Of a stretch of 51,452 nt of DNA, positions 1 to 51,452 are shown in pieces (position 1 is the first letter of the stretch; the number at the start of each line of letters is the position of its first letter). This stretch comes from Gammaproteobacteria bacterium (lineage in GTDB: Bacteria; Pseudomonadota; Gammaproteobacteria; Steroidobacterales; Foliamicaceae). Location of the stretch: positions 1 to 51,452 of the forward strand of contig JAPPHC010000020.1 of the NCBI GenBank assembly GCA_028821145.1, in the 5' to 3' direction. The notes beneath the pieces are model-generated. The model searched no databases. It saw only the letters and a list, made by a program, of their open reading frames with translations, and was not told the DNA's origin. The translations under genes and the position numbers were made by a program.

Positions 1-1
1 A

Positions 2-121
2 CCGGTGGCCCCGTTCATCATGGTGGGCCTGGCCAACCTGCTGGTCATGGCGGCCACCGGAAGTCTGATGCTCAGGGAATCTCGCGCCGCCGCCGCCCAG
101 CGCGCGGAAGGCGCCGCCTGA
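2..121 (+). CDS. C-terminal end of an integral membrane protein, probably a transporter (5' end outside window)
   Basis: An open frame runs in from the window edge and stops with TGA at 119-121. The 39 visible residues begin with a hydrophobic stretch (PFIMVGLANLLVMAATG) that looks like a last transmembrane helix. A short Arg/Ala-rich cytoplasmic tail (ESRAAAAQRAEGAA) follows. This arrangement is common at the end of MFS permeases, and an MFS gene follows, but the family cannot be proven from so little sequence. Confidence 0.55.
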   Translation, partial: PVAPFIMVGLANLLVMAATGSLMLRESRAAAAQRAEGAA

Positions 122-150
122 ACACGGCTGTCGACATGAGAGCCTGGGGG

Positions 151-190
151 GGAGGGCGTCCCGCCCTCCGGGAAGGCGAGACGCCTTCCC
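151..190. repeat. Two back-to-back GC-rich hairpins (REP-like)
   Basis: The first stem is GGAGGGCG (151-158) pairing with CGCCCTCC (162-169) around a 3-nt loop. The second is GGGAAGGCG (170-178) pairing with CGCCTTCCC (182-190) around AGA. The two abut directly and fill the gap between the truncated gene and the MFS gene at 218. No T-tract follows, so this is not a textbook terminator. It may be a REP-type element or an mRNA 3'-end stabiliser. Confidence 0.5.
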
Positions 191-217
191 ACCCGGGAAT
201 GCGAGGGAGCAAAGGTT

Positions 218-1567
218 GTGAGTGAGTCCGGCGAGCGCGTCAACTGGCGCGCGCTTCTGAGTCCCTACTTCTTGCAGGTGTTCGGCATCTGCCTGTTCGG
301 CTGGACGCTGGCCAACATGGACCAGGCGTTCTTCGGCTACGCGATCCCGCCGATCAAGGAGACCTTCGCGATCGGCGATCCGCAAATCGGCCTGATCCTG
401 TCGGCCTCGTTCCTGGCCGCCGCGTTCTTCATCGTGGTGGCCGGGCTGCTCACCGACCGCTATGGCAGGCGGATGATGTTCTCCGTGTTCCTTGCCGTTT
501 CGGCGCTTATGGTCGGCCTGTTTTCGCTGGCGGAAACGCTGGCCATGCTTGTGTTCCTGCGCCTGGTCGGGTGGTGCTTGTGTTCGGGCATGGTGCCGAT
601 CATCAATTCGTATGTGGTGGAGGCGTCGCCCGCCCGGTTCCGCGGGTTCAACGCCGGCATCCTGCAGATCGGCTATCCGCTGGGATGGTTTATCGGTGGA
701 TTGCTGGCGGTCGAATTGATGGGTAACCCTGCGATCGGCCGATCGGTGGGCGCGTTTCTTGAATCGCTGGGCCTGCTGTCCGCCGACGCCGTGCAAGGGG
801 CCGGAAGCTGGCGCCTGCTGTTCATGGTGGCGTTCCTGGTCATACCCATCGCTGTGGTCCTGTACTGGTTCATACCGGAGAGTCGCCGGTTCCTGGCCGA
901 AAAGGAGGCGCAGGAAGAGGGTTCCGAAGCGGGTATGACGGCCCGTGACCGCATAGCACTGTTACTCAGCAAGCAATACATCCGCCGCGTGTCGCTGGGC
1001 TGGATCGCTTCGCTGACCTTCGGCGGCGCCTATGCCGGGACCGCGTTCTTCTTTCCGACGTTCTTCCACGAAGTGCGCGGCCACACGCTGGAAGAGGCGA
1101 ACCTGATCGTGGGCGTGTCCTACGGCATCGGCGCGATCGGCTACATCGCCTCTTCGCTGGTTGGCGAGTTCCTCACCACGCGCCGCAACACGGTGGCGAT
1201 CTGGGTGTTCATCGCAATCCCCATCGCCGCCGCCGTCTTCTGGCTCGACCTGGGTCTGGGCGCCGACATCGCGCTGATGGCGGCGATGACCTTCTTTTTC
1301 TACGGCACCATCGCCGTGCTGCAGACCTACCTGGCGGAAGTGTTTCCCACCCGGGTGCGAGCCACCGCGGTCGCGTTCGTGGCCGGAGTCGGCATCAATA
1401 TCGGATTCGCCGTCTATCCGCTGGTGGTTGGTGCGCTGGCCGAGATCATCGGCTGGCAATGGGCTTTCACCGTCACGGTGTTGCCCAGCCTGTTGCTGAC
1501 CGGGGTGTCCACACTGTTTCAGATCAACGTCCGCTCCGGCGAACGCCTGGAGGACATCTCGGACTAG
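218..1567 (+). CDS. MFS permease (sugar/organic-acid transporter-like)
   Basis: This is a 449-residue inner-membrane secondary transporter with about 12 hydrophobic segments. The MFS loop signature DRYGRR lies between helices 2 and 3 (near residue 80), and a longer charged loop (about residues 225-245, EKEAQEEGSEAG) separates the two halves. The start is GTG at 218 after a purine-rich GAGGGAGC. The stop TAG (1565-1567) shares its last base with the GTG of the ferredoxin gene, so the two are probably translationally coupled. Proximity to ferredoxin, TonB receptor and Rieske genes suggests uptake of a catabolic substrate (inference). The substrate cannot be read from sequence. Confidence 0.85.
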   Translation: MSESGERVNWRALLSPYFLQVFGICLFGWTLANMDQAFFGYAIPPIKETFAIGDPQIGLILSASFLAAAFFIVVAGLLTDRYGRRMMFSVFLAVSALMVGLFSLAETLAMLVFLRLVGWCLCSGMVPIINSYVVEASPARFRGFNAGILQIGYPLGWFIGGLLAVELMGNPAIGRSVGAFLESLGLLSADAVQGAGSWRLLFMVAFLVIPIAVVLYWFIPESRRFLAEKEAQEEGSEAGMTARDRIALLLSKQYIRRVSLGWIASLTFGGAYAGTAFFFPTFFHEVRGHTLEEANLIVGVSYGIGAIGYIASSLVGEFLTTRRNTVAIWVFIAIPIAAAVFWLDLGLGADIALMAAMTFFFYGTIAVLQTYLAEVFPTRVRATAVAFVAGVGINIGFAVYPLVVGALAEIIGWQWAFTVTVLPSLLLTGVSTLFQINVRSGERLEDISD

Positions 1568-1890
1568 TGCGGGAAAGGGACTCCATCCCTCCCGGGCGAA
1601 CCGTGCGCGTGACCCTGTTGCTTGGCGGGGAGCCGCGCGAATTCCGCATGGATCCGGCACGCGGGCTGGATATCGTGAGCGCCGCCATCGAGGCCGGGCA
1701 CACGCCTCCGCATTCCTGCCGCAGCGCCATCTGCGCCACCTGCCGGGCGCGGCTGGTAGAGGGCGAGGTGCGGATGCGCAAGGACCATGCGCTTTTGGAG
1801 GAGGAAATCGAAGCCGGGTTCGTGCTGGTCTGCCAGTCGCTTCCGCTCAGCGAACGGGTGGTACTGGATTACGAAGGCGAGACCTCCTGA
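1567..1890 (+). CDS. Plant-type [2Fe-2S] ferredoxin
   Basis: This is a 107-residue electron carrier. Four cysteines in the plant-type pattern C-x4-C-x2-C...C (C51, C56, C59, C89) bind a [2Fe-2S] cluster. The GTG at 1567 is chosen because it overlaps the preceding TAG by one base and gives a normal ferredoxin length. A longer in-frame extension would lie inside the MFS gene. Such ferredoxins pass electrons to ring-hydroxylating oxygenases; the oxygenase alpha/beta genes at 6859-8622 are the obvious partner (inference). No dedicated ferredoxin reductase is in the window. Confidence 0.85.
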   Translation: MRERDSIPPGRTVRVTLLLGGEPREFRMDPARGLDIVSAAIEAGHTPPHSCRSAICATCRARLVEGEVRMRKDHALLEEEIEAGFVLVCQSLPLSERVVLDYEGETS

Positions 1891-2017
1891 CGGAATCTGA
1901 GACTTTCTGAACCCTTCTCCCGAAAGCCCCGCGGCAGTCGTCCAAAGGGCTTTGGTGTTATGATCGCGATTTGCAGTTTCCCGAATTTCGGACATCAATT
2001 CCCTGGAGGAATAGCGG

Positions 2018-4429
2018 ATGAAGAAAGGCAGTATTCCCTTTGGTTTTCTTGCCCTTGCGATGATCGCTCCGATGGCGGTTGCGCAGGAAGACGGCATGGT
2101 TCTTGAGGAAATCATCGTCACGGCCCAGCGCCGCGAGCAGAGCCTGCAGGAAGTTCCCGTGGCGGTGACCGCCTTCACGGGCGAGGCGCTCGAGATCGCC
2201 AATATCACCGAGGCGGCGCAGTATCTCAACCTGACGCCCAATGTGAGCTATACGGAAGACGGCCAGGTGGGCTCCCGCGGCATCAGCATCGCGATGCGCG
2301 GCGTAAGCAACATCAACACCGACGAGAGTTCCTTCATTCAGTCCATCGGCGTGTACCTGGACGAGTTCAGCGTGGCGTCGGTGGGGCAGGGCACCGTCAA
2401 CCCGCAGTTGCAGGACCTGGAGCGCATCGAAGTGCTGCGCGGTCCGCAGGGCACCTACTTCGGGCGCAACGCCGTTGGCGGCGCGCTCAACCTCACGACC
2501 CGCAAGCCGCAGCCCGAGTTCGACGGCAGTGCTTCCGTGGGCTTCCGGACGTTTGAAAACGCCGCCGAACAGTACGACTTCAGCGGCATGATCAACCTGC
2601 CGGTGTCGGACAACTTCATGTTGCGCGGCGTGCTCTACTACGAGGATTCAGGCGGCCTGGTCGAGAACATCGTTCCCGGAGGCGGCGACTCCGGGCACGA
2701 ATACACGATGGCGAGGGTGTCCGCGCGCTGGCTGCTGGACGACGCCACCACCGTGGATTTGATGCTGATGAACAGCGACGAGGAGCAGGGTCACGACGAA
2801 AACGTGCCTTCCGGCGTGCTGGACACCGACTCGGTGGCCACTTTCCAGTTTCGCGGCCCCGGGAGCGCGTTCGTCGCGCCCATTGACCCCGGCACCGGTT
2901 TCTGGCCCGACAACCGCAGCCAGACCGCGCGCTCGGCAATCGGCGAGAAGAACGACAACACCACCACCATAGCGGTCCTGAAGGTGGCGCGCGAAATGTC
3001 CGACACGATGACCCTGAACTGGATCAGCGGCTGGATCGATACCGAGCTGGACCGGGTTTTCGATAACGATCTGGTCGCCGAGAATGTCGTGTTCCGCGAG
3101 CAAACGCGTGAAGGCACATCGTTCAGCACCGAACTGCGCCTCGACATTACGTCGGATGTTTATGACTGGACCGTGGGCGCGCTGTACGCCCGCGACGAGA
3201 AGGACACCGAAAACGCGGTTCAGCTGGGCACCACCACCGTCGTTCAGGGGATTCAGATCGGCGGCCTGCCTCCTACCTTCCTCAATGACATATTCGGTCG
3301 TCCTTTCTGCCTGGGCTGCAGCACGCGCGGGTTCGAGCTGACCAGCATCGCCTTGTTCACGGACCTGACCTGGCATGTGAACGATCGCTTCGATCTGACG
3401 CTGGGCGGGCGTTATACCTCCGACGACGTGACCAACACGTTTTTGCCGATCGGCCCGGCCGGCGGCCCGCGCTGGCCGAACGACCTGGTGCCGACAGAAG
3501 CAATCAGCAACGAAGACACGTTCAGCGATCTGTCGCCGCGTCTTGCGCTGTCCTACGACCTCTCCGACGAAGCCACGGTCTACGCCACGGTGTCGCGGGG
3601 TTACAAGGCCGGCGGTTTCTCGCTCGATCGCAACGGCGCCGATAACTCGGCGGTAAACGAAGTCTTTGATCCGGAAATACTTACCAATTACGAGGTGGGC
3701 GTGAAATCCGAATTGTTCGGCGGTCGCGCGCGCTTCAATGCCGCGGCTTTCCTGCTGGACTGGCAGGACCTGCAACTGGAGACTTTCTTCTTCCTGGTTC
3801 CGGGTGACGCCACCTCGAACGTGCAGTTGACGATCAATGTCGAGGAGGCGCGCGCGACGGGGCTGGAGGCCGAGCTGGCGGCGCTGATTACCGACAACCT
3901 GACCCTGACCGGCGGCATCGGTGTGATCGACACGGAGATCCAGAGCGACGACGTGGCGCGGCTGAGCGGCAACCTGTTCGTGAACCTCAAGGGCCAGCCG
4001 CTGCCCCGGGCGCCGGAACTGAGCTTCAGCATGGCGGCGGACTACCGGTTCACGCTGGATCAGTGGGACGGTTGGGCGCGGCTGGAATACATCTACAAGG
4101 ACTCGCAGTACTCGACCATCGAGGACGTGACCTATCTGCAGACCAGCGGCGTGACGGTATATGGCGATCCGCTCACGCAGATGAGTCCGATAGCGCAGGT
4201 GCCCAACCGCAGCGACGGCTTTCCGTTCCGAACTCCGGAGGCGGACATCGTCAACCTGCGCGTCGGCGTGCACCTGGACGAGTGCTGGGAGGTCGTGGGC
4301 TACGTCGAGAACCTGACGGACGAGGCGTACTACACGGGCACCGGTGAGAACTTCGGCTTGAGCGGGTTCCGGCTGCGTCCGCATCCGCGTATCTGGGGCG
4401 CCAAGGTCAACTACAAGTTTGGCCGTTAG
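2018..4429 (+). CDS. TonB-dependent outer-membrane receptor
   Basis: This is an 803-residue substrate-gated outer-membrane channel. A signal peptide (about residues 1-23, ending AVAQ) precedes a TonB-box-like segment (LEEIIVTAQRREQ). The plug domain includes ERIEVLRGPQGTYFGRNAVG, and a long beta-barrel ends in the aromatic-containing tail VNYKFGR. A good ribosome site (CTGGAGGA, 2003-2010) precedes the ATG, and a TATGAT hexamer at 1959-1964 is a possible -10. The IIVTAQRREQSLQEVPVAV type is widespread in TonB receptors of catabolic and marine proteobacteria, usually without a known ligand. Its position with an MFS permease and oxygenase genes suggests import of an aromatic or sulfated compound (inference). 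Confidence 0.9.
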   Translation: MKKGSIPFGFLALAMIAPMAVAQEDGMVLEEIIVTAQRREQSLQEVPVAVTAFTGEALEIANITEAAQYLNLTPNVSYTEDGQVGSRGISIAMRGVSNINTDESSFIQSIGVYLDEFSVASVGQGTVNPQLQDLERIEVLRGPQGTYFGRNAVGGALNLTTRKPQPEFDGSASVGFRTFENAAEQYDFSGMINLPVSDNFMLRGVLYYEDSGGLVENIVPGGGDSGHEYTMARVSARWLLDDATTVDLMLMNSDEEQGHDENVPSGVLDTDSVATFQFRGPGSAFVAPIDPGTGFWPDNRSQTARSAIGEKNDNTTTIAVLKVAREMSDTMTLNWISGWIDTELDRVFDNDLVAENVVFREQTREGTSFSTELRLDITSDVYDWTVGALYARDEKDTENAVQLGTTTVVQGIQIGGLPPTFLNDIFGRPFCLGCSTRGFELTSIALFTDLTWHVNDRFDLTLGGRYTSDDVTNTFLPIGPAGGPRWPNDLVPTEAISNEDTFSDLSPRLALSYDLSDEATVYATVSRGYKAGGFSLDRNGADNSAVNEVFDPEILTNYEVGVKSELFGGRARFNAAAFLLDWQDLQLETFFFLVPGDATSNVQLTINVEEARATGLEAELAALITDNLTLTGGIGVIDTEIQSDDVARLSGNLFVNLKGQPLPRAPELSFSMAADYRFTLDQWDGWARLEYIYKDSQYSTIEDVTYLQTSGVTVYGDPLTQMSPIAQVPNRSDGFPFRTPEADIVNLRVGVHLDECWEVVGYVENLTDEAYYTGTGENFGLSGFRLRPHPRIWGAKVNYKFGR

Positions 4430-5291
4430 TCGGCCCGCGAAGGCCTTCGCTCCCGGCGTGATTGCGCCCGGCCTCGCGTGCCTGGCGCTCGCGTTTCTCG
4501 CCTCGTTTCCGGCCGCTGCCCAGACCCGCGACGTCAATTTCGCCGTGGTGGGCAAGCACGCGGGGTATGAGCAGACCGGCGCCGGCAAACCCAGGCGCCA
4601 GTACTACTCTTTCTTCTCGGAAATCTTCCTCGCCGACGGAACGCCGCTCGCTGAAGCCACGCTGGTCCGGCCGGACGGCCGCGAGATTCGATTCACGGAT
4701 CAGCGGGCCGTCGTGGGTCCCTCAAGAGACCGGATCCTGCTGATTCGGGGCGACCGGACCTACGACAGCGAGGCGGAACTCGACGAAGAATGGCCCAATG
4801 GCGAGTACGTCTTCCGTTACTCGCCGCCGGGTGCGACCGATTCGGTTTCGATACCCGTCCGGCTCGGCGAGGGCCGATACCCCCAGGGGCCGCAAGTGCG
4901 GCTGGAGCAGAACGGCGAGCAGGTCCCTTCCGACAGCGTCGATTCCACATTCGACCTTGTCGTCCGGTACACGCCTTTCGATTCCGGTCGCGCGGACCCG
5001 CGCGAAATCGTCGACGACATGATCTTCGTGATACTGCGCGACGAGGAGAACTACAAGGTGGACCACAGCGGCCGTCCCTTCCAGGGCCAGCGCTTCATGC
5101 TCTATTCCGACACCGAACGCGTCATCCCCGCGGCTGCCCTGGCGCCCGCAAGCCGGTATGCCCTGAGCGTCGAGTTCGCGATTCTCGAGGAAACGTCCCG
5201 CGGCCGGGGCGTGCCGGTGATGTCAACCCGGGCGGTAACGACGGCGCTGGAGATTCACACGCTGCCGCCGCTTCCGCAGATCATGGACTAG
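4419..5291 (+). CDS. Exported protein of unknown function
   Basis: This 290-residue protein belongs to no family I recognise. A hydrophobic N-terminus ending FPAAAQT looks like a Sec signal peptide. The mature part is rich in beta-prone segments and acidic residues and looks like two Ig-like or carboxypeptidase-regulatory-like beta sandwiches (a fold guess). The start is TTG at 4419, overlapping the receptor stop by 11 nt; GTG at 4458 is an in-frame alternative that also leaves a signal peptide. Its coupling to the TonB receptor suggests a periplasmic accessory role. Its stop shares a palindromic CTAG (5288-5291) with the convergent sulfatase gene. Confidence 0.7.
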   Translation: MAVSRPAKAFAPGVIAPGLACLALAFLASFPAAAQTRDVNFAVVGKHAGYEQTGAGKPRRQYYSFFSEIFLADGTPLAEATLVRPDGREIRFTDQRAVVGPSRDRILLIRGDRTYDSEAELDEEWPNGEYVFRYSPPGATDSVSIPVRLGEGRYPQGPQVRLEQNGEQVPSDSVDSTFDLVVRYTPFDSGRADPREIVDDMIFVILRDEENYKVDHSGRPFQGQRFMLYSDTERVIPAAALAPASRYALSVEFAILEETSRGRGVPVMSTRAVTTALEIHTLPPLPQIMD

Positions 5292-6817
5292 TCCTTGTAG
5301 TCTTCGATGTCGGGCGGGTTCGGCCGCCGATAGATCGATTCGGGGAATTCGGCCTGTTCGGCGCCATCGGGCGTGCGAAAGCGCAAACCGTGACCTTCCT
5401 TGATCGTGTAGGGAACCTGCGCTTGTCCCCCGGTTTCGAGGTTCAGTGAATACAGGCGTTGCCGCATCCGCCGCACGACGGGTTTGTGCCCGGGCTCCTC
5501 GATCAGATTGCGCATTTCTCCCGGGTCGCTTCGCAGGTCGTACAGCTCGTCCGTGTCCCAGATGCCGTGGTACTGAATGAGCTTGAAGTCGTCGGTGCGA
5601 AGCGCAAACGTCGTGGGCGTCTGGGGGAATACCCAGTTCCAGAAATATTCGTAATACAGTTCGGAACGCCAGTCCTGCACGTTCTCTCCACGGGCCAGAG
5701 GCCCGAAATCGACGCCGTGCATGGGACTCGAGGATGTAACGCCGGCCAGCGCCAGCAGACTGGGCGCGATGTCGATGTTGGCCACCATCTCGTCCACCAC
5801 GGCGCCCGCCGGGAAGCGTCCGGGCGCGTAGGCGAGCAGCGGCACGCGAATGGATTCCTCATAGGCGTTGCGTTTGTCGATCAGTCCGTGTTCGCCGAAC
5901 AGGAAGCCGTTGTCGCCCATGAACACCACGATCGTGTCTTGCGCAATGCCCTGTTCGTCGATCCACGCGAGAATCCTTCCGAGGCTGTCGTCCACTGCCG
6001 CCAGCGCGCGGTTGTAATTGCGCTTGTATTCGCGAATATCGAGGCCGCCGTGATAGGCGAAATCCACGCCGTGCCAGCTGTTGCGCTGATTGCGGACCCA
6101 CATGGGCTTGCCGGCGTAGTTCTCCGGCGTGTCCGCCGAACTGTCCGGCAGCCTGATTTCGACGTCCGGGTAAAGCGCCCTGTGCCGCTCCGCGGGCAAG
6201 AAATCCGCGTGAACGGCCTTGTGCGACAAGTACAGGAAGAACGGTTTCCCGCGCTCGCGCGCTTCCAGCCACTCCATCGCGTAGTCGGTCAATTCGTCGG
6301 TAATGTAGCCCTGCTGCGGAACGCGGTTTCCGTTGACGTTGATCGTGCTGCCGTCAACAGGAAAGTAGTTGCCCTGCCCGGCAAAGCTGACCCAATGGTC
6401 GAATCCCGGCTGTTTTTCGTCGCCGTGCAGGCCCATATGCCACTTTCCGACATACGCGGTCTCATAACCGGCCGCCTGCAGGTCCTGGGAAAAGAAGCGT
6501 GTGCCGGGACTCAGGCTGCGTTCCAGATTGTCAACCACGCCGTGCGCGTGGGCATAGAGGCCGGTGAGGATTGAAGCGCGGCTCGGCGAGCAAAGCGACG
6601 TCGTCACGAAGGCGTTTCTGAAATACACGCCCTCCGCGGCGAGCTTGTCCATGTTCGGCGTGTGGATTTCCTCATTCAGGAAACCCAGCGCGTCAAATCT
6701 CTGGTCGTCTGTGAGCACGAAAATGATGTTCGGCCGAGCTGGCGCAATCGCGGGGTCCTGCACGCAAGCGGAGAGCAGAACCAGCAAGGGCGCCAGTATC
6801 CAACACGATTTCCTCAT
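5288..6817 (-). CDS. Type I sulfatase, lipoprotein
   Basis: This 509-residue formylglycine-dependent sulfatase hydrolyses a sulfate ester. The lipobox LLSAC (Cys18) predicts an envelope lipoprotein. Metal-binding DD (37-38, in LTDDQR) is followed by the C-x-P-S-R maturation motif (CSPSR, Cys76-Arg80) and later GDNGFLFGEHG. A C-terminal domain contains LRTDDFKLIQY and LYDLRSDPGE, typical of the arylsulfatase/choline-sulfatase/sulfohydrolase group. It lies 41 nt downstream of the Rieske beta gene, so it is likely in that operon. Maturation of Cys76 needs a formylglycine-generating enzyme or anSME, not seen here. The substrate (aryl sulfate, polysaccharide or steroid sulfate) is not determined. 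Confidence 0.92.
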   Translation of the reverse strand: MRKSCWILAPLLVLLSACVQDPAIAPARPNIIFVLTDDQRFDALGFLNEEIHTPNMDKLAAEGVYFRNAFVTTSLCSPSRASILTGLYAHAHGVVDNLERSLSPGTRFFSQDLQAAGYETAYVGKWHMGLHGDEKQPGFDHWVSFAGQGNYFPVDGSTINVNGNRVPQQGYITDELTDYAMEWLEARERGKPFFLYLSHKAVHADFLPAERHRALYPDVEIRLPDSSADTPENYAGKPMWVRNQRNSWHGVDFAYHGGLDIREYKRNYNRALAAVDDSLGRILAWIDEQGIAQDTIVVFMGDNGFLFGEHGLIDKRNAYEESIRVPLLAYAPGRFPAGAVVDEMVANIDIAPSLLALAGVTSSSPMHGVDFGPLARGENVQDWRSELYYEYFWNWVFPQTPTTFALRTDDFKLIQYHGIWDTDELYDLRSDPGEMRNLIEEPGHKPVVRRMRQRLYSLNLETGGQAQVPYTIKEGHGLRFRTPDGAEQAEFPESIYRRPNPPDIEDYKD

Positions 6818-6858
6818 GGTTGCGTTCCTTCCTGCCGTAATCGGTAGCGTGGCGCGGG

Positions 6859-7368
6859 CTAGAAAAAGACCTCCAGCGGCTCGTGCGGCTGGTCGCAGTC
6901 GATCAGGTCCACTCTTTTCTCGCGAATCAGGAAGCTCTCCCGGCCGGGCCTCAGCCGGTAGGTGCAGAGGCCCGCGAACAGCCGGGTTCTTTCGCCCTGG
7001 CGCTCCGTCATCTGAAACCGCCGCTCCACGATCCAGTCGCCGCTTTCCTCGTCGATTTCACGAAGCGCGGCCGGGCCCGCGGTCCGGCTCGTGCGAATCC
7101 CGCCGGCAAGGGAATGCGCGGCCTCGTGCGTTATGCGATCGATGCGCATACGCATCAGCTCGCGGTTCTCGTGAAAAAGGGACGAGTGCGATTTCGCGTC
7201 GTCCTGGCCGGGCGCCAACGGCGCCCAATAGAGGCAGTCTTCACTGAACAGCGCCAGCCACTGGTCGTAGCTTCCGAGGTTCAGGTATTCGCACTCAAGG
7301 TGCAGGACGCGGTCCGCCGCTTCCAGCCGCGTCGAGGGAACTTCGAGGTTCTCCGGCAGGACGATCAC
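6859..7368 (-). CDS. Aromatic-ring-hydroxylating dioxygenase, beta subunit
   Basis: This 169-residue small subunit has the SnoaL/NTF2-like cone fold typical of Rieske oxygenase beta subunits. Family features include DRVLHLECEYLNLGSYDQWLAL-type N-terminal sequence, the LYWAPL segment and the late FAGLCTYRLR/FLIREKRVDLID strands. It has no cofactor motif, as expected; it supports the alpha3beta3 quaternary structure. Its start lies 3 nt after the alpha stop, which indicates translational coupling and a stoichiometric partner. Confidence 0.9.
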   Translation of the reverse strand: MIVLPENLEVPSTRLEAADRVLHLECEYLNLGSYDQWLALFSEDCLYWAPLAPGQDDAKSHSSLFHENRELMRMRIDRITHEAAHSLAGGIRTSRTAGPAALREIDEESGDWIVERRFQMTERQGERTRLFAGLCTYRLRPGRESFLIREKRVDLIDCDQPHEPLEVFF

Positions 7369-7371
7369 CGG

Positions 7372-8622
7372 CTAGTCCTCCATGTACGACTGCCAGGCAA
7401 GGTACTGGGACCGAACGTACTCCTCGCTCAAGGCAGTGCTCGTGTCCGGGCCGGGATTTTCGTCGCGGCGATGCTGGCTGACGGGCCCGGGCGAACCCTC
7501 AAGACCCTGCTGGACCCGTCGATAGGCTTCCGCATCGTCCGGTTTGACCAGCGACGAGGGCGAGTGAATCGTGTTGGCGTAGCGGACGTTGCGCAGGAAG
7601 TGCGACTCCGGCGCGCCCTCCGCCTTCAGGGTCCAGCTCTCGACCAGCGTGCGGTTCGGCGCCAGCGGAGTGAGCCGGCGCATCTGCATGTACTGCGGAT
7701 GGGCCGAGGCGCCGGGGTAGAAGCAGGCGTTGTGCAGGTTTCGGGTCAGCGCCCGGTCCGCGCGCTTTGCGCCCCAGGCTTCCTCGAGCGCCTCCCGGTA
7801 GCCGGCGTCCCGCCCGTCCGCCTCCTTGCGGAAGCCGCTCATGTCGCTGTGGCCATGCGGGTGACAGCGCACCTCGAGTTCGCCGAAAGTGGCCAGCGGC
7901 TGGCCGTTGGCGGCGACCCAGCGAATTTCTTCCGGGGGCTGTCCCCCGGCGGCGGCGGCGCGGGCGGCGGATATCGAGGATTCGTGCACGTGCGGCGGAT
8001 GCAGGCCGTCGTGCAGGTTTTCCAGGTACACCTTCCAGTTGCATCGCAGAACGATGGCCAGCCGGCCGCCGGCCACGCTGAGCCTGCCGGTCGGCGAACG
8101 GTCCGCCATCAGGTCCAGGGCCTCGCCCGCCGGACCCAGGAACTCCGCCAGCGGCGGCGCCTTTTCGGGTTCCTCCAGGCGCACGAAAGCGAAGTCGCGG
8201 TACGTTTCCACCGGATACGATTCGAGCGACCAGGCCGGGTCTCCGCAGCGTGGCGCGTCGTCGCCCTTGTAGCCGCCGGGCAGCGGAAGCTGCTTCAGCG
8301 CCCCGTCGGTCGCGTAAGTCCAGCCGTGATACGGGCAGCGCAGCCGCCGGGCCCGGCCGCAGTCGCGCCCCACCACGGCAGCGCCGCGATGGGCGCAACG
8401 GTTGAGCAGGACGCGCGGGGTTCCGTCCTCGTGCCGGATCAGGATCAACGGCCGGCCGGCCACCGTTACGCGCCGGTAGTCGCCCGGCTGCGGAATCTCG
8501 CTCAGGTGCCCGACGTAGTTCCAGCAACGGGCGAACACCCGTTCGATTTCCGCGGCGAAAACCTCGCGGCTCGTATAGACCCGCCCGTCGACGGCCCCAA
8601 CCCGAACCATTTCCCCGAACAT
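7372..8622 (-). CDS. Rieske non-heme iron oxygenase, alpha subunit
   Basis: This 416-residue catalytic subunit probably hydroxylates an aromatic substrate with O2 and ferredoxin-supplied electrons. The Rieske [2Fe-2S] ligands are C76-x-H78 (CAHRG) and C96-x2-H99 (CPYHGW). The mononuclear iron site is in ENLHDGLHPPHVH, with D205 as the bridging residue and H208/H213 as ligands. It is first in a minus-strand operon with beta and sulfatase. The ATG (8620-8622) lies only 24 bp from the divergent MFS ATG, so the two units must share or overlap promoter DNA (inference). Substrate specificity is not readable. The ferredoxin at 1567 is the only carrier seen nearby. Confidence 0.92.
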   Translation of the reverse strand: MFGEMVRVGAVDGRVYTSREVFAAEIERVFARCWNYVGHLSEIPQPGDYRRVTVAGRPLILIRHEDGTPRVLLNRCAHRGAAVVGRDCGRARRLRCPYHGWTYATDGALKQLPLPGGYKGDDAPRCGDPAWSLESYPVETYRDFAFVRLEEPEKAPPLAEFLGPAGEALDLMADRSPTGRLSVAGGRLAIVLRCNWKVYLENLHDGLHPPHVHESSISAARAAAAGGQPPEEIRWVAANGQPLATFGELEVRCHPHGHSDMSGFRKEADGRDAGYREALEEAWGAKRADRALTRNLHNACFYPGASAHPQYMQMRRLTPLAPNRTLVESWTLKAEGAPESHFLRNVRYANTIHSPSSLVKPDDAEAYRRVQQGLEGSPGPVSQHRRDENPGPDTSTALSEEYVRSQYLAWQSYMED

Positions 8623-8646
8623 GGCCGCATATAGTATGCGCGCCCC

Positions 8647-9879
8647 ATGAGGAAAACCGTGGAAAGTAAAGGAGCGCGCTGGTGGATCGTGGCCGTGGCG
8701 GCCTTCGGGCTGTCCACCAGCCCCGGCCAGTTCGCCTACGGCGCCTTCAGTCTCTTCATCGAGCCGCTCGAGCAGGAGTTCGGCTGGGCGCGCGCCGACA
8801 TGAGCCTGGCGCTGACCCTGTTCACCCTCTGCCTTGCCGTGACCCTGCCGTTCATCGGGCGGCTGGTGGACCGCTACGGTTCCCGGCGGGTGCTGGCGCC
8901 CTCAATGCTGGTGCTCGGAGTCGGCCTGTGCATGCTGGGCTGGCGGCTGGATGCGCTCTGGATACTGCTGACCGTCTATGTCCTGATCGGCGTGCTCGGC
9001 GCCGGCGCCAACAGTCCGCCCTATATGCGCACAGTCTCGTCCTGGTTCGATCGCCGCCGCGGCCTGGCCATCGGCACGGCCATGGCGGGCGCCGGTCTCG
9101 GTTACGCCTACGTTCCGCCCATGGTGCGCTACATCAACGACGCCTACGGCTGGCGGTTCAGCTTCCTGGCGCTGGGGGCGATCATCATCTTCGTGGCCAC
9201 GCCGCTGGTGGCCCTGTTCCTGAAGGATCCGCCACGCCCGCAAACCGCCGGACCGCAGGGCCCGGAAGGAGCCGCAGTCGAAACCGGCGGGGACGCCTGG
9301 CGCGAGGCGATGGGCCGCGGCGTGTTCTGGATGCTGATCTGCGTGTTCGCGCTGCTGTCCTTCAGCCTTTACGGCATGCTGGCGCACTTCAAGCCGATGC
9401 TCAGCGGAATGGGCATTCCGGGCGAGGAGGCCGGCTGGATTGCCGGCATGGTGGGCATCGCCGTGATGGTTTCGCGGGTCGTGATCGGCTATCTCATCGA
9501 CCGGATCTTCGCGCCCCGCGTCGCACTGGTCGTGTTCCTGCTTTCCGCGGCCGGAATGGCCGTCCTGTCCACCGGCAACGCGGCGGGATTCGCGATACCC
9601 GCGGCCCTGTTGCTGGGCCTGAGCATGGGCGCGGAAATCGACCTGCTCGCCTATCTCGCCGGGCGCTATTTCGGCCTCAATTCCTTTGCCGTGATCTACG
9701 GCTTGCTTTTCAGCGCGTTTCTGGCCGGCACCGCGCTCGGTCCCTGGGCCTACGGAGCGGCCTACGACGCCGACGGTTCCTATGCGGCCATGCTGCTCGT
9801 CGGCGCCGGCTGCTGCGCCGTCGCCGCGCTGATCACCGGCTTTTTGCCGCGCTGGTCCGACCACGTGAGGGCGCCTTGA
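8647..9879 (+). CDS. MFS permease (monocarboxylate/OFA-like)
   Basis: This 410-residue membrane transporter has 12 predicted helices. It begins with a polar N-terminus (ESKGARWWIVAVAAF), carries the loop-2 signature GRLVDRYGSRRV, and has a central cytoplasmic loop around residues 198-215. The pattern resembles monocarboxylate/oxalate-formate-type MFS proteins. Its stop overlaps the UbiD-family ATG as TGATG (9877-9881), so the permease and decarboxylase are co-translated. The natural reading is uptake of a carboxylic acid that the decarboxylase, or the divergent oxygenase, acts on (inference). Confidence 0.88.
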   Translation: MRKTVESKGARWWIVAVAAFGLSTSPGQFAYGAFSLFIEPLEQEFGWARADMSLALTLFTLCLAVTLPFIGRLVDRYGSRRVLAPSMLVLGVGLCMLGWRLDALWILLTVYVLIGVLGAGANSPPYMRTVSSWFDRRRGLAIGTAMAGAGLGYAYVPPMVRYINDAYGWRFSFLALGAIIIFVATPLVALFLKDPPRPQTAGPQGPEGAAVETGGDAWREAMGRGVFWMLICVFALLSFSLYGMLAHFKPMLSGMGIPGEEAGWIAGMVGIAVMVSRVVIGYLIDRIFAPRVALVVFLLSAAGMAVLSTGNAAGFAIPAALLLGLSMGAEIDLLAYLAGRYFGLNSFAVIYGLLFSAFLAGTALGPWAYGAAYDADGSYAAMLLVGAGCCAVAALITGFLPRWSDHVRAP

Positions 9880-11213
9880 TGAGGGAATGGGTGAATCGGC
9901 TGGCGGAGGCCGGCGATCTGCTGACCGTGGACAGGGCGGTCGATCCGCGTTTCGAACTGGCTGCGGTGACCAAGCGCGCCCAGCAGGCGGGCAATCGCCC
10001 GATCCTGTTCCGAAACGTCAAGGGGACGCGGCTTGAAGTCGTGACCAACCTGTTTGCCGATGCCCGGCGCCTGCGAAGCCTGGTGCCCGTGAAAGAGGGG
10101 CCATTCGCCGCCGCCTACGCAAGCATGCTGGACGCGGCGGAGTCCCGGGTCGCAGCGCCGACACGCGAGGCCCCGGCGCCCGGAGACCTTCAACAGGGGC
10201 AGCTTTCCGATCTGCCGCTGATCACCTACCACGAGCGCGACGCCGGGCCGTATTTCACGGCGGCAATCGTGCTGGCCCTCGACCCCGATACCGGCGTGCC
10301 CAACCTGTCGTTTCACCGGGCGATGTATGCCGGTCCGCGGGAACTGCGCCTGCGGCTGGGCGACAGCCACGATCTCACCGACTATCAGCGCCGCGCCGAG
10401 GAGGCCGGACAGGCGCTGCCCGTTGCGCTGCTGATCGGCGTGCCGCCGGCCGTGTTCATGGCCGCCGGCACTCATCTTCCTGCCGGAGTCGACGAGTACG
10501 CGCTGGCCGCGGAACTGGCGGGCAAGCGCGTGGACGTATATTCCGGCGCGCACAGCGGCCTCCCGGTTCCCGCCGCCACCGAAGTCGTCATCGAGGGCCG
10601 GATACTGCCGGCGGAAAGGCGCCCCGAGGGACCATTCGGCGAGGTGCTCGGTTACTACGTGCCCGAGGCCCCCAACCACGTCATGGATGTCGAGCGCGTG
10701 ACCTGGCGGCGCGACGCGATGTTCCACAGCCTGCTGTGCGGATCGCGCGAGGACCTCGCCCCGCTGGAAGCGATCAACGCCGCGCGCGTGTATCGCGACT
10801 TGAGCCGGCGTTTGCCCGGAATCGTCGACGTCTCCTGCGCGCCGGCGTTCATGAACACCACCGTGCAGATCCGCCCGCAATACAGCGAACACGCGCGGGA
10901 CGTCATGGAAGTCGTCTTCGACAGCCACGCCGACTACAACCAGTTGTGCTGCGTGGTGGAGGAGGACGTGGACCTGAGCGACATGAACGCCGTGATGCAC
11001 GCCTTCATTACCCGCGGCAGGGTGGATGCGCGGACCCTGGTTATCAGCGACCGCGCCGGATTCTATCGTGACACGCAAAGCGATTTCGTCGGCAGGGTAG
11101 GGCTGGACGCCACCCGTCCCTTCGGCCGGGAAGACGAATTCGTCGTAAAGGAAGTGCCGGGGCTGGACGCCGTGCGGCTGGAGGACTACCTGACCCGCGG
11201 CAAAAGGATGTAG
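9879..11213 (+). CDS. UbiD-family (prenylated-FMN) decarboxylase
   Basis: This 444-residue protein of the UbiD superfamily performs reversible decarboxylation of aromatic or alpha,beta-unsaturated acids with prenyl-FMN. The conserved block PEGPFGEVLGYY supplies two acidic residues five apart (E250, E255), corresponding to the catalytic Glu pair of Fdc/UbiD. The upstream strand EVVIEGRI and the later VVFDSHADYNQLCCVVEEDVD segment also fit. The start is the ATG overlapping the MFS stop; earlier in-frame sequence is inside the MFS gene. The 3' end overlaps the convergent ThDP-enzyme gene by 28 nt. At 444 residues it is somewhat shorter than the usual 480-500. Prenyl-FMN supply (UbiX) is not in the window. 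Confidence 0.88.
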   Translation: MREWVNRLAEAGDLLTVDRAVDPRFELAAVTKRAQQAGNRPILFRNVKGTRLEVVTNLFADARRLRSLVPVKEGPFAAAYASMLDAAESRVAAPTREAPAPGDLQQGQLSDLPLITYHERDAGPYFTAAIVLALDPDTGVPNLSFHRAMYAGPRELRLRLGDSHDLTDYQRRAEEAGQALPVALLIGVPPAVFMAAGTHLPAGVDEYALAAELAGKRVDVYSGAHSGLPVPAATEVVIEGRILPAERRPEGPFGEVLGYYVPEAPNHVMDVERVTWRRDAMFHSLLCGSREDLAPLEAINAARVYRDLSRRLPGIVDVSCAPAFMNTTVQIRPQYSEHARDVMEVVFDSHADYNQLCCVVEEDVDLSDMNAVMHAFITRGRVDARTLVISDRAGFYRDTQSDFVGRVGLDATRPFGREDEFVVKEVPGLDAVRLEDYLTRGKRM

Positions 11214-12814
11214 GGCCAGGGACTGGGCATTTCGCTGACCGGCATCTCGATCAGGCCCGGCGCATCGGCCTCGAGCGCTTCCCGAAGCGCCTTGCGAAGT
11301 TCTTCGGGAGTGCGGGCCCGCCAGGCTTCCAGCCCGAACGACTCGGCCATGGCCTTGAAATCGGGATTGGTCAGGCCGGAAGCGAAAACGCGCCCCGAAT
11401 AGCGTTGCGCCTGGTCGCGGCGCACGTTGCCGTAGGCGTCGTTGCTGAACACGATCACCACGACGTTGAGGCCGTGGCGCTTCGCGGTGGCCATTTCCGT
11501 GCCTGCGTACAGGAAACCCCCGTCGCCGGCGAATGCGACGACCTTGCGGTCGCGGTGCGCCGCCTGCACTCCGAGGGCGGTGGGGTAGCCATAGCCCAGG
11601 TTGCCCTGGAAGTTGCTGCTGATGTAGTGGCGCGCGCGGTACGAAGGGAAAGCGAACCATGACGTATAGGCCATCTGAGTGACCTCGTCCACAAGAAAGC
11701 CGTCTTCGGGCAACTCCTCGCGGACCACGTCGAGCACTGCGACCTGAGGCGCGTTGTTGCGGGCGAATTCCTTCCGGAAGCGGCGCTTCAATCCCAGCAG
11801 CTCCTTCTTGCGCGAGCCCCGCTTGCGGTTAACGCTCTCGAGCGCATCCGCCAGATCCGTCAGCCCGGCGTCGGCGTCGGCGCAAAGCGCCACGGTTGGC
11901 GCGCGCCCGCGATCGAAAGCGCTGTCGTCCGCCTCGAGCCGCACCACCGGCAGGCCGTCGTCCAGCCCCCATTCCAGTTCGGGTTCCGTGAGCCGGGTGC
12001 CGACCGCCAGCACCGCGTCCGCATCTCCCCAGAGCGCGTGGGCCGCCGGAAGGTTGATCCCCAGGTAGTGACGCTCGTCGATGACGCCCTTGGCATTGAA
12101 GTTGGCGGCAGCCGGCGCCTGCAGGATTTCCGCCACGCGCTTGAGTTCCGCTCCTGCGTCCAGCGCCCCCCCTCCGGCAATGATGATCGGATTTCGGGCA
12201 GAACCCAGAACGCGGGCCGCCTCCTTTACCGCGTCCGGGTCCGGCTTGTTCGCCTCGTACGAGGAGGCCGGCTCGAGCAGCGTGGCTTCGCAGTCGTGCT
12301 CCATCACGTCCGGCGACATTTCCAATGCCACCGGAAGCGCCCGTCCCGTATGCAGTTGCCGAAACGCTTCGGCTACCAGTTCCGGCGCATCCGCGCCGCG
12401 CGGAATACGCTCGGCCCACTTCGTCAGGCGCCTCAGGATCCCGAGTTGATCGTGGATCTCGTGCAGCATGCCCCAACCCTGGTCGATGTGCTGCGAGGGG
12501 ACCTGCCCCGCCAGGCACAGCACCCGCGAGTTGGTGGCATAGGCCGTGACCAGCGCGGACCCGGCGTTGAGGACGCCAGGTCCCGGCACCACGCTGAACA
12601 CGCCGGGGCGCCCGGTGGAGGCGGCGTAGCCAAGCGCCATGTAGGCCGCGCCCTGTTCGTGGCGGGAGTTGATGACCTGAGTGGGACGCTCGTATTGCGC
12701 CAGCGCGTCGAAAAGTCCGTATGTCTGACCGCCCGGGAGCCCGAAGACCGTGTCGACGCCGTGCGCCAGCACGGACCGCGCCAGCGCTTCGCCCCCCGTC
12801 ATCCGCTCACTCAT
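11186..12814 (-). CDS. ThDP-dependent enzyme (acetolactate-synthase / benzoylformate-decarboxylase-like)
   Basis: This 542-residue enzyme uses thiamine diphosphate to cleave or join bonds next to a carbonyl. The catalytic glutamate is E53 (RHEQGAAYMA). A central Rossmann-like domain covers about residues 190-330. The C-terminal ThDP/Mg motif starts at GDGGFLYAG and ends at NDAYGN. It resembles acetolactate-synthase-like proteins used in catabolic clusters rather than biosynthetic IlvB, since no small subunit follows. It lies 16 nt downstream of the EthD-like gene and converges on the UbiD gene. The reaction cannot be assigned from sequence; 2-oxoacid decarboxylase or ligase are both possible. 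Confidence 0.87.
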   Translation of the reverse strand: MSERMTGGEALARSVLAHGVDTVFGLPGGQTYGLFDALAQYERPTQVINSRHEQGAAYMALGYAASTGRPGVFSVVPGPGVLNAGSALVTAYATNSRVLCLAGQVPSQHIDQGWGMLHEIHDQLGILRRLTKWAERIPRGADAPELVAEAFRQLHTGRALPVALEMSPDVMEHDCEATLLEPASSYEANKPDPDAVKEAARVLGSARNPIIIAGGGALDAGAELKRVAEILQAPAAANFNAKGVIDERHYLGINLPAAHALWGDADAVLAVGTRLTEPELEWGLDDGLPVVRLEADDSAFDRGRAPTVALCADADAGLTDLADALESVNRKRGSRKKELLGLKRRFRKEFARNNAPQVAVLDVVREELPEDGFLVDEVTQMAYTSWFAFPSYRARHYISSNFQGNLGYGYPTALGVQAAHRDRKVVAFAGDGGFLYAGTEMATAKRHGLNVVVIVFSNDAYGNVRRDQAQRYSGRVFASGLTNPDFKAMAESFGLEAWRARTPEELRKALREALEADAPGLIEMPVSEMPSPWPYILLPRVR

Positions 12815-12830
12815 GCGCCGACTTTTCCGG

Positions 12831-13142
12831 TCACTCTTCGTGGGCGATCATCACTTCGAACTCCGAGCCGGTGGCCCGACAGAACTCGACCGCGTCCTTG
12901 CCTGCGGCGGCGTTTTCCTCCGAACGCATCGCCGCTTCGAAATCCTTCCTGGAGCCGAACTGCAGGCCCACCACCAGATAAAAGGAGGGATCGCCGCCCA
13001 TTGCATTGCCCGTGATGCGGTTCACGACCAGTTTCTTCAGCCCCGGAATCTTCCGCACGATCGGCGCGTGAACGTCGCGAAAGTACTTATCGAAGCCCGC
13101 TACGTCGTCGGGACGTGTATATGTGACAAGAATCTTGTGCAT
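12831..13142 (-). CDS. EthD-like small dimeric alpha+beta barrel protein
   Basis: This 103-residue protein begins HKILVTYTRPDDVAGFDKYF with a typical HAPIVRKIPGL continuation, the hallmark of EthD/Dabb ferredoxin-like barrels. Relatives assist or catalyse steps in degradative and polyketide pathways, often as small isomerases, cyclases or oxygenase helpers; exact roles are mostly unknown. It is the first gene of a two-gene unit with the ThDP enzyme, which implies a shared pathway (inference). Confidence 0.75.
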   Translation of the reverse strand: MHKILVTYTRPDDVAGFDKYFRDVHAPIVRKIPGLKKLVVNRITGNAMGGDPSFYLVVGLQFGSRKDFEAAMRSEENAAAGKDAVEFCRATGSEFEVMIAHEE

Positions 13143-13173
13143 TTCGGCACCTCCGGATCGTTTCTATTCCATT

Positions 13174-13200
13174 CGCCGCCCCGACGATCTTCGGGCGGCG
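13174..13200 (-). terminator. GC-rich stem-loop between pheA and the EthD-like gene
   Basis: CGCCGCCC(C)GA (13174-13184) pairs with TCGGGCGGCG (13191-13200), with one bulged base and a 6-nt loop. It begins 12 nt beyond the pheA stop on the minus strand and so could separate pheA transcription from the EthD/ThDP unit. There is no U-tract, so intrinsic termination is uncertain. Confidence 0.4.
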
Positions 13201-13211
13201 GGCCACCTATG

Positions 13212-14057
13212 TTAAGGCTTGTTCCGTTGCCGCCGGAACTCGTGCTGCGGGAAGCTGCCGAGCACGCGGACGATGTCGGTGTAGTACTCGATTTCCTCGA
13301 GCGCCGACAGCACCGGGGCATCGGACTCGTGGCCCTCGACCTCGACGTAGAAACGCGCCCGGTCGAAGTTCTCCGTGCCGATATAGCTCTCGAGCTTGGT
13401 GAGGTTGACGTTGTTCGTGGCGAAGGCCCCCAGCGCCTTGTACAGGGCCGCCGGCACGCTGCGGAGCTGGAACCACAGCGCAGTGATGTAGTCCGTGTCC
13501 TTATCGGCGGGCCCACGGTTCTTTTCCCTGGCCAGCACGATGAAGCGGGTCGTATTGTGCTGCGCGTCCTGAATGTTCCCGCCCAGGCTGCTAAGTTCAT
13601 ACAGTTCGCCCGCCAGCGCCGAAGCGATCGCGCCGATGGACGGATCGCCCCGTTGCGCCACGCGCTCCGCGGCTGCGGCAGTGTCGCTGGCCGCCCGCGG
13701 CTCAAGCCCCCGTTCACGCAGATAGCGTCGGCACTGCGCCAGCGCCTGGGGATGGCTGTATACCGCCTTCAGGCCCTCGAACGTGGCGCCCGGAACGGCA
13801 AGCAGTTCGTGGCGTATCGGCTGGAAGTACTCGGCCACGATGTGCAGGGCCTGGTGGGGCAGAAGCTGATGTATGTCGGCCACGCGGCCGCCCAGGTTGT
13901 TCTCGATCGGAATCATGGCGAGGTCGCCGCCGCCGGCCTCGACGATCTCGAAAACATCTTCGAAACTCGCGCAGGGGACGGCCTCCAACTCCGGATGGAC
14001 GGCGCGGCAGGCCAGGTGCGACCAGGCCCCGGCGATTCCCTGGTAGGCGATGCTCAA
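13212..14057 (-). CDS. pheA: Prephenate dehydratase (monofunctional, with ACT domain)
   Basis: This 281-residue enzyme converts prephenate to phenylpyruvate in phenylalanine synthesis. The periplasmic-binding-protein-like catalytic domain (about 1-178) carries the catalytic TTRF motif (NTTRFIVL), with MIPIENNLGG typical of PDT. The C-terminal ACT domain starts at PAALYKALGAFATN and has LESYIG where E. coli-type proteins have ESRP. This is the style seen in alphaproteobacterial monofunctional PheA. No chorismate mutase domain is fused. It is divergent from the DUF1244 gene with 71 bp between them. Confidence 0.93.
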   Translation of the reverse strand: MSIAYQGIAGAWSHLACRAVHPELEAVPCASFEDVFEIVEAGGGDLAMIPIENNLGGRVADIHQLLPHQALHIVAEYFQPIRHELLAVPGATFEGLKAVYSHPQALAQCRRYLRERGLEPRAASDTAAAAERVAQRGDPSIGAIASALAGELYELSSLGGNIQDAQHNTTRFIVLAREKNRGPADKDTDYITALWFQLRSVPAALYKALGAFATNNVNLTKLESYIGTENFDRARFYVEVEGHESDAPVLSALEEIEYYTDIVRVLGSFPQHEFRRQRNKP

Positions 14058-14128
14058 AGGGGGTCCTCCGGAAACAACGGCGGGAGTATACTCCTCCGCC
14101 TTGTTTCGCGCGTGACAGGAGAAATCCC

Positions 14129-14422
14129 ATGAGCGAGGAAAACGCCAACCATGAGTTGGAAGCGGCGGTGCTGCGGCGCCTCATCAGGCACCTGGACGAG
14201 AACAGGGATGTCCAGAACATCGACCTGATGATCGCCGGCGGCTTCTGCCGCAACTGCCTGGGCCGCTGGTACGCGGAAGCGGCCAACGAACGCGGAATCG
14301 ACCTGAGCGAGACCGAAGCGCGCGAGCGCATATACGGCATGCCCTACGCGGACTGGAAGAAGAAGTACCAGAAGCCGGCCACCGAAGAGCAACTGCGCCG
14401 CTTCGCCGCCCGCCACGGCTAA
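14129..14422 (+). CDS. DUF1244 family protein
   Basis: This 97-residue conserved proteobacterial protein has unknown function. The family signature is clear: GFCRNCLGRWYAEAAN followed by IYGMPYADWKKKYQ and the ATEEQ tail. The closely spaced FCRNC cysteines could bind a metal (not shown). It is convergent with the phosphofructokinase gene (6-nt gap). Confidence 0.9.
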   Translation: MSEENANHELEAAVLRRLIRHLDENRDVQNIDLMIAGGFCRNCLGRWYAEAANERGIDLSETEARERIYGMPYADWKKKYQKPATEEQLRRFAARHG

Positions 14423-14428
14423 ACGGGC

Positions 14429-15685
14429 CTAATCGAACGGCTCGAGGCGTTTTTTCGCCGGAGGCAGGTCGATTTCCTCGTAAACCGGCAGGCCGCCGCG
14501 AAAAGGGGGCAGGGCCTCGCCCTCGACCAGCGGCTGAAGATAGGTTCGGGCCGCCTCGGTGATGCCGTAGCCGTCTTCCCTTATGTACTCGCGCGGCAAC
14601 TCCTTTTCCCGATTGGCCACCCGGTCGAGGGGGGCGGAGGACGTTTCCCATGTGTAGGGATCGTCGCCGGTGCGCCTGATCGTCACCATCACCGCGTTGC
14701 GGCCCGCGAGCGCCAGTTCGACGCCTGACCGCCCGGCCGCGTAGGCATGCTCGAGGTCGGTGGCGGACGCCAGGTGCCTCGCCGAACGCTGCAGGTAGTC
14801 GCTGATCGCGTAGTGGTGCTTGTAGCCGAGGTTCTCGCGGATCATGTCCGCCACCACCGGCGCCAGCCCGCCGAGCTGCTTGTGGCCGAAGGCGTCGGTG
14901 CCGCCCGCCTCGGAAAGGAAGCGGCCATCGCCGTAGCGGGCCCCCTCGCTGGCCACGATCACGCAGTATTCATGCCGTTCTACGGACTCCCGGACCCGCT
15001 CGAGGAAGCGGTCCTGCTCGAAGGGAACTTCGGGGAACAGGATGATGTGCGGCGCATCGCCCGCACCGGATCCCGCCAGCCCTCCGGCGGCGGCGATCCA
15101 GCCCGCATGCCGTCCCATGACTTCCAGGAAGAAGACCCTGGTTGAGGTCCGCGCCATGCCGGCAACGTCCAGCGCGGCCTCCCGGGTGGACACGGCCACG
15201 TACTTCGCCGCCGAGCCGAAGCCGGGGCAGCAGTCGGTGATCGGCAGGTCGTTGTCGACGGTCTTGGGCAGGCCGATGCATGTGAGCGGGTAATCCAGCC
15301 GCCGCCCCAGTCCGGAGAGCTTGAGCGCCGTGTCCATGGAGTCGTTGCCGCCGTTGAAGAACACGAAGCCGATGTCGTGCGCGCGAAACACGTCGATCAG
15401 CCGGTGGTACTCGCGCTCGTCGTCCTCGAACCGGGCCAGCTTGTAGCGGGCCGTTCCGAAGGCGCTTCCGGGACGCTGGCCAAGGGCGGCCACGTCCTCC
15501 GCGGAGGCGGCGTCGGTATCCAGCAACTGCTCGTGCAGCGCCCCGAGGATGCCGTTTCGCGCGGCGTACAGCTTGCCGACCGCGGGTCTCGCCCGGCGGA
15601 CCGCCTCGATAACGCCCTGGGCGGTAGCATTGATGACGGCTGTGGGACCGCCCGACTGGGCGTAGAGTGCGTTGGGCGCGGGCAT
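14429..15685 (-). CDS. pfp: 6-phosphofructokinase, pyrophosphate-dependent type
   Basis: This 418-residue glycolytic kinase makes fructose-1,6-bisphosphate. Two residues that distinguish PPi-using from ATP-using enzymes have the PPi form: Asp115 in GGNDSMDT (Gly in E. coli PfkA) and Lys141 in PKTVDND (Gly in PfkA). D144 is the predicted catalytic base. MGRHAGWIAA is a further family motif. The start at 15685 (MPAPNALYAQSGGP) places the N-terminal strand correctly; a longer frame runs into adk on the other strand and is rejected. PPi use would make the step reversible and save ATP (known for the family). Confidence 0.9.
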   Translation of the reverse strand: MPAPNALYAQSGGPTAVINATAQGVIEAVRRARPAVGKLYAARNGILGALHEQLLDTDAASAEDVAALGQRPGSAFGTARYKLARFEDDEREYHRLIDVFRAHDIGFVFFNGGNDSMDTALKLSGLGRRLDYPLTCIGLPKTVDNDLPITDCCPGFGSAAKYVAVSTREAALDVAGMARTSTRVFFLEVMGRHAGWIAAAGGLAGSGAGDAPHIILFPEVPFEQDRFLERVRESVERHEYCVIVASEGARYGDGRFLSEAGGTDAFGHKQLGGLAPVVADMIRENLGYKHHYAISDYLQRSARHLASATDLEHAYAAGRSGVELALAGRNAVMVTIRRTGDDPYTWETSSAPLDRVANREKELPREYIREDGYGITEAARTYLQPLVEGEALPPFRGGLPVYEEIDLPPAKKRLEPFD

Positions 15686-15766
15686 GCGGACAGTCGCTTT
15701 TCTGCGTGGACCAGCGTGTACGATAGCACCCCCTTGACCGCTGCCCAAGCCAGGCCGGAGGACTCG

Positions 15767-16417
15767 ATGCGGATTGTTTTTCTGGGCGCCCCGGGCGCAG
15801 GGAAGGGCACCCAGGCGCGTCGGCTGGAAGAGCAGAACGGCTGGCCCCAGGTGTCCACCGGCGACCTGCTGCGCGCCGCCGTGGCGGCCGGCACCCCGCT
15901 GGGGCTTGAGGCAAAGGCGGCGATGGATGCCGGGGAGCTGGTTTCCGACCGACTGGTCATGCAGCTTCTCGGCGAGCGTCTGGGGCGGGACGATTGTGAC
16001 GGCGGCTTTATCCTCGACGGCTTCCCCCGCAACCTTTCGCAGGCCCGGCTGCTCGGAGAACTGCTTGAGAGGTCGGGGCAACAACTGGATGCGGTGCTGA
16101 TGCTGGAAGTCGATCACGGCGTACTGATGAAGAGGCTGACCGGCCGCCGGACCTGTTCGGCCACCGGCAAACTGCTGAACATTCATTTCTCGTCGCCGGA
16201 GGAACTGGCGGCCAGCCGCGCCGCGGGCGGTGAGCTGATCCAGCGCGACGACGACCTGGAGGAGACCATCGCCAACCGGCTTGCCGTGTACGAGCGCCAG
16301 ACCCGTCCGCTGCTTGAGCACTACTCCGGCCTGCTGCGCCGCGTGGACGGACTGGGCTCGCCCGACGAAGTGTCTGCGCGGGTGTCGGCGGCGCTTGAAC
16401 CCGCCCCCGGCGCCTAG
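15767..16417 (+). CDS. adk: Adenylate kinase
   Basis: This 216-residue enzyme interconverts ATP+AMP and 2 ADP. The P-loop GAPGAGKGT is at residues 7-15. STGDLLR and FILDGFPRN follow, then the LID segment starting TGRRTCSATGK and the conserved RDDDLEETI. The length matches the long-LID type. The LID has a single Cys, not the four-Cys zinc form. It is divergent from the phosphofructokinase gene (81 bp apart), pairing two energy-metabolism genes. Confidence 0.96.
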   Translation: MRIVFLGAPGAGKGTQARRLEEQNGWPQVSTGDLLRAAVAAGTPLGLEAKAAMDAGELVSDRLVMQLLGERLGRDDCDGGFILDGFPRNLSQARLLGELLERSGQQLDAVLMLEVDHGVLMKRLTGRRTCSATGKLLNIHFSSPEELAASRAAGGELIQRDDDLEETIANRLAVYERQTRPLLEHYSGLLRRVDGLGSPDEVSARVSAALEPAPGA

Positions 16418-16451
16418 CGAGCGCGGTCGGCGAGAAGGAGTCCGGGCCCGA

Positions 16452-16982
16452 ATGGTTGCAATATTCCAGGGCGTGCTGATGGTGTCGCTGGGCCTGCGCG
16501 GACCGGACTCACTGCCGGGTTCGCGCGGGATGCTCGGCCTGTGCCTGGTTCCCTGGGCAGCGGTAACCGCAATCGGTTACCTGATGCTGCTGCCGGCGCC
16601 GGCGTTCTTCGTCCTGCCTGTCGTGGCGTTCGAGCTGCTGCTCCTGCTCGGCTACTCGCGATTCGTCCTGTGGATGGCGGGCAAACCCGAGCGCTGGCCG
16701 CAAACGCTCGTGTCCCTGCTGGGGGTGCAGGCCATCATCAATGCGCTGAACCTGCCGCTGGTTTACGTCGTCACGTCACAGGAGCAGCCGGGGCTCTTGA
16801 TCCAGGCGGCGGAATACGGCTTCCTCGCGTGGTGGTTGCTGGCCATGGGCAACATCTTTGCGCGGGCCATGGATCGCGGCATCTGGGCCGGGCTGCTGCT
16901 GTCCGTCGCTCACTTTTTCCTCTACATGATCCTCTACGTCGCGCTGACCCAGCTTTTCGGCATCCCGCTCGAAGCCTCCTGA
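16452..16982 (+). CDS. Integral membrane protein of unknown function
   Basis: This 176-residue protein has about four to five hydrophobic helices (VPWAAVTAIGYLMLL, FFVLPVVAFELLLLLG, ALNLPLVYVV, FLAWWLLAMGNIF, LLSVAHFFLYMILYVA). The helix arrangement loosely recalls Yip1-like proteins, but I cannot assign it. GAGAAGGAG just upstream supports the ATG at 16452. Its TGA overlaps the mpl ATG (TGATG), so it is co-translated with a cell-wall recycling gene; adk-orf-mpl may be one operon. Confidence 0.75.
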   Translation: MVAIFQGVLMVSLGLRGPDSLPGSRGMLGLCLVPWAAVTAIGYLMLLPAPAFFVLPVVAFELLLLLGYSRFVLWMAGKPERWPQTLVSLLGVQAIINALNLPLVYVVTSQEQPGLLIQAAEYGFLAWWLLAMGNIFARAMDRGIWAGLLLSVAHFFLYMILYVALTQLFGIPLEAS

Positions 16983-18337
16983 TGCATATCCATATTCTCG
17001 GCATTTGCGGGACTTTCATGGGCGGCCTAGCCGCCCTGGCCCGCGAACACGGCCACGAAGTCACCGGTGCCGACCGCGCCGCCTGGCCGCCGATGAGCAC
17101 CCGCCTGCGGGAACTGGGGATCGAACCCGTGGTCGGCTTCGATCCCGCACAACTGGATGCCAGGCCCGACCTCGTGCTGGTGGGCAACGTCATGTCGCGC
17201 GGCATGCCGATCGTGGAGTCGCTGCTGAACTCGGGCCTCGATTACCTTTCCGGTCCCGAGTGGCTGGGCACGCACGTTTTGCCGGATCGCGAGGTCATCG
17301 CGGTGACCGGGACGCACGGCAAGACCACGACGTCCGGCATGGTGGCCTGGCTGCTGCAGGAGGCGGGACTCGAACCCGGCTTTCTGATCGGCGGAGCGCC
17401 CGGGAACTTCGAGCGCACGGCGAGGCTCGGAAGCGGCCGGCATTTCGTCATCGAGGGCGACGAGTACGACACCGCGTTTTTCGACAAGAACGCGAAATTC
17501 CTGCACTACCGCGCGCGCACCGTGATCATCAACAACATCGAATACGACCACGCCGACATCTTTGCCGACCTGAAGGCGGTGATGTGGCAGTTTCACCAGC
17601 TCGTGCGGCGCACGCCGGGGGGCGGGCGCCTGATCGTCAATGGCGCGGACGCCAATATCGCAACGCTACTGGAGCAAGGTTGCTGGTCGACGGTTGAACG
17701 CTTTTCGGCCGGGTCTTCCACGGACGCCGACTGGCGCGCCGAGCGCGTGGATGGCGCGCGAGCCCGGTTCCATTGCGCTTCGGGCGAGGCCGAAGGCGTG
17801 GTGGAACTTCCAGGACCGCACAACCTCTCCAATGCGCTTGCTGCGGTGGCCGCCGCGAATGGCGCCGGGGTCGATCTGGAGCGCGCCTGCACAGCGCTCG
17901 ACAGTTTCCGGCCGCCGGCCCGGCGCCTTCAGCTCATCGGGCGCTACGGCGCCGGTTCGGACATTGCGCTCTACGACGATTTCGCCCACCATCCCACGGC
18001 CATCCGGCTGACGCTCGAGGCCCTGAAGCAGGACTACCCACGGGTGCTGGCGGTGTTCGAACCCGCTTCAAACAGCATGCGCTCCGGCGCGCACCTTGGC
18101 GGGCTGCCCGCAGCCCTCGGCGAAGCGGCGCATGCCTGGCTGGCCCCCTCCGGCAGCCTCGAATGGGACCCGGAGTCGGAATTCGCCGCTGTTTCGAATG
18201 TGACGCCTTGCGGCGACGCGGAAGAGGCCGCACAGGCCGTGGCCGTGGCCGCCCGTCCGGGCGACGCGGTCGTGTTCATGAGCAACAGCGGCGCTTCCGG
18301 CGGCGCCCGACTCCTCTCCGCCGCCCTGTCTGCCTAG
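16982..18337 (+). CDS. mpl: UDP-N-acetylmuramate:L-alanyl-gamma-D-glutamyl-meso-diaminopimelate ligase
   Basis: This 451-residue Mur-family ligase rejoins recycled tripeptide to UDP-MurNAc in the cytoplasm. The N-terminal MHIHILGICGTFMGGLA signature separates Mpl from MurC. The ATP-binding GTHGKTTT is at 110-117. FVIEGDEYDTAFFDKNAKF is a Mpl hallmark, with HNLSNALAA and YDDFAHHPTAI further on. It is co-translated with the membrane protein before it. Its TAG shares the palindrome CTAG (18334-18337) with the convergent peptidase gene. Confidence 0.95.
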   Translation: MHIHILGICGTFMGGLAALAREHGHEVTGADRAAWPPMSTRLRELGIEPVVGFDPAQLDARPDLVLVGNVMSRGMPIVESLLNSGLDYLSGPEWLGTHVLPDREVIAVTGTHGKTTTSGMVAWLLQEAGLEPGFLIGGAPGNFERTARLGSGRHFVIEGDEYDTAFFDKNAKFLHYRARTVIINNIEYDHADIFADLKAVMWQFHQLVRRTPGGGRLIVNGADANIATLLEQGCWSTVERFSAGSSTDADWRAERVDGARARFHCASGEAEGVVELPGPHNLSNALAAVAAANGAGVDLERACTALDSFRPPARRLQLIGRYGAGSDIALYDDFAHHPTAIRLTLEALKQDYPRVLAVFEPASNSMRSGAHLGGLPAALGEAAHAWLAPSGSLEWDPESEFAAVSNVTPCGDAEEAAQAVAVAARPGDAVVFMSNSGASGGARLLSAALSA

Positions 18338-20517
18338 CGAATGATAGTCATTTCGTCGATCAGCGCCGCGGCGCCGTCGACTTTTTCCATGACCCACAGC
18401 ATGTAGCGCGTATCCACGTGGATCGTGCGCGTGATGCTCGGGTCGAAGTCCCAGTCCGAGTTCACGCTCTCCAGCGTGCCGTCGAACAGCAGGCCCACCA
18501 GCTTGCCGTGGGCGTCCAGCGTGGCGGAGCCGGAATTGCCGCCGGTCGAGTCTAGGTCCGAGAGGAAATTGACCGGCACGGAGCCGATGGAATCCAGGAA
18601 ATAGTCGCCGTAGTCGCCCGCGCGGATCAGCTCCAGTTGCGCGACCGGCGAGTTGAACGGCTCCTCGCCCGTGTCCTTCTGGAGGATGCCCTGAAGACGC
18701 GTGAACGGCTCGTAGAGGAGTCCGTCGGCCGGCGAACCGCCCATGACCGTGCCGTAAGTCACGCGCAGCGTGGAGTTCGCGTCCGGGTAGGCGGCGTGCC
18801 CCCGGGACTGCTGCCAGTTGATGATGGCGCGCATGTACTGCGGATTGAGCAGATTGGCGCGGCCGCTGCGGACCTTGGCGGCTTCTTCCCGCTCCATTTG
18901 CGTTTCGTGCAGCGCAACGGCAAGCCGCATGAAGGGGTCGGGGTGGCTCTCGAACTCTTCGGGCGACGCGTCCATGAGCGTCAGACGCGTATCCAGGTCG
19001 TTCAGTACCGAATCTTCGTAGTACCCGTCGAGCTTTTCCGACAGCTTTTCGTCGCTCAGTTCGGGTGAGAGGCCCATGGCTTCGTCCAGCGCTTCGATCC
19101 GCATTTCATCGGGTTGATTCAGATAGCCCCTTAGAAACAGCATCCATTCCGCCTTGTCCACCTCCGGGTCATAGCGGCGGTCGATCACGCTCATGCGCTG
19201 GCGGAACATCGCCATGTCGCGCTCCTGGTAACCGCTCTCGCGCGCCGCGTCCGGCTTCCCGCGCTCGTGCGCCAGTCGGTACAGGCGCTGCGCCGCGCTC
19301 AAAAGCTGCGGCCGCAAGGCATTGCCGTACCAATAGCTGCGCTTTGCCTCCTCGGCGCGTTCCTCGGAAAGCGCGTCCAGCTCCTCGATCGCCTGGCCGA
19401 GCATCATCCGGTGCGGGTCGGCCGCGATCCAGTCGTTCAGTTCCGCTTCCCTTTTCGCCCGGCGGCCGACCAGGTCGTTGCGGCGCGCGCCGTCGATCTG
19501 GCCCTTGAGGTTCTTCAGCACGTTGTTCAACTGCGCCAATCTCGAGGCGTAGCGAATGCGGGCTTCGCTGCCCTGCGGCGCCGCGGCCTCGATCGTCGCT
19601 ATCCAGTCGGAGAAGAACCGGACAAACTCGGGATACTGCCAATCGAAGGTCTGCCTCACGGACGCGAGTCGGGCGTAGCGGGAAGTGCTTCCCGGGTAGC
19701 CCATGGCCATGACGAAATCGCCGTCCTCCAGTCCGGCTGCGGACACCTCGAGGTAGTGGGGCGGCGAATACGGGACGTTGTCCTCCGAGTAGTCCGCGGG
19801 GTTGCCGTCCGGCCCGACGTAGGCCCGGTAGAAGGCGAAATCGCCGGTATGCCGCGGCCAGCGCCAGTTGTCGATGTCGCCGCCGTACTTGCCGATCGCG
19901 TCGGCCGGCGAATAGACGATGCGCACGTCCCGGATCTCCAGGCGCCTGATCAGCTTGTACTGCAGCCCGCCGAAGAACGAAGCGGCCTGACAGCGGTAGC
20001 CGGGTTCCGACTCGCATTCCCTGATCAGGGCCTTGCGGCGCTGCTCGATCTTCGTGAAACGCTCGCGCGGCGCCAGCGCGGGATCCAGTCCGCCGGTGAC
20101 CTGTTCGGTAACGTCGTCCACCTGCAAGGTGACATAGACGCGCGACCCCGGAGCCGCCGGGAGCTCTTCGGACAGCGAGGCGGCGAGGAAGCCGTTCTCA
20201 AGATAGTTGTTCTCGCTGGTGGAATTGAACTGCACCGAGCCGCGCGCGCAATGGTGATTGGTGACCACCAGCCCCTTCGGCGACACGAACGAGGCGGTGC
20301 AGCCGCCCAGCGAGATCACCGCCCCCATCGGGAACGCGGTCAGATCGGCCAGCGTCGCCGGGTCCAGGTTCAACCCCGTGGCGCGAAGATCATCGGCGAT
20401 GCCCGGAATCTGCTCCGGCGTGAACATGCCCTCCTTGGCGGACGCGGCGGGCAAGGAAAAAGCGGAGGCAAGCGCCGCGCAGAACAGGGTGACGGGAAAG
20501 TGATGTGGTTTTTTCAT
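18334..20517 (-). CDS. S46-family dipeptidyl-peptidase (DPP7-like)
   Basis: This 727-residue periplasmic serine peptidase releases dipeptides from oligopeptides. A signal peptide (1-27, LPAASA) precedes the chymotrypsin-like N-terminal part with the catalytic His89 in VVTNHHC and Cys73/Cys90 able to form a disulfide. The catalytic serine is Ser662 in GGNSGSATL. The residue 18 positions later is Gly680 (LLFDGT), the DPP7 state (broad hydrophobic P1) rather than the Arg of acidic-specific DPP11. A GGAACGTTCC palindrome (20521-20530) sits just upstream, with AAGGA as a likely ribosome site. Confidence 0.92.
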   Translation of the reverse strand: MKKPHHFPVTLFCAALASAFSLPAASAKEGMFTPEQIPGIADDLRATGLNLDPATLADLTAFPMGAVISLGGCTASFVSPKGLVVTNHHCARGSVQFNSTSENNYLENGFLAASLSEELPAAPGSRVYVTLQVDDVTEQVTGGLDPALAPRERFTKIEQRRKALIRECESEPGYRCQAASFFGGLQYKLIRRLEIRDVRIVYSPADAIGKYGGDIDNWRWPRHTGDFAFYRAYVGPDGNPADYSEDNVPYSPPHYLEVSAAGLEDGDFVMAMGYPGSTSRYARLASVRQTFDWQYPEFVRFFSDWIATIEAAAPQGSEARIRYASRLAQLNNVLKNLKGQIDGARRNDLVGRRAKREAELNDWIAADPHRMMLGQAIEELDALSEERAEEAKRSYWYGNALRPQLLSAAQRLYRLAHERGKPDAARESGYQERDMAMFRQRMSVIDRRYDPEVDKAEWMLFLRGYLNQPDEMRIEALDEAMGLSPELSDEKLSEKLDGYYEDSVLNDLDTRLTLMDASPEEFESHPDPFMRLAVALHETQMEREEAAKVRSGRANLLNPQYMRAIINWQQSRGHAAYPDANSTLRVTYGTVMGGSPADGLLYEPFTRLQGILQKDTGEEPFNSPVAQLELIRAGDYGDYFLDSIGSVPVNFLSDLDSTGGNSGSATLDAHGKLVGLLFDGTLESVNSDWDFDPSITRTIHVDTRYMLWVMEKVDGAAALIDEMTIIR

Positions 20518-20637
20518 GCGGGAACGTTCCTTACTTCAGAGTATTCGTACGGCCAAACACACTATTCTCCACGAAGTGCGGCCTCCGTTTGCGTCGGATG
20601 CGGCTTTTCGGCCGTTGTCGATAGAATGACGCCTCCC

Positions 20638-21777
20638 ATGTTTCTTGCGCTTAGGGATCTCGTCTTCGCCAGGGGCCGGTTTCTGCTCATGGCCGTGGTC
20701 ATCGTCATGATGGCCCTGATGATGGTGCTGCTGACCGGCCTGTCCAGCGGCCTGGTCGACCGCAACATTTCCGGCATCCGCGCCCTGCCCATCACCCACC
20801 TCGCGTTCGAATACGACGACAAGCCCACCTGGTCCAACAGCATGGTGGAGCGGGCGATGTGGGAAGGATGGGCGGATCGGCCCGGAGTAATGACGTCGAC
20901 CCAACTGGGCAACACCATGTTCAACGCCCGCACCTCCAAGGACGAGCCGGTCACCCTGGCGCTCTGGGGCATGGAGCCGGGTTCGTTCATCGACCCCGGC
21001 GCGGACGCCGGCCAGGCGATCGGCGGCGACCCCTACGGCGTGGTGGTCAGCCGCATGCTGGTGGCGGAAAACGACGTGGAGATCGGCGACACCATCGTTC
21101 TGGACCGGGTGCTGACCGAACTCAAGGTGGTGGGGCTGCTCGACGCCCACAACAACATCGCCCACACGCCCATCGTGTATGCGCCGTTCCGCCTTTGGGC
21201 CGAAGCGTCCTACGGTCCGCCGGGAGGGCCGCCGGAAGGCGAATCGCTGCCCGACATCCTCTACGACTTCGCCACCGTGGTGGCCCTGCAGCTCGAGGAA
21301 ACAACGGACATCGCCGCCGTCGACGAGGAGCTGTTCACGGTCGCGCTCGACAAGCCGATGTCGTTTGTCGCGTCCACGGGCTACAAGGCCGAGCGGGACT
21401 CGGTGCGCATCAACCAGGGCTTTCTGCTGGTCATAGCGACGCTGATCATCGGCGCGTTCTTCTCCATCTGGACCATACAGCGCACCCAGGAGATCGGCCT
21501 GATCAAGGCGCTGGGCGCGTCGACGGGATATCTCGTGCGGGACGCCCTGGGGCAGGTGTCCCTGCTGCTGGCCGTAGCCGTCACCTGCGGCGTGGGGATC
21601 GGCTACGGCCTTGGCGACCTGATCGTCGAACGCACCGACATCCCCTATGTGATCGATATCCGCGCCATGCTGATATCCGGCGCGCTGGTCATCGGCGGCG
21701 GCCTGGTGGGGGCGGTCCTGGCGGTGCGCCGGATTGCCCGAATCGATCCGATCATTGCCCTGGGGCAGTTGCGGTGA
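20638..21777 (+). CDS. ABC transporter permease, MacB/FtsX-like
   Basis: This 379-residue inner-membrane protein has the MacB/LolC topology. One N-terminal helix (FLLMAVVIVMMALMMVLLTG) is followed by a large periplasmic domain (about 45-265) and three C-terminal helices. The cytoplasmic coupling segment TQEIGLIKALGAS is typical of the FtsX domain. It overlaps the ATPase gene by GTGA. The third gene of the unit is a periplasmic chelatase-like protein, so export or mechanotransmission linked to a metal or tetrapyrrole is plausible (inference). No obvious ribosome site precedes the ATG. Confidence 0.88.
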   Translation: MFLALRDLVFARGRFLLMAVVIVMMALMMVLLTGLSSGLVDRNISGIRALPITHLAFEYDDKPTWSNSMVERAMWEGWADRPGVMTSTQLGNTMFNARTSKDEPVTLALWGMEPGSFIDPGADAGQAIGGDPYGVVVSRMLVAENDVEIGDTIVLDRVLTELKVVGLLDAHNNIAHTPIVYAPFRLWAEASYGPPGGPPEGESLPDILYDFATVVALQLEETTDIAAVDEELFTVALDKPMSFVASTGYKAERDSVRINQGFLLVIATLIIGAFFSIWTIQRTQEIGLIKALGASTGYLVRDALGQVSLLLAVAVTCGVGIGYGLGDLIVERTDIPYVIDIRAMLISGALVIGGGLVGAVLAVRRIARIDPIIALGQLR

Positions 21778-22487
21778 CGCTCGCCGTCGATTCCGTATCC
21801 CTCGTTCTGGGCGACGGCGACCAGCAGGTCACCGCCCTGAACAAGGTCTCGCTGACCGTCGAGGCGGGCGTCCTGTGCGCCGTGATGGGACCGTCCGGGG
21901 CCGGGAAATCAAGCTTGCTGGCGGTCTGCGGCGGCCTGCTGCCGCCTACCTCCGGGCGCATCGCCATCGAAGGCAATGACCTGACCGCGCTGGGCGAACG
22001 CGACCGCGCGCGACTGCGGCGCGAGCGCATCGGATTCATTTTCCAGCAGTCCAACCTGGTCGCCGCGTTGACCGCCATGGACCAGCTTCTGCTGATGGCT
22101 CACATCAACGGCCGCAAACCGGATGGGGCCCACAGGGAACGGGCCGAACAGCTTCTCGAAGAAGTGGGCCTCGCGCACCGCGCCTCGCACCGTCCCGACC
22201 AGATGTCCGGCGGCGAACGCCAGCGGGTGGGAATAGCGCGAGCCCTCATGACCGAACCGTCGCTGTTGCTGGTGGACGAACCGACTTCCATGCTGGACCA
22301 CAGCCGCGGCGGGGAAGTGGTTGAATTGCTGGCCAGACAGACCAGAGAGCATGCCGTCGCCACGCTAATGGTGACCCATGACCAGGCGATGCTGTCCTGG
22401 GCCGACCAGGTGGCGGAAATCGAGGACGGTTTTCTCGGCCCACCGTCAACCCCGCATCTCAAGGGAGGACCTCCAGATGAGACCTAG
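21774..22487 (+). CDS. ABC transporter ATP-binding protein, LolD/MacB-type
   Basis: This 237-residue ATPase carries Walker A GPSGAGKSS, Q-loop FIFQQSNL, signature MSGGERQRVGIARAL, Walker B LLLVDEPTSMLD and the switch His in VTHD. This class pairs with FtsX-domain permeases. The GTG start at 21774 overlaps the permease stop (GTGA), and its own end overlaps the next gene by 11 nt, so all three genes are translationally coupled. Confidence 0.95.
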   Translation: MTLAVDSVSLVLGDGDQQVTALNKVSLTVEAGVLCAVMGPSGAGKSSLLAVCGGLLPPTSGRIAIEGNDLTALGERDRARLRRERIGFIFQQSNLVAALTAMDQLLLMAHINGRKPDGAHRERAEQLLEEVGLAHRASHRPDQMSGGERQRVGIARALMTEPSLLLVDEPTSMLDHSRGGEVVELLARQTREHAVATLMVTHDQAMLSWADQVAEIEDGFLGPPSTPHLKGGPPDET

Positions 22488-23577
22488 ACGATTTCTTGTA
22501 GCGGCCGGAGCCGCGATTGCACTGGGATTCGGCAGCGCATACGTAGAGGCCCAGCACGAGGACCACGGCGCGCATCGCGCCCACGGATACCAGGGCCACG
22601 ACATGCCGATGCCGCCGCCGGACGAGCTGGGCCGCCGGCGCATGGGCATGGACATGCGCGACATGCTTAGCGAAGACATCATTGCCGGACTGAAGGAAAA
22701 GATCGCCCTGTACGGACTGCTGACGGACAACGAACTGCGCATCAATGTGGCGCAGATGGGCGAGAACTACACCTGGTACGTGAGCGACGCCGACATCAGG
22801 GACGAGATCGGCGTGCTGGTCCTGTCACATGGCGTCAGCGAGGCCGGCGACAGGATCATGACCGATTCCATGCGCGCGATTGCCGGCGAATATCCGACGG
22901 CCATCGGCTACGGCATGGCCATGATGACCTCGTCCCACATGCAGGCGGCCATCGACGATCTCGAAGCGGCCGGCGCCAGGACCATCGTGCTGGTGCAGAC
23001 CACGTCGACCGTGCATAACTCCATGACCCGGCAGTGGGAGTACATCCTGGGCCGGCGCGAAGAGTCTTCCTACCTGACGGTCAAACCCATCGAAACCAGC
23101 GCGAAGATCGTGTTCGCGCCGCACATGGACGACCATCCGCTGATCGCCGGAATCCTGTCCGATCATGCACTGGAAATCAGCACCGACCCGGACAACGAAG
23201 CACTGTTCCTGGTCGCCCACGGACCCGAGGACGACTTTGACAACGTGCTGGACCTGCCGGTGATCGAGAGCCTGGCCGAACAGGTCAAGGCCGCCACCGG
23301 AATCAGCGAGGTGCGGGCCATCAACCTGCAGGACGACGCCATTCCGCCCGTGCGCGAAGGCAACGTGCGGCAACTGAAACGCTGGATGCAGCAGGCGCAA
23401 CGCAAGGGCAAGAAGCTGATCGTCGTGTCGCCCGCGTCCTCGGCCGACGGTTTGCAGCACCACATCAAGCAGGACCTGATGGGCCTGGACTACACCTTCA
23501 ACGAGAAAGGCCTGTCGCAGCACCCCAAATTCACCGAATGGGTCGTGATCACCGTCCGGCAGACGATCAGCGGGTAA
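22477..23577 (+). CDS. Secreted CbiX/sirohydrochlorin-chelatase-like protein with His/Met-rich N-terminus
   Basis: This 366-residue protein has a signal peptide (about 1-26, ending YVEAQ). A His/Met-rich stretch at 27-60 (HEDHGAHRAHGYQGHD, then MPMPPP) could bind metal. Two CbiX-like halves follow, with the chelatase histidines in VLVLSHG (H118) and LFLVAHG (H248). CbiX enzymes insert Co or Fe into sirohydrochlorin in the cytoplasm, so a predicted secreted version is unusual. GGGAGGA precedes the ATG. It is coupled to the ABC exporter pair. Function unknown; metal or tetrapyrrole handling in the periplasm is the working guess. It overlaps the convergent CoA-ligase gene by 11 nt. Confidence 0.75.
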   Translation: MRPRRFLVAAGAAIALGFGSAYVEAQHEDHGAHRAHGYQGHDMPMPPPDELGRRRMGMDMRDMLSEDIIAGLKEKIALYGLLTDNELRINVAQMGENYTWYVSDADIRDEIGVLVLSHGVSEAGDRIMTDSMRAIAGEYPTAIGYGMAMMTSSHMQAAIDDLEAAGARTIVLVQTTSTVHNSMTRQWEYILGRREESSYLTVKPIETSAKIVFAPHMDDHPLIAGILSDHALEISTDPDNEALFLVAHGPEDDFDNVLDLPVIESLAEQVKAATGISEVRAINLQDDAIPPVREGNVRQLKRWMQQAQRKGKKLIVVSPASSADGLQHHIKQDLMGLDYTFNEKGLSQHPKFTEWVVITVRQTISG

Positions 23578-24949
23578 CGAGGCGGCGGGGTTTCTGGCGG
23601 GATTCGGAGCCGGTGAGTTCCCGAAGCGCTCCCGGTTCGCACAGCTCGACCGGCACCCGCACGCCCAGCCGCTCGCGAATCAGCGCGCCGATGCGATCGG
23701 CCAGGCCCGGTAGCTGCGGATCGCAGGCTTCAATCTCGATGCGGAGCTGTTCGCCCTCGCGCACGCACACGTAGTCGCCGGCGTATTCCTCCAGCTCGAC
23801 CAGCACGGCGGCGGCCGCTTCCGGGTAGAAATTGATGCCCTTGAACTTCACCATGTTGTCGCTGCGGCCCAGGAATCCGGCGATCCGGTCGAACGGCAGC
23901 CCCAGCGCGTTGCCGCCGGCGAGCCGCGCGCTCATGTCGCGCGTGTTGAAGCGGATGATGGGATAGGCGTCGTCCTTGTACAGGCAGGTGCAGACCAGCT
24001 CGCCCGCTTCGCCGTCGGCCGCCGGGCGCTGGCTGTCGGGGTCGAGGATCTCCAGGAAGTGGGCGTCCTCCATGACGTGCATGCCATCGAGGTCCGGCCC
24101 CTCTGTGGCGACCAGGCCGGTGTCGCCCACGCCGTACCAGTCGTAGATCGACTCCGCCGCCCAGGCTGCGGCCAGTTTCTCGCGCGGCATCAGGCCCAGG
24201 TGGGTGGAGATCATCCGCACCCGGATGTCGCGCCCCGGCTGAAGCCCCCGGCTGCGCGCGGTGTCCGCGAGCTTGCGAAGGTAGTCGGCAAAGCCCACCA
24301 GCACGGTGGCGCCGAAGCGCGCCATGTTTCCCACCTGGGTGGCCGAGGGCGTCTCGTTGCCGGCGCCGGCCGAGAGCAGCAGCGCCCGGGTGTAGTGCAG
24401 GGCGGCCTCGCGCACGAAGTGCCCGGCGTTCACCATTCCGTGGGCGTAGCAGGAGTGCACGACGTCGCCGTCGGTCAGTCCCTGCAGCAGCCAGGCGCGC
24501 GCCACCATCAGCGCCTGTAACTCACGGCTGCGGGGCCCGAAGAAGATCGGCTGCGGCGCGCCGGTCGTGCCGCTGGTGGTCTGCATGACGAGTCCGGCAG
24601 GCCCGGAGCGCGGATCGTCGTCGCGATGCGAGTGATAGTCGCCGAAGGGCGGATTCGCCTCCACGCTTTTCATGAGATCGGACTTCGAGAAGACCGGCAG
24701 CCTTTCAAGGTCCTCCAAGCTCTGCACGTCGCCGGGCTCCAGACCCGCTTCTCCCCACAGCCTGCGGTAAAACGGAGTGGCCCAGGCGCGCTCCAGGCAG
24801 CGCCGGAAGCGTCCTTCCTGGATCGCACGCAATTCGTCGCGGCCCATGCCGGCGAACCGCGCGATGAAATCGTCGCCCAGCGGGTATTCGCGCCTCAACC
24901 CCGCCGGGTTGGCGACCGAAAAATAATCAGGCAGGTGATCTTTGCTCAT
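23567..24949 (-). CDS. Phenylacetate-CoA ligase-like AMP-forming enzyme
   Basis: This 460-residue adenylate-forming ligase has the PaaK layout: RFRRCLERAWATPFYRRLW, P-loop-like TTSGTTGAPQP, IYDWYGVGDTG (motif A5), and a C-terminal AMP-binding domain with FLGRSDNMVKFKGINFYP. PaaK homologues activate aromatic acids to CoA thioesters; this one is diverged enough that the acid is unknown. It is a single minus-strand gene, divergent from DUF2891 (97 bp). In this neighbourhood it may activate a decarboxylation or oxygenation product (inference). Confidence 0.85.
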   Translation of the reverse strand: MSKDHLPDYFSVANPAGLRREYPLGDDFIARFAGMGRDELRAIQEGRFRRCLERAWATPFYRRLWGEAGLEPGDVQSLEDLERLPVFSKSDLMKSVEANPPFGDYHSHRDDDPRSGPAGLVMQTTSGTTGAPQPIFFGPRSRELQALMVARAWLLQGLTDGDVVHSCYAHGMVNAGHFVREAALHYTRALLLSAGAGNETPSATQVGNMARFGATVLVGFADYLRKLADTARSRGLQPGRDIRVRMISTHLGLMPREKLAAAWAAESIYDWYGVGDTGLVATEGPDLDGMHVMEDAHFLEILDPDSQRPAADGEAGELVCTCLYKDDAYPIIRFNTRDMSARLAGGNALGLPFDRIAGFLGRSDNMVKFKGINFYPEAAAAVLVELEEYAGDYVCVREGEQLRIEIEACDPQLPGLADRIGALIRERLGVRVPVELCEPGALRELTGSESRQKPRRLVTR

Positions 24950-25046
24950 GGCTGCAGGAGAGGATAGCCGACGGACGGCTTTGGGCGAATAGCCGGGCCC
25001 GTGATCCCGGCGATGCGGGCGGCGCCACGGTGGTACCATCCGGCGA

Positions 25047-26183
25047 ATGCTGGCTGGCGCGATCACCCTTCTTGTTGTGGCCGCAAGCGGCGTAGCCGCC
25101 GCTGATGCCCAAACGGATATCCCGATCATGGGAGAAGAGGCGATGCCGCGCTTCGATCAGCCGCTTACGAACGAGCAGGCCGCGGCTTTCTCGAAGCTGG
25201 CCCTGGATTGCATCGTGACGGAATATCCGAACAAGCCGGGGCAGGTGATGCTGGGCGAAGAGTCGGTTCTGACTCCACGGCAACTCCATCCGGTGTTCTA
25301 CGGCTGCTTCGACTGGCACTCGGCGGTGCACGGGCACTGGCTGCTGGTGCGTCTGCTGAAGCTCTATCCCGGGCATTCGGCTGCGGAACTGACCCGCAGC
25401 GTGCTGGAGGCGCAATTCAGCACCAAGGCCTTGCTGGAGGAGGCGGAGTATTTTGACGAGGACCAGAACCGCTCTTTCGAGCGCATGTACGGTTGGGCCT
25501 GGCTGTTGCGCCTCGTGGTGGAACTTCGCACGTTTGACGATCCCTACGCCCGCCAGTGGGCACAGCGACTGGCTCCGCTGGAGCAGCGCATCGTGGAATT
25601 GACGACAGACTACCTTCCGCGTCTGGACTGGCCGGTGCGAACGGGGGTGCATCCGAATACCGCGTTCGCGCTGGGCCAGGAACTGGATTACGCCCGGGCC
25701 GTCGGAAATGCCGGGCTGGAACGGTTGCTGATTGACAGGAGTCTGACCTACTACGCCGCCGACCGGCAGTATCCGGTCAATTACGAACCCAGCGGCGAGG
25801 ACTTCTTTTCCGCGGCGCTGGCCGAAGCGGACCTGATGCGCCGGATATTGCCCGCCGGCGAGTATTCCTCCTGGCTGGACGAATTTTTGCCCGGGTTGCG
25901 CGCGGGCGAAATGGGGCGCCTGCTGGAGCCTGCCAAGGTCAGTGACGTCACCGACGGAAAGATTGTCCACCTCGCCGGGCTGAATCTGCATCGCGCCTGG
26001 ACCATGCGGTCGGTCGCCGGGGCCTTGCCGGCGGGAGACCAGCGAGCGCAGGTCCTGCTGGAATCGGCCCGGGACCACCTGGAGGCGGGCCTGGAATACG
26101 TCTTCAGCGGGCACTACGAAGGCGAGCACTGGCTGGCGACATTCGCGGTCTATGGCCTGACGGAAGTGGACGCCGCACCATGA
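25047..26183 (+). CDS. DUF2891 family exported protein
   Basis: This 378-residue protein has a signal peptide (residues 1-21). The family block CFDWHSAVHGHWLLVRLL is clear, and the alpha-helical repeats suggest an (alpha/alpha) toroid (structural guess). Function is unknown. The stop overlaps the UbiD-like ATG (ATGA, 26180-26183), so a periplasmic protein is co-translated with a cytoplasmic decarboxylase homologue. Confidence 0.85.
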   Translation: MLAGAITLLVVAASGVAAADAQTDIPIMGEEAMPRFDQPLTNEQAAAFSKLALDCIVTEYPNKPGQVMLGEESVLTPRQLHPVFYGCFDWHSAVHGHWLLVRLLKLYPGHSAAELTRSVLEAQFSTKALLEEAEYFDEDQNRSFERMYGWAWLLRLVVELRTFDDPYARQWAQRLAPLEQRIVELTTDYLPRLDWPVRTGVHPNTAFALGQELDYARAVGNAGLERLLIDRSLTYYAADRQYPVNYEPSGEDFFSAALAEADLMRRILPAGEYSSWLDEFLPGLRAGEMGRLLEPAKVSDVTDGKIVHLAGLNLHRAWTMRSVAGALPAGDQRAQVLLESARDHLEAGLEYVFSGHYEGEHWLATFAVYGLTEVDAAP

Positions 26184-27619
26184 GTTCCGGCGCCGGAAAG
26201 ATTGGCGTAGCCGATGGGCTGAGTGCGTGGCTTGAGGCGCTGGGCGACAAGGCCCTGCGTATCGACGAACCGCTTGCGGTCGAATACGAAGCGACGGCCC
26301 TTCAGCATGCGCTGGACACCGAAGGCCGTTATCCGCCGATCTGGGTGCGCAGCCCACGGCTGCCCGGCGGAGAGATATCCCCGTTCGGGCTGGTGACCAA
26401 CCTGACGGCAAGCCGGGAGCAGGTGTGCTCGGCGCTGGGGCTGGACGATCATCGGCGGGCGGCGGCCTGGTGGGCGGAGCGGCAGGAGCGCAGGATCGAG
26501 CCGGTCACGGTGCCGGCCGCGGACGCGCCGGTGCGGGATACGCTCCTCGAGGGCGATGATGTGGACCTGCAGCTGCTGCCCGCCACCGTCCAGCACCGCG
26601 GCAATCCGGGCCCGTACCTCACGGCGGCCCACGCGACGACCCTTGATCCGGAGACCGGCATCGACAACTCGGCCATACAGCGCTGCTGGATCAAGGACGC
26701 CCGCAGCATGAGCTGGTTTCCGTATCCGAATTCCCACAACGCGCGCAATATGCGCGCCTGGCACGAGCGGGGCGAGGCCTGCCCGGTGGCGTTCTGGATC
26801 GGTCACCACCCGGCGGTGAGCGTCGCGGCCCAGGTAAAGCTGGGTTACCCGGAGAGCCACTGGCCCGCGGCCGGCGGCCTGATCGGCGAGCCGGTCCGGC
26901 TTACTCCGTCGCTCAATTTCGACGGCAGGCTGCTGGTTCCGGCCGACGCGGAGATCGTGATAGAGGGGCTGGCCCGTCCCGGCGCCACGGCCCCGGACGG
27001 GCCGTTCGCCGAATACACGGGGTTTCTGGGGCCGGCCGTCGACGCGCCGGTCTGCGAAGTCCTGTCGATTTCGCACCGCAAGGGCGCGGTGCTGCATGAC
27101 TGCGGCTCCGGCCTGGCCGACAACCTGACTCCGGACAACATCGCCATGGAAGGCAAGCTGTTTTCGCTGGCGCGCGCCGTGTCGCCGCGTCTGATCAACG
27201 TCCACGCACCCGCCCAGGGCCGGCGTTTCCTGGCGCTGCTGCAGTTCGACGGCGCCATCGCGGGGGAGGTCCGCGACGCGCTGGCCGCCGTCCTTGCCTG
27301 GCGGCGGGTCAAGACGGCCGTGGCGCTGGATTCGGACATCGACCTGTTCGATTCGCAGCAGGTCGATTGGGCGCTGGCCACGCGCTTCCAGTGGGACCGC
27401 GACCTGATCCGGGTCGACGATCTTTCAACCTCGTTGCTCGATCCGTCGCTGGAACCCGGACGCAAGACGGCTTCGAAGGCGGGGCTGGACGCGACCCTGC
27501 CGCGCTATCCGTCCACGCCTCCGGTCGCGCATCCCGATCCCGAGGCGCTGGCGAAGGCTGCCGGACTGCTGGAAGAGCTGACCGGGGCGGGTCTGGCGGA
27601 TGGCTGGCCCGAAAAATGA
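26180..27619 (+). CDS. UbiD-family decarboxylase homologue with altered acidic pair
   Basis: This 479-residue UbiD-superfamily protein has a normal full length. The family core is present: GNPGPYLTAA, AEIVIEGLARPG and PDGPFAEYTGF. The first acidic residue of the usual E-x4-E catalytic pair is Asp (D273) while the second is Glu (E278). The paralogue at 9879 keeps E-x4-E. This may reflect a different substrate or altered chemistry. It is the second of two genes coupled by ATGA and is followed by DUF1838 genes. Confidence 0.85.
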   Translation: MSSGAGKIGVADGLSAWLEALGDKALRIDEPLAVEYEATALQHALDTEGRYPPIWVRSPRLPGGEISPFGLVTNLTASREQVCSALGLDDHRRAAAWWAERQERRIEPVTVPAADAPVRDTLLEGDDVDLQLLPATVQHRGNPGPYLTAAHATTLDPETGIDNSAIQRCWIKDARSMSWFPYPNSHNARNMRAWHERGEACPVAFWIGHHPAVSVAAQVKLGYPESHWPAAGGLIGEPVRLTPSLNFDGRLLVPADAEIVIEGLARPGATAPDGPFAEYTGFLGPAVDAPVCEVLSISHRKGAVLHDCGSGLADNLTPDNIAMEGKLFSLARAVSPRLINVHAPAQGRRFLALLQFDGAIAGEVRDALAAVLAWRRVKTAVALDSDIDLFDSQQVDWALATRFQWDRDLIRVDDLSTSLLDPSLEPGRKTASKAGLDATLPRYPSTPPVAHPDPEALAKAAGLLEELTGAGLADGWPEK

Positions 27620-27620
27620 C

Positions 27621-27638
27621 CAGGGCCAGCAGGCCCTG
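27621..27638 (+). terminator. Short hairpin after the UbiD-like gene
   Basis: CAGGGCC (27621-27627) pairs with GGCCCTG (27632-27638) around AGCA, starting 2 nt after the UbiD stop. There is no T-tract. It may stabilise the upstream mRNA end or attenuate read-through into the DUF1838 genes. Confidence 0.35.
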
Positions 27639-27682
27639 TACTATGCGTTATGCTGCGCCCGGTAAATGGGAGGAAAAGAGAA

Positions 27683-28582
27683 ATGAGATATCCAATCCGC
27701 GCGGCGCTGGGCGGCGCCGTGCTGCTGATCCTGGGCTCTGCGGCGACCGCCGCGGAGAGGCTGGATCCGGCCAACCCGGACCATGCCATTCTTCTCGGGC
27801 AGAAGATGAACTGTTCGCTGAACGAGGGCGAAACGATCCTCTACTGGTGGCAGGGCGGCGCGATGAGCCGCATGCCGGGCGAGAAGGACCGGCACATCTT
27901 CAACGTGCAGGGCATGAACATACGCCAGTGCAAGAACTACGAGGACCCGGAACGCGGCCACGGCTACCGCTCGGTGTCCCGGGAACTGCTGATCTACATG
28001 GATCCGGACACCAACGAAGTCCTCCGCACCTGGACCAACCCCTGGACGGGCGAGGAAGTGGAAGTCGCGCACGTGGCCAACGATCCCGTCAACATGCGCG
28101 GTCCCGCGTACGCGCGGCGCCCCGACGGGACGGGCATCACGTTCAACGGCCGCTTCATGAAAGGCCGCGTCTGGACCACCGGCTTCGCGCCGCTGTTCTA
28201 CACCAACCCGCTGGCGGGCGATTACCAGGAGTACGTGGGCGGCACCTATCACGCGATGGAAATGCTCAATGCCTACGCCTACGAGGACGAACTGCTGGAC
28301 CCCGATCTCCCGACCCTCAAGCGCTACACCTTGTCCTGGGCGCGCACTTCGAAGTGGCTGCCGTGGATGAAGATGGGCGATCGCCCCGGCATGATGATCT
28401 TCACGACCGTCGGCAAGCGCGTTGCCGGGATCGATGACCTGACCGAGCCGCTGCTGAGCGAACTGCGCAACAACTATCCCGAGTACGCCGAACCGCCGCC
28501 TCTCGACGATGCGCGGCCCAATGTGACCAGCTGGTCGTATTTCAAATCGGTAACCGAGCCGGAGGGGGAATGGAGACAATGA
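27683..28582 (+). CDS. DUF1838 family exported protein (copy 1)
   Basis: This 299-residue protein has a Sec signal peptide (1-23, SAATAA). DUF1838 landmarks include NCSLNEGETILYWWQG, FNVQGMNIR, the TWTNPWTGEEVEV block and SKWLPWMKMGDRPG. Function is unknown. GGGAGG upstream supports the ATG at 27683; an ATG at 27650 lacks a ribosome site. It overlaps copy 2 by ATGA. Tandem DUF1838 genes next to a UbiD-like gene suggest a shared, possibly lignin- or aromatic-related pathway (inference). Confidence 0.88.
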   Translation: MRYPIRAALGGAVLLILGSAATAAERLDPANPDHAILLGQKMNCSLNEGETILYWWQGGAMSRMPGEKDRHIFNVQGMNIRQCKNYEDPERGHGYRSVSRELLIYMDPDTNEVLRTWTNPWTGEEVEVAHVANDPVNMRGPAYARRPDGTGITFNGRFMKGRVWTTGFAPLFYTNPLAGDYQEYVGGTYHAMEMLNAYAYEDELLDPDLPTLKRYTLSWARTSKWLPWMKMGDRPGMMIFTTVGKRVAGIDDLTEPLLSELRNNYPEYAEPPPLDDARPNVTSWSYFKSVTEPEGEWRQ

Positions 28583-29499
28583 AAGCAAGAAAGACTTTAC
28601 GCGCTCTGGCCGGAATGATCGGGGCGTTGTCGCTGGCGGCGGGCGCCGCTTACGGCGGACAACTGGACCTCGACGACCCTGACGACGTCATTCGGCTCCT
28701 GATGAAGGTCCGGTGCTCGCTGAACGACGGCGAGACGGCGCTCTACTGGTGGGAGGGGCGGATGTATTCCCGAAAGCCGGCCGAGAAGAACCGCCATCTT
28801 TTCAACGTGCAGGGCATGAATATCCGCCACTGCGAGACACTGAACGACCCCGTGCGCGGCCTGGGTTTCGTCGCCCGCTCGCGGGAACTGATGTTCTACC
28901 TGGACCCGGAAACCAACGAAATCCTGAGGACCTGGACCAATCCCTGGACCGGCGAGGAAGTCGAAGTCGTTCAGGTGGCCAACGATCCGCCCGGCAACTA
29001 TCGCGAGACCTGGGCGCGCGACGAGGAGGGCAATCCCACAGCGACGCTGTCCTATTTCTTCAAGGACGGCGTGATGATGAACGGCGGCGGCGCCGCGCGG
29101 CTCTTCTACAGCAATCCCCTGGGCGGCGACTACCAGCAATACGTGGGTGGGATCTATCACGCGATGGAGTTCGGCACCGGGTCTTCGCCCGTTGACGAGA
29201 TCCTGGATGCCGATATACCCGTGGCGCAGGACCGGATCATTTCCTGGGGACGCGTTTCCAAGTGGCTGCCGTGGATGAAGATGGGCGACCGTCCCGGCGT
29301 CGCGGTGTTCCATACCGCCGGAATGCGCCTGAGCAGCTACGACGAATTGCCGGCCGTGGTGCTGGACGAGATCAACGCGAATTATCCGGAATACCACGAG
29401 CCGCCGGCGATACGCACCGAGAACCCCAGAGAAACGTCCTGGACCGTGTTCAAGGACCACATCGACGCACAACGCGCCGAGGACAGCCAGGCCGACTAG
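28579..29499 (+). CDS. DUF1838 family exported protein (copy 2)
   Basis: This 306-residue paralogue of copy 1 shares the same landmarks in the same order (RCSLNDGETALYWWEG, FNVQGMNIRHC, TWTNPWTGEEVEV, SKWLPWMKMGDRPG). The signal peptide ends AAGAAYGG. The ATG at 28579 is preferred over 28570 because it overlaps the previous TGA (ATGA) and leaves proper spacing from GGAGGGGG (28561-28568). The mid-region (FFKDGVMMNGGGAA against FMKGRVWTTGFAP) differs most between copies, which suggests different ligands. Confidence 0.88.
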   Translation: MKARKTLRALAGMIGALSLAAGAAYGGQLDLDDPDDVIRLLMKVRCSLNDGETALYWWEGRMYSRKPAEKNRHLFNVQGMNIRHCETLNDPVRGLGFVARSRELMFYLDPETNEILRTWTNPWTGEEVEVVQVANDPPGNYRETWARDEEGNPTATLSYFFKDGVMMNGGGAARLFYSNPLGGDYQQYVGGIYHAMEFGTGSSPVDEILDADIPVAQDRIISWGRVSKWLPWMKMGDRPGVAVFHTAGMRLSSYDELPAVVLDEINANYPEYHEPPAIRTENPRETSWTVFKDHIDAQRAEDSQAD

Positions 29500-29523
29500 C
29501 CCGCACAGGCCGCTGATCCCGCT

Positions 29524-29850
29524 CTAGTGGGCGCGCTCGATCAGGCGCGTCAGGCTCGCGATGTGTTCCTTCAGCCGGGTGCGTCCCGAATCGGTCAACT
29601 GATACCAGGTTACCGGGCGCCTGCCGCGGAAACTCTTCTCGATCTCCAGGTAGCCCGCGTCTTCCAGCTTGCGCAGGTGCGTGCCCAGGCTGCCGTCATT
29701 CTCCTCAAGGACTTGCTTCAGCCGACTGAATGACATCGCATCGTGCCTGGACAGCAATACGCAGATCGCCAGCCGGACCCGATGCTCGAACAAGCCCCTG
29801 AGCGAACCCAGTTCCTCCAGGGTCGCGACGTTCGGGTCAGTCTTCGGCAC
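29524..29850 (-). CDS. Winged-helix transcriptional regulator
   Basis: This 108-residue DNA-binding protein has a helix-turn-helix (SFSRLKQVLEENDGSLGTHLRKLEDAGYL) and a beta wing (SFRGRRPVTWYQLTDSGR), typical of the MarR/ArsR/PadR-like HTH that pairs with small membrane proteins. The GTG at 29850 overlaps the upstream membrane-protein stop by 14 nt; the longer ATG at 29886 would lie deeper in that gene. It probably autoregulates through the dyad at 30452-30468 (inference). Confidence 0.85.
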   Translation of the reverse strand: MPKTDPNVATLEELGSLRGLFEHRVRLAICVLLSRHDAMSFSRLKQVLEENDGSLGTHLRKLEDAGYLEIEKSFRGRRPVTWYQLTDSGRTRLKEHIASLTRLIERAH

Positions 29851-30409
29851 GGTGCGCCCTTGCGCCAATAAAGGCCTGAGTCGCAAGCGCCGTGGCGGCG
29901 AGTACGCCGGCGACGGTGAATCCGTAGGCCGGTAATGCCAGCGTGATCAGGTACCCGACGCCAAGCAGCAGGCCGATCGGCAACATGCGTCGCTCAAGGT
30001 GCAGACCCGCCAGGAAATAGGTCAGCGCCAGAAGAAGAATCCACGTGGAGCTTACTCCCGGCCACGTCAATTGCCCGGTTCCGACAAGGCCGAATACCAG
30101 CAATCCGGTGCAAAAGAACCCCAGAAAATGAAACACCCAGCGCTTGCCCTCCCGCCGGTCGGCCTGTCCGACGTCGCGGGCGGCCCGCCAGGCGAGCCAC
30201 CAGGTAAGCCCCCCACCCACAGGTCCGCCAATCATCCAGTAAACACCGATCCAGGCTGATCCCGGCCCCACAAGGTCCACCAGTGTGAAGCCGCACAGGC
30301 AAAGCACTGCCCAGATCAGGTAAATCGCCGGAATGTGAACGGACGCGGATCGCTCGGCCGCGGCGCGCACATACGCGATGTCGTCTGTAAGTTGTTGCTT
30401 GTTGGTCAT
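29837..30409 (-). CDS. Small multi-pass membrane protein paired with the regulator
   Basis: This 190-residue protein has about five to six transmembrane helices (PAIYLIWAVLCLCGFTLV, SAWIGVYWMIGGPVGGG, FHFLGFFCTGLLVFGLV, TWILLLALTYFLAG, LPIGLLLGVGYLITLALP, FTVAGVLAATALA). The start at 30409 follows a very strong ribosome site (AAGGAGGAGAT). It precedes and overlaps the winged-helix regulator. It could be the sensing or effector partner; function unknown. Confidence 0.8.
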   Translation of the reverse strand: MTNKQQLTDDIAYVRAAAERSASVHIPAIYLIWAVLCLCGFTLVDLVGPGSAWIGVYWMIGGPVGGGLTWWLAWRAARDVGQADRREGKRWVFHFLGFFCTGLLVFGLVGTGQLTWPGVSSTWILLLALTYFLAGLHLERRMLPIGLLLGVGYLITLALPAYGFTVAGVLAATALATQAFIGARAHRAED

Positions 30410-30451
30410 ATCTCCTCCTTCCACCAGGACACACGCTCTCAAATAGCGTGA

Positions 30452-30487
30452 ACTCTGAAATATAGAGTAATATTCCCGTCAAGTCAA
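30452..30487 (-). promoter_or_regulatory. Promoter and candidate operator for the membrane protein-regulator pair
   Basis: On the minus strand, TTGACT (30482-30487) is a -35 and TATATT (30459-30464) a -10, spaced by 17 bp, about 50 bp before the ATG. The dyad ACTCT-7-AGAGT (30452-30468) covers the -10 box, a classic repressor position. This suggests the encoded winged-helix protein represses its own unit. Confidence 0.6.
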
Positions 30488-30530
30488 CAGGGACGCTGTC
30501 AGGGATGGCGGCGTCATGCCGCCGGCCGGA

Positions 30531-31019
30531 TTACTGTTCGACGGTGGACTGTTGCAGGTAGGCGATCAGGTCGGCGCGGTCCCGGGCCCTGCGGATGCCG
30601 GCGAAGATCATCTTGTTGCCCGGGATGACTTCCGAGGGGCTGCGCATCCAGTGATCCAGCGTTTCCGGCGTCCAGGCGATTCCCGAGGCCAACAACGCCT
30701 CCGAGTACTCATAGCCGGCCGCGGTGCCGGCCGGGCGGTCCAGGAAACCGAGCAGGTTCGGTCCCAGCAACTGGTTTCCTTGCGCCACCAGGGTGTGGCA
30801 GGCGCGGCACTGGATATACAGGCGCCGTCCCCGGTCCGGGTTGGCCGCGGCCAGCAGGGTGGCGAGGTCTTCCTCCTCCACTGCGGGCGCGGACTCGACT
30901 GCACCCGCGGCTGAAGACTCGGCACCCGCGGAAGTCGCGGCCGGCTGCTCGCCGCCGCAGGCGCCAAGCGCAAGCGCAGCCGCCAGCAGGGCCGGCGTGA
31001 ATTGCCTGGGTGAGTTCAA
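30531..31019 (-). CDS. c-type cytochrome lipoprotein (electron acceptor of the Mo hydroxylase)
   Basis: This 162-residue class I cytochrome c has a lipobox LALGAC (Cys21) for membrane anchoring, then an Ala/Glu-rich linker. Heme binding is at CRACH (71-75), and the distal ligand is Met137 in [10 protein letters not shown]. The start is inferred as TTG at 31019, forming TTGA with the 2Fe-2S subunit stop; no ATG or GTG fits in frame. Cytochrome c subunits accept electrons in periplasmic isoquinoline- or nicotinate-dehydrogenase-type hydroxylases. Confidence 0.85.
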
Positions 31020-31492
31020 CTTTCGCCGGCCGTGGTTGCCGACATTGACCTGGCCGCGGCGTGGATGGCCCGCCGGATACGCGGGTAGGTGCCGCAGCGG
31101 CAGATGTTGGTGATCGAGCGGTCGATGTCTTCGTCGCTGGGCGCGGGATTGTCCGCCAGCAGCGCCGCCGCGGCCATCACCATCCCGGGCTGGCAATAGC
31201 CGCACTGCGGGACCTGTTCGTCGATCCAGGCCTGCTGCACCGGGTGCGGCCGGCCGTCTTCCGCCAGTCCTTCAATGGTCGTGATGCTGCGCCCCTCGGC
31301 GGCGGCCGTGTTGATCCGGCATGACCGGACCGCTACGCCGTCGAGATGCACGGTGCAGGCGCCGCACAGGGCGATGCCGCAGCCGTACTTGGTGCCGGTC
31401 AGATGCAGATGGTCGCGCAATGCCCATAAAAGCGGCATTTCGCCGGGCACGTCCAGCGTGACCGCGCGTCCATTGAGAGTGAAGCTCGCCAC
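31016..31492 (-). CDS. Xanthine-dehydrogenase-family 2Fe-2S subunit (IorA/CoxS-like)
   Basis: This 158-residue small subunit carries two [2Fe-2S] clusters. The plant-type site uses C38, C43, C46 and C58 (CGIALCGAC). The second site, in the alpha-helical domain, uses C97-x2-C100 and C131-x-C133 (CRCGTYPRI). Start is GTG at 31492 (VASFTLNG). It has no signal peptide and would be co-exported with the Tat-borne large subunit, as known for IorAB. It is divergent from the large-subunit gene at 31611, an unusual split for this complex. Confidence 0.9.
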
Positions 31493-31573
31493 GGCGGAGC
31501 AGTTTATCACGCACGAGTGCCGCCGCTGCCTTGCGTTACGCCGCGATTCCCGGAAATCTCCGGGCGCGCGCCG

Positions 31574-31600
31574 AACCGCTTCCGCCGAACGGTTTATTAT
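31574..31600 (+). promoter_or_regulatory. Possible promoter of the Mo-hydroxylase large subunit
   Basis: TATTAT (31595-31600) resembles a -10 only 10 bp before the ATG, which would give a very short leader. The dyad AACCG-11-CGGTT (31574-31594) lies just upstream. No convincing -35 is present, so an activator may be needed. Confidence 0.3.
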
Positions 31601-31610
31601 TCGTTTCGCT

Positions 31611-33770
31611 ATGCTGAAAACAAACGCTTCATCCGCCGGGCGGACGGATCCGGCCGCCCGGCCCTGTCTTTCCCTGAATCGCCGTGAGATGCTGGCCGCC
31701 GCCGGCGCCTTGCTGGCCGCTCCCGCCTTTGGACTGCGCGTGGCGTTCGCCCGCGAGGAGGGCGGCCCGCTCAATGCCTGGGTCACTCTCGACGAGCAGG
31801 GCGCGGTAACGATACTGTGCCCGGTGGGCGACATGGGACAGGGCATTCTGCACAGCCTGCCGCTGATGCTCGCCGATGAAATGGAGGTCGCCTGGGACGA
31901 TGTTCAGGTGCGTTACGCACCCCTTGACCCGGGCGCTTACGGCAACGCGGCGCGTCTGGATCGCGGCCAGGGTTCCGGCAACAGCGTGTCGATCATGGGT
32001 TACCACAAAGGCCTTCGCCAGGCCGGCGCCGCTGCCCGCGAGATGCTGGTGGCCGCCGCCGCGGACGAATGGGGTGTGCCGGTTTCCGAGTGCTACGCAG
32101 AACAATCGCGCGTTTGGAGCAATGGCCGCTCGCTGAGTTACGGGGAACTGGCCGGGAAGGCTGCGGGCATGCCGGTGCCGGAAGAGCCCAGGCTCAAGTC
32201 GCGCGAGGAATTCCGGCTGATCGGCAAGCACGCCCCGCGCAAGGACAGCGCTCCGAAGGTCATGGGAACATTTCCGTTCATGGCCGATTCCGCCGGCGGC
32301 GAACCTGCATTGCATGCCGCCGTGCTCAATGCGCCGCGCCGCGGAGCGAAACTCAAGAGCTTCGCCTTCGAGTCGCCGGACGGCGCATTGCCCAGGGTCA
32401 TGGCCATCGGCGATGACGCGGTGGCGGCGGTGGCCGAAGACTACTGGACGGCGTCGTCGGCGCTGGAGCAGGCAAACGTGGTCTGGGAAGGCGGCGACAC
32501 CAGCACCACGGAATCGGTCTTCGAAGAACTGCGTGGCGCGCTTGCCGGCGAGGACGGCCGCACCTGGATTGAAGCCGGCGATCCGGAGTCCGTGCTTGCA
32601 TCCGCCGAGCGGACGCTGGATGCGACCTACGAGGCGCCCATCCTGGCTCACGCCAACATGGAGCCGCTGGGCGCAACGGCGCGCTTTACCGGTGACGGAT
32701 GCGAGATGTGGGTTCCCTCGCAGAACCTGCAGCGCCTGCAGGCCGACATCGGCAACATCTTCGGCCTGGAGCCGGAAAACGTGCTGCTGCACCACTGCAA
32801 CATGGGCGGCGCATTCGGGCGGCGCATCGAGTCGGAAGTGGCCGTGCAGGCCCTTTCGATCGCAAAGTCGCTGCACGAGCAGGGACTGCCGGACCGCCCG
32901 GTTCGGCTGGTGTGGAGCCGCGAGCAGGACATGCGCCATGACTGCTACCGGCCGCCCTACGTGGCGCGGCTGCGTGCGGCGCTGGACGATTCCGGCCGCC
33001 CGAGCGCATGGACGGCCAAGTCGGCCGGGCATTCGCTGCTGGCCGAGCGCTGGCCGTGGATGGTGGAAGAATCGGCGGATCCGTCGTCGGTGGGCGCTAT
33101 CTTTAACGACCTGTACGAGGTTCCCAACCGGCGCGTGGACTACGTTATGCGGCAAATGCCGGTGCGTGGCGGATTCTGGCGCAGCGTGGCCTCCAGCATG
33201 AACTCGTTTTTCGCCGAGAGCTTCCTCGACGAGGTGGCGCACGCCGGAGGCCGCAATCCGGTGGAACTGCGCGCCGAACTCACGACCGATCCGCGCGCGC
33301 TGAAAGTGCTGGAGGTGGCGGCCGAAGGCTGGACCGCGCAAAGCGGAATAGCGGTGGCCAAGCTGTTCTCCAGTTACATCGGCACGCAGGTGGAACTGGA
33401 AATCAGGGACGGCGCGTGGCGGGCGCGAAAGATCCGCGCCGCCGTGGACTGCGGGCTGGCGGTGGATCCGAACAACGTCGAGGCGCAGATCGAGGGCGCC
33501 ATCATCTATGGATTGAGCGCCCTGCTGTTCGGGGAAATCAACCTGGAGGACGGCGCGGTGGCGGAAGGCAACTTCGACCGCTACCGGATGCTGACGCTGG
33601 CCACTACGCCGTCCATCGAAGTGGTACTGATTGCATCGGACCATCCGCCCACGGGAATCGGCGAACTCGGCACACCGCTGGTGGCGCCCGCGTTCTGCAA
33701 CGCTCTGTTCGCGGCGACCGGACGCCGCGTACGCAAGCTCCCGCTTCGCGACGGCGACCTCCGGGCCTGA
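31611..33770 (+). CDS. Molybdopterin-binding (large) subunit of a xanthine-dehydrogenase-family hydroxylase, IorB-like
   Basis: This 719-residue catalytic subunit hydroxylates an N-heterocycle or oxidises an aldehyde using water. The Tat-type leader has [19 protein letters not shown] (residues 24-42), so it probably acts in the periplasm. Mo-domain landmarks include [37 protein letters not shown], and the C-terminal [13 protein letters not shown] with the expected catalytic Glu. No FAD subunit is present, so electrons probably go to the cytochrome c encoded divergently. The substrate is unknown. Confidence 0.9.
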
Positions 33771-33792
33771 CGCCGACTGGAGGCTTGAACCC

Positions 33793-34836
33793 ATGCGCGC
33801 CATAGTTGCTGCAATCGCACTGTCCTTGACGGCCATCCCCGCGAGCGCCACCAACTCGAAGCCCGAACTGATGAAGGTCCTCGAGGACTTCATGGCCTGG
33901 ATGCCGGGCGAGTACACGTCCATTCCCCAGGTTTTCCTCGAGCGCAACCTGGGCACGCCGCCGGACGGCGAGCATGACCTCTTCTACCGGGTGTTTGCCG
34001 AAATCGAAGCGCCTCACCTGGCCGAACACGTGATCTACACGCAGATCAGGCTGGATGCCGACGACGGCCCGGTGTTTCCCGGGCAGCAGGTGCTGTTTCT
34101 GATTTCGATCGACGAGGAACTGGGCGCGGTGTCCATCTCAGGCCGGCGCATCAAGGACCCCCATCTGTATGTCGATGCCCATCTCCGCCCGGACGTCTGG
34201 CCCGATCTGCAGCCCGATCCCAATTACGGCGGCAACTGCAGCTTCAACTGGCGGCGGCACGGCAAGCAGCTCAGGGGTCTGCTCGGCGAGTTCGGTCAAT
34301 GCACGATGATTTCGAAGAACACCGGCCAGCAGATGACCTGGGACGCGGAATGGATACTCAATCCCGACGAGCTGTGGATTTACGACAACGGCTACCTGGA
34401 AGACGGTTCGCTGATTTCAGGCCGCCTGGACCGCACCCACCTGCGCATGTACAAGGCGCGGCGCTACGAGTGTTTCGCCGCATTGCGCTACGAGGACGGC
34501 AGCAACCAGGTCATCAATCCCTTTTTCATGCATGACCGGGGCGACGTCTTCACCATTACGACCGAGGAGCCCGAACCGCGCGACATCCACCTGGAATTCC
34601 TGACGTCGCTATGGCCGTCCAGTTCCGGACGCAACTTCGTCGACCTCGCGCGCCTCACGCTGCACTCCGGCGAGCCTGGCGCATACGAGCAGGAACATGT
34701 GATCGGCAATGCCTGGGCGACGCCGGAGAGCGGCCGGGTGGGCTTCAGCACCGAATGGGCGTCCGCCCGCTGCAAGCTCGCCGACCCCGACGACCCCCGC
34801 TTCATCGAAGCCATGCGCTACAAAGCCGCCGACTAA
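33793..34836 (+). CDS. Exported CpcT/CpeT-like protein
   Basis: This 347-residue protein has a signal peptide (1-19, PASA). The segment EDFMAWMPGEYTSIPQ and the later strands GNCSFNWRRHG, FGQCTMIS, DAEWILNPDELWIYD and RLDRTHLRMYKARRYEC follow the beta-barrel pattern of the CpcT/CpeT chromophore-lyase family. In cyanobacteria these attach bilins; in a heterotroph the ligand is unknown. The C-terminal approximately 100 residues extend beyond the usual length. It starts 22 nt after the Mo-hydroxylase gene and may be cotranscribed. Assignment is by pattern only. Confidence 0.6.
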   Translation: MRAIVAAIALSLTAIPASATNSKPELMKVLEDFMAWMPGEYTSIPQVFLERNLGTPPDGEHDLFYRVFAEIEAPHLAEHVIYTQIRLDADDGPVFPGQQVLFLISIDEELGAVSISGRRIKDPHLYVDAHLRPDVWPDLQPDPNYGGNCSFNWRRHGKQLRGLLGEFGQCTMISKNTGQQMTWDAEWILNPDELWIYDNGYLEDGSLISGRLDRTHLRMYKARRYECFAALRYEDGSNQVINPFFMHDRGDVFTITTEEPEPRDIHLEFLTSLWPSSSGRNFVDLARLTLHSGEPGAYEQEHVIGNAWATPESGRVGFSTEWASARCKLADPDDPRFIEAMRYKAAD

Positions 34837-34851
34837 CCCGCGCCGGCTAAA

Positions 34852-34953
34852 GCCCGCTCTTCGGCCCCCTCCCTCGTGGGAGCGTTGGAGCAGGGACAGC
34901 GAGAATCGAGCCAGGATGGCGTCTCCAACGAGGGAGGGGGCCGAATAGGGGGC
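34852..34953. repeat. Palindrome-armed repeat, copy 1
   Basis: The 26-nt left arm (34852-34877) and right arm (34928-34953) are complementary at 24 of 26 positions. The 50-nt middle (34878-34927) contains GAGCGTTGGAGCAG and GAGAATCGAGCCAGGATGG. The middle is nearly identical to the copy at 43598-43648, with one single-base indel in the interior. The arms differ between copies but stay self-complementary within each. It lies between the convergent CpeT-like and membrane-protein genes, where the arms would form a long hairpin in RNA or DNA. Confidence 0.85.
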
Positions 34954-34962
34954 GAGGGAGCC

Positions 34963-35673
34963 CTACGTGGCGTGGTTTTTGCGGAGGCGGGCCAGCCAGA
35001 TCGCGTAGAACAGGAAGTAGGTCTGCATCAGCAGGGAGAAATCCCACTCGATGATGTCCTGAAACGTGTCCTTGTTGTCCATGTAGTTCATCACCGGGAT
35101 GCTGAAGAAACCGAAGAACAGCATCGAGAAAAGGATCCACTTCATCGTTCGCGTCAGCCACAGCGGAGCGAAGGTTTCCAGCCGCCGCAAAGCCATGAGC
35201 TGCGCCACCATCGTCAGTCCGAAGTAGAGCAGCGTGCCGAAGCGGCGCATCAGGAAATAGAAATCGCCCTCGCTTCCGAGGAACGCCGTGTAGAGCACCA
35301 GGAAGGCCGCGCCGCCCATGCCGCACGCCGCGGCTACCGGCGCCGCGCGCCCGGTGGCCGCGCGAATGTGACCGGACATCTGCCGCCAGAACAGGACCAG
35401 CAGGACCGCCGCACCCACCATGCCCACCTTGAACAGGTAGTAGCTGATGCCGTAGCGGCCCGCGGAGCTGATCGACGTGCAGCCTTCGAAATAGGGGATG
35501 CAGGCGGGCACCAGGCCCTGCGTGCTGGAAATCAGGTAGCAGACGTTGACTGTAAGCGTGGGCACCACTGCGGTGAGAACCCCGATCCACACCGCCTTGC
35601 GGTCTGCCTGGATCGCGGCGCTCGCATTCGGCGGCGCTGAACGGCCGCGCGGTGCCGGGCCCCGCCGCGTCAC
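34963..35673 (-). CDS. Multi-pass membrane protein (Frag1/DRAM/Sfk1-like?)
   Basis: This 236-residue protein has about six predicted helices (WIGVLTAVVPTLTVNVCYL, YYLFKVGMVGAAVLLVLF, ACGMGGAAFLVLYTAFL, TLLYFGLTMVAQLMALR, WILFSMLFFGFFSIPVM, LLMQTYFLFYAIWLARL). An extracytoplasmic loop contains CIPYFEGCTSISSAGRYG, similar in style to the Frag1/DRAM/Sfk1 family (tentative). The GTG start overlaps the TRAP-binding-protein stop as GTGA, so the two are coupled. It is too long, with too many helices, for a typical DctQ. Confidence 0.65.
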   Translation of the reverse strand: MTRRGPAPRGRSAPPNASAAIQADRKAVWIGVLTAVVPTLTVNVCYLISSTQGLVPACIPYFEGCTSISSAGRYGISYYLFKVGMVGAAVLLVLFWRQMSGHIRAATGRAAPVAAACGMGGAAFLVLYTAFLGSEGDFYFLMRRFGTLLYFGLTMVAQLMALRRLETFAPLWLTRTMKWILFSMLFFGFFSIPVMNYMDNKDTFQDIIEWDFSLLMQTYFLFYAIWLARLRKNHAT

Positions 35674-36794
35674 GAGTCGCGGGCGCTTAGGTACGAGCCT
35701 TCCGAAATGGCCTGCCAGCCGGCCACGCCGTCCTGGAATTCGCGGTACGAGCGAAGGATCCGCCCGGCCAGCGGATTGGCGTCGCCGAGTTCGTCCAGAA
35801 CTTCATTTGCGGCCTTGTGCAGGCCCTTCAGCACTTCCTCGGGGAAACGCCGCAACTGCACCCCGTGCTCCTCGACCAGCACCCGCAGCGCCTGCACGTT
35901 GCGGGCCATGAATTCCGAGAGCATCTGGTGGTTGACCGCCGTGCAGGCCGTCTGGATCAGTTTCTGCAGCTCTCCCGGCAGCGCCTCCAGCGCCTTGCGG
36001 TTGATGATGATCTCAATCGAGCCGGCCGGTTCGTGCCAGCCGGGGAAGTAGTAGTAGGGCGCCGCCTGGTATAGACCCAGCGGAAGGTCGTTGTAGGGGC
36101 TGGCCCATTCGGTGGCGTCGATCAGCCCCGACTGCAGCGCCGTGAACAGCTCGCCGCCCGGCAGGTTGACCACGGTCGCCCCCAGCCGGCGCAGCACGTC
36201 CCCGCCGAGACCCGGCATCCGGATCTTGAGCCCGGAAAAGTCGTCCACCGAGCGGATCTCGCGGCGGAACCAGCCGCCCATCTGGGCGCCGGTGTTCCCG
36301 CCGGGGAACGGCACCAGCCCGTACGGCTCATAGCATTCCCGCCACAGTTCCATGCCGCCGCCATAGGCCATCCAGGCATTGAACTCGGCCGGCAGCATCC
36401 CGAAGGGATAGCCCGTGAACAACTGGGTGGTCGGCGCCTGGCCCTTCCAGTACGCCGGCGCCGAATGGCCCATTTCCACGCTGCCGCGCGAGACTGCGTC
36501 GAAAACCTCGAAAGCGGGCACCAGTTCGCCTGCCGCATAGACCTGGAGGGTGAGTCGCCCGCCCGAAACCTCGCGCAGCGTGTCGGCCAGCGTCACCGCG
36601 GTGGTGCCGAAACCGGGCAGGCCCGGGGGCCAGGCGGTGACCAGCCGCCAGTGGTAGCGCTCGCCCGAACCGCCGCCTTGCGAGCCCCGGGAAGCGGCCA
36701 TTCCGCGGTCCGGGGTTTGCGCGCATCCGGCCGCCGCGACCCCGGCCGCGCTTGCGGCGAGCATCTTGAGGAATCGTCGGCGCTGCTCGGTCAT
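35670..36794 (-). CDS. TRAP-type (DctP) solute-binding protein, Tat lipoprotein
   Basis: This 374-residue extracytoplasmic binding protein begins with a Tat motif (RRRFLK) and a lipobox (AAAGC). DctP features include WRLVTAWPPGLPGF, VEMGHSAPAYWKG, GGWFRREI with SGLKIRMPGLGG and ALQSGLIDATEWASPYND, similar to the aromatic- and keto-acid-binding TRAP subgroup. No DctQ or DctM gene is adjacent, so it is an orphan or uses a permease elsewhere. The ATG at 36794 is chosen over 36833 because it gives a standard Tat leader. Confidence 0.9.
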   Translation of the reverse strand: MTEQRRRFLKMLAASAAGVAAAGCAQTPDRGMAASRGSQGGGSGERYHWRLVTAWPPGLPGFGTTAVTLADTLREVSGGRLTLQVYAAGELVPAFEVFDAVSRGSVEMGHSAPAYWKGQAPTTQLFTGYPFGMLPAEFNAWMAYGGGMELWRECYEPYGLVPFPGGNTGAQMGGWFRREIRSVDDFSGLKIRMPGLGGDVLRRLGATVVNLPGGELFTALQSGLIDATEWASPYNDLPLGLYQAAPYYYFPGWHEPAGSIEIIINRKALEALPGELQKLIQTACTAVNHQMLSEFMARNVQALRVLVEEHGVQLRRFPEEVLKGLHKAANEVLDELGDANPLAGRILRSYREFQDGVAGWQAISEGSYLSARDS

Positions 36795-36857
36795 CCTGTG
36801 CCTCTTTGTCCGATTCGCTAAAGAATAACGCACCCGTCTTCGCTATCATTGCCCGCC

Positions 36858-37877
36858 ATGAACACTACGAACCCGCTGGCGCCCGGCGAAACAAAGGGCG
36901 AAGCGCTGGTCGGCACGCTGGCCGCCGCAACGGTAGTTACCAGCGACATGGAGCGCTGCCGAGCGTTCTATTCCGAGCTGATGGGCCTGGAACCGGCGAT
37001 CGACCACTTGCCGGACGATATTCATGATCCGCTGACCCGACTCTGGGGACTCGAGGACGAGGGCGACTGGGAGCACGTCCTCTACCAGCAGCCGGGCAAT
37101 ACCGACATGCCGTACCTGCGAGTGATCGGCGTTTCCGGCGATCGGCCGGAGGTGCGCCCGGGAATGAATGCGCTGCTCGAAGGCGGCCTGGCGGTCGGCT
37201 TCGCCTGCGCCGACATGGAGAAGCTGATCGCCGAGAGCGAGCGCATGGGCTTCGGTACCGTGGCCGGCGTTACCCGCATTCCGCTGCATCGTCCGGACGG
37301 CACGCCCTATGACGCACTGGAAACGCACTTGCGAGCGCCCGACGGCGTATACGTGCTGGGCATTGCACGGCCGCCGGACCTGGCCCCGATCTGTCCGATT
37401 TCCGAGGGAACGCTGACCGGCGGCCCCGCCTATTCCAGCCAGGTCATCAACAACGGCCAGCGCAGCCTGGACTTCTATACCGAAGTGCTGGGCTACGAGG
37501 TGCGCCGCGACATCGATCTCCCCAGCGAAGGCCCGGCGGGCGGTCTGCTGGACGTGCCGCCGGGTTCGAACATGCGGTTCCTGCAGGTATTCGCGCCGGG
37601 CGCCGAAAGCAAGTACCTGGTATTTCTGGACTGGTACGGCACCGGTGCCGAGGCCGTCGCGCCGTCCCGGCCGCCGAACCGCGGCATGGTGATGTGGTCT
37701 TTCATGACGACCGACCTCGACGCGGTGCTGGAGCGGGCCAGGGCGTTCGGTGCGGAGGTGCTCTGCGAGTCCGAAGTCATCGACGCCAGCGCCGTGGGAA
37801 TGATTTCGACCCGGCGCGGGATGCTGGCGGCGCCCAACGGTTTCGCCATAGAACTGGTCGAGGAAATCGCCGACTAG
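36858..37877 (+). CDS. VOC (glyoxalase/extradiol dioxygenase-like) protein with two domains
   Basis: This 339-residue protein has two tandem VOC domains. The first begins near LAAATVVTSDMERCRAFYSELMG, the second near AYSSQVINNGQRSLDFYTEVLGYE and ends FAIELVEE. Two-domain VOC proteins include extradiol dioxygenases, hydroxyphenylpyruvate-dioxygenase-like enzymes and glyoxalase relatives. The metal triad is not clear enough to name the reaction. It is divergent from the TRAP-binding gene. Confidence 0.8.
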   Translation: MNTTNPLAPGETKGEALVGTLAAATVVTSDMERCRAFYSELMGLEPAIDHLPDDIHDPLTRLWGLEDEGDWEHVLYQQPGNTDMPYLRVIGVSGDRPEVRPGMNALLEGGLAVGFACADMEKLIAESERMGFGTVAGVTRIPLHRPDGTPYDALETHLRAPDGVYVLGIARPPDLAPICPISEGTLTGGPAYSSQVINNGQRSLDFYTEVLGYEVRRDIDLPSEGPAGGLLDVPPGSNMRFLQVFAPGAESKYLVFLDWYGTGAEAVAPSRPPNRGMVMWSFMTTDLDAVLERARAFGAEVLCESEVIDASAVGMISTRRGMLAAPNGFAIELVEEIAD

Positions 37878-37884
37878 GATTGCA

Positions 37885-37933
37885 ATGTAACAAACGGTTC
37901 ACATTCGTAACCAAACCGTAATTTTCCTGTAAC
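37885..37933 (+). promoter_or_regulatory. Candidate PhoB-box array upstream of the TonB receptor
   Basis: Five 7-bp units resemble the Pho box CTGTCAT/C: ATGTAAC (37885), GGTTCAC (37896), TCGTAAC (37905), CCGTAAT (37916) and CTGTAAC (37927). The first two are 11 bp apart and the last three are at 11-bp steps, the spacing PhoB dimers use. The four-base spacers are mostly AT-rich. A PhoB/PhoR pair is encoded downstream of the same gene cluster (43717-45723), so Pho control is a reasonable inference. Confidence 0.55.
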
Positions 37934-37990
37934 GGGAGGTTTACACGCGACGGATGAAATGCGAAGCCCAAGGAGGGTCTTGCGCATTCA

Positions 37991-40570
37991 ATGAAGATCA
38001 GAAGCATTGCATTGGCGGCCTTGTCCGCGACCATGCTGACCGCCATGCCGGTATCCGCCCAGGAAGCAATCCCCGAAAGCCAGGACAGCGGCGACGACGC
38101 TTCCGCGTCCACGGGCGCGATGGAAGAAATCGTCGTGACCGGCGCCTACCGTCCGAACGCGGTGACCCGCAGCCGCGATTCCGATTCGGTTGTGGACGCA
38201 CTGTCGTCCGATGATTTCGCGATTACCGGCGACTCCAGCGTCGTGGATGCGCTGGCCCGGGTGCCGGGACTGACCGTGATCAACAGCAAGTACGTGTACG
38301 TGCGCGGGCTGGGCGAGCGCTACTCCAATACCTTGCTGAACGGAGCGCCGCTGCCCAGTCCGGACCCCACGCGGCGGGTCATTCCGATGGACATGTTCCC
38401 GACCGGCGCTCTCGAAAACGTGGACATTCAGAAGACCTATTCGCCTCGCCTGCCGGGAGATTTCTCGGGCGGCATGGTGGCGATGGAGACGCGTGGCGCG
38501 CCCGCCGAGCGCGTAATGCAGATCAGCGTCGGCATCGGAGGCAATTCCCAGGCCACCGGCGGCACGGGACTCCATTTCTCGGGCGGCAGCAGGGACTGGC
38601 TGGGAATGGACGACGGCACACGAAAGCTCCCGACGGAGTTGAACGGAATCACCGAGAACGGCGCCAGGTCCCTGAATCTCGTTTCGGACGACGAGCGGGC
38701 GCTGGCCGGGCGTTCGCTCAACCGCGGCTACGCGACGGAACTAAAGGACATTGAACCCGGCGTGAGTATTTCCGGGCGCTGGGGCGGCGGCCGGCCGCTG
38801 GGCGGCGGCGATCTTGGCTTCATGCTCTCGGCGCGGTATTCGAACGACTGGGCTTACAGGGACGAAGAGCGTCGTACCTTCGGCCTGTCGGGTGTGGGCG
38901 ACGAACTTTCCACTCTCGATGAAGGCACGCAGAGCCGGACCCAGAACACGATCGATCTTTCGCTGCTGGGGAACGTGGAGTGGGACGTCAGCGCAGGGAC
39001 GTTCCTGCGCAGCACGACCTTCGTCACGCGCCGGACCGACCGCACGTTCCTGCGTGAGTTTGACTTCTACTCGGAAAACGACATCCACGTTGCCGACACG
39101 ACGCTCGAATTCGTGGAAAGGGAGCTGTTCAGCCAGCAATTCGCAGGGGAACACATCCTTGAAGCGGCCAGAGACCTGGTCATCGACTGGACGGTGACCT
39201 GGTCGGTCGCAAACCGTGAGGAGCCCGACACGCTCTTCTATCGCTACGAACGCTTCGACGAAGCCAGCGACCTCTACGCTTTTTCCGATACGGGACAGTC
39301 GAACGAGCGGAGCTGGGAGGAACTCGAGGACGAGGCGGTCAATTACGCGCTGAACCTGTCGCTGCCGATTCAGTTCAGCCCGGATTCGGACGGTGAGATT
39401 TCATTCGGCCTGGCCTGGCTCGACAAGAAGCGCGATTCGTACTTTCGCCGGTTCCGTTTCCTGACCGATTTCTCGCGCAACAACCTTCGTTCCCGACTGG
39501 GACAGAGCCCGGACCTCATATTCTCCGACGAGCTGATCGCGGAGGGCCTCTGGGAACTGCAGGAAACCACTCAGCCGACCGACAACTACGCCGCCGGACA
39601 CAAGCTGGCGGCAGCCTACCTGATGGCCGATCTGAACCTTGGCTTGAACTGGCGCTGGATGCTTGGGGCCCGCTACGAAGACTCGACCCAGGACGTCACC
39701 ACGTTCGAACTCATCGACCCGACCCGGCGCAACGTGCGCGAGTTGTCCGAAGCGGCCTTGCTGCCCGCCATGACGATCACCTGGCTGCCGGGCGGCGGGG
39801 AATCCCAGCAGATTCGCCTCGGCTACAGCCGCACGCTCAACCGGCCCGATCTCAAGGAGCTGTCCGCGGCGCCCTATATCGATCCGGAAGAGCGCTACAC
39901 GGTCGTGGGCAACCCGGACCTGATGGTGGCTTCCATCGACAACATCGACCTGCGCTGGGAGTACTACTTCGACAACGTCAGCAACATCCAGCTGGCTTTC
40001 TTCCACAAGAGGTTCCGGGACCCGATCGAGCGCGTGATCCGCCTGGGCGCCGGCGGCATCCGGACCTTCGCCAACGCCGAGTCCGCCACGCTCAAGGGAG
40101 TGGAGATGCAATTGCGCACCGAACTGGGGTCGCTCGCCGATGCATTGAGGGATTTCGAGGTCCGCCTGAATGCCGCGTTCGTGGACTCCATGGTCAATGT
40201 AGGCCTGGCGGGGGCGCAGCAGACCAGCACCGAGCGCCACCTGGAGGGCCAGTCGCCCTGGGTGGCCAACCTGCAGTTCAGCTACAACAACCCCGAGCGG
40301 GATCTGCAGGCCGCCCTCCTGTTCAACATGGCGGGCGAGCGCATCGTGGACGTCGGCACACAGGGACTGCCTGATTCCTACGAACAGCCCGTTGCCAGGC
40401 TGGACTTCAATTACCGCCACGCGGCGGAGTTCCGCGGCATGCCCCTGAGGCTGCAGGTCAAGATCCGCAACCTGCTGGATGACGACTACGAAGTACTGCG
40501 CGGAGGACGCACCGAGCGCCTTTACACGAGAGGCCGCTCCATCAGTTTTTCCGTCGATCTTCAGTTCTGA
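37991..40570 (+). CDS. TonB-dependent outer-membrane receptor (Pho-linked)
   Basis: This 859-residue outer-membrane transporter has a signal peptide (1-23, VSAQ) and a TonB box-like EEIVVTGAYR (about 44-54). The plug contains YVYVRGLGERYSNTLLNG and FSGGMVAMETRG, and the barrel ends aromatic (FSVDLQF). The plug sequence RGLGERYSNTLLNG...DPTRRVIPMD matches a TonB-receptor subgroup commonly paired with a surface lipoprotein. The 11-bp repeats just upstream suggest induction by phosphate starvation, so phosphate ester uptake is a candidate role (inference). AGGAGG at 37971-37976 is a long 14 nt from the ATG. Confidence 0.92.
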   Translation: MKIRSIALAALSATMLTAMPVSAQEAIPESQDSGDDASASTGAMEEIVVTGAYRPNAVTRSRDSDSVVDALSSDDFAITGDSSVVDALARVPGLTVINSKYVYVRGLGERYSNTLLNGAPLPSPDPTRRVIPMDMFPTGALENVDIQKTYSPRLPGDFSGGMVAMETRGAPAERVMQISVGIGGNSQATGGTGLHFSGGSRDWLGMDDGTRKLPTELNGITENGARSLNLVSDDERALAGRSLNRGYATELKDIEPGVSISGRWGGGRPLGGGDLGFMLSARYSNDWAYRDEERRTFGLSGVGDELSTLDEGTQSRTQNTIDLSLLGNVEWDVSAGTFLRSTTFVTRRTDRTFLREFDFYSENDIHVADTTLEFVERELFSQQFAGEHILEAARDLVIDWTVTWSVANREEPDTLFYRYERFDEASDLYAFSDTGQSNERSWEELEDEAVNYALNLSLPIQFSPDSDGEISFGLAWLDKKRDSYFRRFRFLTDFSRNNLRSRLGQSPDLIFSDELIAEGLWELQETTQPTDNYAAGHKLAAAYLMADLNLGLNWRWMLGARYEDSTQDVTTFELIDPTRRNVRELSEAALLPAMTITWLPGGGESQQIRLGYSRTLNRPDLKELSAAPYIDPEERYTVVGNPDLMVASIDNIDLRWEYYFDNVSNIQLAFFHKRFRDPIERVIRLGAGGIRTFANAESATLKGVEMQLRTELGSLADALRDFEVRLNAAFVDSMVNVGLAGAQQTSTERHLEGQSPWVANLQFSYNNPERDLQAALLFNMAGERIVDVGTQGLPDSYEQPVARLDFNYRHAAEFRGMPLRLQVKIRNLLDDDYEVLRGGRTERLYTRGRSISFSVDLQF

Positions 40571-40590
40571 CTGAAGCGCATGCCCGTTCG

Positions 40591-40619
40591 CCCGATCTGA
40601 CGAAATGGCGCGGATCGGG
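40591..40619 (+). promoter_or_regulatory. Intercistronic stem-loop between receptor and lipoprotein genes
   Basis: CCCGATC (40591-40597) pairs with GATCGGG (40613-40619) around a 15-nt loop. It sits between the TonB receptor stop and the lipoprotein ribosome site. It may shape relative expression of the two genes. Confidence 0.35.
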
Positions 40620-40664
40620 ACCTTCTCGATTGACTGACAGAATCCGCAGGAGGGGTTTGCCCAA

Positions 40665-43565
40665 ATGTCCGTGAATTGTGTCCGTTGTCTCCCGGTCGTG
40701 CTTTTGTCCGCCCTGATACTGGGTGGCTGCGGCGGCGGCAGCGGCGGCGAAGACCTGGTTATCAATACGGCCCCGCCCACCGATACCGGCGGCGGTTCGG
40801 AGACCCCCACGTCGGCCAATGATCCGTTTCCCGTATCGGATGCCTTTGCAGGCAACGGCAATCGGATCGGCCTCAATCCGTTGCTGAACTCCAACGGCAC
40901 GCCCGGCGACGGCTCGCCGGACCTGCAGGGAGCGGAGTGGGCCTTCACTTCCAGTTCGCCCGACCTGCAGGGCGATGCCTTCGCTATATCGCTTGGCGGC
41001 GAGTTCGAGGACGTGGACTACGTAGGCGCGTTCGCCCAGGACACGGCCGATACCTGGACCGAGGGCTGGACGGTGGGCGTGCACGGCAACAGCACCGTTT
41101 GGCAGCCCAAGGGCGAACCGGCTTCCAACAGCGACTGCCCGGCCGGAACCACCTTTGTTGAAGCCCGGACGCTGCCCGACTCCGTGGGTGGCGGTTCGAT
41201 GGACCTTTGCCAGTTGGCGCGCCGTTACGACACCGACGGGCAGACCATCACGCTGACCGGCGACAACATCTACCGCCTGGCCGCCGGTTTCCCCGGTACC
41301 TATATCGGAAACGGCGAAGCGGCCGACGGCGACGCGGGCAATGACGTGTCCGTGACGCTGGTGATCGAGTCCGGCGCCCTGATTCTGGGATCGCAGCAGG
41401 AGGCCCTGATCATCACGCGGGGATCGCGCATCGAAGCCTTGGGCAGCGCCGAAGATCCCATCGTCATGACCTCCAGGGACCAGTTCGACGAATGGGTGGA
41501 AGGCCGGGCGAGGGCGGACGGGCGCGGCGAGTGGGCCGGCCTGGCGCTCATGGGCTATGGCCGCTCCAACGAGTGCGGCGATCCCTGCGACGTCAACGCG
41601 GAAGGCAATATCGGCGCCTACGGCGGCACGGACGACTCCGACGACAGCGGATTTATCGAGTACCTGGTGATCCGCCACGCCGGCAACGACATCGACGGCA
41701 ACGGCAACGAACTGAACGGCCTGACACTGTTAGCGACCGGTTCGGCAACCCGGTCTTCCTACGTGCAGGTGCACTACGGATTCGATGACGGCGTCGAGCA
41801 CTTCGGCGCCACCGATCACATGGACCACATCGTGATCACGGGCGCCCGCGACGACTCCTTCGACTGGGGCCAGGGCTACCGCGGCAGCGCCCAGTTCGTG
41901 CTGATCGTCCAGGCGCTGGACGAGGGCGACCGGGGGATCGAGGCCGACAACGACGGGGACAACCCGCTGGCCGTGCCGGTCTCGCGGCCGACGCTGGCGA
42001 ACTTCACGATCCTGGGCGCCGCGGACAGTGCGGAGAGCTCCTCCGACGGCATTCTGCTGCGGCGAGGCACAGGCGCGCGCATCTACAACTTCCTTGTGGC
42101 CGACTTTCAGGACGCCTGCCTGGACGTGGACGGGGCCGCCACCGAGGACCTGTTCGGCACCGACCTGACGATCGAGAACTCGCTGTTCTACTGTCCCGCC
42201 GGGGAGCTCTACGAGAGCGGTGACGATGACGTGTCCGGAACGGCGATCGCCAACTGGGTGGACCGGGACCCCGACAATCGGATCGCCAATCCCAACCTGC
42301 GCGCCGACTACCGGCCCAACGAGGTCGAGGCGGACGTGGCCAGCAATCTGTTCGTGACTACCGATTACGTGGGCGCCTTCGCGCAGGACACGGACGACAA
42401 CTGGACCGAAGGCTGGACGGTTTCCCTCAACGGCAACACCACCGTCTGGGAGCCCGCGGTCGCCAACCCCGGCGCCGACGGAAGCTGTCCGTCCGGCACC
42501 TCGGCTGACGGCAGCCTGGAGCTGCCCTCCGCCGTGGGCGGCGGCCGGATGGACCTGTGCCGGTTGCAACGCCGCTACGACGCCGACGGCTCGACGCTGA
42601 CCCTGACCAACGACAACATCTACGCGCCGGCGTCCGGTTTTCCAGGCACCTACATCGGCAACGGCGAGGAGGCCGACGGCGACGCGTCCGATAACGTGTC
42701 CGTGACGCTGAAAATCCAGCCGGGTACGCTGGTCCTCGCTTCTTCCGGCGAGGCCGTGATCATTACCCGCGGCTCGCGGATCGAAGCCGACGGCACCGCC
42801 GAGGACCCGGTCGTCATGAGCTCGCGGCGCCAGTTCGATGACTGGGCGGGCGGCGGGGACGGCACCGCGGGCCGCGGCGAGTGGGCCGGCCTGGCGCTGA
42901 TGGGCTACGCGCGCTCGAACGAGTGCGGCAGTCCCTGCGACGTGGCCGCCGAAGGCAACATCGGCGCCTACGGCGGGAATGACGACGCCGACGACAGCGG
43001 CTACATCCGCTACCTGGTGATCCGCCACGCCGGCAACGACATCGACGGCAACGGCAACGAGCTGAACGGCCTTACGATGTTCGCCACGGGTTCCCGCACC
43101 CGCGTCTCCTACCTGCAGGTGCACAAGGGACTGGACGACGGCGTCGAGCACTTCGGCGCCAGCGACTTCATGGACCACATCGTGATTACGGATGCAGCCG
43201 ACGATTCCTTCGACTGGGGCCAAGGCTACCTGGGCGGCGCGCAGTTCGTCGTGATCCGCCAGTCCTCCGACGACGCGGACCGCGGCATCGAGGCGGACAA
43301 TGACGGCGACGCCCCCAACGCCCAGCCGATTTCCGGCCCGACGCTGGCGAACTTCACGATGATCGGCACCGAGGACGGCGGTACCAACACGATCGGCGTG
43401 CTGCTTCGCCGCGGAACCGGCGCAACCATGTGGAACAGCGTGATCACCGGCTTCGACCGCTGCGTGGACTTCGATGACGAGGCCACCTTCGGCCGCTACG
43501 ACACCGGCGCGATTGCGTTCCGCAACAACGTCGTGTCCTGCGTCACCAACTTCGACGAAGAATGA
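40665..43565 (+). CDS. Large surface lipoprotein with a 449-residue tandem duplication
   Basis: This 966-residue protein has a lipobox (ILGGC) and a Gly-rich linker (GGGSGG). Two long repeats start at D118 (DYVGAFAQDTADTWTEGW) and D567 (DYVGAFAQDTDDNWTEGW), a period of 449 residues. Shared later blocks in both are FPGTYIGNGE, IITRGSRIEA, RGEWAGLALMGY and IRHAGNDIDGNGNELNGL. The rest suggests a right-handed beta-helix with acidic Asp-rich loops that may bind Ca or phosphate (guess). AGGAGG at 40648-40653 marks the start. Its place between a TonB receptor and PhoB/PhoR suggests a substrate-capture partner on the cell surface. Confidence 0.88.
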   Translation: MSVNCVRCLPVVLLSALILGGCGGGSGGEDLVINTAPPTDTGGGSETPTSANDPFPVSDAFAGNGNRIGLNPLLNSNGTPGDGSPDLQGAEWAFTSSSPDLQGDAFAISLGGEFEDVDYVGAFAQDTADTWTEGWTVGVHGNSTVWQPKGEPASNSDCPAGTTFVEARTLPDSVGGGSMDLCQLARRYDTDGQTITLTGDNIYRLAAGFPGTYIGNGEAADGDAGNDVSVTLVIESGALILGSQQEALIITRGSRIEALGSAEDPIVMTSRDQFDEWVEGRARADGRGEWAGLALMGYGRSNECGDPCDVNAEGNIGAYGGTDDSDDSGFIEYLVIRHAGNDIDGNGNELNGLTLLATGSATRSSYVQVHYGFDDGVEHFGATDHMDHIVITGARDDSFDWGQGYRGSAQFVLIVQALDEGDRGIEADNDGDNPLAVPVSRPTLANFTILGAADSAESSSDGILLRRGTGARIYNFLVADFQDACLDVDGAATEDLFGTDLTIENSLFYCPAGELYESGDDDVSGTAIANWVDRDPDNRIANPNLRADYRPNEVEADVASNLFVTTDYVGAFAQDTDDNWTEGWTVSLNGNTTVWEPAVANPGADGSCPSGTSADGSLELPSAVGGGRMDLCRLQRRYDADGSTLTLTNDNIYAPASGFPGTYIGNGEEADGDASDNVSVTLKIQPGTLVLASSGEAVIITRGSRIEADGTAEDPVVMSSRRQFDDWAGGGDGTAGRGEWAGLALMGYARSNECGSPCDVAAEGNIGAYGGNDDADDSGYIRYLVIRHAGNDIDGNGNELNGLTMFATGSRTRVSYLQVHKGLDDGVEHFGASDFMDHIVITDAADDSFDWGQGYLGGAQFVVIRQSSDDADRGIEADNDGDAPNAQPISGPTLANFTMIGTEDGGTNTIGVLLRRGTGATMWNSVITGFDRCVDFDDEATFGRYDTGAIAFRNNVVSCVTNFDEE

Positions 43566-43572
43566 GTGTGAA

Positions 43573-43673
43573 GCCCTGTGTTTGGCCCACCTCCTCGCCG
43601 GAGCGTTGGAGCAGGACAGCGAGAATCGAGCCAGGATGGCGTCTCCGTCGAGGAGGTGGGCCAAACACAGGGC
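43573..43673. repeat. Palindrome-armed repeat, copy 2
   Basis: The 25-nt arms (43573-43597 and 43649-43673) are perfectly complementary. The 51-nt middle (43598-43648) shares GAGCGTTGGAGCAG and GAGAATCGAGCCAGGATGG with copy 1. A conserved GGCGAGG closes the right arm in both. The arms differ from copy 1 but keep pairing, a covariation pattern. It lies just after the lipoprotein stop and 44 nt before phoB, where it could act as terminator, attenuator or mobile-element remnant. Confidence 0.85.
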
Positions 43674-43716
43674 GAGGAAGCATAGGTGCCGGGGAATGGC
43701 ATAATTTGAAGGCGAA

Positions 43717-44400
43717 ATGCGGCGCGATATTCTGGTAGTCGAGGACGAGGGCGCGATTCGCGGAATGCTCGCCTTCAACCTGCGCCGCGCCGACTTCGAC
43801 GTGCGCGAAGCGGAGGACGCCGGCGCCGCCCGCAAGGCCATCGCCGAACGCCTTCCCGACCTGGCCATCATCGACTGGATGCTGCCTGACGGCAGCGGCC
43901 TGGAACTGACGCGCTGGATCAAGCGCACGCCCGAGACCCGCGACGTGGCCATCATCATGGTCACCGCCCGCTCCCAGGAGGAGGACAAGATTTCGGGACT
44001 GAGCAGCGGCGCCGACGACTACGTCACCAAACCGTTCTCCAGCCGCGAACTGCTGGCCCGCATAAACGCGGTGCTGCGCCGCTCCCAGAGCGCCCAGGAA
44101 GACCCGATCACGCGCGGGCGGCTGACACTGAACCCGGTCAGCCATCGCGTGCACACCGACCGGGGGCCCGTCGTCCTGGGACCGACCGAATTCCGCCTGC
44201 TGCGCCTGTTCATGGAACGCCCCGAGCGCGTATTCAGCCGCTCCCAGTTGCTGGATCGGGTATGGGGGCCGGCGGTTTTCGTCGAGGACCGCACCGTGGA
44301 TGTGCATATCCGGCGTCTCAGAAAGGCGCTGGAAGCGCATGAGGTGGACCGCTACATCCAGACCGTGCGAGGCGCCGGCTACCGTTTCTCGCTCCAGTAG
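43717..44400 (+). CDS. phoB: Phosphate-regulon response regulator
   Basis: This 227-residue OmpR-family activator has a receiver domain with the acidic pocket VVEDE (9-11), phospho-acceptor Asp53 (IIDWMLP), Thr83 and Lys105 (TKPFS). The winged-helix domain contains GPTEFRLLRLFME, RVFSRSQLLDRVWG, VEDRTVDVHIRRLRKAL and VRGAGYRFS, all strongly PhoB-like. CATAAT at 43700-43705 is a possible -10. It is followed 9 nt later by the kinase gene. It is the likely binder of the 37885 repeat array. Confidence 0.93.
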   Translation: MRRDILVVEDEGAIRGMLAFNLRRADFDVREAEDAGAARKAIAERLPDLAIIDWMLPDGSGLELTRWIKRTPETRDVAIIMVTARSQEEDKISGLSSGADDYVTKPFSSRELLARINAVLRRSQSAQEDPITRGRLTLNPVSHRVHTDRGPVVLGPTEFRLLRLFMERPERVFSRSQLLDRVWGPAVFVEDRTVDVHIRRLRKALEAHEVDRYIQTVRGAGYRFSLQ

Positions 44401-44409
44401 GGCCGAGTC

Positions 44410-45723
44410 TTGGATCCCCTGGTACGCAGACTGGTTATCCGTATTGCGTTGCGCGCCTGCGGCGTGGCGGCGGTCCTGGCCGCGGCCGCCTGGCTGCTTG
44501 CCGACAGGCCGATTGCGGGCGCCCTGGCCGGCCTGGTCCTGGTTCTTGCATGGGAACTGTCGGTCCAGGTGCGCGCCGCGGGCGAACTGTCGCAGTTGTT
44601 CGACCCGGATGCATGGTCCGGAGGCGCGTTTTCCTTCGCCGAACTGCCGCAGCAGTTGAGCGACCTGGAGAGCCGCACGGAGGAGGCCGAAGAACGGCTC
44701 AGGAAGGTGCTGAAAGCCCTGCGCAGCACGGCGCGGTCCTTCCCCGACGCGGCCCTGGTGCTGAACGACAACGGCGAGGTTGTGGTCAGCAATCGCCAGG
44801 CCCGCCGGCTGCTGGGCGTGCGAAAACGGCTGGACAAGGGCAGGCCGGCGCTGAAGCTGATCCGCGATGCCGAATTCAGGAACTGGCTCGAGCGCGGCGG
44901 CAAGGACCTGGTGCGGTTCAAGTCACCGGAGAAGCCCGACAGCTGGCTGGAGGCGCAGCGCGTTCCCTACGCGGAAAAGCAATTCCTGCTCCTGGTGCGC
45001 GACGTCACCGCCGCGGTGCTGGCGGACAAGACCCGCTCCGACTTCGTGGCCAATGCCTCGCACGAACTGCAGACACCCCTTACGGTGCTGACCGGCTACC
45101 TGGAGTCGATGTCGGAAGACGAGGAGTTTCCCGATCGCTGGAGCGACCCTGTCCAGCACATGGCGTCGCAGTGCGACCGCATGACCCGGCTGGTGCGGGA
45201 CCTTCTCGAGTTGTCGCGGCTGGAGACGTCCGAGACTCCGCCCGGCTTTACGCCCCTGAACATGATGGACGTGCTCGGGGACGCGGTGCAGGTCGCGACA
45301 GCGCGGTCCAGCGGCCAGCTGGATGTCCGCGCCGAAATCAAGAGCGAACGGCCTTTGCTGGGCGACGAAGCCGAGATCCGTTCGGTCGCGACCAACCTGG
45401 CGATCAATTCGGTAGCGTTTACGCCGCCCGGCGGCGCAGTCGTATTGCGCTGGCAAACAGGCCGCTCCGGCGGACAACTGTCCGCGACCGATACCGGCAT
45501 CGGAATCCGGCGGGAACACCTTCCGCGTCTGACCGAACGGTTCTACCGGGTACGGGGAGAGGGCAGTCCCGTGGTTCCGGGCACCGGTCTGGGACTGGCC
45601 ATCGTCAAGCATGTGCTGACGCGTCACGACGGCAGCCTGGAAATAAAGAGCAAACCCGGTTCGGGAAGCACGTTTACCTGCAACTTCCCGGCCAAGCGCA
45701 TCGGCGACAGAGTCTTGGGCTGA
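44410..45723 (+). CDS. phoR: Phosphate-regulon sensor histidine kinase
   Basis: This 437-residue kinase has two N-terminal transmembrane helices (about 10-31 and 35-50) without a large periplasmic domain, as in PhoR. A helical linker and a PAS domain (about 108-200, FPDAALVLNDNGEVVVSN) follow. The phospho-acceptor is His218 in SHELQTPLTVL. The ATPase domain has LAINSVAFTPPGG (N box), DTGIGI (G1) and GTGLGLAIV (G2). The start is TTG at 44410; no ATG or GTG fits nearby, so expression may be low. Without pst/phoU genes in the window, input wiring is inferred. Confidence 0.9.
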   Translation: MDPLVRRLVIRIALRACGVAAVLAAAAWLLADRPIAGALAGLVLVLAWELSVQVRAAGELSQLFDPDAWSGGAFSFAELPQQLSDLESRTEEAEERLRKVLKALRSTARSFPDAALVLNDNGEVVVSNRQARRLLGVRKRLDKGRPALKLIRDAEFRNWLERGGKDLVRFKSPEKPDSWLEAQRVPYAEKQFLLLVRDVTAAVLADKTRSDFVANASHELQTPLTVLTGYLESMSEDEEFPDRWSDPVQHMASQCDRMTRLVRDLLELSRLETSETPPGFTPLNMMDVLGDAVQVATARSSGQLDVRAEIKSERPLLGDEAEIRSVATNLAINSVAFTPPGGAVVLRWQTGRSGGQLSATDTGIGIRREHLPRLTERFYRVRGEGSPVVPGTGLGLAIVKHVLTRHDGSLEIKSKPGSGSTFTCNFPAKRIGDRVLG

Positions 45724-45749
45724 CCGCTCCCTGTTGATGTGACGGTGCG

Positions 45750-47138
45750 CTAGCCTGCGCTTTTCGCGCCGACTATCGGCAGCGGTTCGGTCCGGTTCCA
45801 TTCGCCCCGGGTAAAGTCCGGAATCGGCTTGCTGTTGCCCCGGTCGGCGACCGAATCGGCGCTGATTGGTCCAATCGCCGACCACGCGGCGGCGTCGTAG
45901 ACATTCTGGTCCAGTGGCTCGCCGTTTCTGAGGCAGTCAATCAGCCGCCAGCACATCAGGTGGTCCATGCCGCCGTGACCGCCCTGTTCCTCGGCCCGCC
46001 GGCCCACCTGCACCCACAGCGGATGGTCGTAACGTGCCCGCCATGCCGTCATGTCGTAATCCCATTCGTGGAATGACCCGGCGCCGCCTTCCTCCAGCGC
46101 GATGCGGTTGGGAAAGCCCGCGAAGACTCCGTTGGTACCCTGGATCAGGTTGTGGCGGCTGTAGGGACGCGGCGTTGTCGTGTCGTGCTGCACCATGATC
46201 GTTCGGCCCTGCACGGTCCTGATCAGACTCGTGTTCATGTCGCCCGTTACGTAGTCAAGCCGGTTTCGTTCGTGTTCCGGCGGAAACTCGCGGCGCGCGT
46301 AGGCCTGCCTGCCGACCGCCGGGGAGCTCATGGAGTTCATGTAGTCGAACCGATCGCCGCGATTGATGCCCATGTACTGGGCGATCGGCCCCAGGCCGTG
46401 CGTGGGATAGAGATTTCCGTTGCGCTTCGCGTGCCATTGCGTTCGCCAGGAGCCGGTCTTGTAGTCGATCTCCTTCATCTGCCAGCGCAGTTCGTGGATA
46501 TAGGCCGCCTCCCCGTGCAGCAGTTCGCCGAAAAGTCCCTCTCGGACCATGTTCAGGACCATCAGTTCGTCGCGGCCGTAGCAGACGTTCTCCAGCATCA
46601 TGCAGTTCATCCGCGTGCGTTCCGACGTGTCGACCAGCAACCAGGCCTCCTCGAGCGTGGTGACCGCGGGCACCTCGACGAACGCGTGCTTGCCGCTTTC
46701 CATCGCTTCCGCCGCCATGATCGCGTGCCAGCGCCACGGTGTGGCGATCACCACGATGTCGACGTCCCGGCGATCGAGCAGTTTGCGGTAGGCATGGTCG
46801 TCGCCCGTATAGAGTGCCGCAGGGGATGCACCCAGGTCCGCCAGGATGCGGGCCGCGCGATCGAGCACGAGCTGGTGGGTGTCGCAAATCGCCGTGATAC
46901 GGGCGCCCTCGATGTTGCAGAAGTGCCGTACGAACCCCGTGCCCCTCTCGCCCACGCCAATCAGGCCCACGCGCACGGTTTCCAGCCGCGGCGCCACCAG
47001 GCCCATGACCGGGCGGCTGCCCGCCGGCCTCGGCCGCTCGATTTCCCGAGACTGTCCCGCCGCGGCCGGACCCAGCCCCGCCGCCGCCCCCGCGGCCAAT
47101 GTCGATTTCAGAAACCCGCGCCGCCCAATCTTCTTCAC
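45750..47138 (-). CDS. Gfo/Idh/MocA oxidoreductase, GH109-like, Tat-exported
   Basis: This 462-residue protein has a Tat leader ([18 protein letters not shown]) and a Rossmann start [35 protein letters not shown] and the following NSMSS are hallmarks of GH109, where an NAD-assisted mechanism cleaves alpha-N-acetylgalactosaminides. GTG at 47138 is chosen because AGAGGA precedes it; ATG at 47165 is an alternative with no ribosome site. It is convergent with phoR. Substrate is inferred from family only. Confidence 0.87.
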
Positions 47139-47284
47139 TCTTTGCGTTCCTCTCGCGCTCGACATCTTGTGTGTTCGGTGATCATAAGGCTTGCCTCGCC
47201 GCGGCGGGCATGCAAACCCCCGATAGTGTAAAATTCCGCGGCTTCGCGCACCTCGCGCGGGCGAACTCTCATCAACGATCAATC

Positions 47285-47719
47285 ATGCGTACCGTTTCCG
47301 CAAAACCCGGGCAGGTCCGGCAGGACTGGTTCCTCGTGGACGCCGCCGGCCAGACGCTGGGCCGGCTGGCAACTGAACTCGCCACGCGCCTGCGGGGCAA
47401 GCACAAGCCGGAGTACACGCCGCACGTGGATACGGGCGATTACATCGTGGTCGTGAACGCGTCCCAGGTACGTGTGACCGGAGACAAGCTGAATCAGAAG
47501 ATGTATCACCGCCACACCGGCTACATCGGAAACCTCAAATCCGTTCCCCTGAAACGGGTCATGAAGGAAACGCCCGAGCGCGCCATCCTTTCCGCCGTGC
47601 GCGGCATGCTGCCGAAGAACCGCCTGGGCCGCGCCATGCTCAAGAAGCTCAAGGTCTATCCGGGCCCCGAGCACCAGCATGCCGCGCAGCAGCCCAAACC
47701 CCTGGAGATACAGGCATGA
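47285..47719 (+). CDS. rplM: Ribosomal protein L13
   Basis: This 144-residue large-subunit protein has the expected blocks [47 protein letters not shown] and [18 protein letters not shown]. It overlaps rpsI by ATGA (47716-47719), the conserved L13-S9 pair. Confidence 0.98.
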
Positions 47720-48108
47720 CCGACACCGTGTATTACGGCACCGGCCGGCGCAAGACCTCCACGGCCCGCGTGTTCCTTCGGCCCGGCACCGGCAATGTGA
47801 CCGTCAACAGGCGCCCGCTGGACGAATTCTTCGGCCGCAAGACCGCCCGCATGATCGTGCATCAGCCGCTGAAAGTGGTCGGCCTCGACGGCCGGATGGA
47901 CGTCACCGTGACCGTCAAGGGCGGCGGCACAACCGGTCAGGCCGGCGCCATACGGCACGGAATTACCCGTGCGCTGCTTGCCTACGACGAGGAGCTGCGT
48001 CCCAAGCTGAGGGCGCCCGGCTTCGTCACCCGCGACGCGCGCAAGGTCGAGCGCAAGAAAGTGGGCCTGCGAAAGGCCCGCCGCGCCACCCAATACTCCA
48101 AGCGCTGA
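47716..48108 (+). CDS. rpsI: Ribosomal protein S9
   Basis: This 130-residue small-subunit protein contains [36 protein letters not shown] and the basic tail [14 protein letters not shown] that reaches the P-site. The length equals that of E. coli S9. It is coupled to rplM. Confidence 0.98.
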
Positions 48109-48133
48109 TCGCGCTGCGGGGCGGCGCCCCGGG

Positions 48134-48207
48134 TGGGGGATCGTCTAACGGCAAGACATCGGACTCTGACTCCGAGAATCCAGGTTCGAATCCTGGTCCC
48201 CCAGCCA
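48134..48207 (+). tRNA. tRNA-Gln (anticodon CTG)
   Basis: The cloverleaf folds fully. The acceptor TGGGGGA pairs with TCCCCCA, with discriminator G and encoded CCA (48205-48207). The anticodon stem TCGGA/TCCGA encloses loop CTCTGAC with anticodon CTG (48166-48168). The T arm is CCAGG-TTCGAAT-CCTGG. It follows rpsI by 25 nt. Confidence 0.96.
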
Positions 48208-48248
48208 CCTCCTCCGTCACTTGCGCCGCGCCCAACGCCAGGCAAAAT

Positions 48249-48896
48249 ATGCGCATGAGCGAAAACGAACGATCCATAGGCGACCAGCTCCTCGCGGAAC
48301 TGGGCCACTGCCTGCGCGTCTGCGCCGGCGAGCCGGCGCCGTCCGCCGACAACCCTGCCGGCGATACAGAGGACGGGATCGATTCCAGCAATGACCGCGA
48401 ACTCAGCGCCAGCCTGATGCGCGTCAACCATTCGGGCGAAGTCTCCGCTCAGGCGCTGTACCGCGGCCAGGCCCTGGTCGCCCGCGACGCCGGCCTCAGG
48501 CGAAATCTGCTGAGCGCCGCCGAGGAGGAAGGCCGCCATCTCAAGTGGTGCGAGGAGCGCATCAGCGAACTGAACGGCCGCCGCAGCCTGCTTACCCCCT
48601 TCTGGTATGCCGGTTCCTTCGGCATCGGCGCGCTTGCCGGCCTCATGGGCGACCGCTCCAGCCTCGGGTTCCTGGCGGAGACCGAGGCCCAGGTCGAGAG
48701 TCATCTCGATGGACATCTTGAAGAGCTGCCCGCCGACGACGTGCGCAGCCGCAGGATCCTCGAGCAGATGCGCGCCGACGAGGCCCGCCATGGGCGAGAC
48801 GCGGAAGAGGCCGGCGGCGAACCCCTGCCCGAGGTCGCGCGCTCGGCCATGCGCCTGGTTTCCAGCGTCATGACCACCACCGCGCGCTACATCTGA
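48249..48896 (+). CDS. coq7: Demethoxyubiquinone hydroxylase (Coq7 family)
   Basis: This 215-residue di-iron monooxygenase performs a late hydroxylation in ubiquinone synthesis. Iron ligands fit E64 (NHSGE), E94-x2-H97 (EEEGRH), Glu in TEAQVESH, and E178-x2-H181 (DEARHG). A membrane-facing hydrophobic segment covers about 119-133 ([13 protein letters not shown]). An extra polar N-terminal stretch (about 25-50) is longer than in short Coq7 forms. A second ATG at 48255 is possible. Confidence 0.93.
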
Positions 48897-48913
48897 GCGC
48901 CGGAGGCGGTGAA

Positions 48914-49579
48914 ATGAAACGCGCCCGCATCGCTCCCTCCATACTGTCGGCCGACTTCGCCCGCCTGGGCGAGGAGGTCGAAGCCGTGCTTGAGGCCGGC
49001 GCGGACGTGATCCACTTCGACGTGATGGACCATCACTACGTTCCCAACCTGACCGTGGGGCCGCTGGTCTGCAAGGCCTTGCGCGAGCATGGGATCACGG
49101 CGCCTATCGACGTGCACCTCATGGTCAGCCCGGTTGACGAAGTGGCACGATCGTTCGCCGAGGCCGGCGCGAGCATCGTGAGTTTCCACCCCGAGGCCAG
49201 CGGCCACGTCGACCGCACGATCGGGCTGATTCACGAGAACGGCTGCCGCGCGGGCCTGGCCTTCAATCCCGCGACGCCGCTCGGTTGGCTGGACCACACG
49301 CTTCAGGCCATCGATCTGGTGCTGATCATGTCGGTCAACCCGGGCTTCGGCGGTCAGAAATTCATACCCCAGGCCCTCGCCAAGCTTGCCGAGGCCCGCA
49401 GTCGCATCGACGCCAGCGGCCGCGACGTTTGGCTGGAAGTGGACGGCGGCGTCAAGGCCGGCAATATCGCGGAGATCGCGGCCGCCGGGGCCGATACCTT
49501 CGTGGCCGGCTCGGCGATCTTCGGCGCGGACGATTACGCGCAGGCCATCGGCGAAATGCGCGCCGCCCTCGGCGAATAG
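48914..49579 (+). CDS. rpe: Ribulose-phosphate 3-epimerase
   Basis: This 221-residue pentose-phosphate enzyme is a TIM barrel. Metal and catalytic residues lie in IHFDVMD (H34, D36), DVHLMV and [10 protein letters not shown], with [12 protein letters not shown] the phosphate-site loop. A GGAGG site precedes the ATG. It is convergent with djlA (6-nt gap). Confidence 0.97.
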
Positions 49580-49585
49580 CCCGTT

Positions 49586-50401
49586 CTAGCGCATGCCGCG
49601 CTGTTCCTTGATCTGTTCGTAGGCCCGATTGACTTCGCGGGTGCGTTCGCGCGCACGCTCCATCATCGCTTCGGGCAGTCCGCGGGCCACCAGTTTGTCC
49701 GGGTGGTTCTCCTTCATCAAACGGCGATAGGCCGTCTTGACCTCCTGGTCGGTGGCGCGTGACGATACGCCCAGCGCGCGGTAGGCGTCCCCGATCGGTT
49801 GCTGCCGGGCCGGCCCCGCGCGGCCGTTGCCGCCGGCGAACCCGGCCCGCATGCGCGCCTGCGCTTCGAGCTGGCTGATCTGCCATTGCGAGAGGCCCAG
49901 CGCCTGCCCGATGCGGTCCAGCGCCGCCCGTTCCCCACCGGTCACGCCCCCGTGGGCGTAGGCCATGAAGAACTGCGTCTGCAGGAAGAACTGCCTGAGC
50001 AGCGGCTGTCCGCGGCAGGCTTCGTTCATCCGCATCAGCTCTTCGTCCAGGTCGAAGTCCGGCTCCTTGCCTTCGTTGAAACAGTCGATGGCCTCGCGTA
50101 TCTGGGCCGGGTTCAGCCGCATTCCCTGCATGACCTGGCGCGCGGCCTGGATTTCCTCTTCGGTCACCCGGCCGTCGGCCTTGGCGATATGCCCCATGAC
50201 CCGGAAGGTGGACGCAAAAAAGACCCGCCTGCGGTTGGCGGTCTGTGCGCCGGAGTGGGTCTGCCAGGATCCGCCCAGGCCTCGTGACATGCTGCGGTCC
50301 ACCATGTGCCCCAGCAGTACCCCGAGGAATGCGCCCGGCAGGTTGCCGAACATGAAACCGAAGATGAATCCGGCGGCTTTTCCTAGAAGAAAGACATACA
50401 T
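49586..50401 (-). CDS. djlA: Membrane-anchored DnaJ-like co-chaperone
   Basis: This 271-residue protein has an N-terminal membrane helix (about 6-31, with Gly spacing), a TerB-like acidic domain (about 60-180) and a C-terminal J domain (about 204-268) with the DnaK-activating HPD at 233-235. This is the DjlA type III co-chaperone architecture, which stimulates DnaK at the inner membrane. Confidence 0.92.
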   Translation of the reverse strand: MYVFLLGKAAGFIFGFMFGNLPGAFLGVLLGHMVDRSMSRGLGGSWQTHSGAQTANRRRVFFASTFRVMGHIAKADGRVTEEEIQAARQVMQGMRLNPAQIREAIDCFNEGKEPDFDLDEELMRMNEACRGQPLLRQFFLQTQFFMAYAHGGVTGGERAALDRIGQALGLSQWQISQLEAQARMRAGFAGGNGRAGPARQQPIGDAYRALGVSSRATDQEVKTAYRRLMKENHPDKLVARGLPEAMMERARERTREVNRAYEQIKEQRGMR

Positions 50402-50473
50402 CGGCTTGGCGTGGGCAGTGTCGCGCTCAGCACACTAGAATACGCCCGAAACGAACGCACAAGGGAGCAGGCA

Positions 50474-51358
50474 GTGACCGTATCGTATACCGAAATACCG
50501 GGTTTGCAGTCCATCGGCAGCGGCAAGGTTCGCGACCTCTTCGCGGTGGGCGACGACCGCCTCCTTCTGGTGACCAGCGACCGCATTTCCGCCTTCGACG
50601 TCGTACTGCCCGATCCCATCCCCGGCAAGGGCCGCGTGCTGACCGCGCTATCGCGTTTCTGGTTCGCCAATACCGGCCATATCGTGCCGAATGCGCTGTT
50701 GGACACGCCGCTGGGCGACGTGATCGACGGCCTCGAGACTGACGCGCTCGAGGAGCTTGAGTCGCGCTCGGCGTTGATGGAAAGGGTCCGGGCGCTGCCC
50801 GTTGAAGCGGTGGTTCGCGGCCATTTGATCGGCTCGGGCTGGAAGGACTACCAGGCCACCGGCGAAGTTTGCGGCATCCGCCTGCCGGAAGGCCTGCGGC
50901 TGGGCGAACGCCTGCCCGAGGCCATATTCACGCCGGCCACCAAAGCCGAGGCGGGCGAACACGACGAGAACATCGGAATGGCGCAGACCGCAAGCCTGAT
51001 CGGAGACTCGCTGGCCGAACAGGTGCGGGACATCGCGCTGGCCCTGTTCCGGTACGGAACCGAGCACGCCGCAGCGCGCGGCATCATCGTGGCCGATACC
51101 AAGTTCGAGTTCGGGATCAACGCGGCCGGGAAACTGGTGCTGATCGACGAAGTGCTGACGCCCGACTCCTCGCGATTCTGGCCGGCCTCCGAGTACCAGG
51201 TGGGCGTATCACCTCCGAGCTACGACAAGCAGTTCGTGCGCGATTACCTGAACTCGGTGGACTGGGATCACGAACCGCCCGCGCCCCGCCTGCCGGAAAG
51301 CGTGATTGCCCGCACCGCCGAGAAATACCGGACCGCCCTCGAACTCCTCACCTCCTGA
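50474..51358 (+). CDS. purC: Phosphoribosylaminoimidazole-succinocarboxamide synthase
   Basis: This 294-residue purine-synthesis enzyme joins CAIR and aspartate using ATP. Motifs are GSGKVRDLF, TSDRISAFDV, VEAVVRGHLIGSGWKDY, FTPATKAEAGEHDENI and LIDEVLTPDSSRFWP. It is the longer (about 300-residue) type. GTG at 50474 is chosen because AAGGGAG precedes it at proper spacing; an ORF from 50411 would lack a ribosome site. Confidence 0.95.
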   Translation: MTVSYTEIPGLQSIGSGKVRDLFAVGDDRLLLVTSDRISAFDVVLPDPIPGKGRVLTALSRFWFANTGHIVPNALLDTPLGDVIDGLETDALEELESRSALMERVRALPVEAVVRGHLIGSGWKDYQATGEVCGIRLPEGLRLGERLPEAIFTPATKAEAGEHDENIGMAQTASLIGDSLAEQVRDIALALFRYGTEHAAARGIIVADTKFEFGINAAGKLVLIDEVLTPDSSRFWPASEYQVGVSPPSYDKQFVRDYLNSVDWDHEPPAPRLPESVIARTAEKYRTALELLTS

Positions 51359-51363
51359 CCCCC

Positions 51364-51388
51364 GCCGCCGCGGCGGCAAATCTATAAT
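51364..51388 (+). promoter_or_regulatory. GC palindrome and -10 box before tRNA-Leu
   Basis: GCCGCCGCGGCGGC (51364-51377) is a perfect 14-bp palindrome right after purC, probably a transcription-end or pause structure, without a T-tract. TATAAT (51383-51388) is a consensus -10 that would start transcription just before the tRNA at 51398. No consensus -35 is visible. Confidence 0.5.
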
Positions 51389-51397
51389 TGGCGTCAG

Positions 51398-51452
51398 GCG
51401 GAAGTGGCGGAATTGGTAGACGCGCAGGATTTAGGTTCCTGTGGGGTTATCC
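51398..51452 (+). tRNA. tRNA-Leu (anticodon TAG), 3' end cut by window edge
   Basis: The 5' part reads acceptor GCGGAAG, then a D arm with TGGCGGAATTGGTAGACGC, a Leu-type feature. The anticodon stem CAGGA/TCCTG encloses loop TTTAGGT, with anticodon TAG. The long variable arm begins at the edge (GTGGGGTTATCC). The sequence stops before the T arm. Confidence 0.9.

Follow-up and report, generated by a model that had tools for sequence, protein, structure and literature searches.

Functional RNAs are usually proven by covariation between the two sides of a stem. The stretch of gammaproteobacterial DNA analysed here (51,452 nt, “the window”) holds two copies of a palindromic element whose arms differ between the copies and yet pair within each of them. 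A sequence-only reading of the window argued that the base pairing itself must be maintained, and proposed two possible causes: selection on a hairpin, or a copying mechanism in which one arm serves to restore its partner. Here, we ask which of these causes keeps the arms paired. With tens of copies per genome, and with both orthologous and empty sites, pair changes can be counted directly. The element may separate the two causes of covariation because a test of G-U tolerance and a test of coupled change can be run on the same sequences. The element is of interest mainly because changes in its paired arms can be followed so clearly, and because it is a genome-dispersed, CsrA-type candidate module.

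Two copies in the window

The two copies lie at positions 34852-34953 (copy 1) and 43573-43673 (copy 2), where they had been read from the sequence, and all of their parts are given here on the + strand. Copy 1 begins with a 31-nt 5′ arm that includes GAG (34852-34882) and ends with a 31-nt 3′ arm that includes CTC (34923-34953); over the full length of the stem, 28/31 positions form Watson-Crick pairs. The core between the stem halves (34883-34922) fits the family core and contains two small hairpins. Hairpin 1, GC-AGGGACA-GC (34890-34900), has the weakened form of a newer subfamily that lacks the third stem pair. Hairpin 2, GCC-AGGAT-GGC (34910-34920), has pairs that are kept in all A2 sequences having letters there. 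The element is flanked by conserved tails, GCGCCGGCTAAA on the 5′ side (34840-34851) and GAGGGAGC on the 3′ side (34954-34961), both of which follow the flank consensus of 190 copies. The 5′ tail is missing from the empty orthologous site in genome G002.

Copy 2 has the same layout, with a 5′ arm (43573-43603, including GAG) and a 3′ arm (43643-43673, including CTC) of 31 nt each that are paired at 30/31 positions. Its core (43604-43642) is one base shorter and contains hairpin 1, GC-AGGACA-GC (43611-43620), and hairpin 2, GCC-AGGAT-GGC (43630-43640). The conserved 3′ tail GAGGAAGC follows at 43674-43681. The near-identity of the two cores, broken by one single-base indel, is thus borne out (AGGGACAG in copy 1, AGGACAG in copy 2), and the GGAG/CTCC pairing does extend the stem, as had been seen. 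The exact core did not arise by chance in any of 100 shuffles of the window. A covariance model of the family built in this analysis (R1) scores copy 1 at 91.6 bits (34856-34949) and copy 2 at 93.7 bits (43577-43669), and a scan of the whole window with this model found no third copy. Copy 1 lies between convergent genes, 15 bp after the end of the upstream gene. Copy 2 lies 7 bp past one gene and 43 bp ahead of a PhoB-like gene (43717-44400) that runs in the same direction.

A dispersed family

The window copies belong to a dispersed family, which goes beyond what the sequence-only reading saw. The source genome (a 2.2 Mb assembly, 66% complete) has about 20 copies, and the element occurs in all of eight further genomes of the genus, with up to 48 exact core matches each. 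Together, the nine genomes of this one gammaproteobacterial genus, which is probably sponge-associated judging from isolate names, yielded ~190 distinct copies; the 190 elements analysed come from extracted genome regions, which cover G003, G004, and G008 in part. Contig ends fall inside the element in several places (e.g., G000:C32:1-55, G000:C19:1-47, and G002:C6, C13, and C23). Because assemblies break within the element, copy numbers are probably underestimated.

The element is non-coding and about 100-125 bp long, with a stem of 28-31 bp, counted outward from the inner GAG/CTC, in 172/190 copies. Its parts are arranged in the order tail GCGCCRRCTAAA, 5′ arm, GAGCGTTGRAGC, hairpin 1, linker GCGGAACCGAGCC or GCGAGAATCGAGCC, hairpin 2, CGYCTC, 3′ arm, and tail GAGGAAGC. 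The 5′ arm is pyrimidine-rich and otherwise free in sequence. Older copies have the hairpins GCC-AGGGAU-GGC and GCC-AGGAU-GGC. The window copies represent an amplified subfamily in which many copies have near-identical arms and in which hairpin 1 is weakened, with only two clear pairs. GGA is retained in hairpin 1 in 187/189 copies and in hairpin 2 in 171/189; in 13 copies, hairpin 2 has been exchanged for a hairpin with no GGA loop.

Several copies depart from this layout. A second hairpin module without a GGA loop, CAGTGAGCGCCGATGCCCCGGCGCGAACAGCG, takes the place of hairpin 2 (e.g., in L147, L155, L192, and L239) and, in one copy (L244), that of hairpin 1. The core is enlarged to ~165-190 nt and contains several hairpins in L168 and L230, which lie on the minus strand (reverse-complement positions ~9900-10140); this core is common to G005 and G007, at unrelated sites and with its own paired arms at each. 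There are also six element pairs spaced 25-41 bp apart (L147, L155, L092, L202, L187, and L310), all arranged head-to-head (-+) in a manner reminiscent of BIMEs.

Outside the genus, BLAST found the element in 0/49 genomes of the same order. In a set of 84,980 species representatives, MAGs of Gammaproteobacteria were the only ones to match the genus-specific core pattern. A class-wide BLAST search with the core gave two outside matches, which have no hairpin architecture and are probably coding; we regard them as chance. An R1 search of 369 gammaproteobacterial genomes found the element in 11 further genera, and a deeper R1 search found it in 12/12 outside genomes, the four with most matches having 25, 24, 18, and 16. 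The same architecture is present in at least 12 other genera.

Covariation of the arms

The core is conserved, and the arms are free in sequence yet complementary. Watson-Crick pairing reaches 97.5% at stem positions 7-27; over positions 4-30, 94% of positions pair between a copy's own arms versus 50% when arms are swapped between copies. Among 33 diverse copies from the genus, 24/27 stem pairs have changed on both sides, and 318 alignment cells are double-changed versus 81 +/- 7.5 after shuffling. The signal is lost when the partner is shifted by one column. Across other genera (25 matches), both-sided changes occur at 27/27 stem pairs and at 2/3 pairs of hairpin 1, in an alignment that was fitted to the model and so leans toward structure. 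These double changes uphold the view that the pairing itself is maintained.

The sequence-only reading would have been contradicted by further copies with unpaired arms. In the extracted regions, 132/136 exact matches to the core 12-mer have paired arms. Of the remaining four, one lies at a contig edge and one is a chance match within a gene; in the other two copies, the core is enlarged (19/27 paired) or one arm has a 1-nt indel.

Coupled changes within the genus

Orthologous sites, identified by their flanking DNA, show how the pairs change. In 68 filled orthologous pairs, with flanks about 92.6% identical, there are 307 changes in the 5′ arm and 339 in the 3′ arm, of which 250 are compensated (136 transitions, 114 transversions). 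Where a pair differs at only one or two positions, as the closest pairs do, 22 changes are compensated versus nine single changes. The nine comprise two G-U, two A-C, and five transversion mismatches, with no preference for G-U. Both sides of many pairs thus seem to have changed in a single step, which is what copying from a DNA template predicts. If mutation and selection had acted one after the other, most changes at such a distance should be single, and we therefore infer copying between the arms; in the genus, the coupled changes and the many transversions point to arm-templated DNA copying. These counts come from orthologous pairs that share branches and are not independent, and ectopic conversion and recombination between lineages also inflate the number of coupled changes.

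Template switching within the palindrome and conversion from another copy would both give coupled changes. The perfecting of imperfect inverted repeats by template switching is a known process (PMC7202029, PMC8794818), and there is precedent for the templated maintenance of hairpins (PMC8794818). One copy, L226 (G007), is a hybrid when compared with L014 (G000) and L141 (G006): its 5′ arm resembles that of one lineage and its 3′ arm that of another, with three clustered mismatches. It is possibly a half-converted or recombinant state.

A strand signal in other genera

A second signal distinguishes the two strands of the stem. In 39 arms from other genera, the GGA strand has 46 G-U versus 4 A-C pairs (p = 4e-10), with equal penalty for both in stem detection, in copies chosen by a covariance model that mildly favours G-U over A-C. 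Within the genus, the corresponding numbers are 36 and 19 (p = 0.03), and this excess is independent of orientation relative to neighbouring genes. The simplest reading of the G-U excess is that the GGA strand is selected as folded RNA; a strand-specific C-to-T bias in exposed single strands could mimic it. The asymmetry in other genera weakens a purely DNA-level cause, which had been our first reading. Each of the two causes proposed from the window is thereby backed, arm rebuilding by the coupled changes within the genus and hairpin selection by the one-strand tolerance of G-U in other genera.

Genomic position, gain, and loss

All 190 copies fall outside called genes, with genes called simply by codon usage. 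The gaps that hold copies are convergent in 76 cases, tandem in 79, and divergent in 28, versus 187, 749, and 230 background gaps. Convergent gaps thus hold 76/183 copies where about 29 would be expected (p = 6e-20), so that mapping the copies to gene 3′ ends, as the sequence-only reading suggested, reveals a strong preference for convergent ends. In tandem gaps, 35 copies are sense and 44 antisense, with no sense bias. The lack of a preferred sense orientation argues against a plain 3′-UTR role; the element might instead act as a trans-acting RNA or a sponge, or pass through an RNA stage when it moves.

Copies are gained, lost, and replaced in short intergenic gaps, mostly at gene 3′ ends. 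The site of copy 1 is empty in G002 (TAG-TTCGTCAACC-GGTTTTTGC) and is filled in G007 by an element with different arms. The site of copy 2 is filled in G002, G005, G006, and G007, so the gap upstream of the PhoB-like regulator holds an element in five species; the G005 copy (L172) is of another subtype. In one orthologous pair (L239 and L179), the arms are identical and the hairpin-2 module is swapped. One site has a possible 14-bp target-site duplication, and others have none. We also considered a pre-existing hairpin as the insertion target and rejected it, as empty sites have no matching hairpin.

A candidate CsrA module

CsrA recognises the consensus RUACARGGAUGU, with an optimum for bridging by the dimer at >18 nt (PMC7652899). 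The GGA hairpin loops fit this consensus and the 10-63 nt pairing range. Within the genus, CA(N)GGA loops occur twice in 160/190 copies, mostly 19-21 nt apart and thus close to the bridging optimum; in other genera, C-N-N-GGA-Y-G loops occur twice in 32/37 copies, with a spacing of 22-24 nt. All nine genomes of the genus encode csrA. Judged from these motifs, CsrA binding by the element RNA is a consistent hypothesis rather than a demonstration.

The explanation that we favour, with a confidence balanced evenly between its being right and wrong, is that the element is a TwoAYGGAY-type dispersed repeat whose arms are kept paired by DNA copying together with RNA selection, and that it is a candidate CsrA module. 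A change in one arm would be copied to the other by template switching or conversion, such that the pair changes in one step. The GGA strand would additionally be selected as folded RNA, with G-U tolerated and A-C not. The rigid stem of the RNA would carry two sites of CsrA/RsmA type, spaced such that a dimer can bridge them, and each transcribed copy would therefore bind one CsrA dimer. The predicted role is that of a sponge or of a site at transcript ends. Several observations count against this explanation: a 3′-UTR role predicts sense copies, yet antisense copies are at least as frequent and the G-U excess is independent of orientation, and there are the 13 copies without a GGA loop in hairpin 2 together with the weak hairpin 1 of the amplified subfamily. 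More speculatively, and with decidedly low confidence, such elements may be mobile CsrA-binding modules, in which each insertion adds a two-site clamp and builds up a distributed sponge or a spreading regulon, while arm-to-arm copying rewrites the stem and keeps it paired.

Competing explanations

Several features of the element would also be expected of a selfish, REP/MITE-like DNA palindrome with no host function, moved as a hairpin by a transposase and perfected by template switching. It is multi-copy and exclusively intergenic, is gained and lost at orthologous sites, is neutral in orientation with occasional inverted pairs, and has many transversions among its compensated changes. We consider this explanation unlikely, if still worth serious attention. 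The REP-associated Y1 (RAYT) transposase (PF01797) was found in 0/9 genomes, with 5/14 controls positive, and we rejected a REP/RAYT identity for want of this transposase. Target-site duplications are inconsistent, and the marked excess of G-U over A-C outside the genus and the two CsrA-consensus loops at near-constant spacing also speak against selfish spread. A simpler origin, in which one hairpin was recently duplicated and its arms then drifted at random, has virtually nothing left to recommend it: while the amplified subfamily does include many copies with near-identical arms, arms swapped between copies pair at only 50%, and fully different arms still pair. Covariation already refutes it, and the ~20 copies in the source genome dispose of the concern that only two copies might exist.

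The third alternative is a transcript-end element, a hairpin that either stops transcripts arriving from each side or shields the 3′ ends of mRNAs. Such a role would account for the accumulation between convergent genes, and the fold is very stable. At one orthologous site (pair 104), a copy in G002 (L207) corresponds to a classical intrinsic terminator in G006 (L133). Against this, a T-run follows the hairpin on the GGA strand in only 1/190 copies (18/190 on the other strand), copies and intrinsic terminators are not mutually exclusive, with terminators in general neither replaced nor avoided, and the conserved GGA loops are left unexplained. We rejected identity with an intrinsic terminator on the first two of these grounds, and we regard the broader transcript-end role as improbable.

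Relation to known systems

Literature searches by loop sequences and for any comparable intergenic repeat with a name returned nothing relevant. Like REP/BIME sequences, the element is a dispersed intergenic palindrome that at times forms inverted pairs; it differs in its free arms, its two inner hairpins, and the absence of a detected Y1 transposase. REP stems keep their sequence. The CsrA sponge RNAs of the CsrB/CsrC/RsmZ type share with it repeated CsrA-type GGA loops, but each of them is one sRNA gene whose product has many loops, whereas this is a short two-loop element with tens of intergenic copies; no Rfam family of this type matched at gathering score. Quasipalindrome correction by template switching also perfects imperfect inverted repeats, whereas here the process is deduced from natural dispersed copies and not from the event itself.

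The closest named family is Rfam TwoAYGGAY (RF01731), for which CsrA binding has previously been predicted (PMC4333381). An Rfam scan of the window at gathering thresholds found only tRNA and no TwoAYGGAY, and RF01731 has no match in the source genome; low-threshold matches to microRNA families were discarded as long-stem artefacts. The best copies in the genus score 28.2 and 27.4 bits, below the cut-off of 43 bits. RF01731 passes its cut-off in 13/321 genomes, with 8/8 scored candidates in several, and TwoAYGGAY also looks multi-copy. One element from another genus (L345) scores 44.6 bits with RF01731, above the cut-off, and 53.1 bits with R1. Because copies in the genus fail RF01731, and L345 alone both passes it and matches R1, we describe the element as TwoAYGGAY-like without assigning it to that family. 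It differs in its loops, which are AGGAU or AGGGAC(A) in the window rather than AYGGAY (exact AUGGAU loops occur in some older copies), in its hairpins of only 2-3 bp, in its near-perfect stem of 28-31 bp, and in being a dispersed repeat. The likeness lies in two neighbouring GGA-loop hairpins within a poorly conserved external stem, in Gammaproteobacteria, and this stem surrounds both hairpins here as well, with 24/27 (genus) and 27/27 (other genera) covarying pairs. In several genera, a TwoAYGGAY-like RNA candidate is thus a dispersed repeat with many copies, a finding relevant to the ways in which CsrA-type sites could spread.
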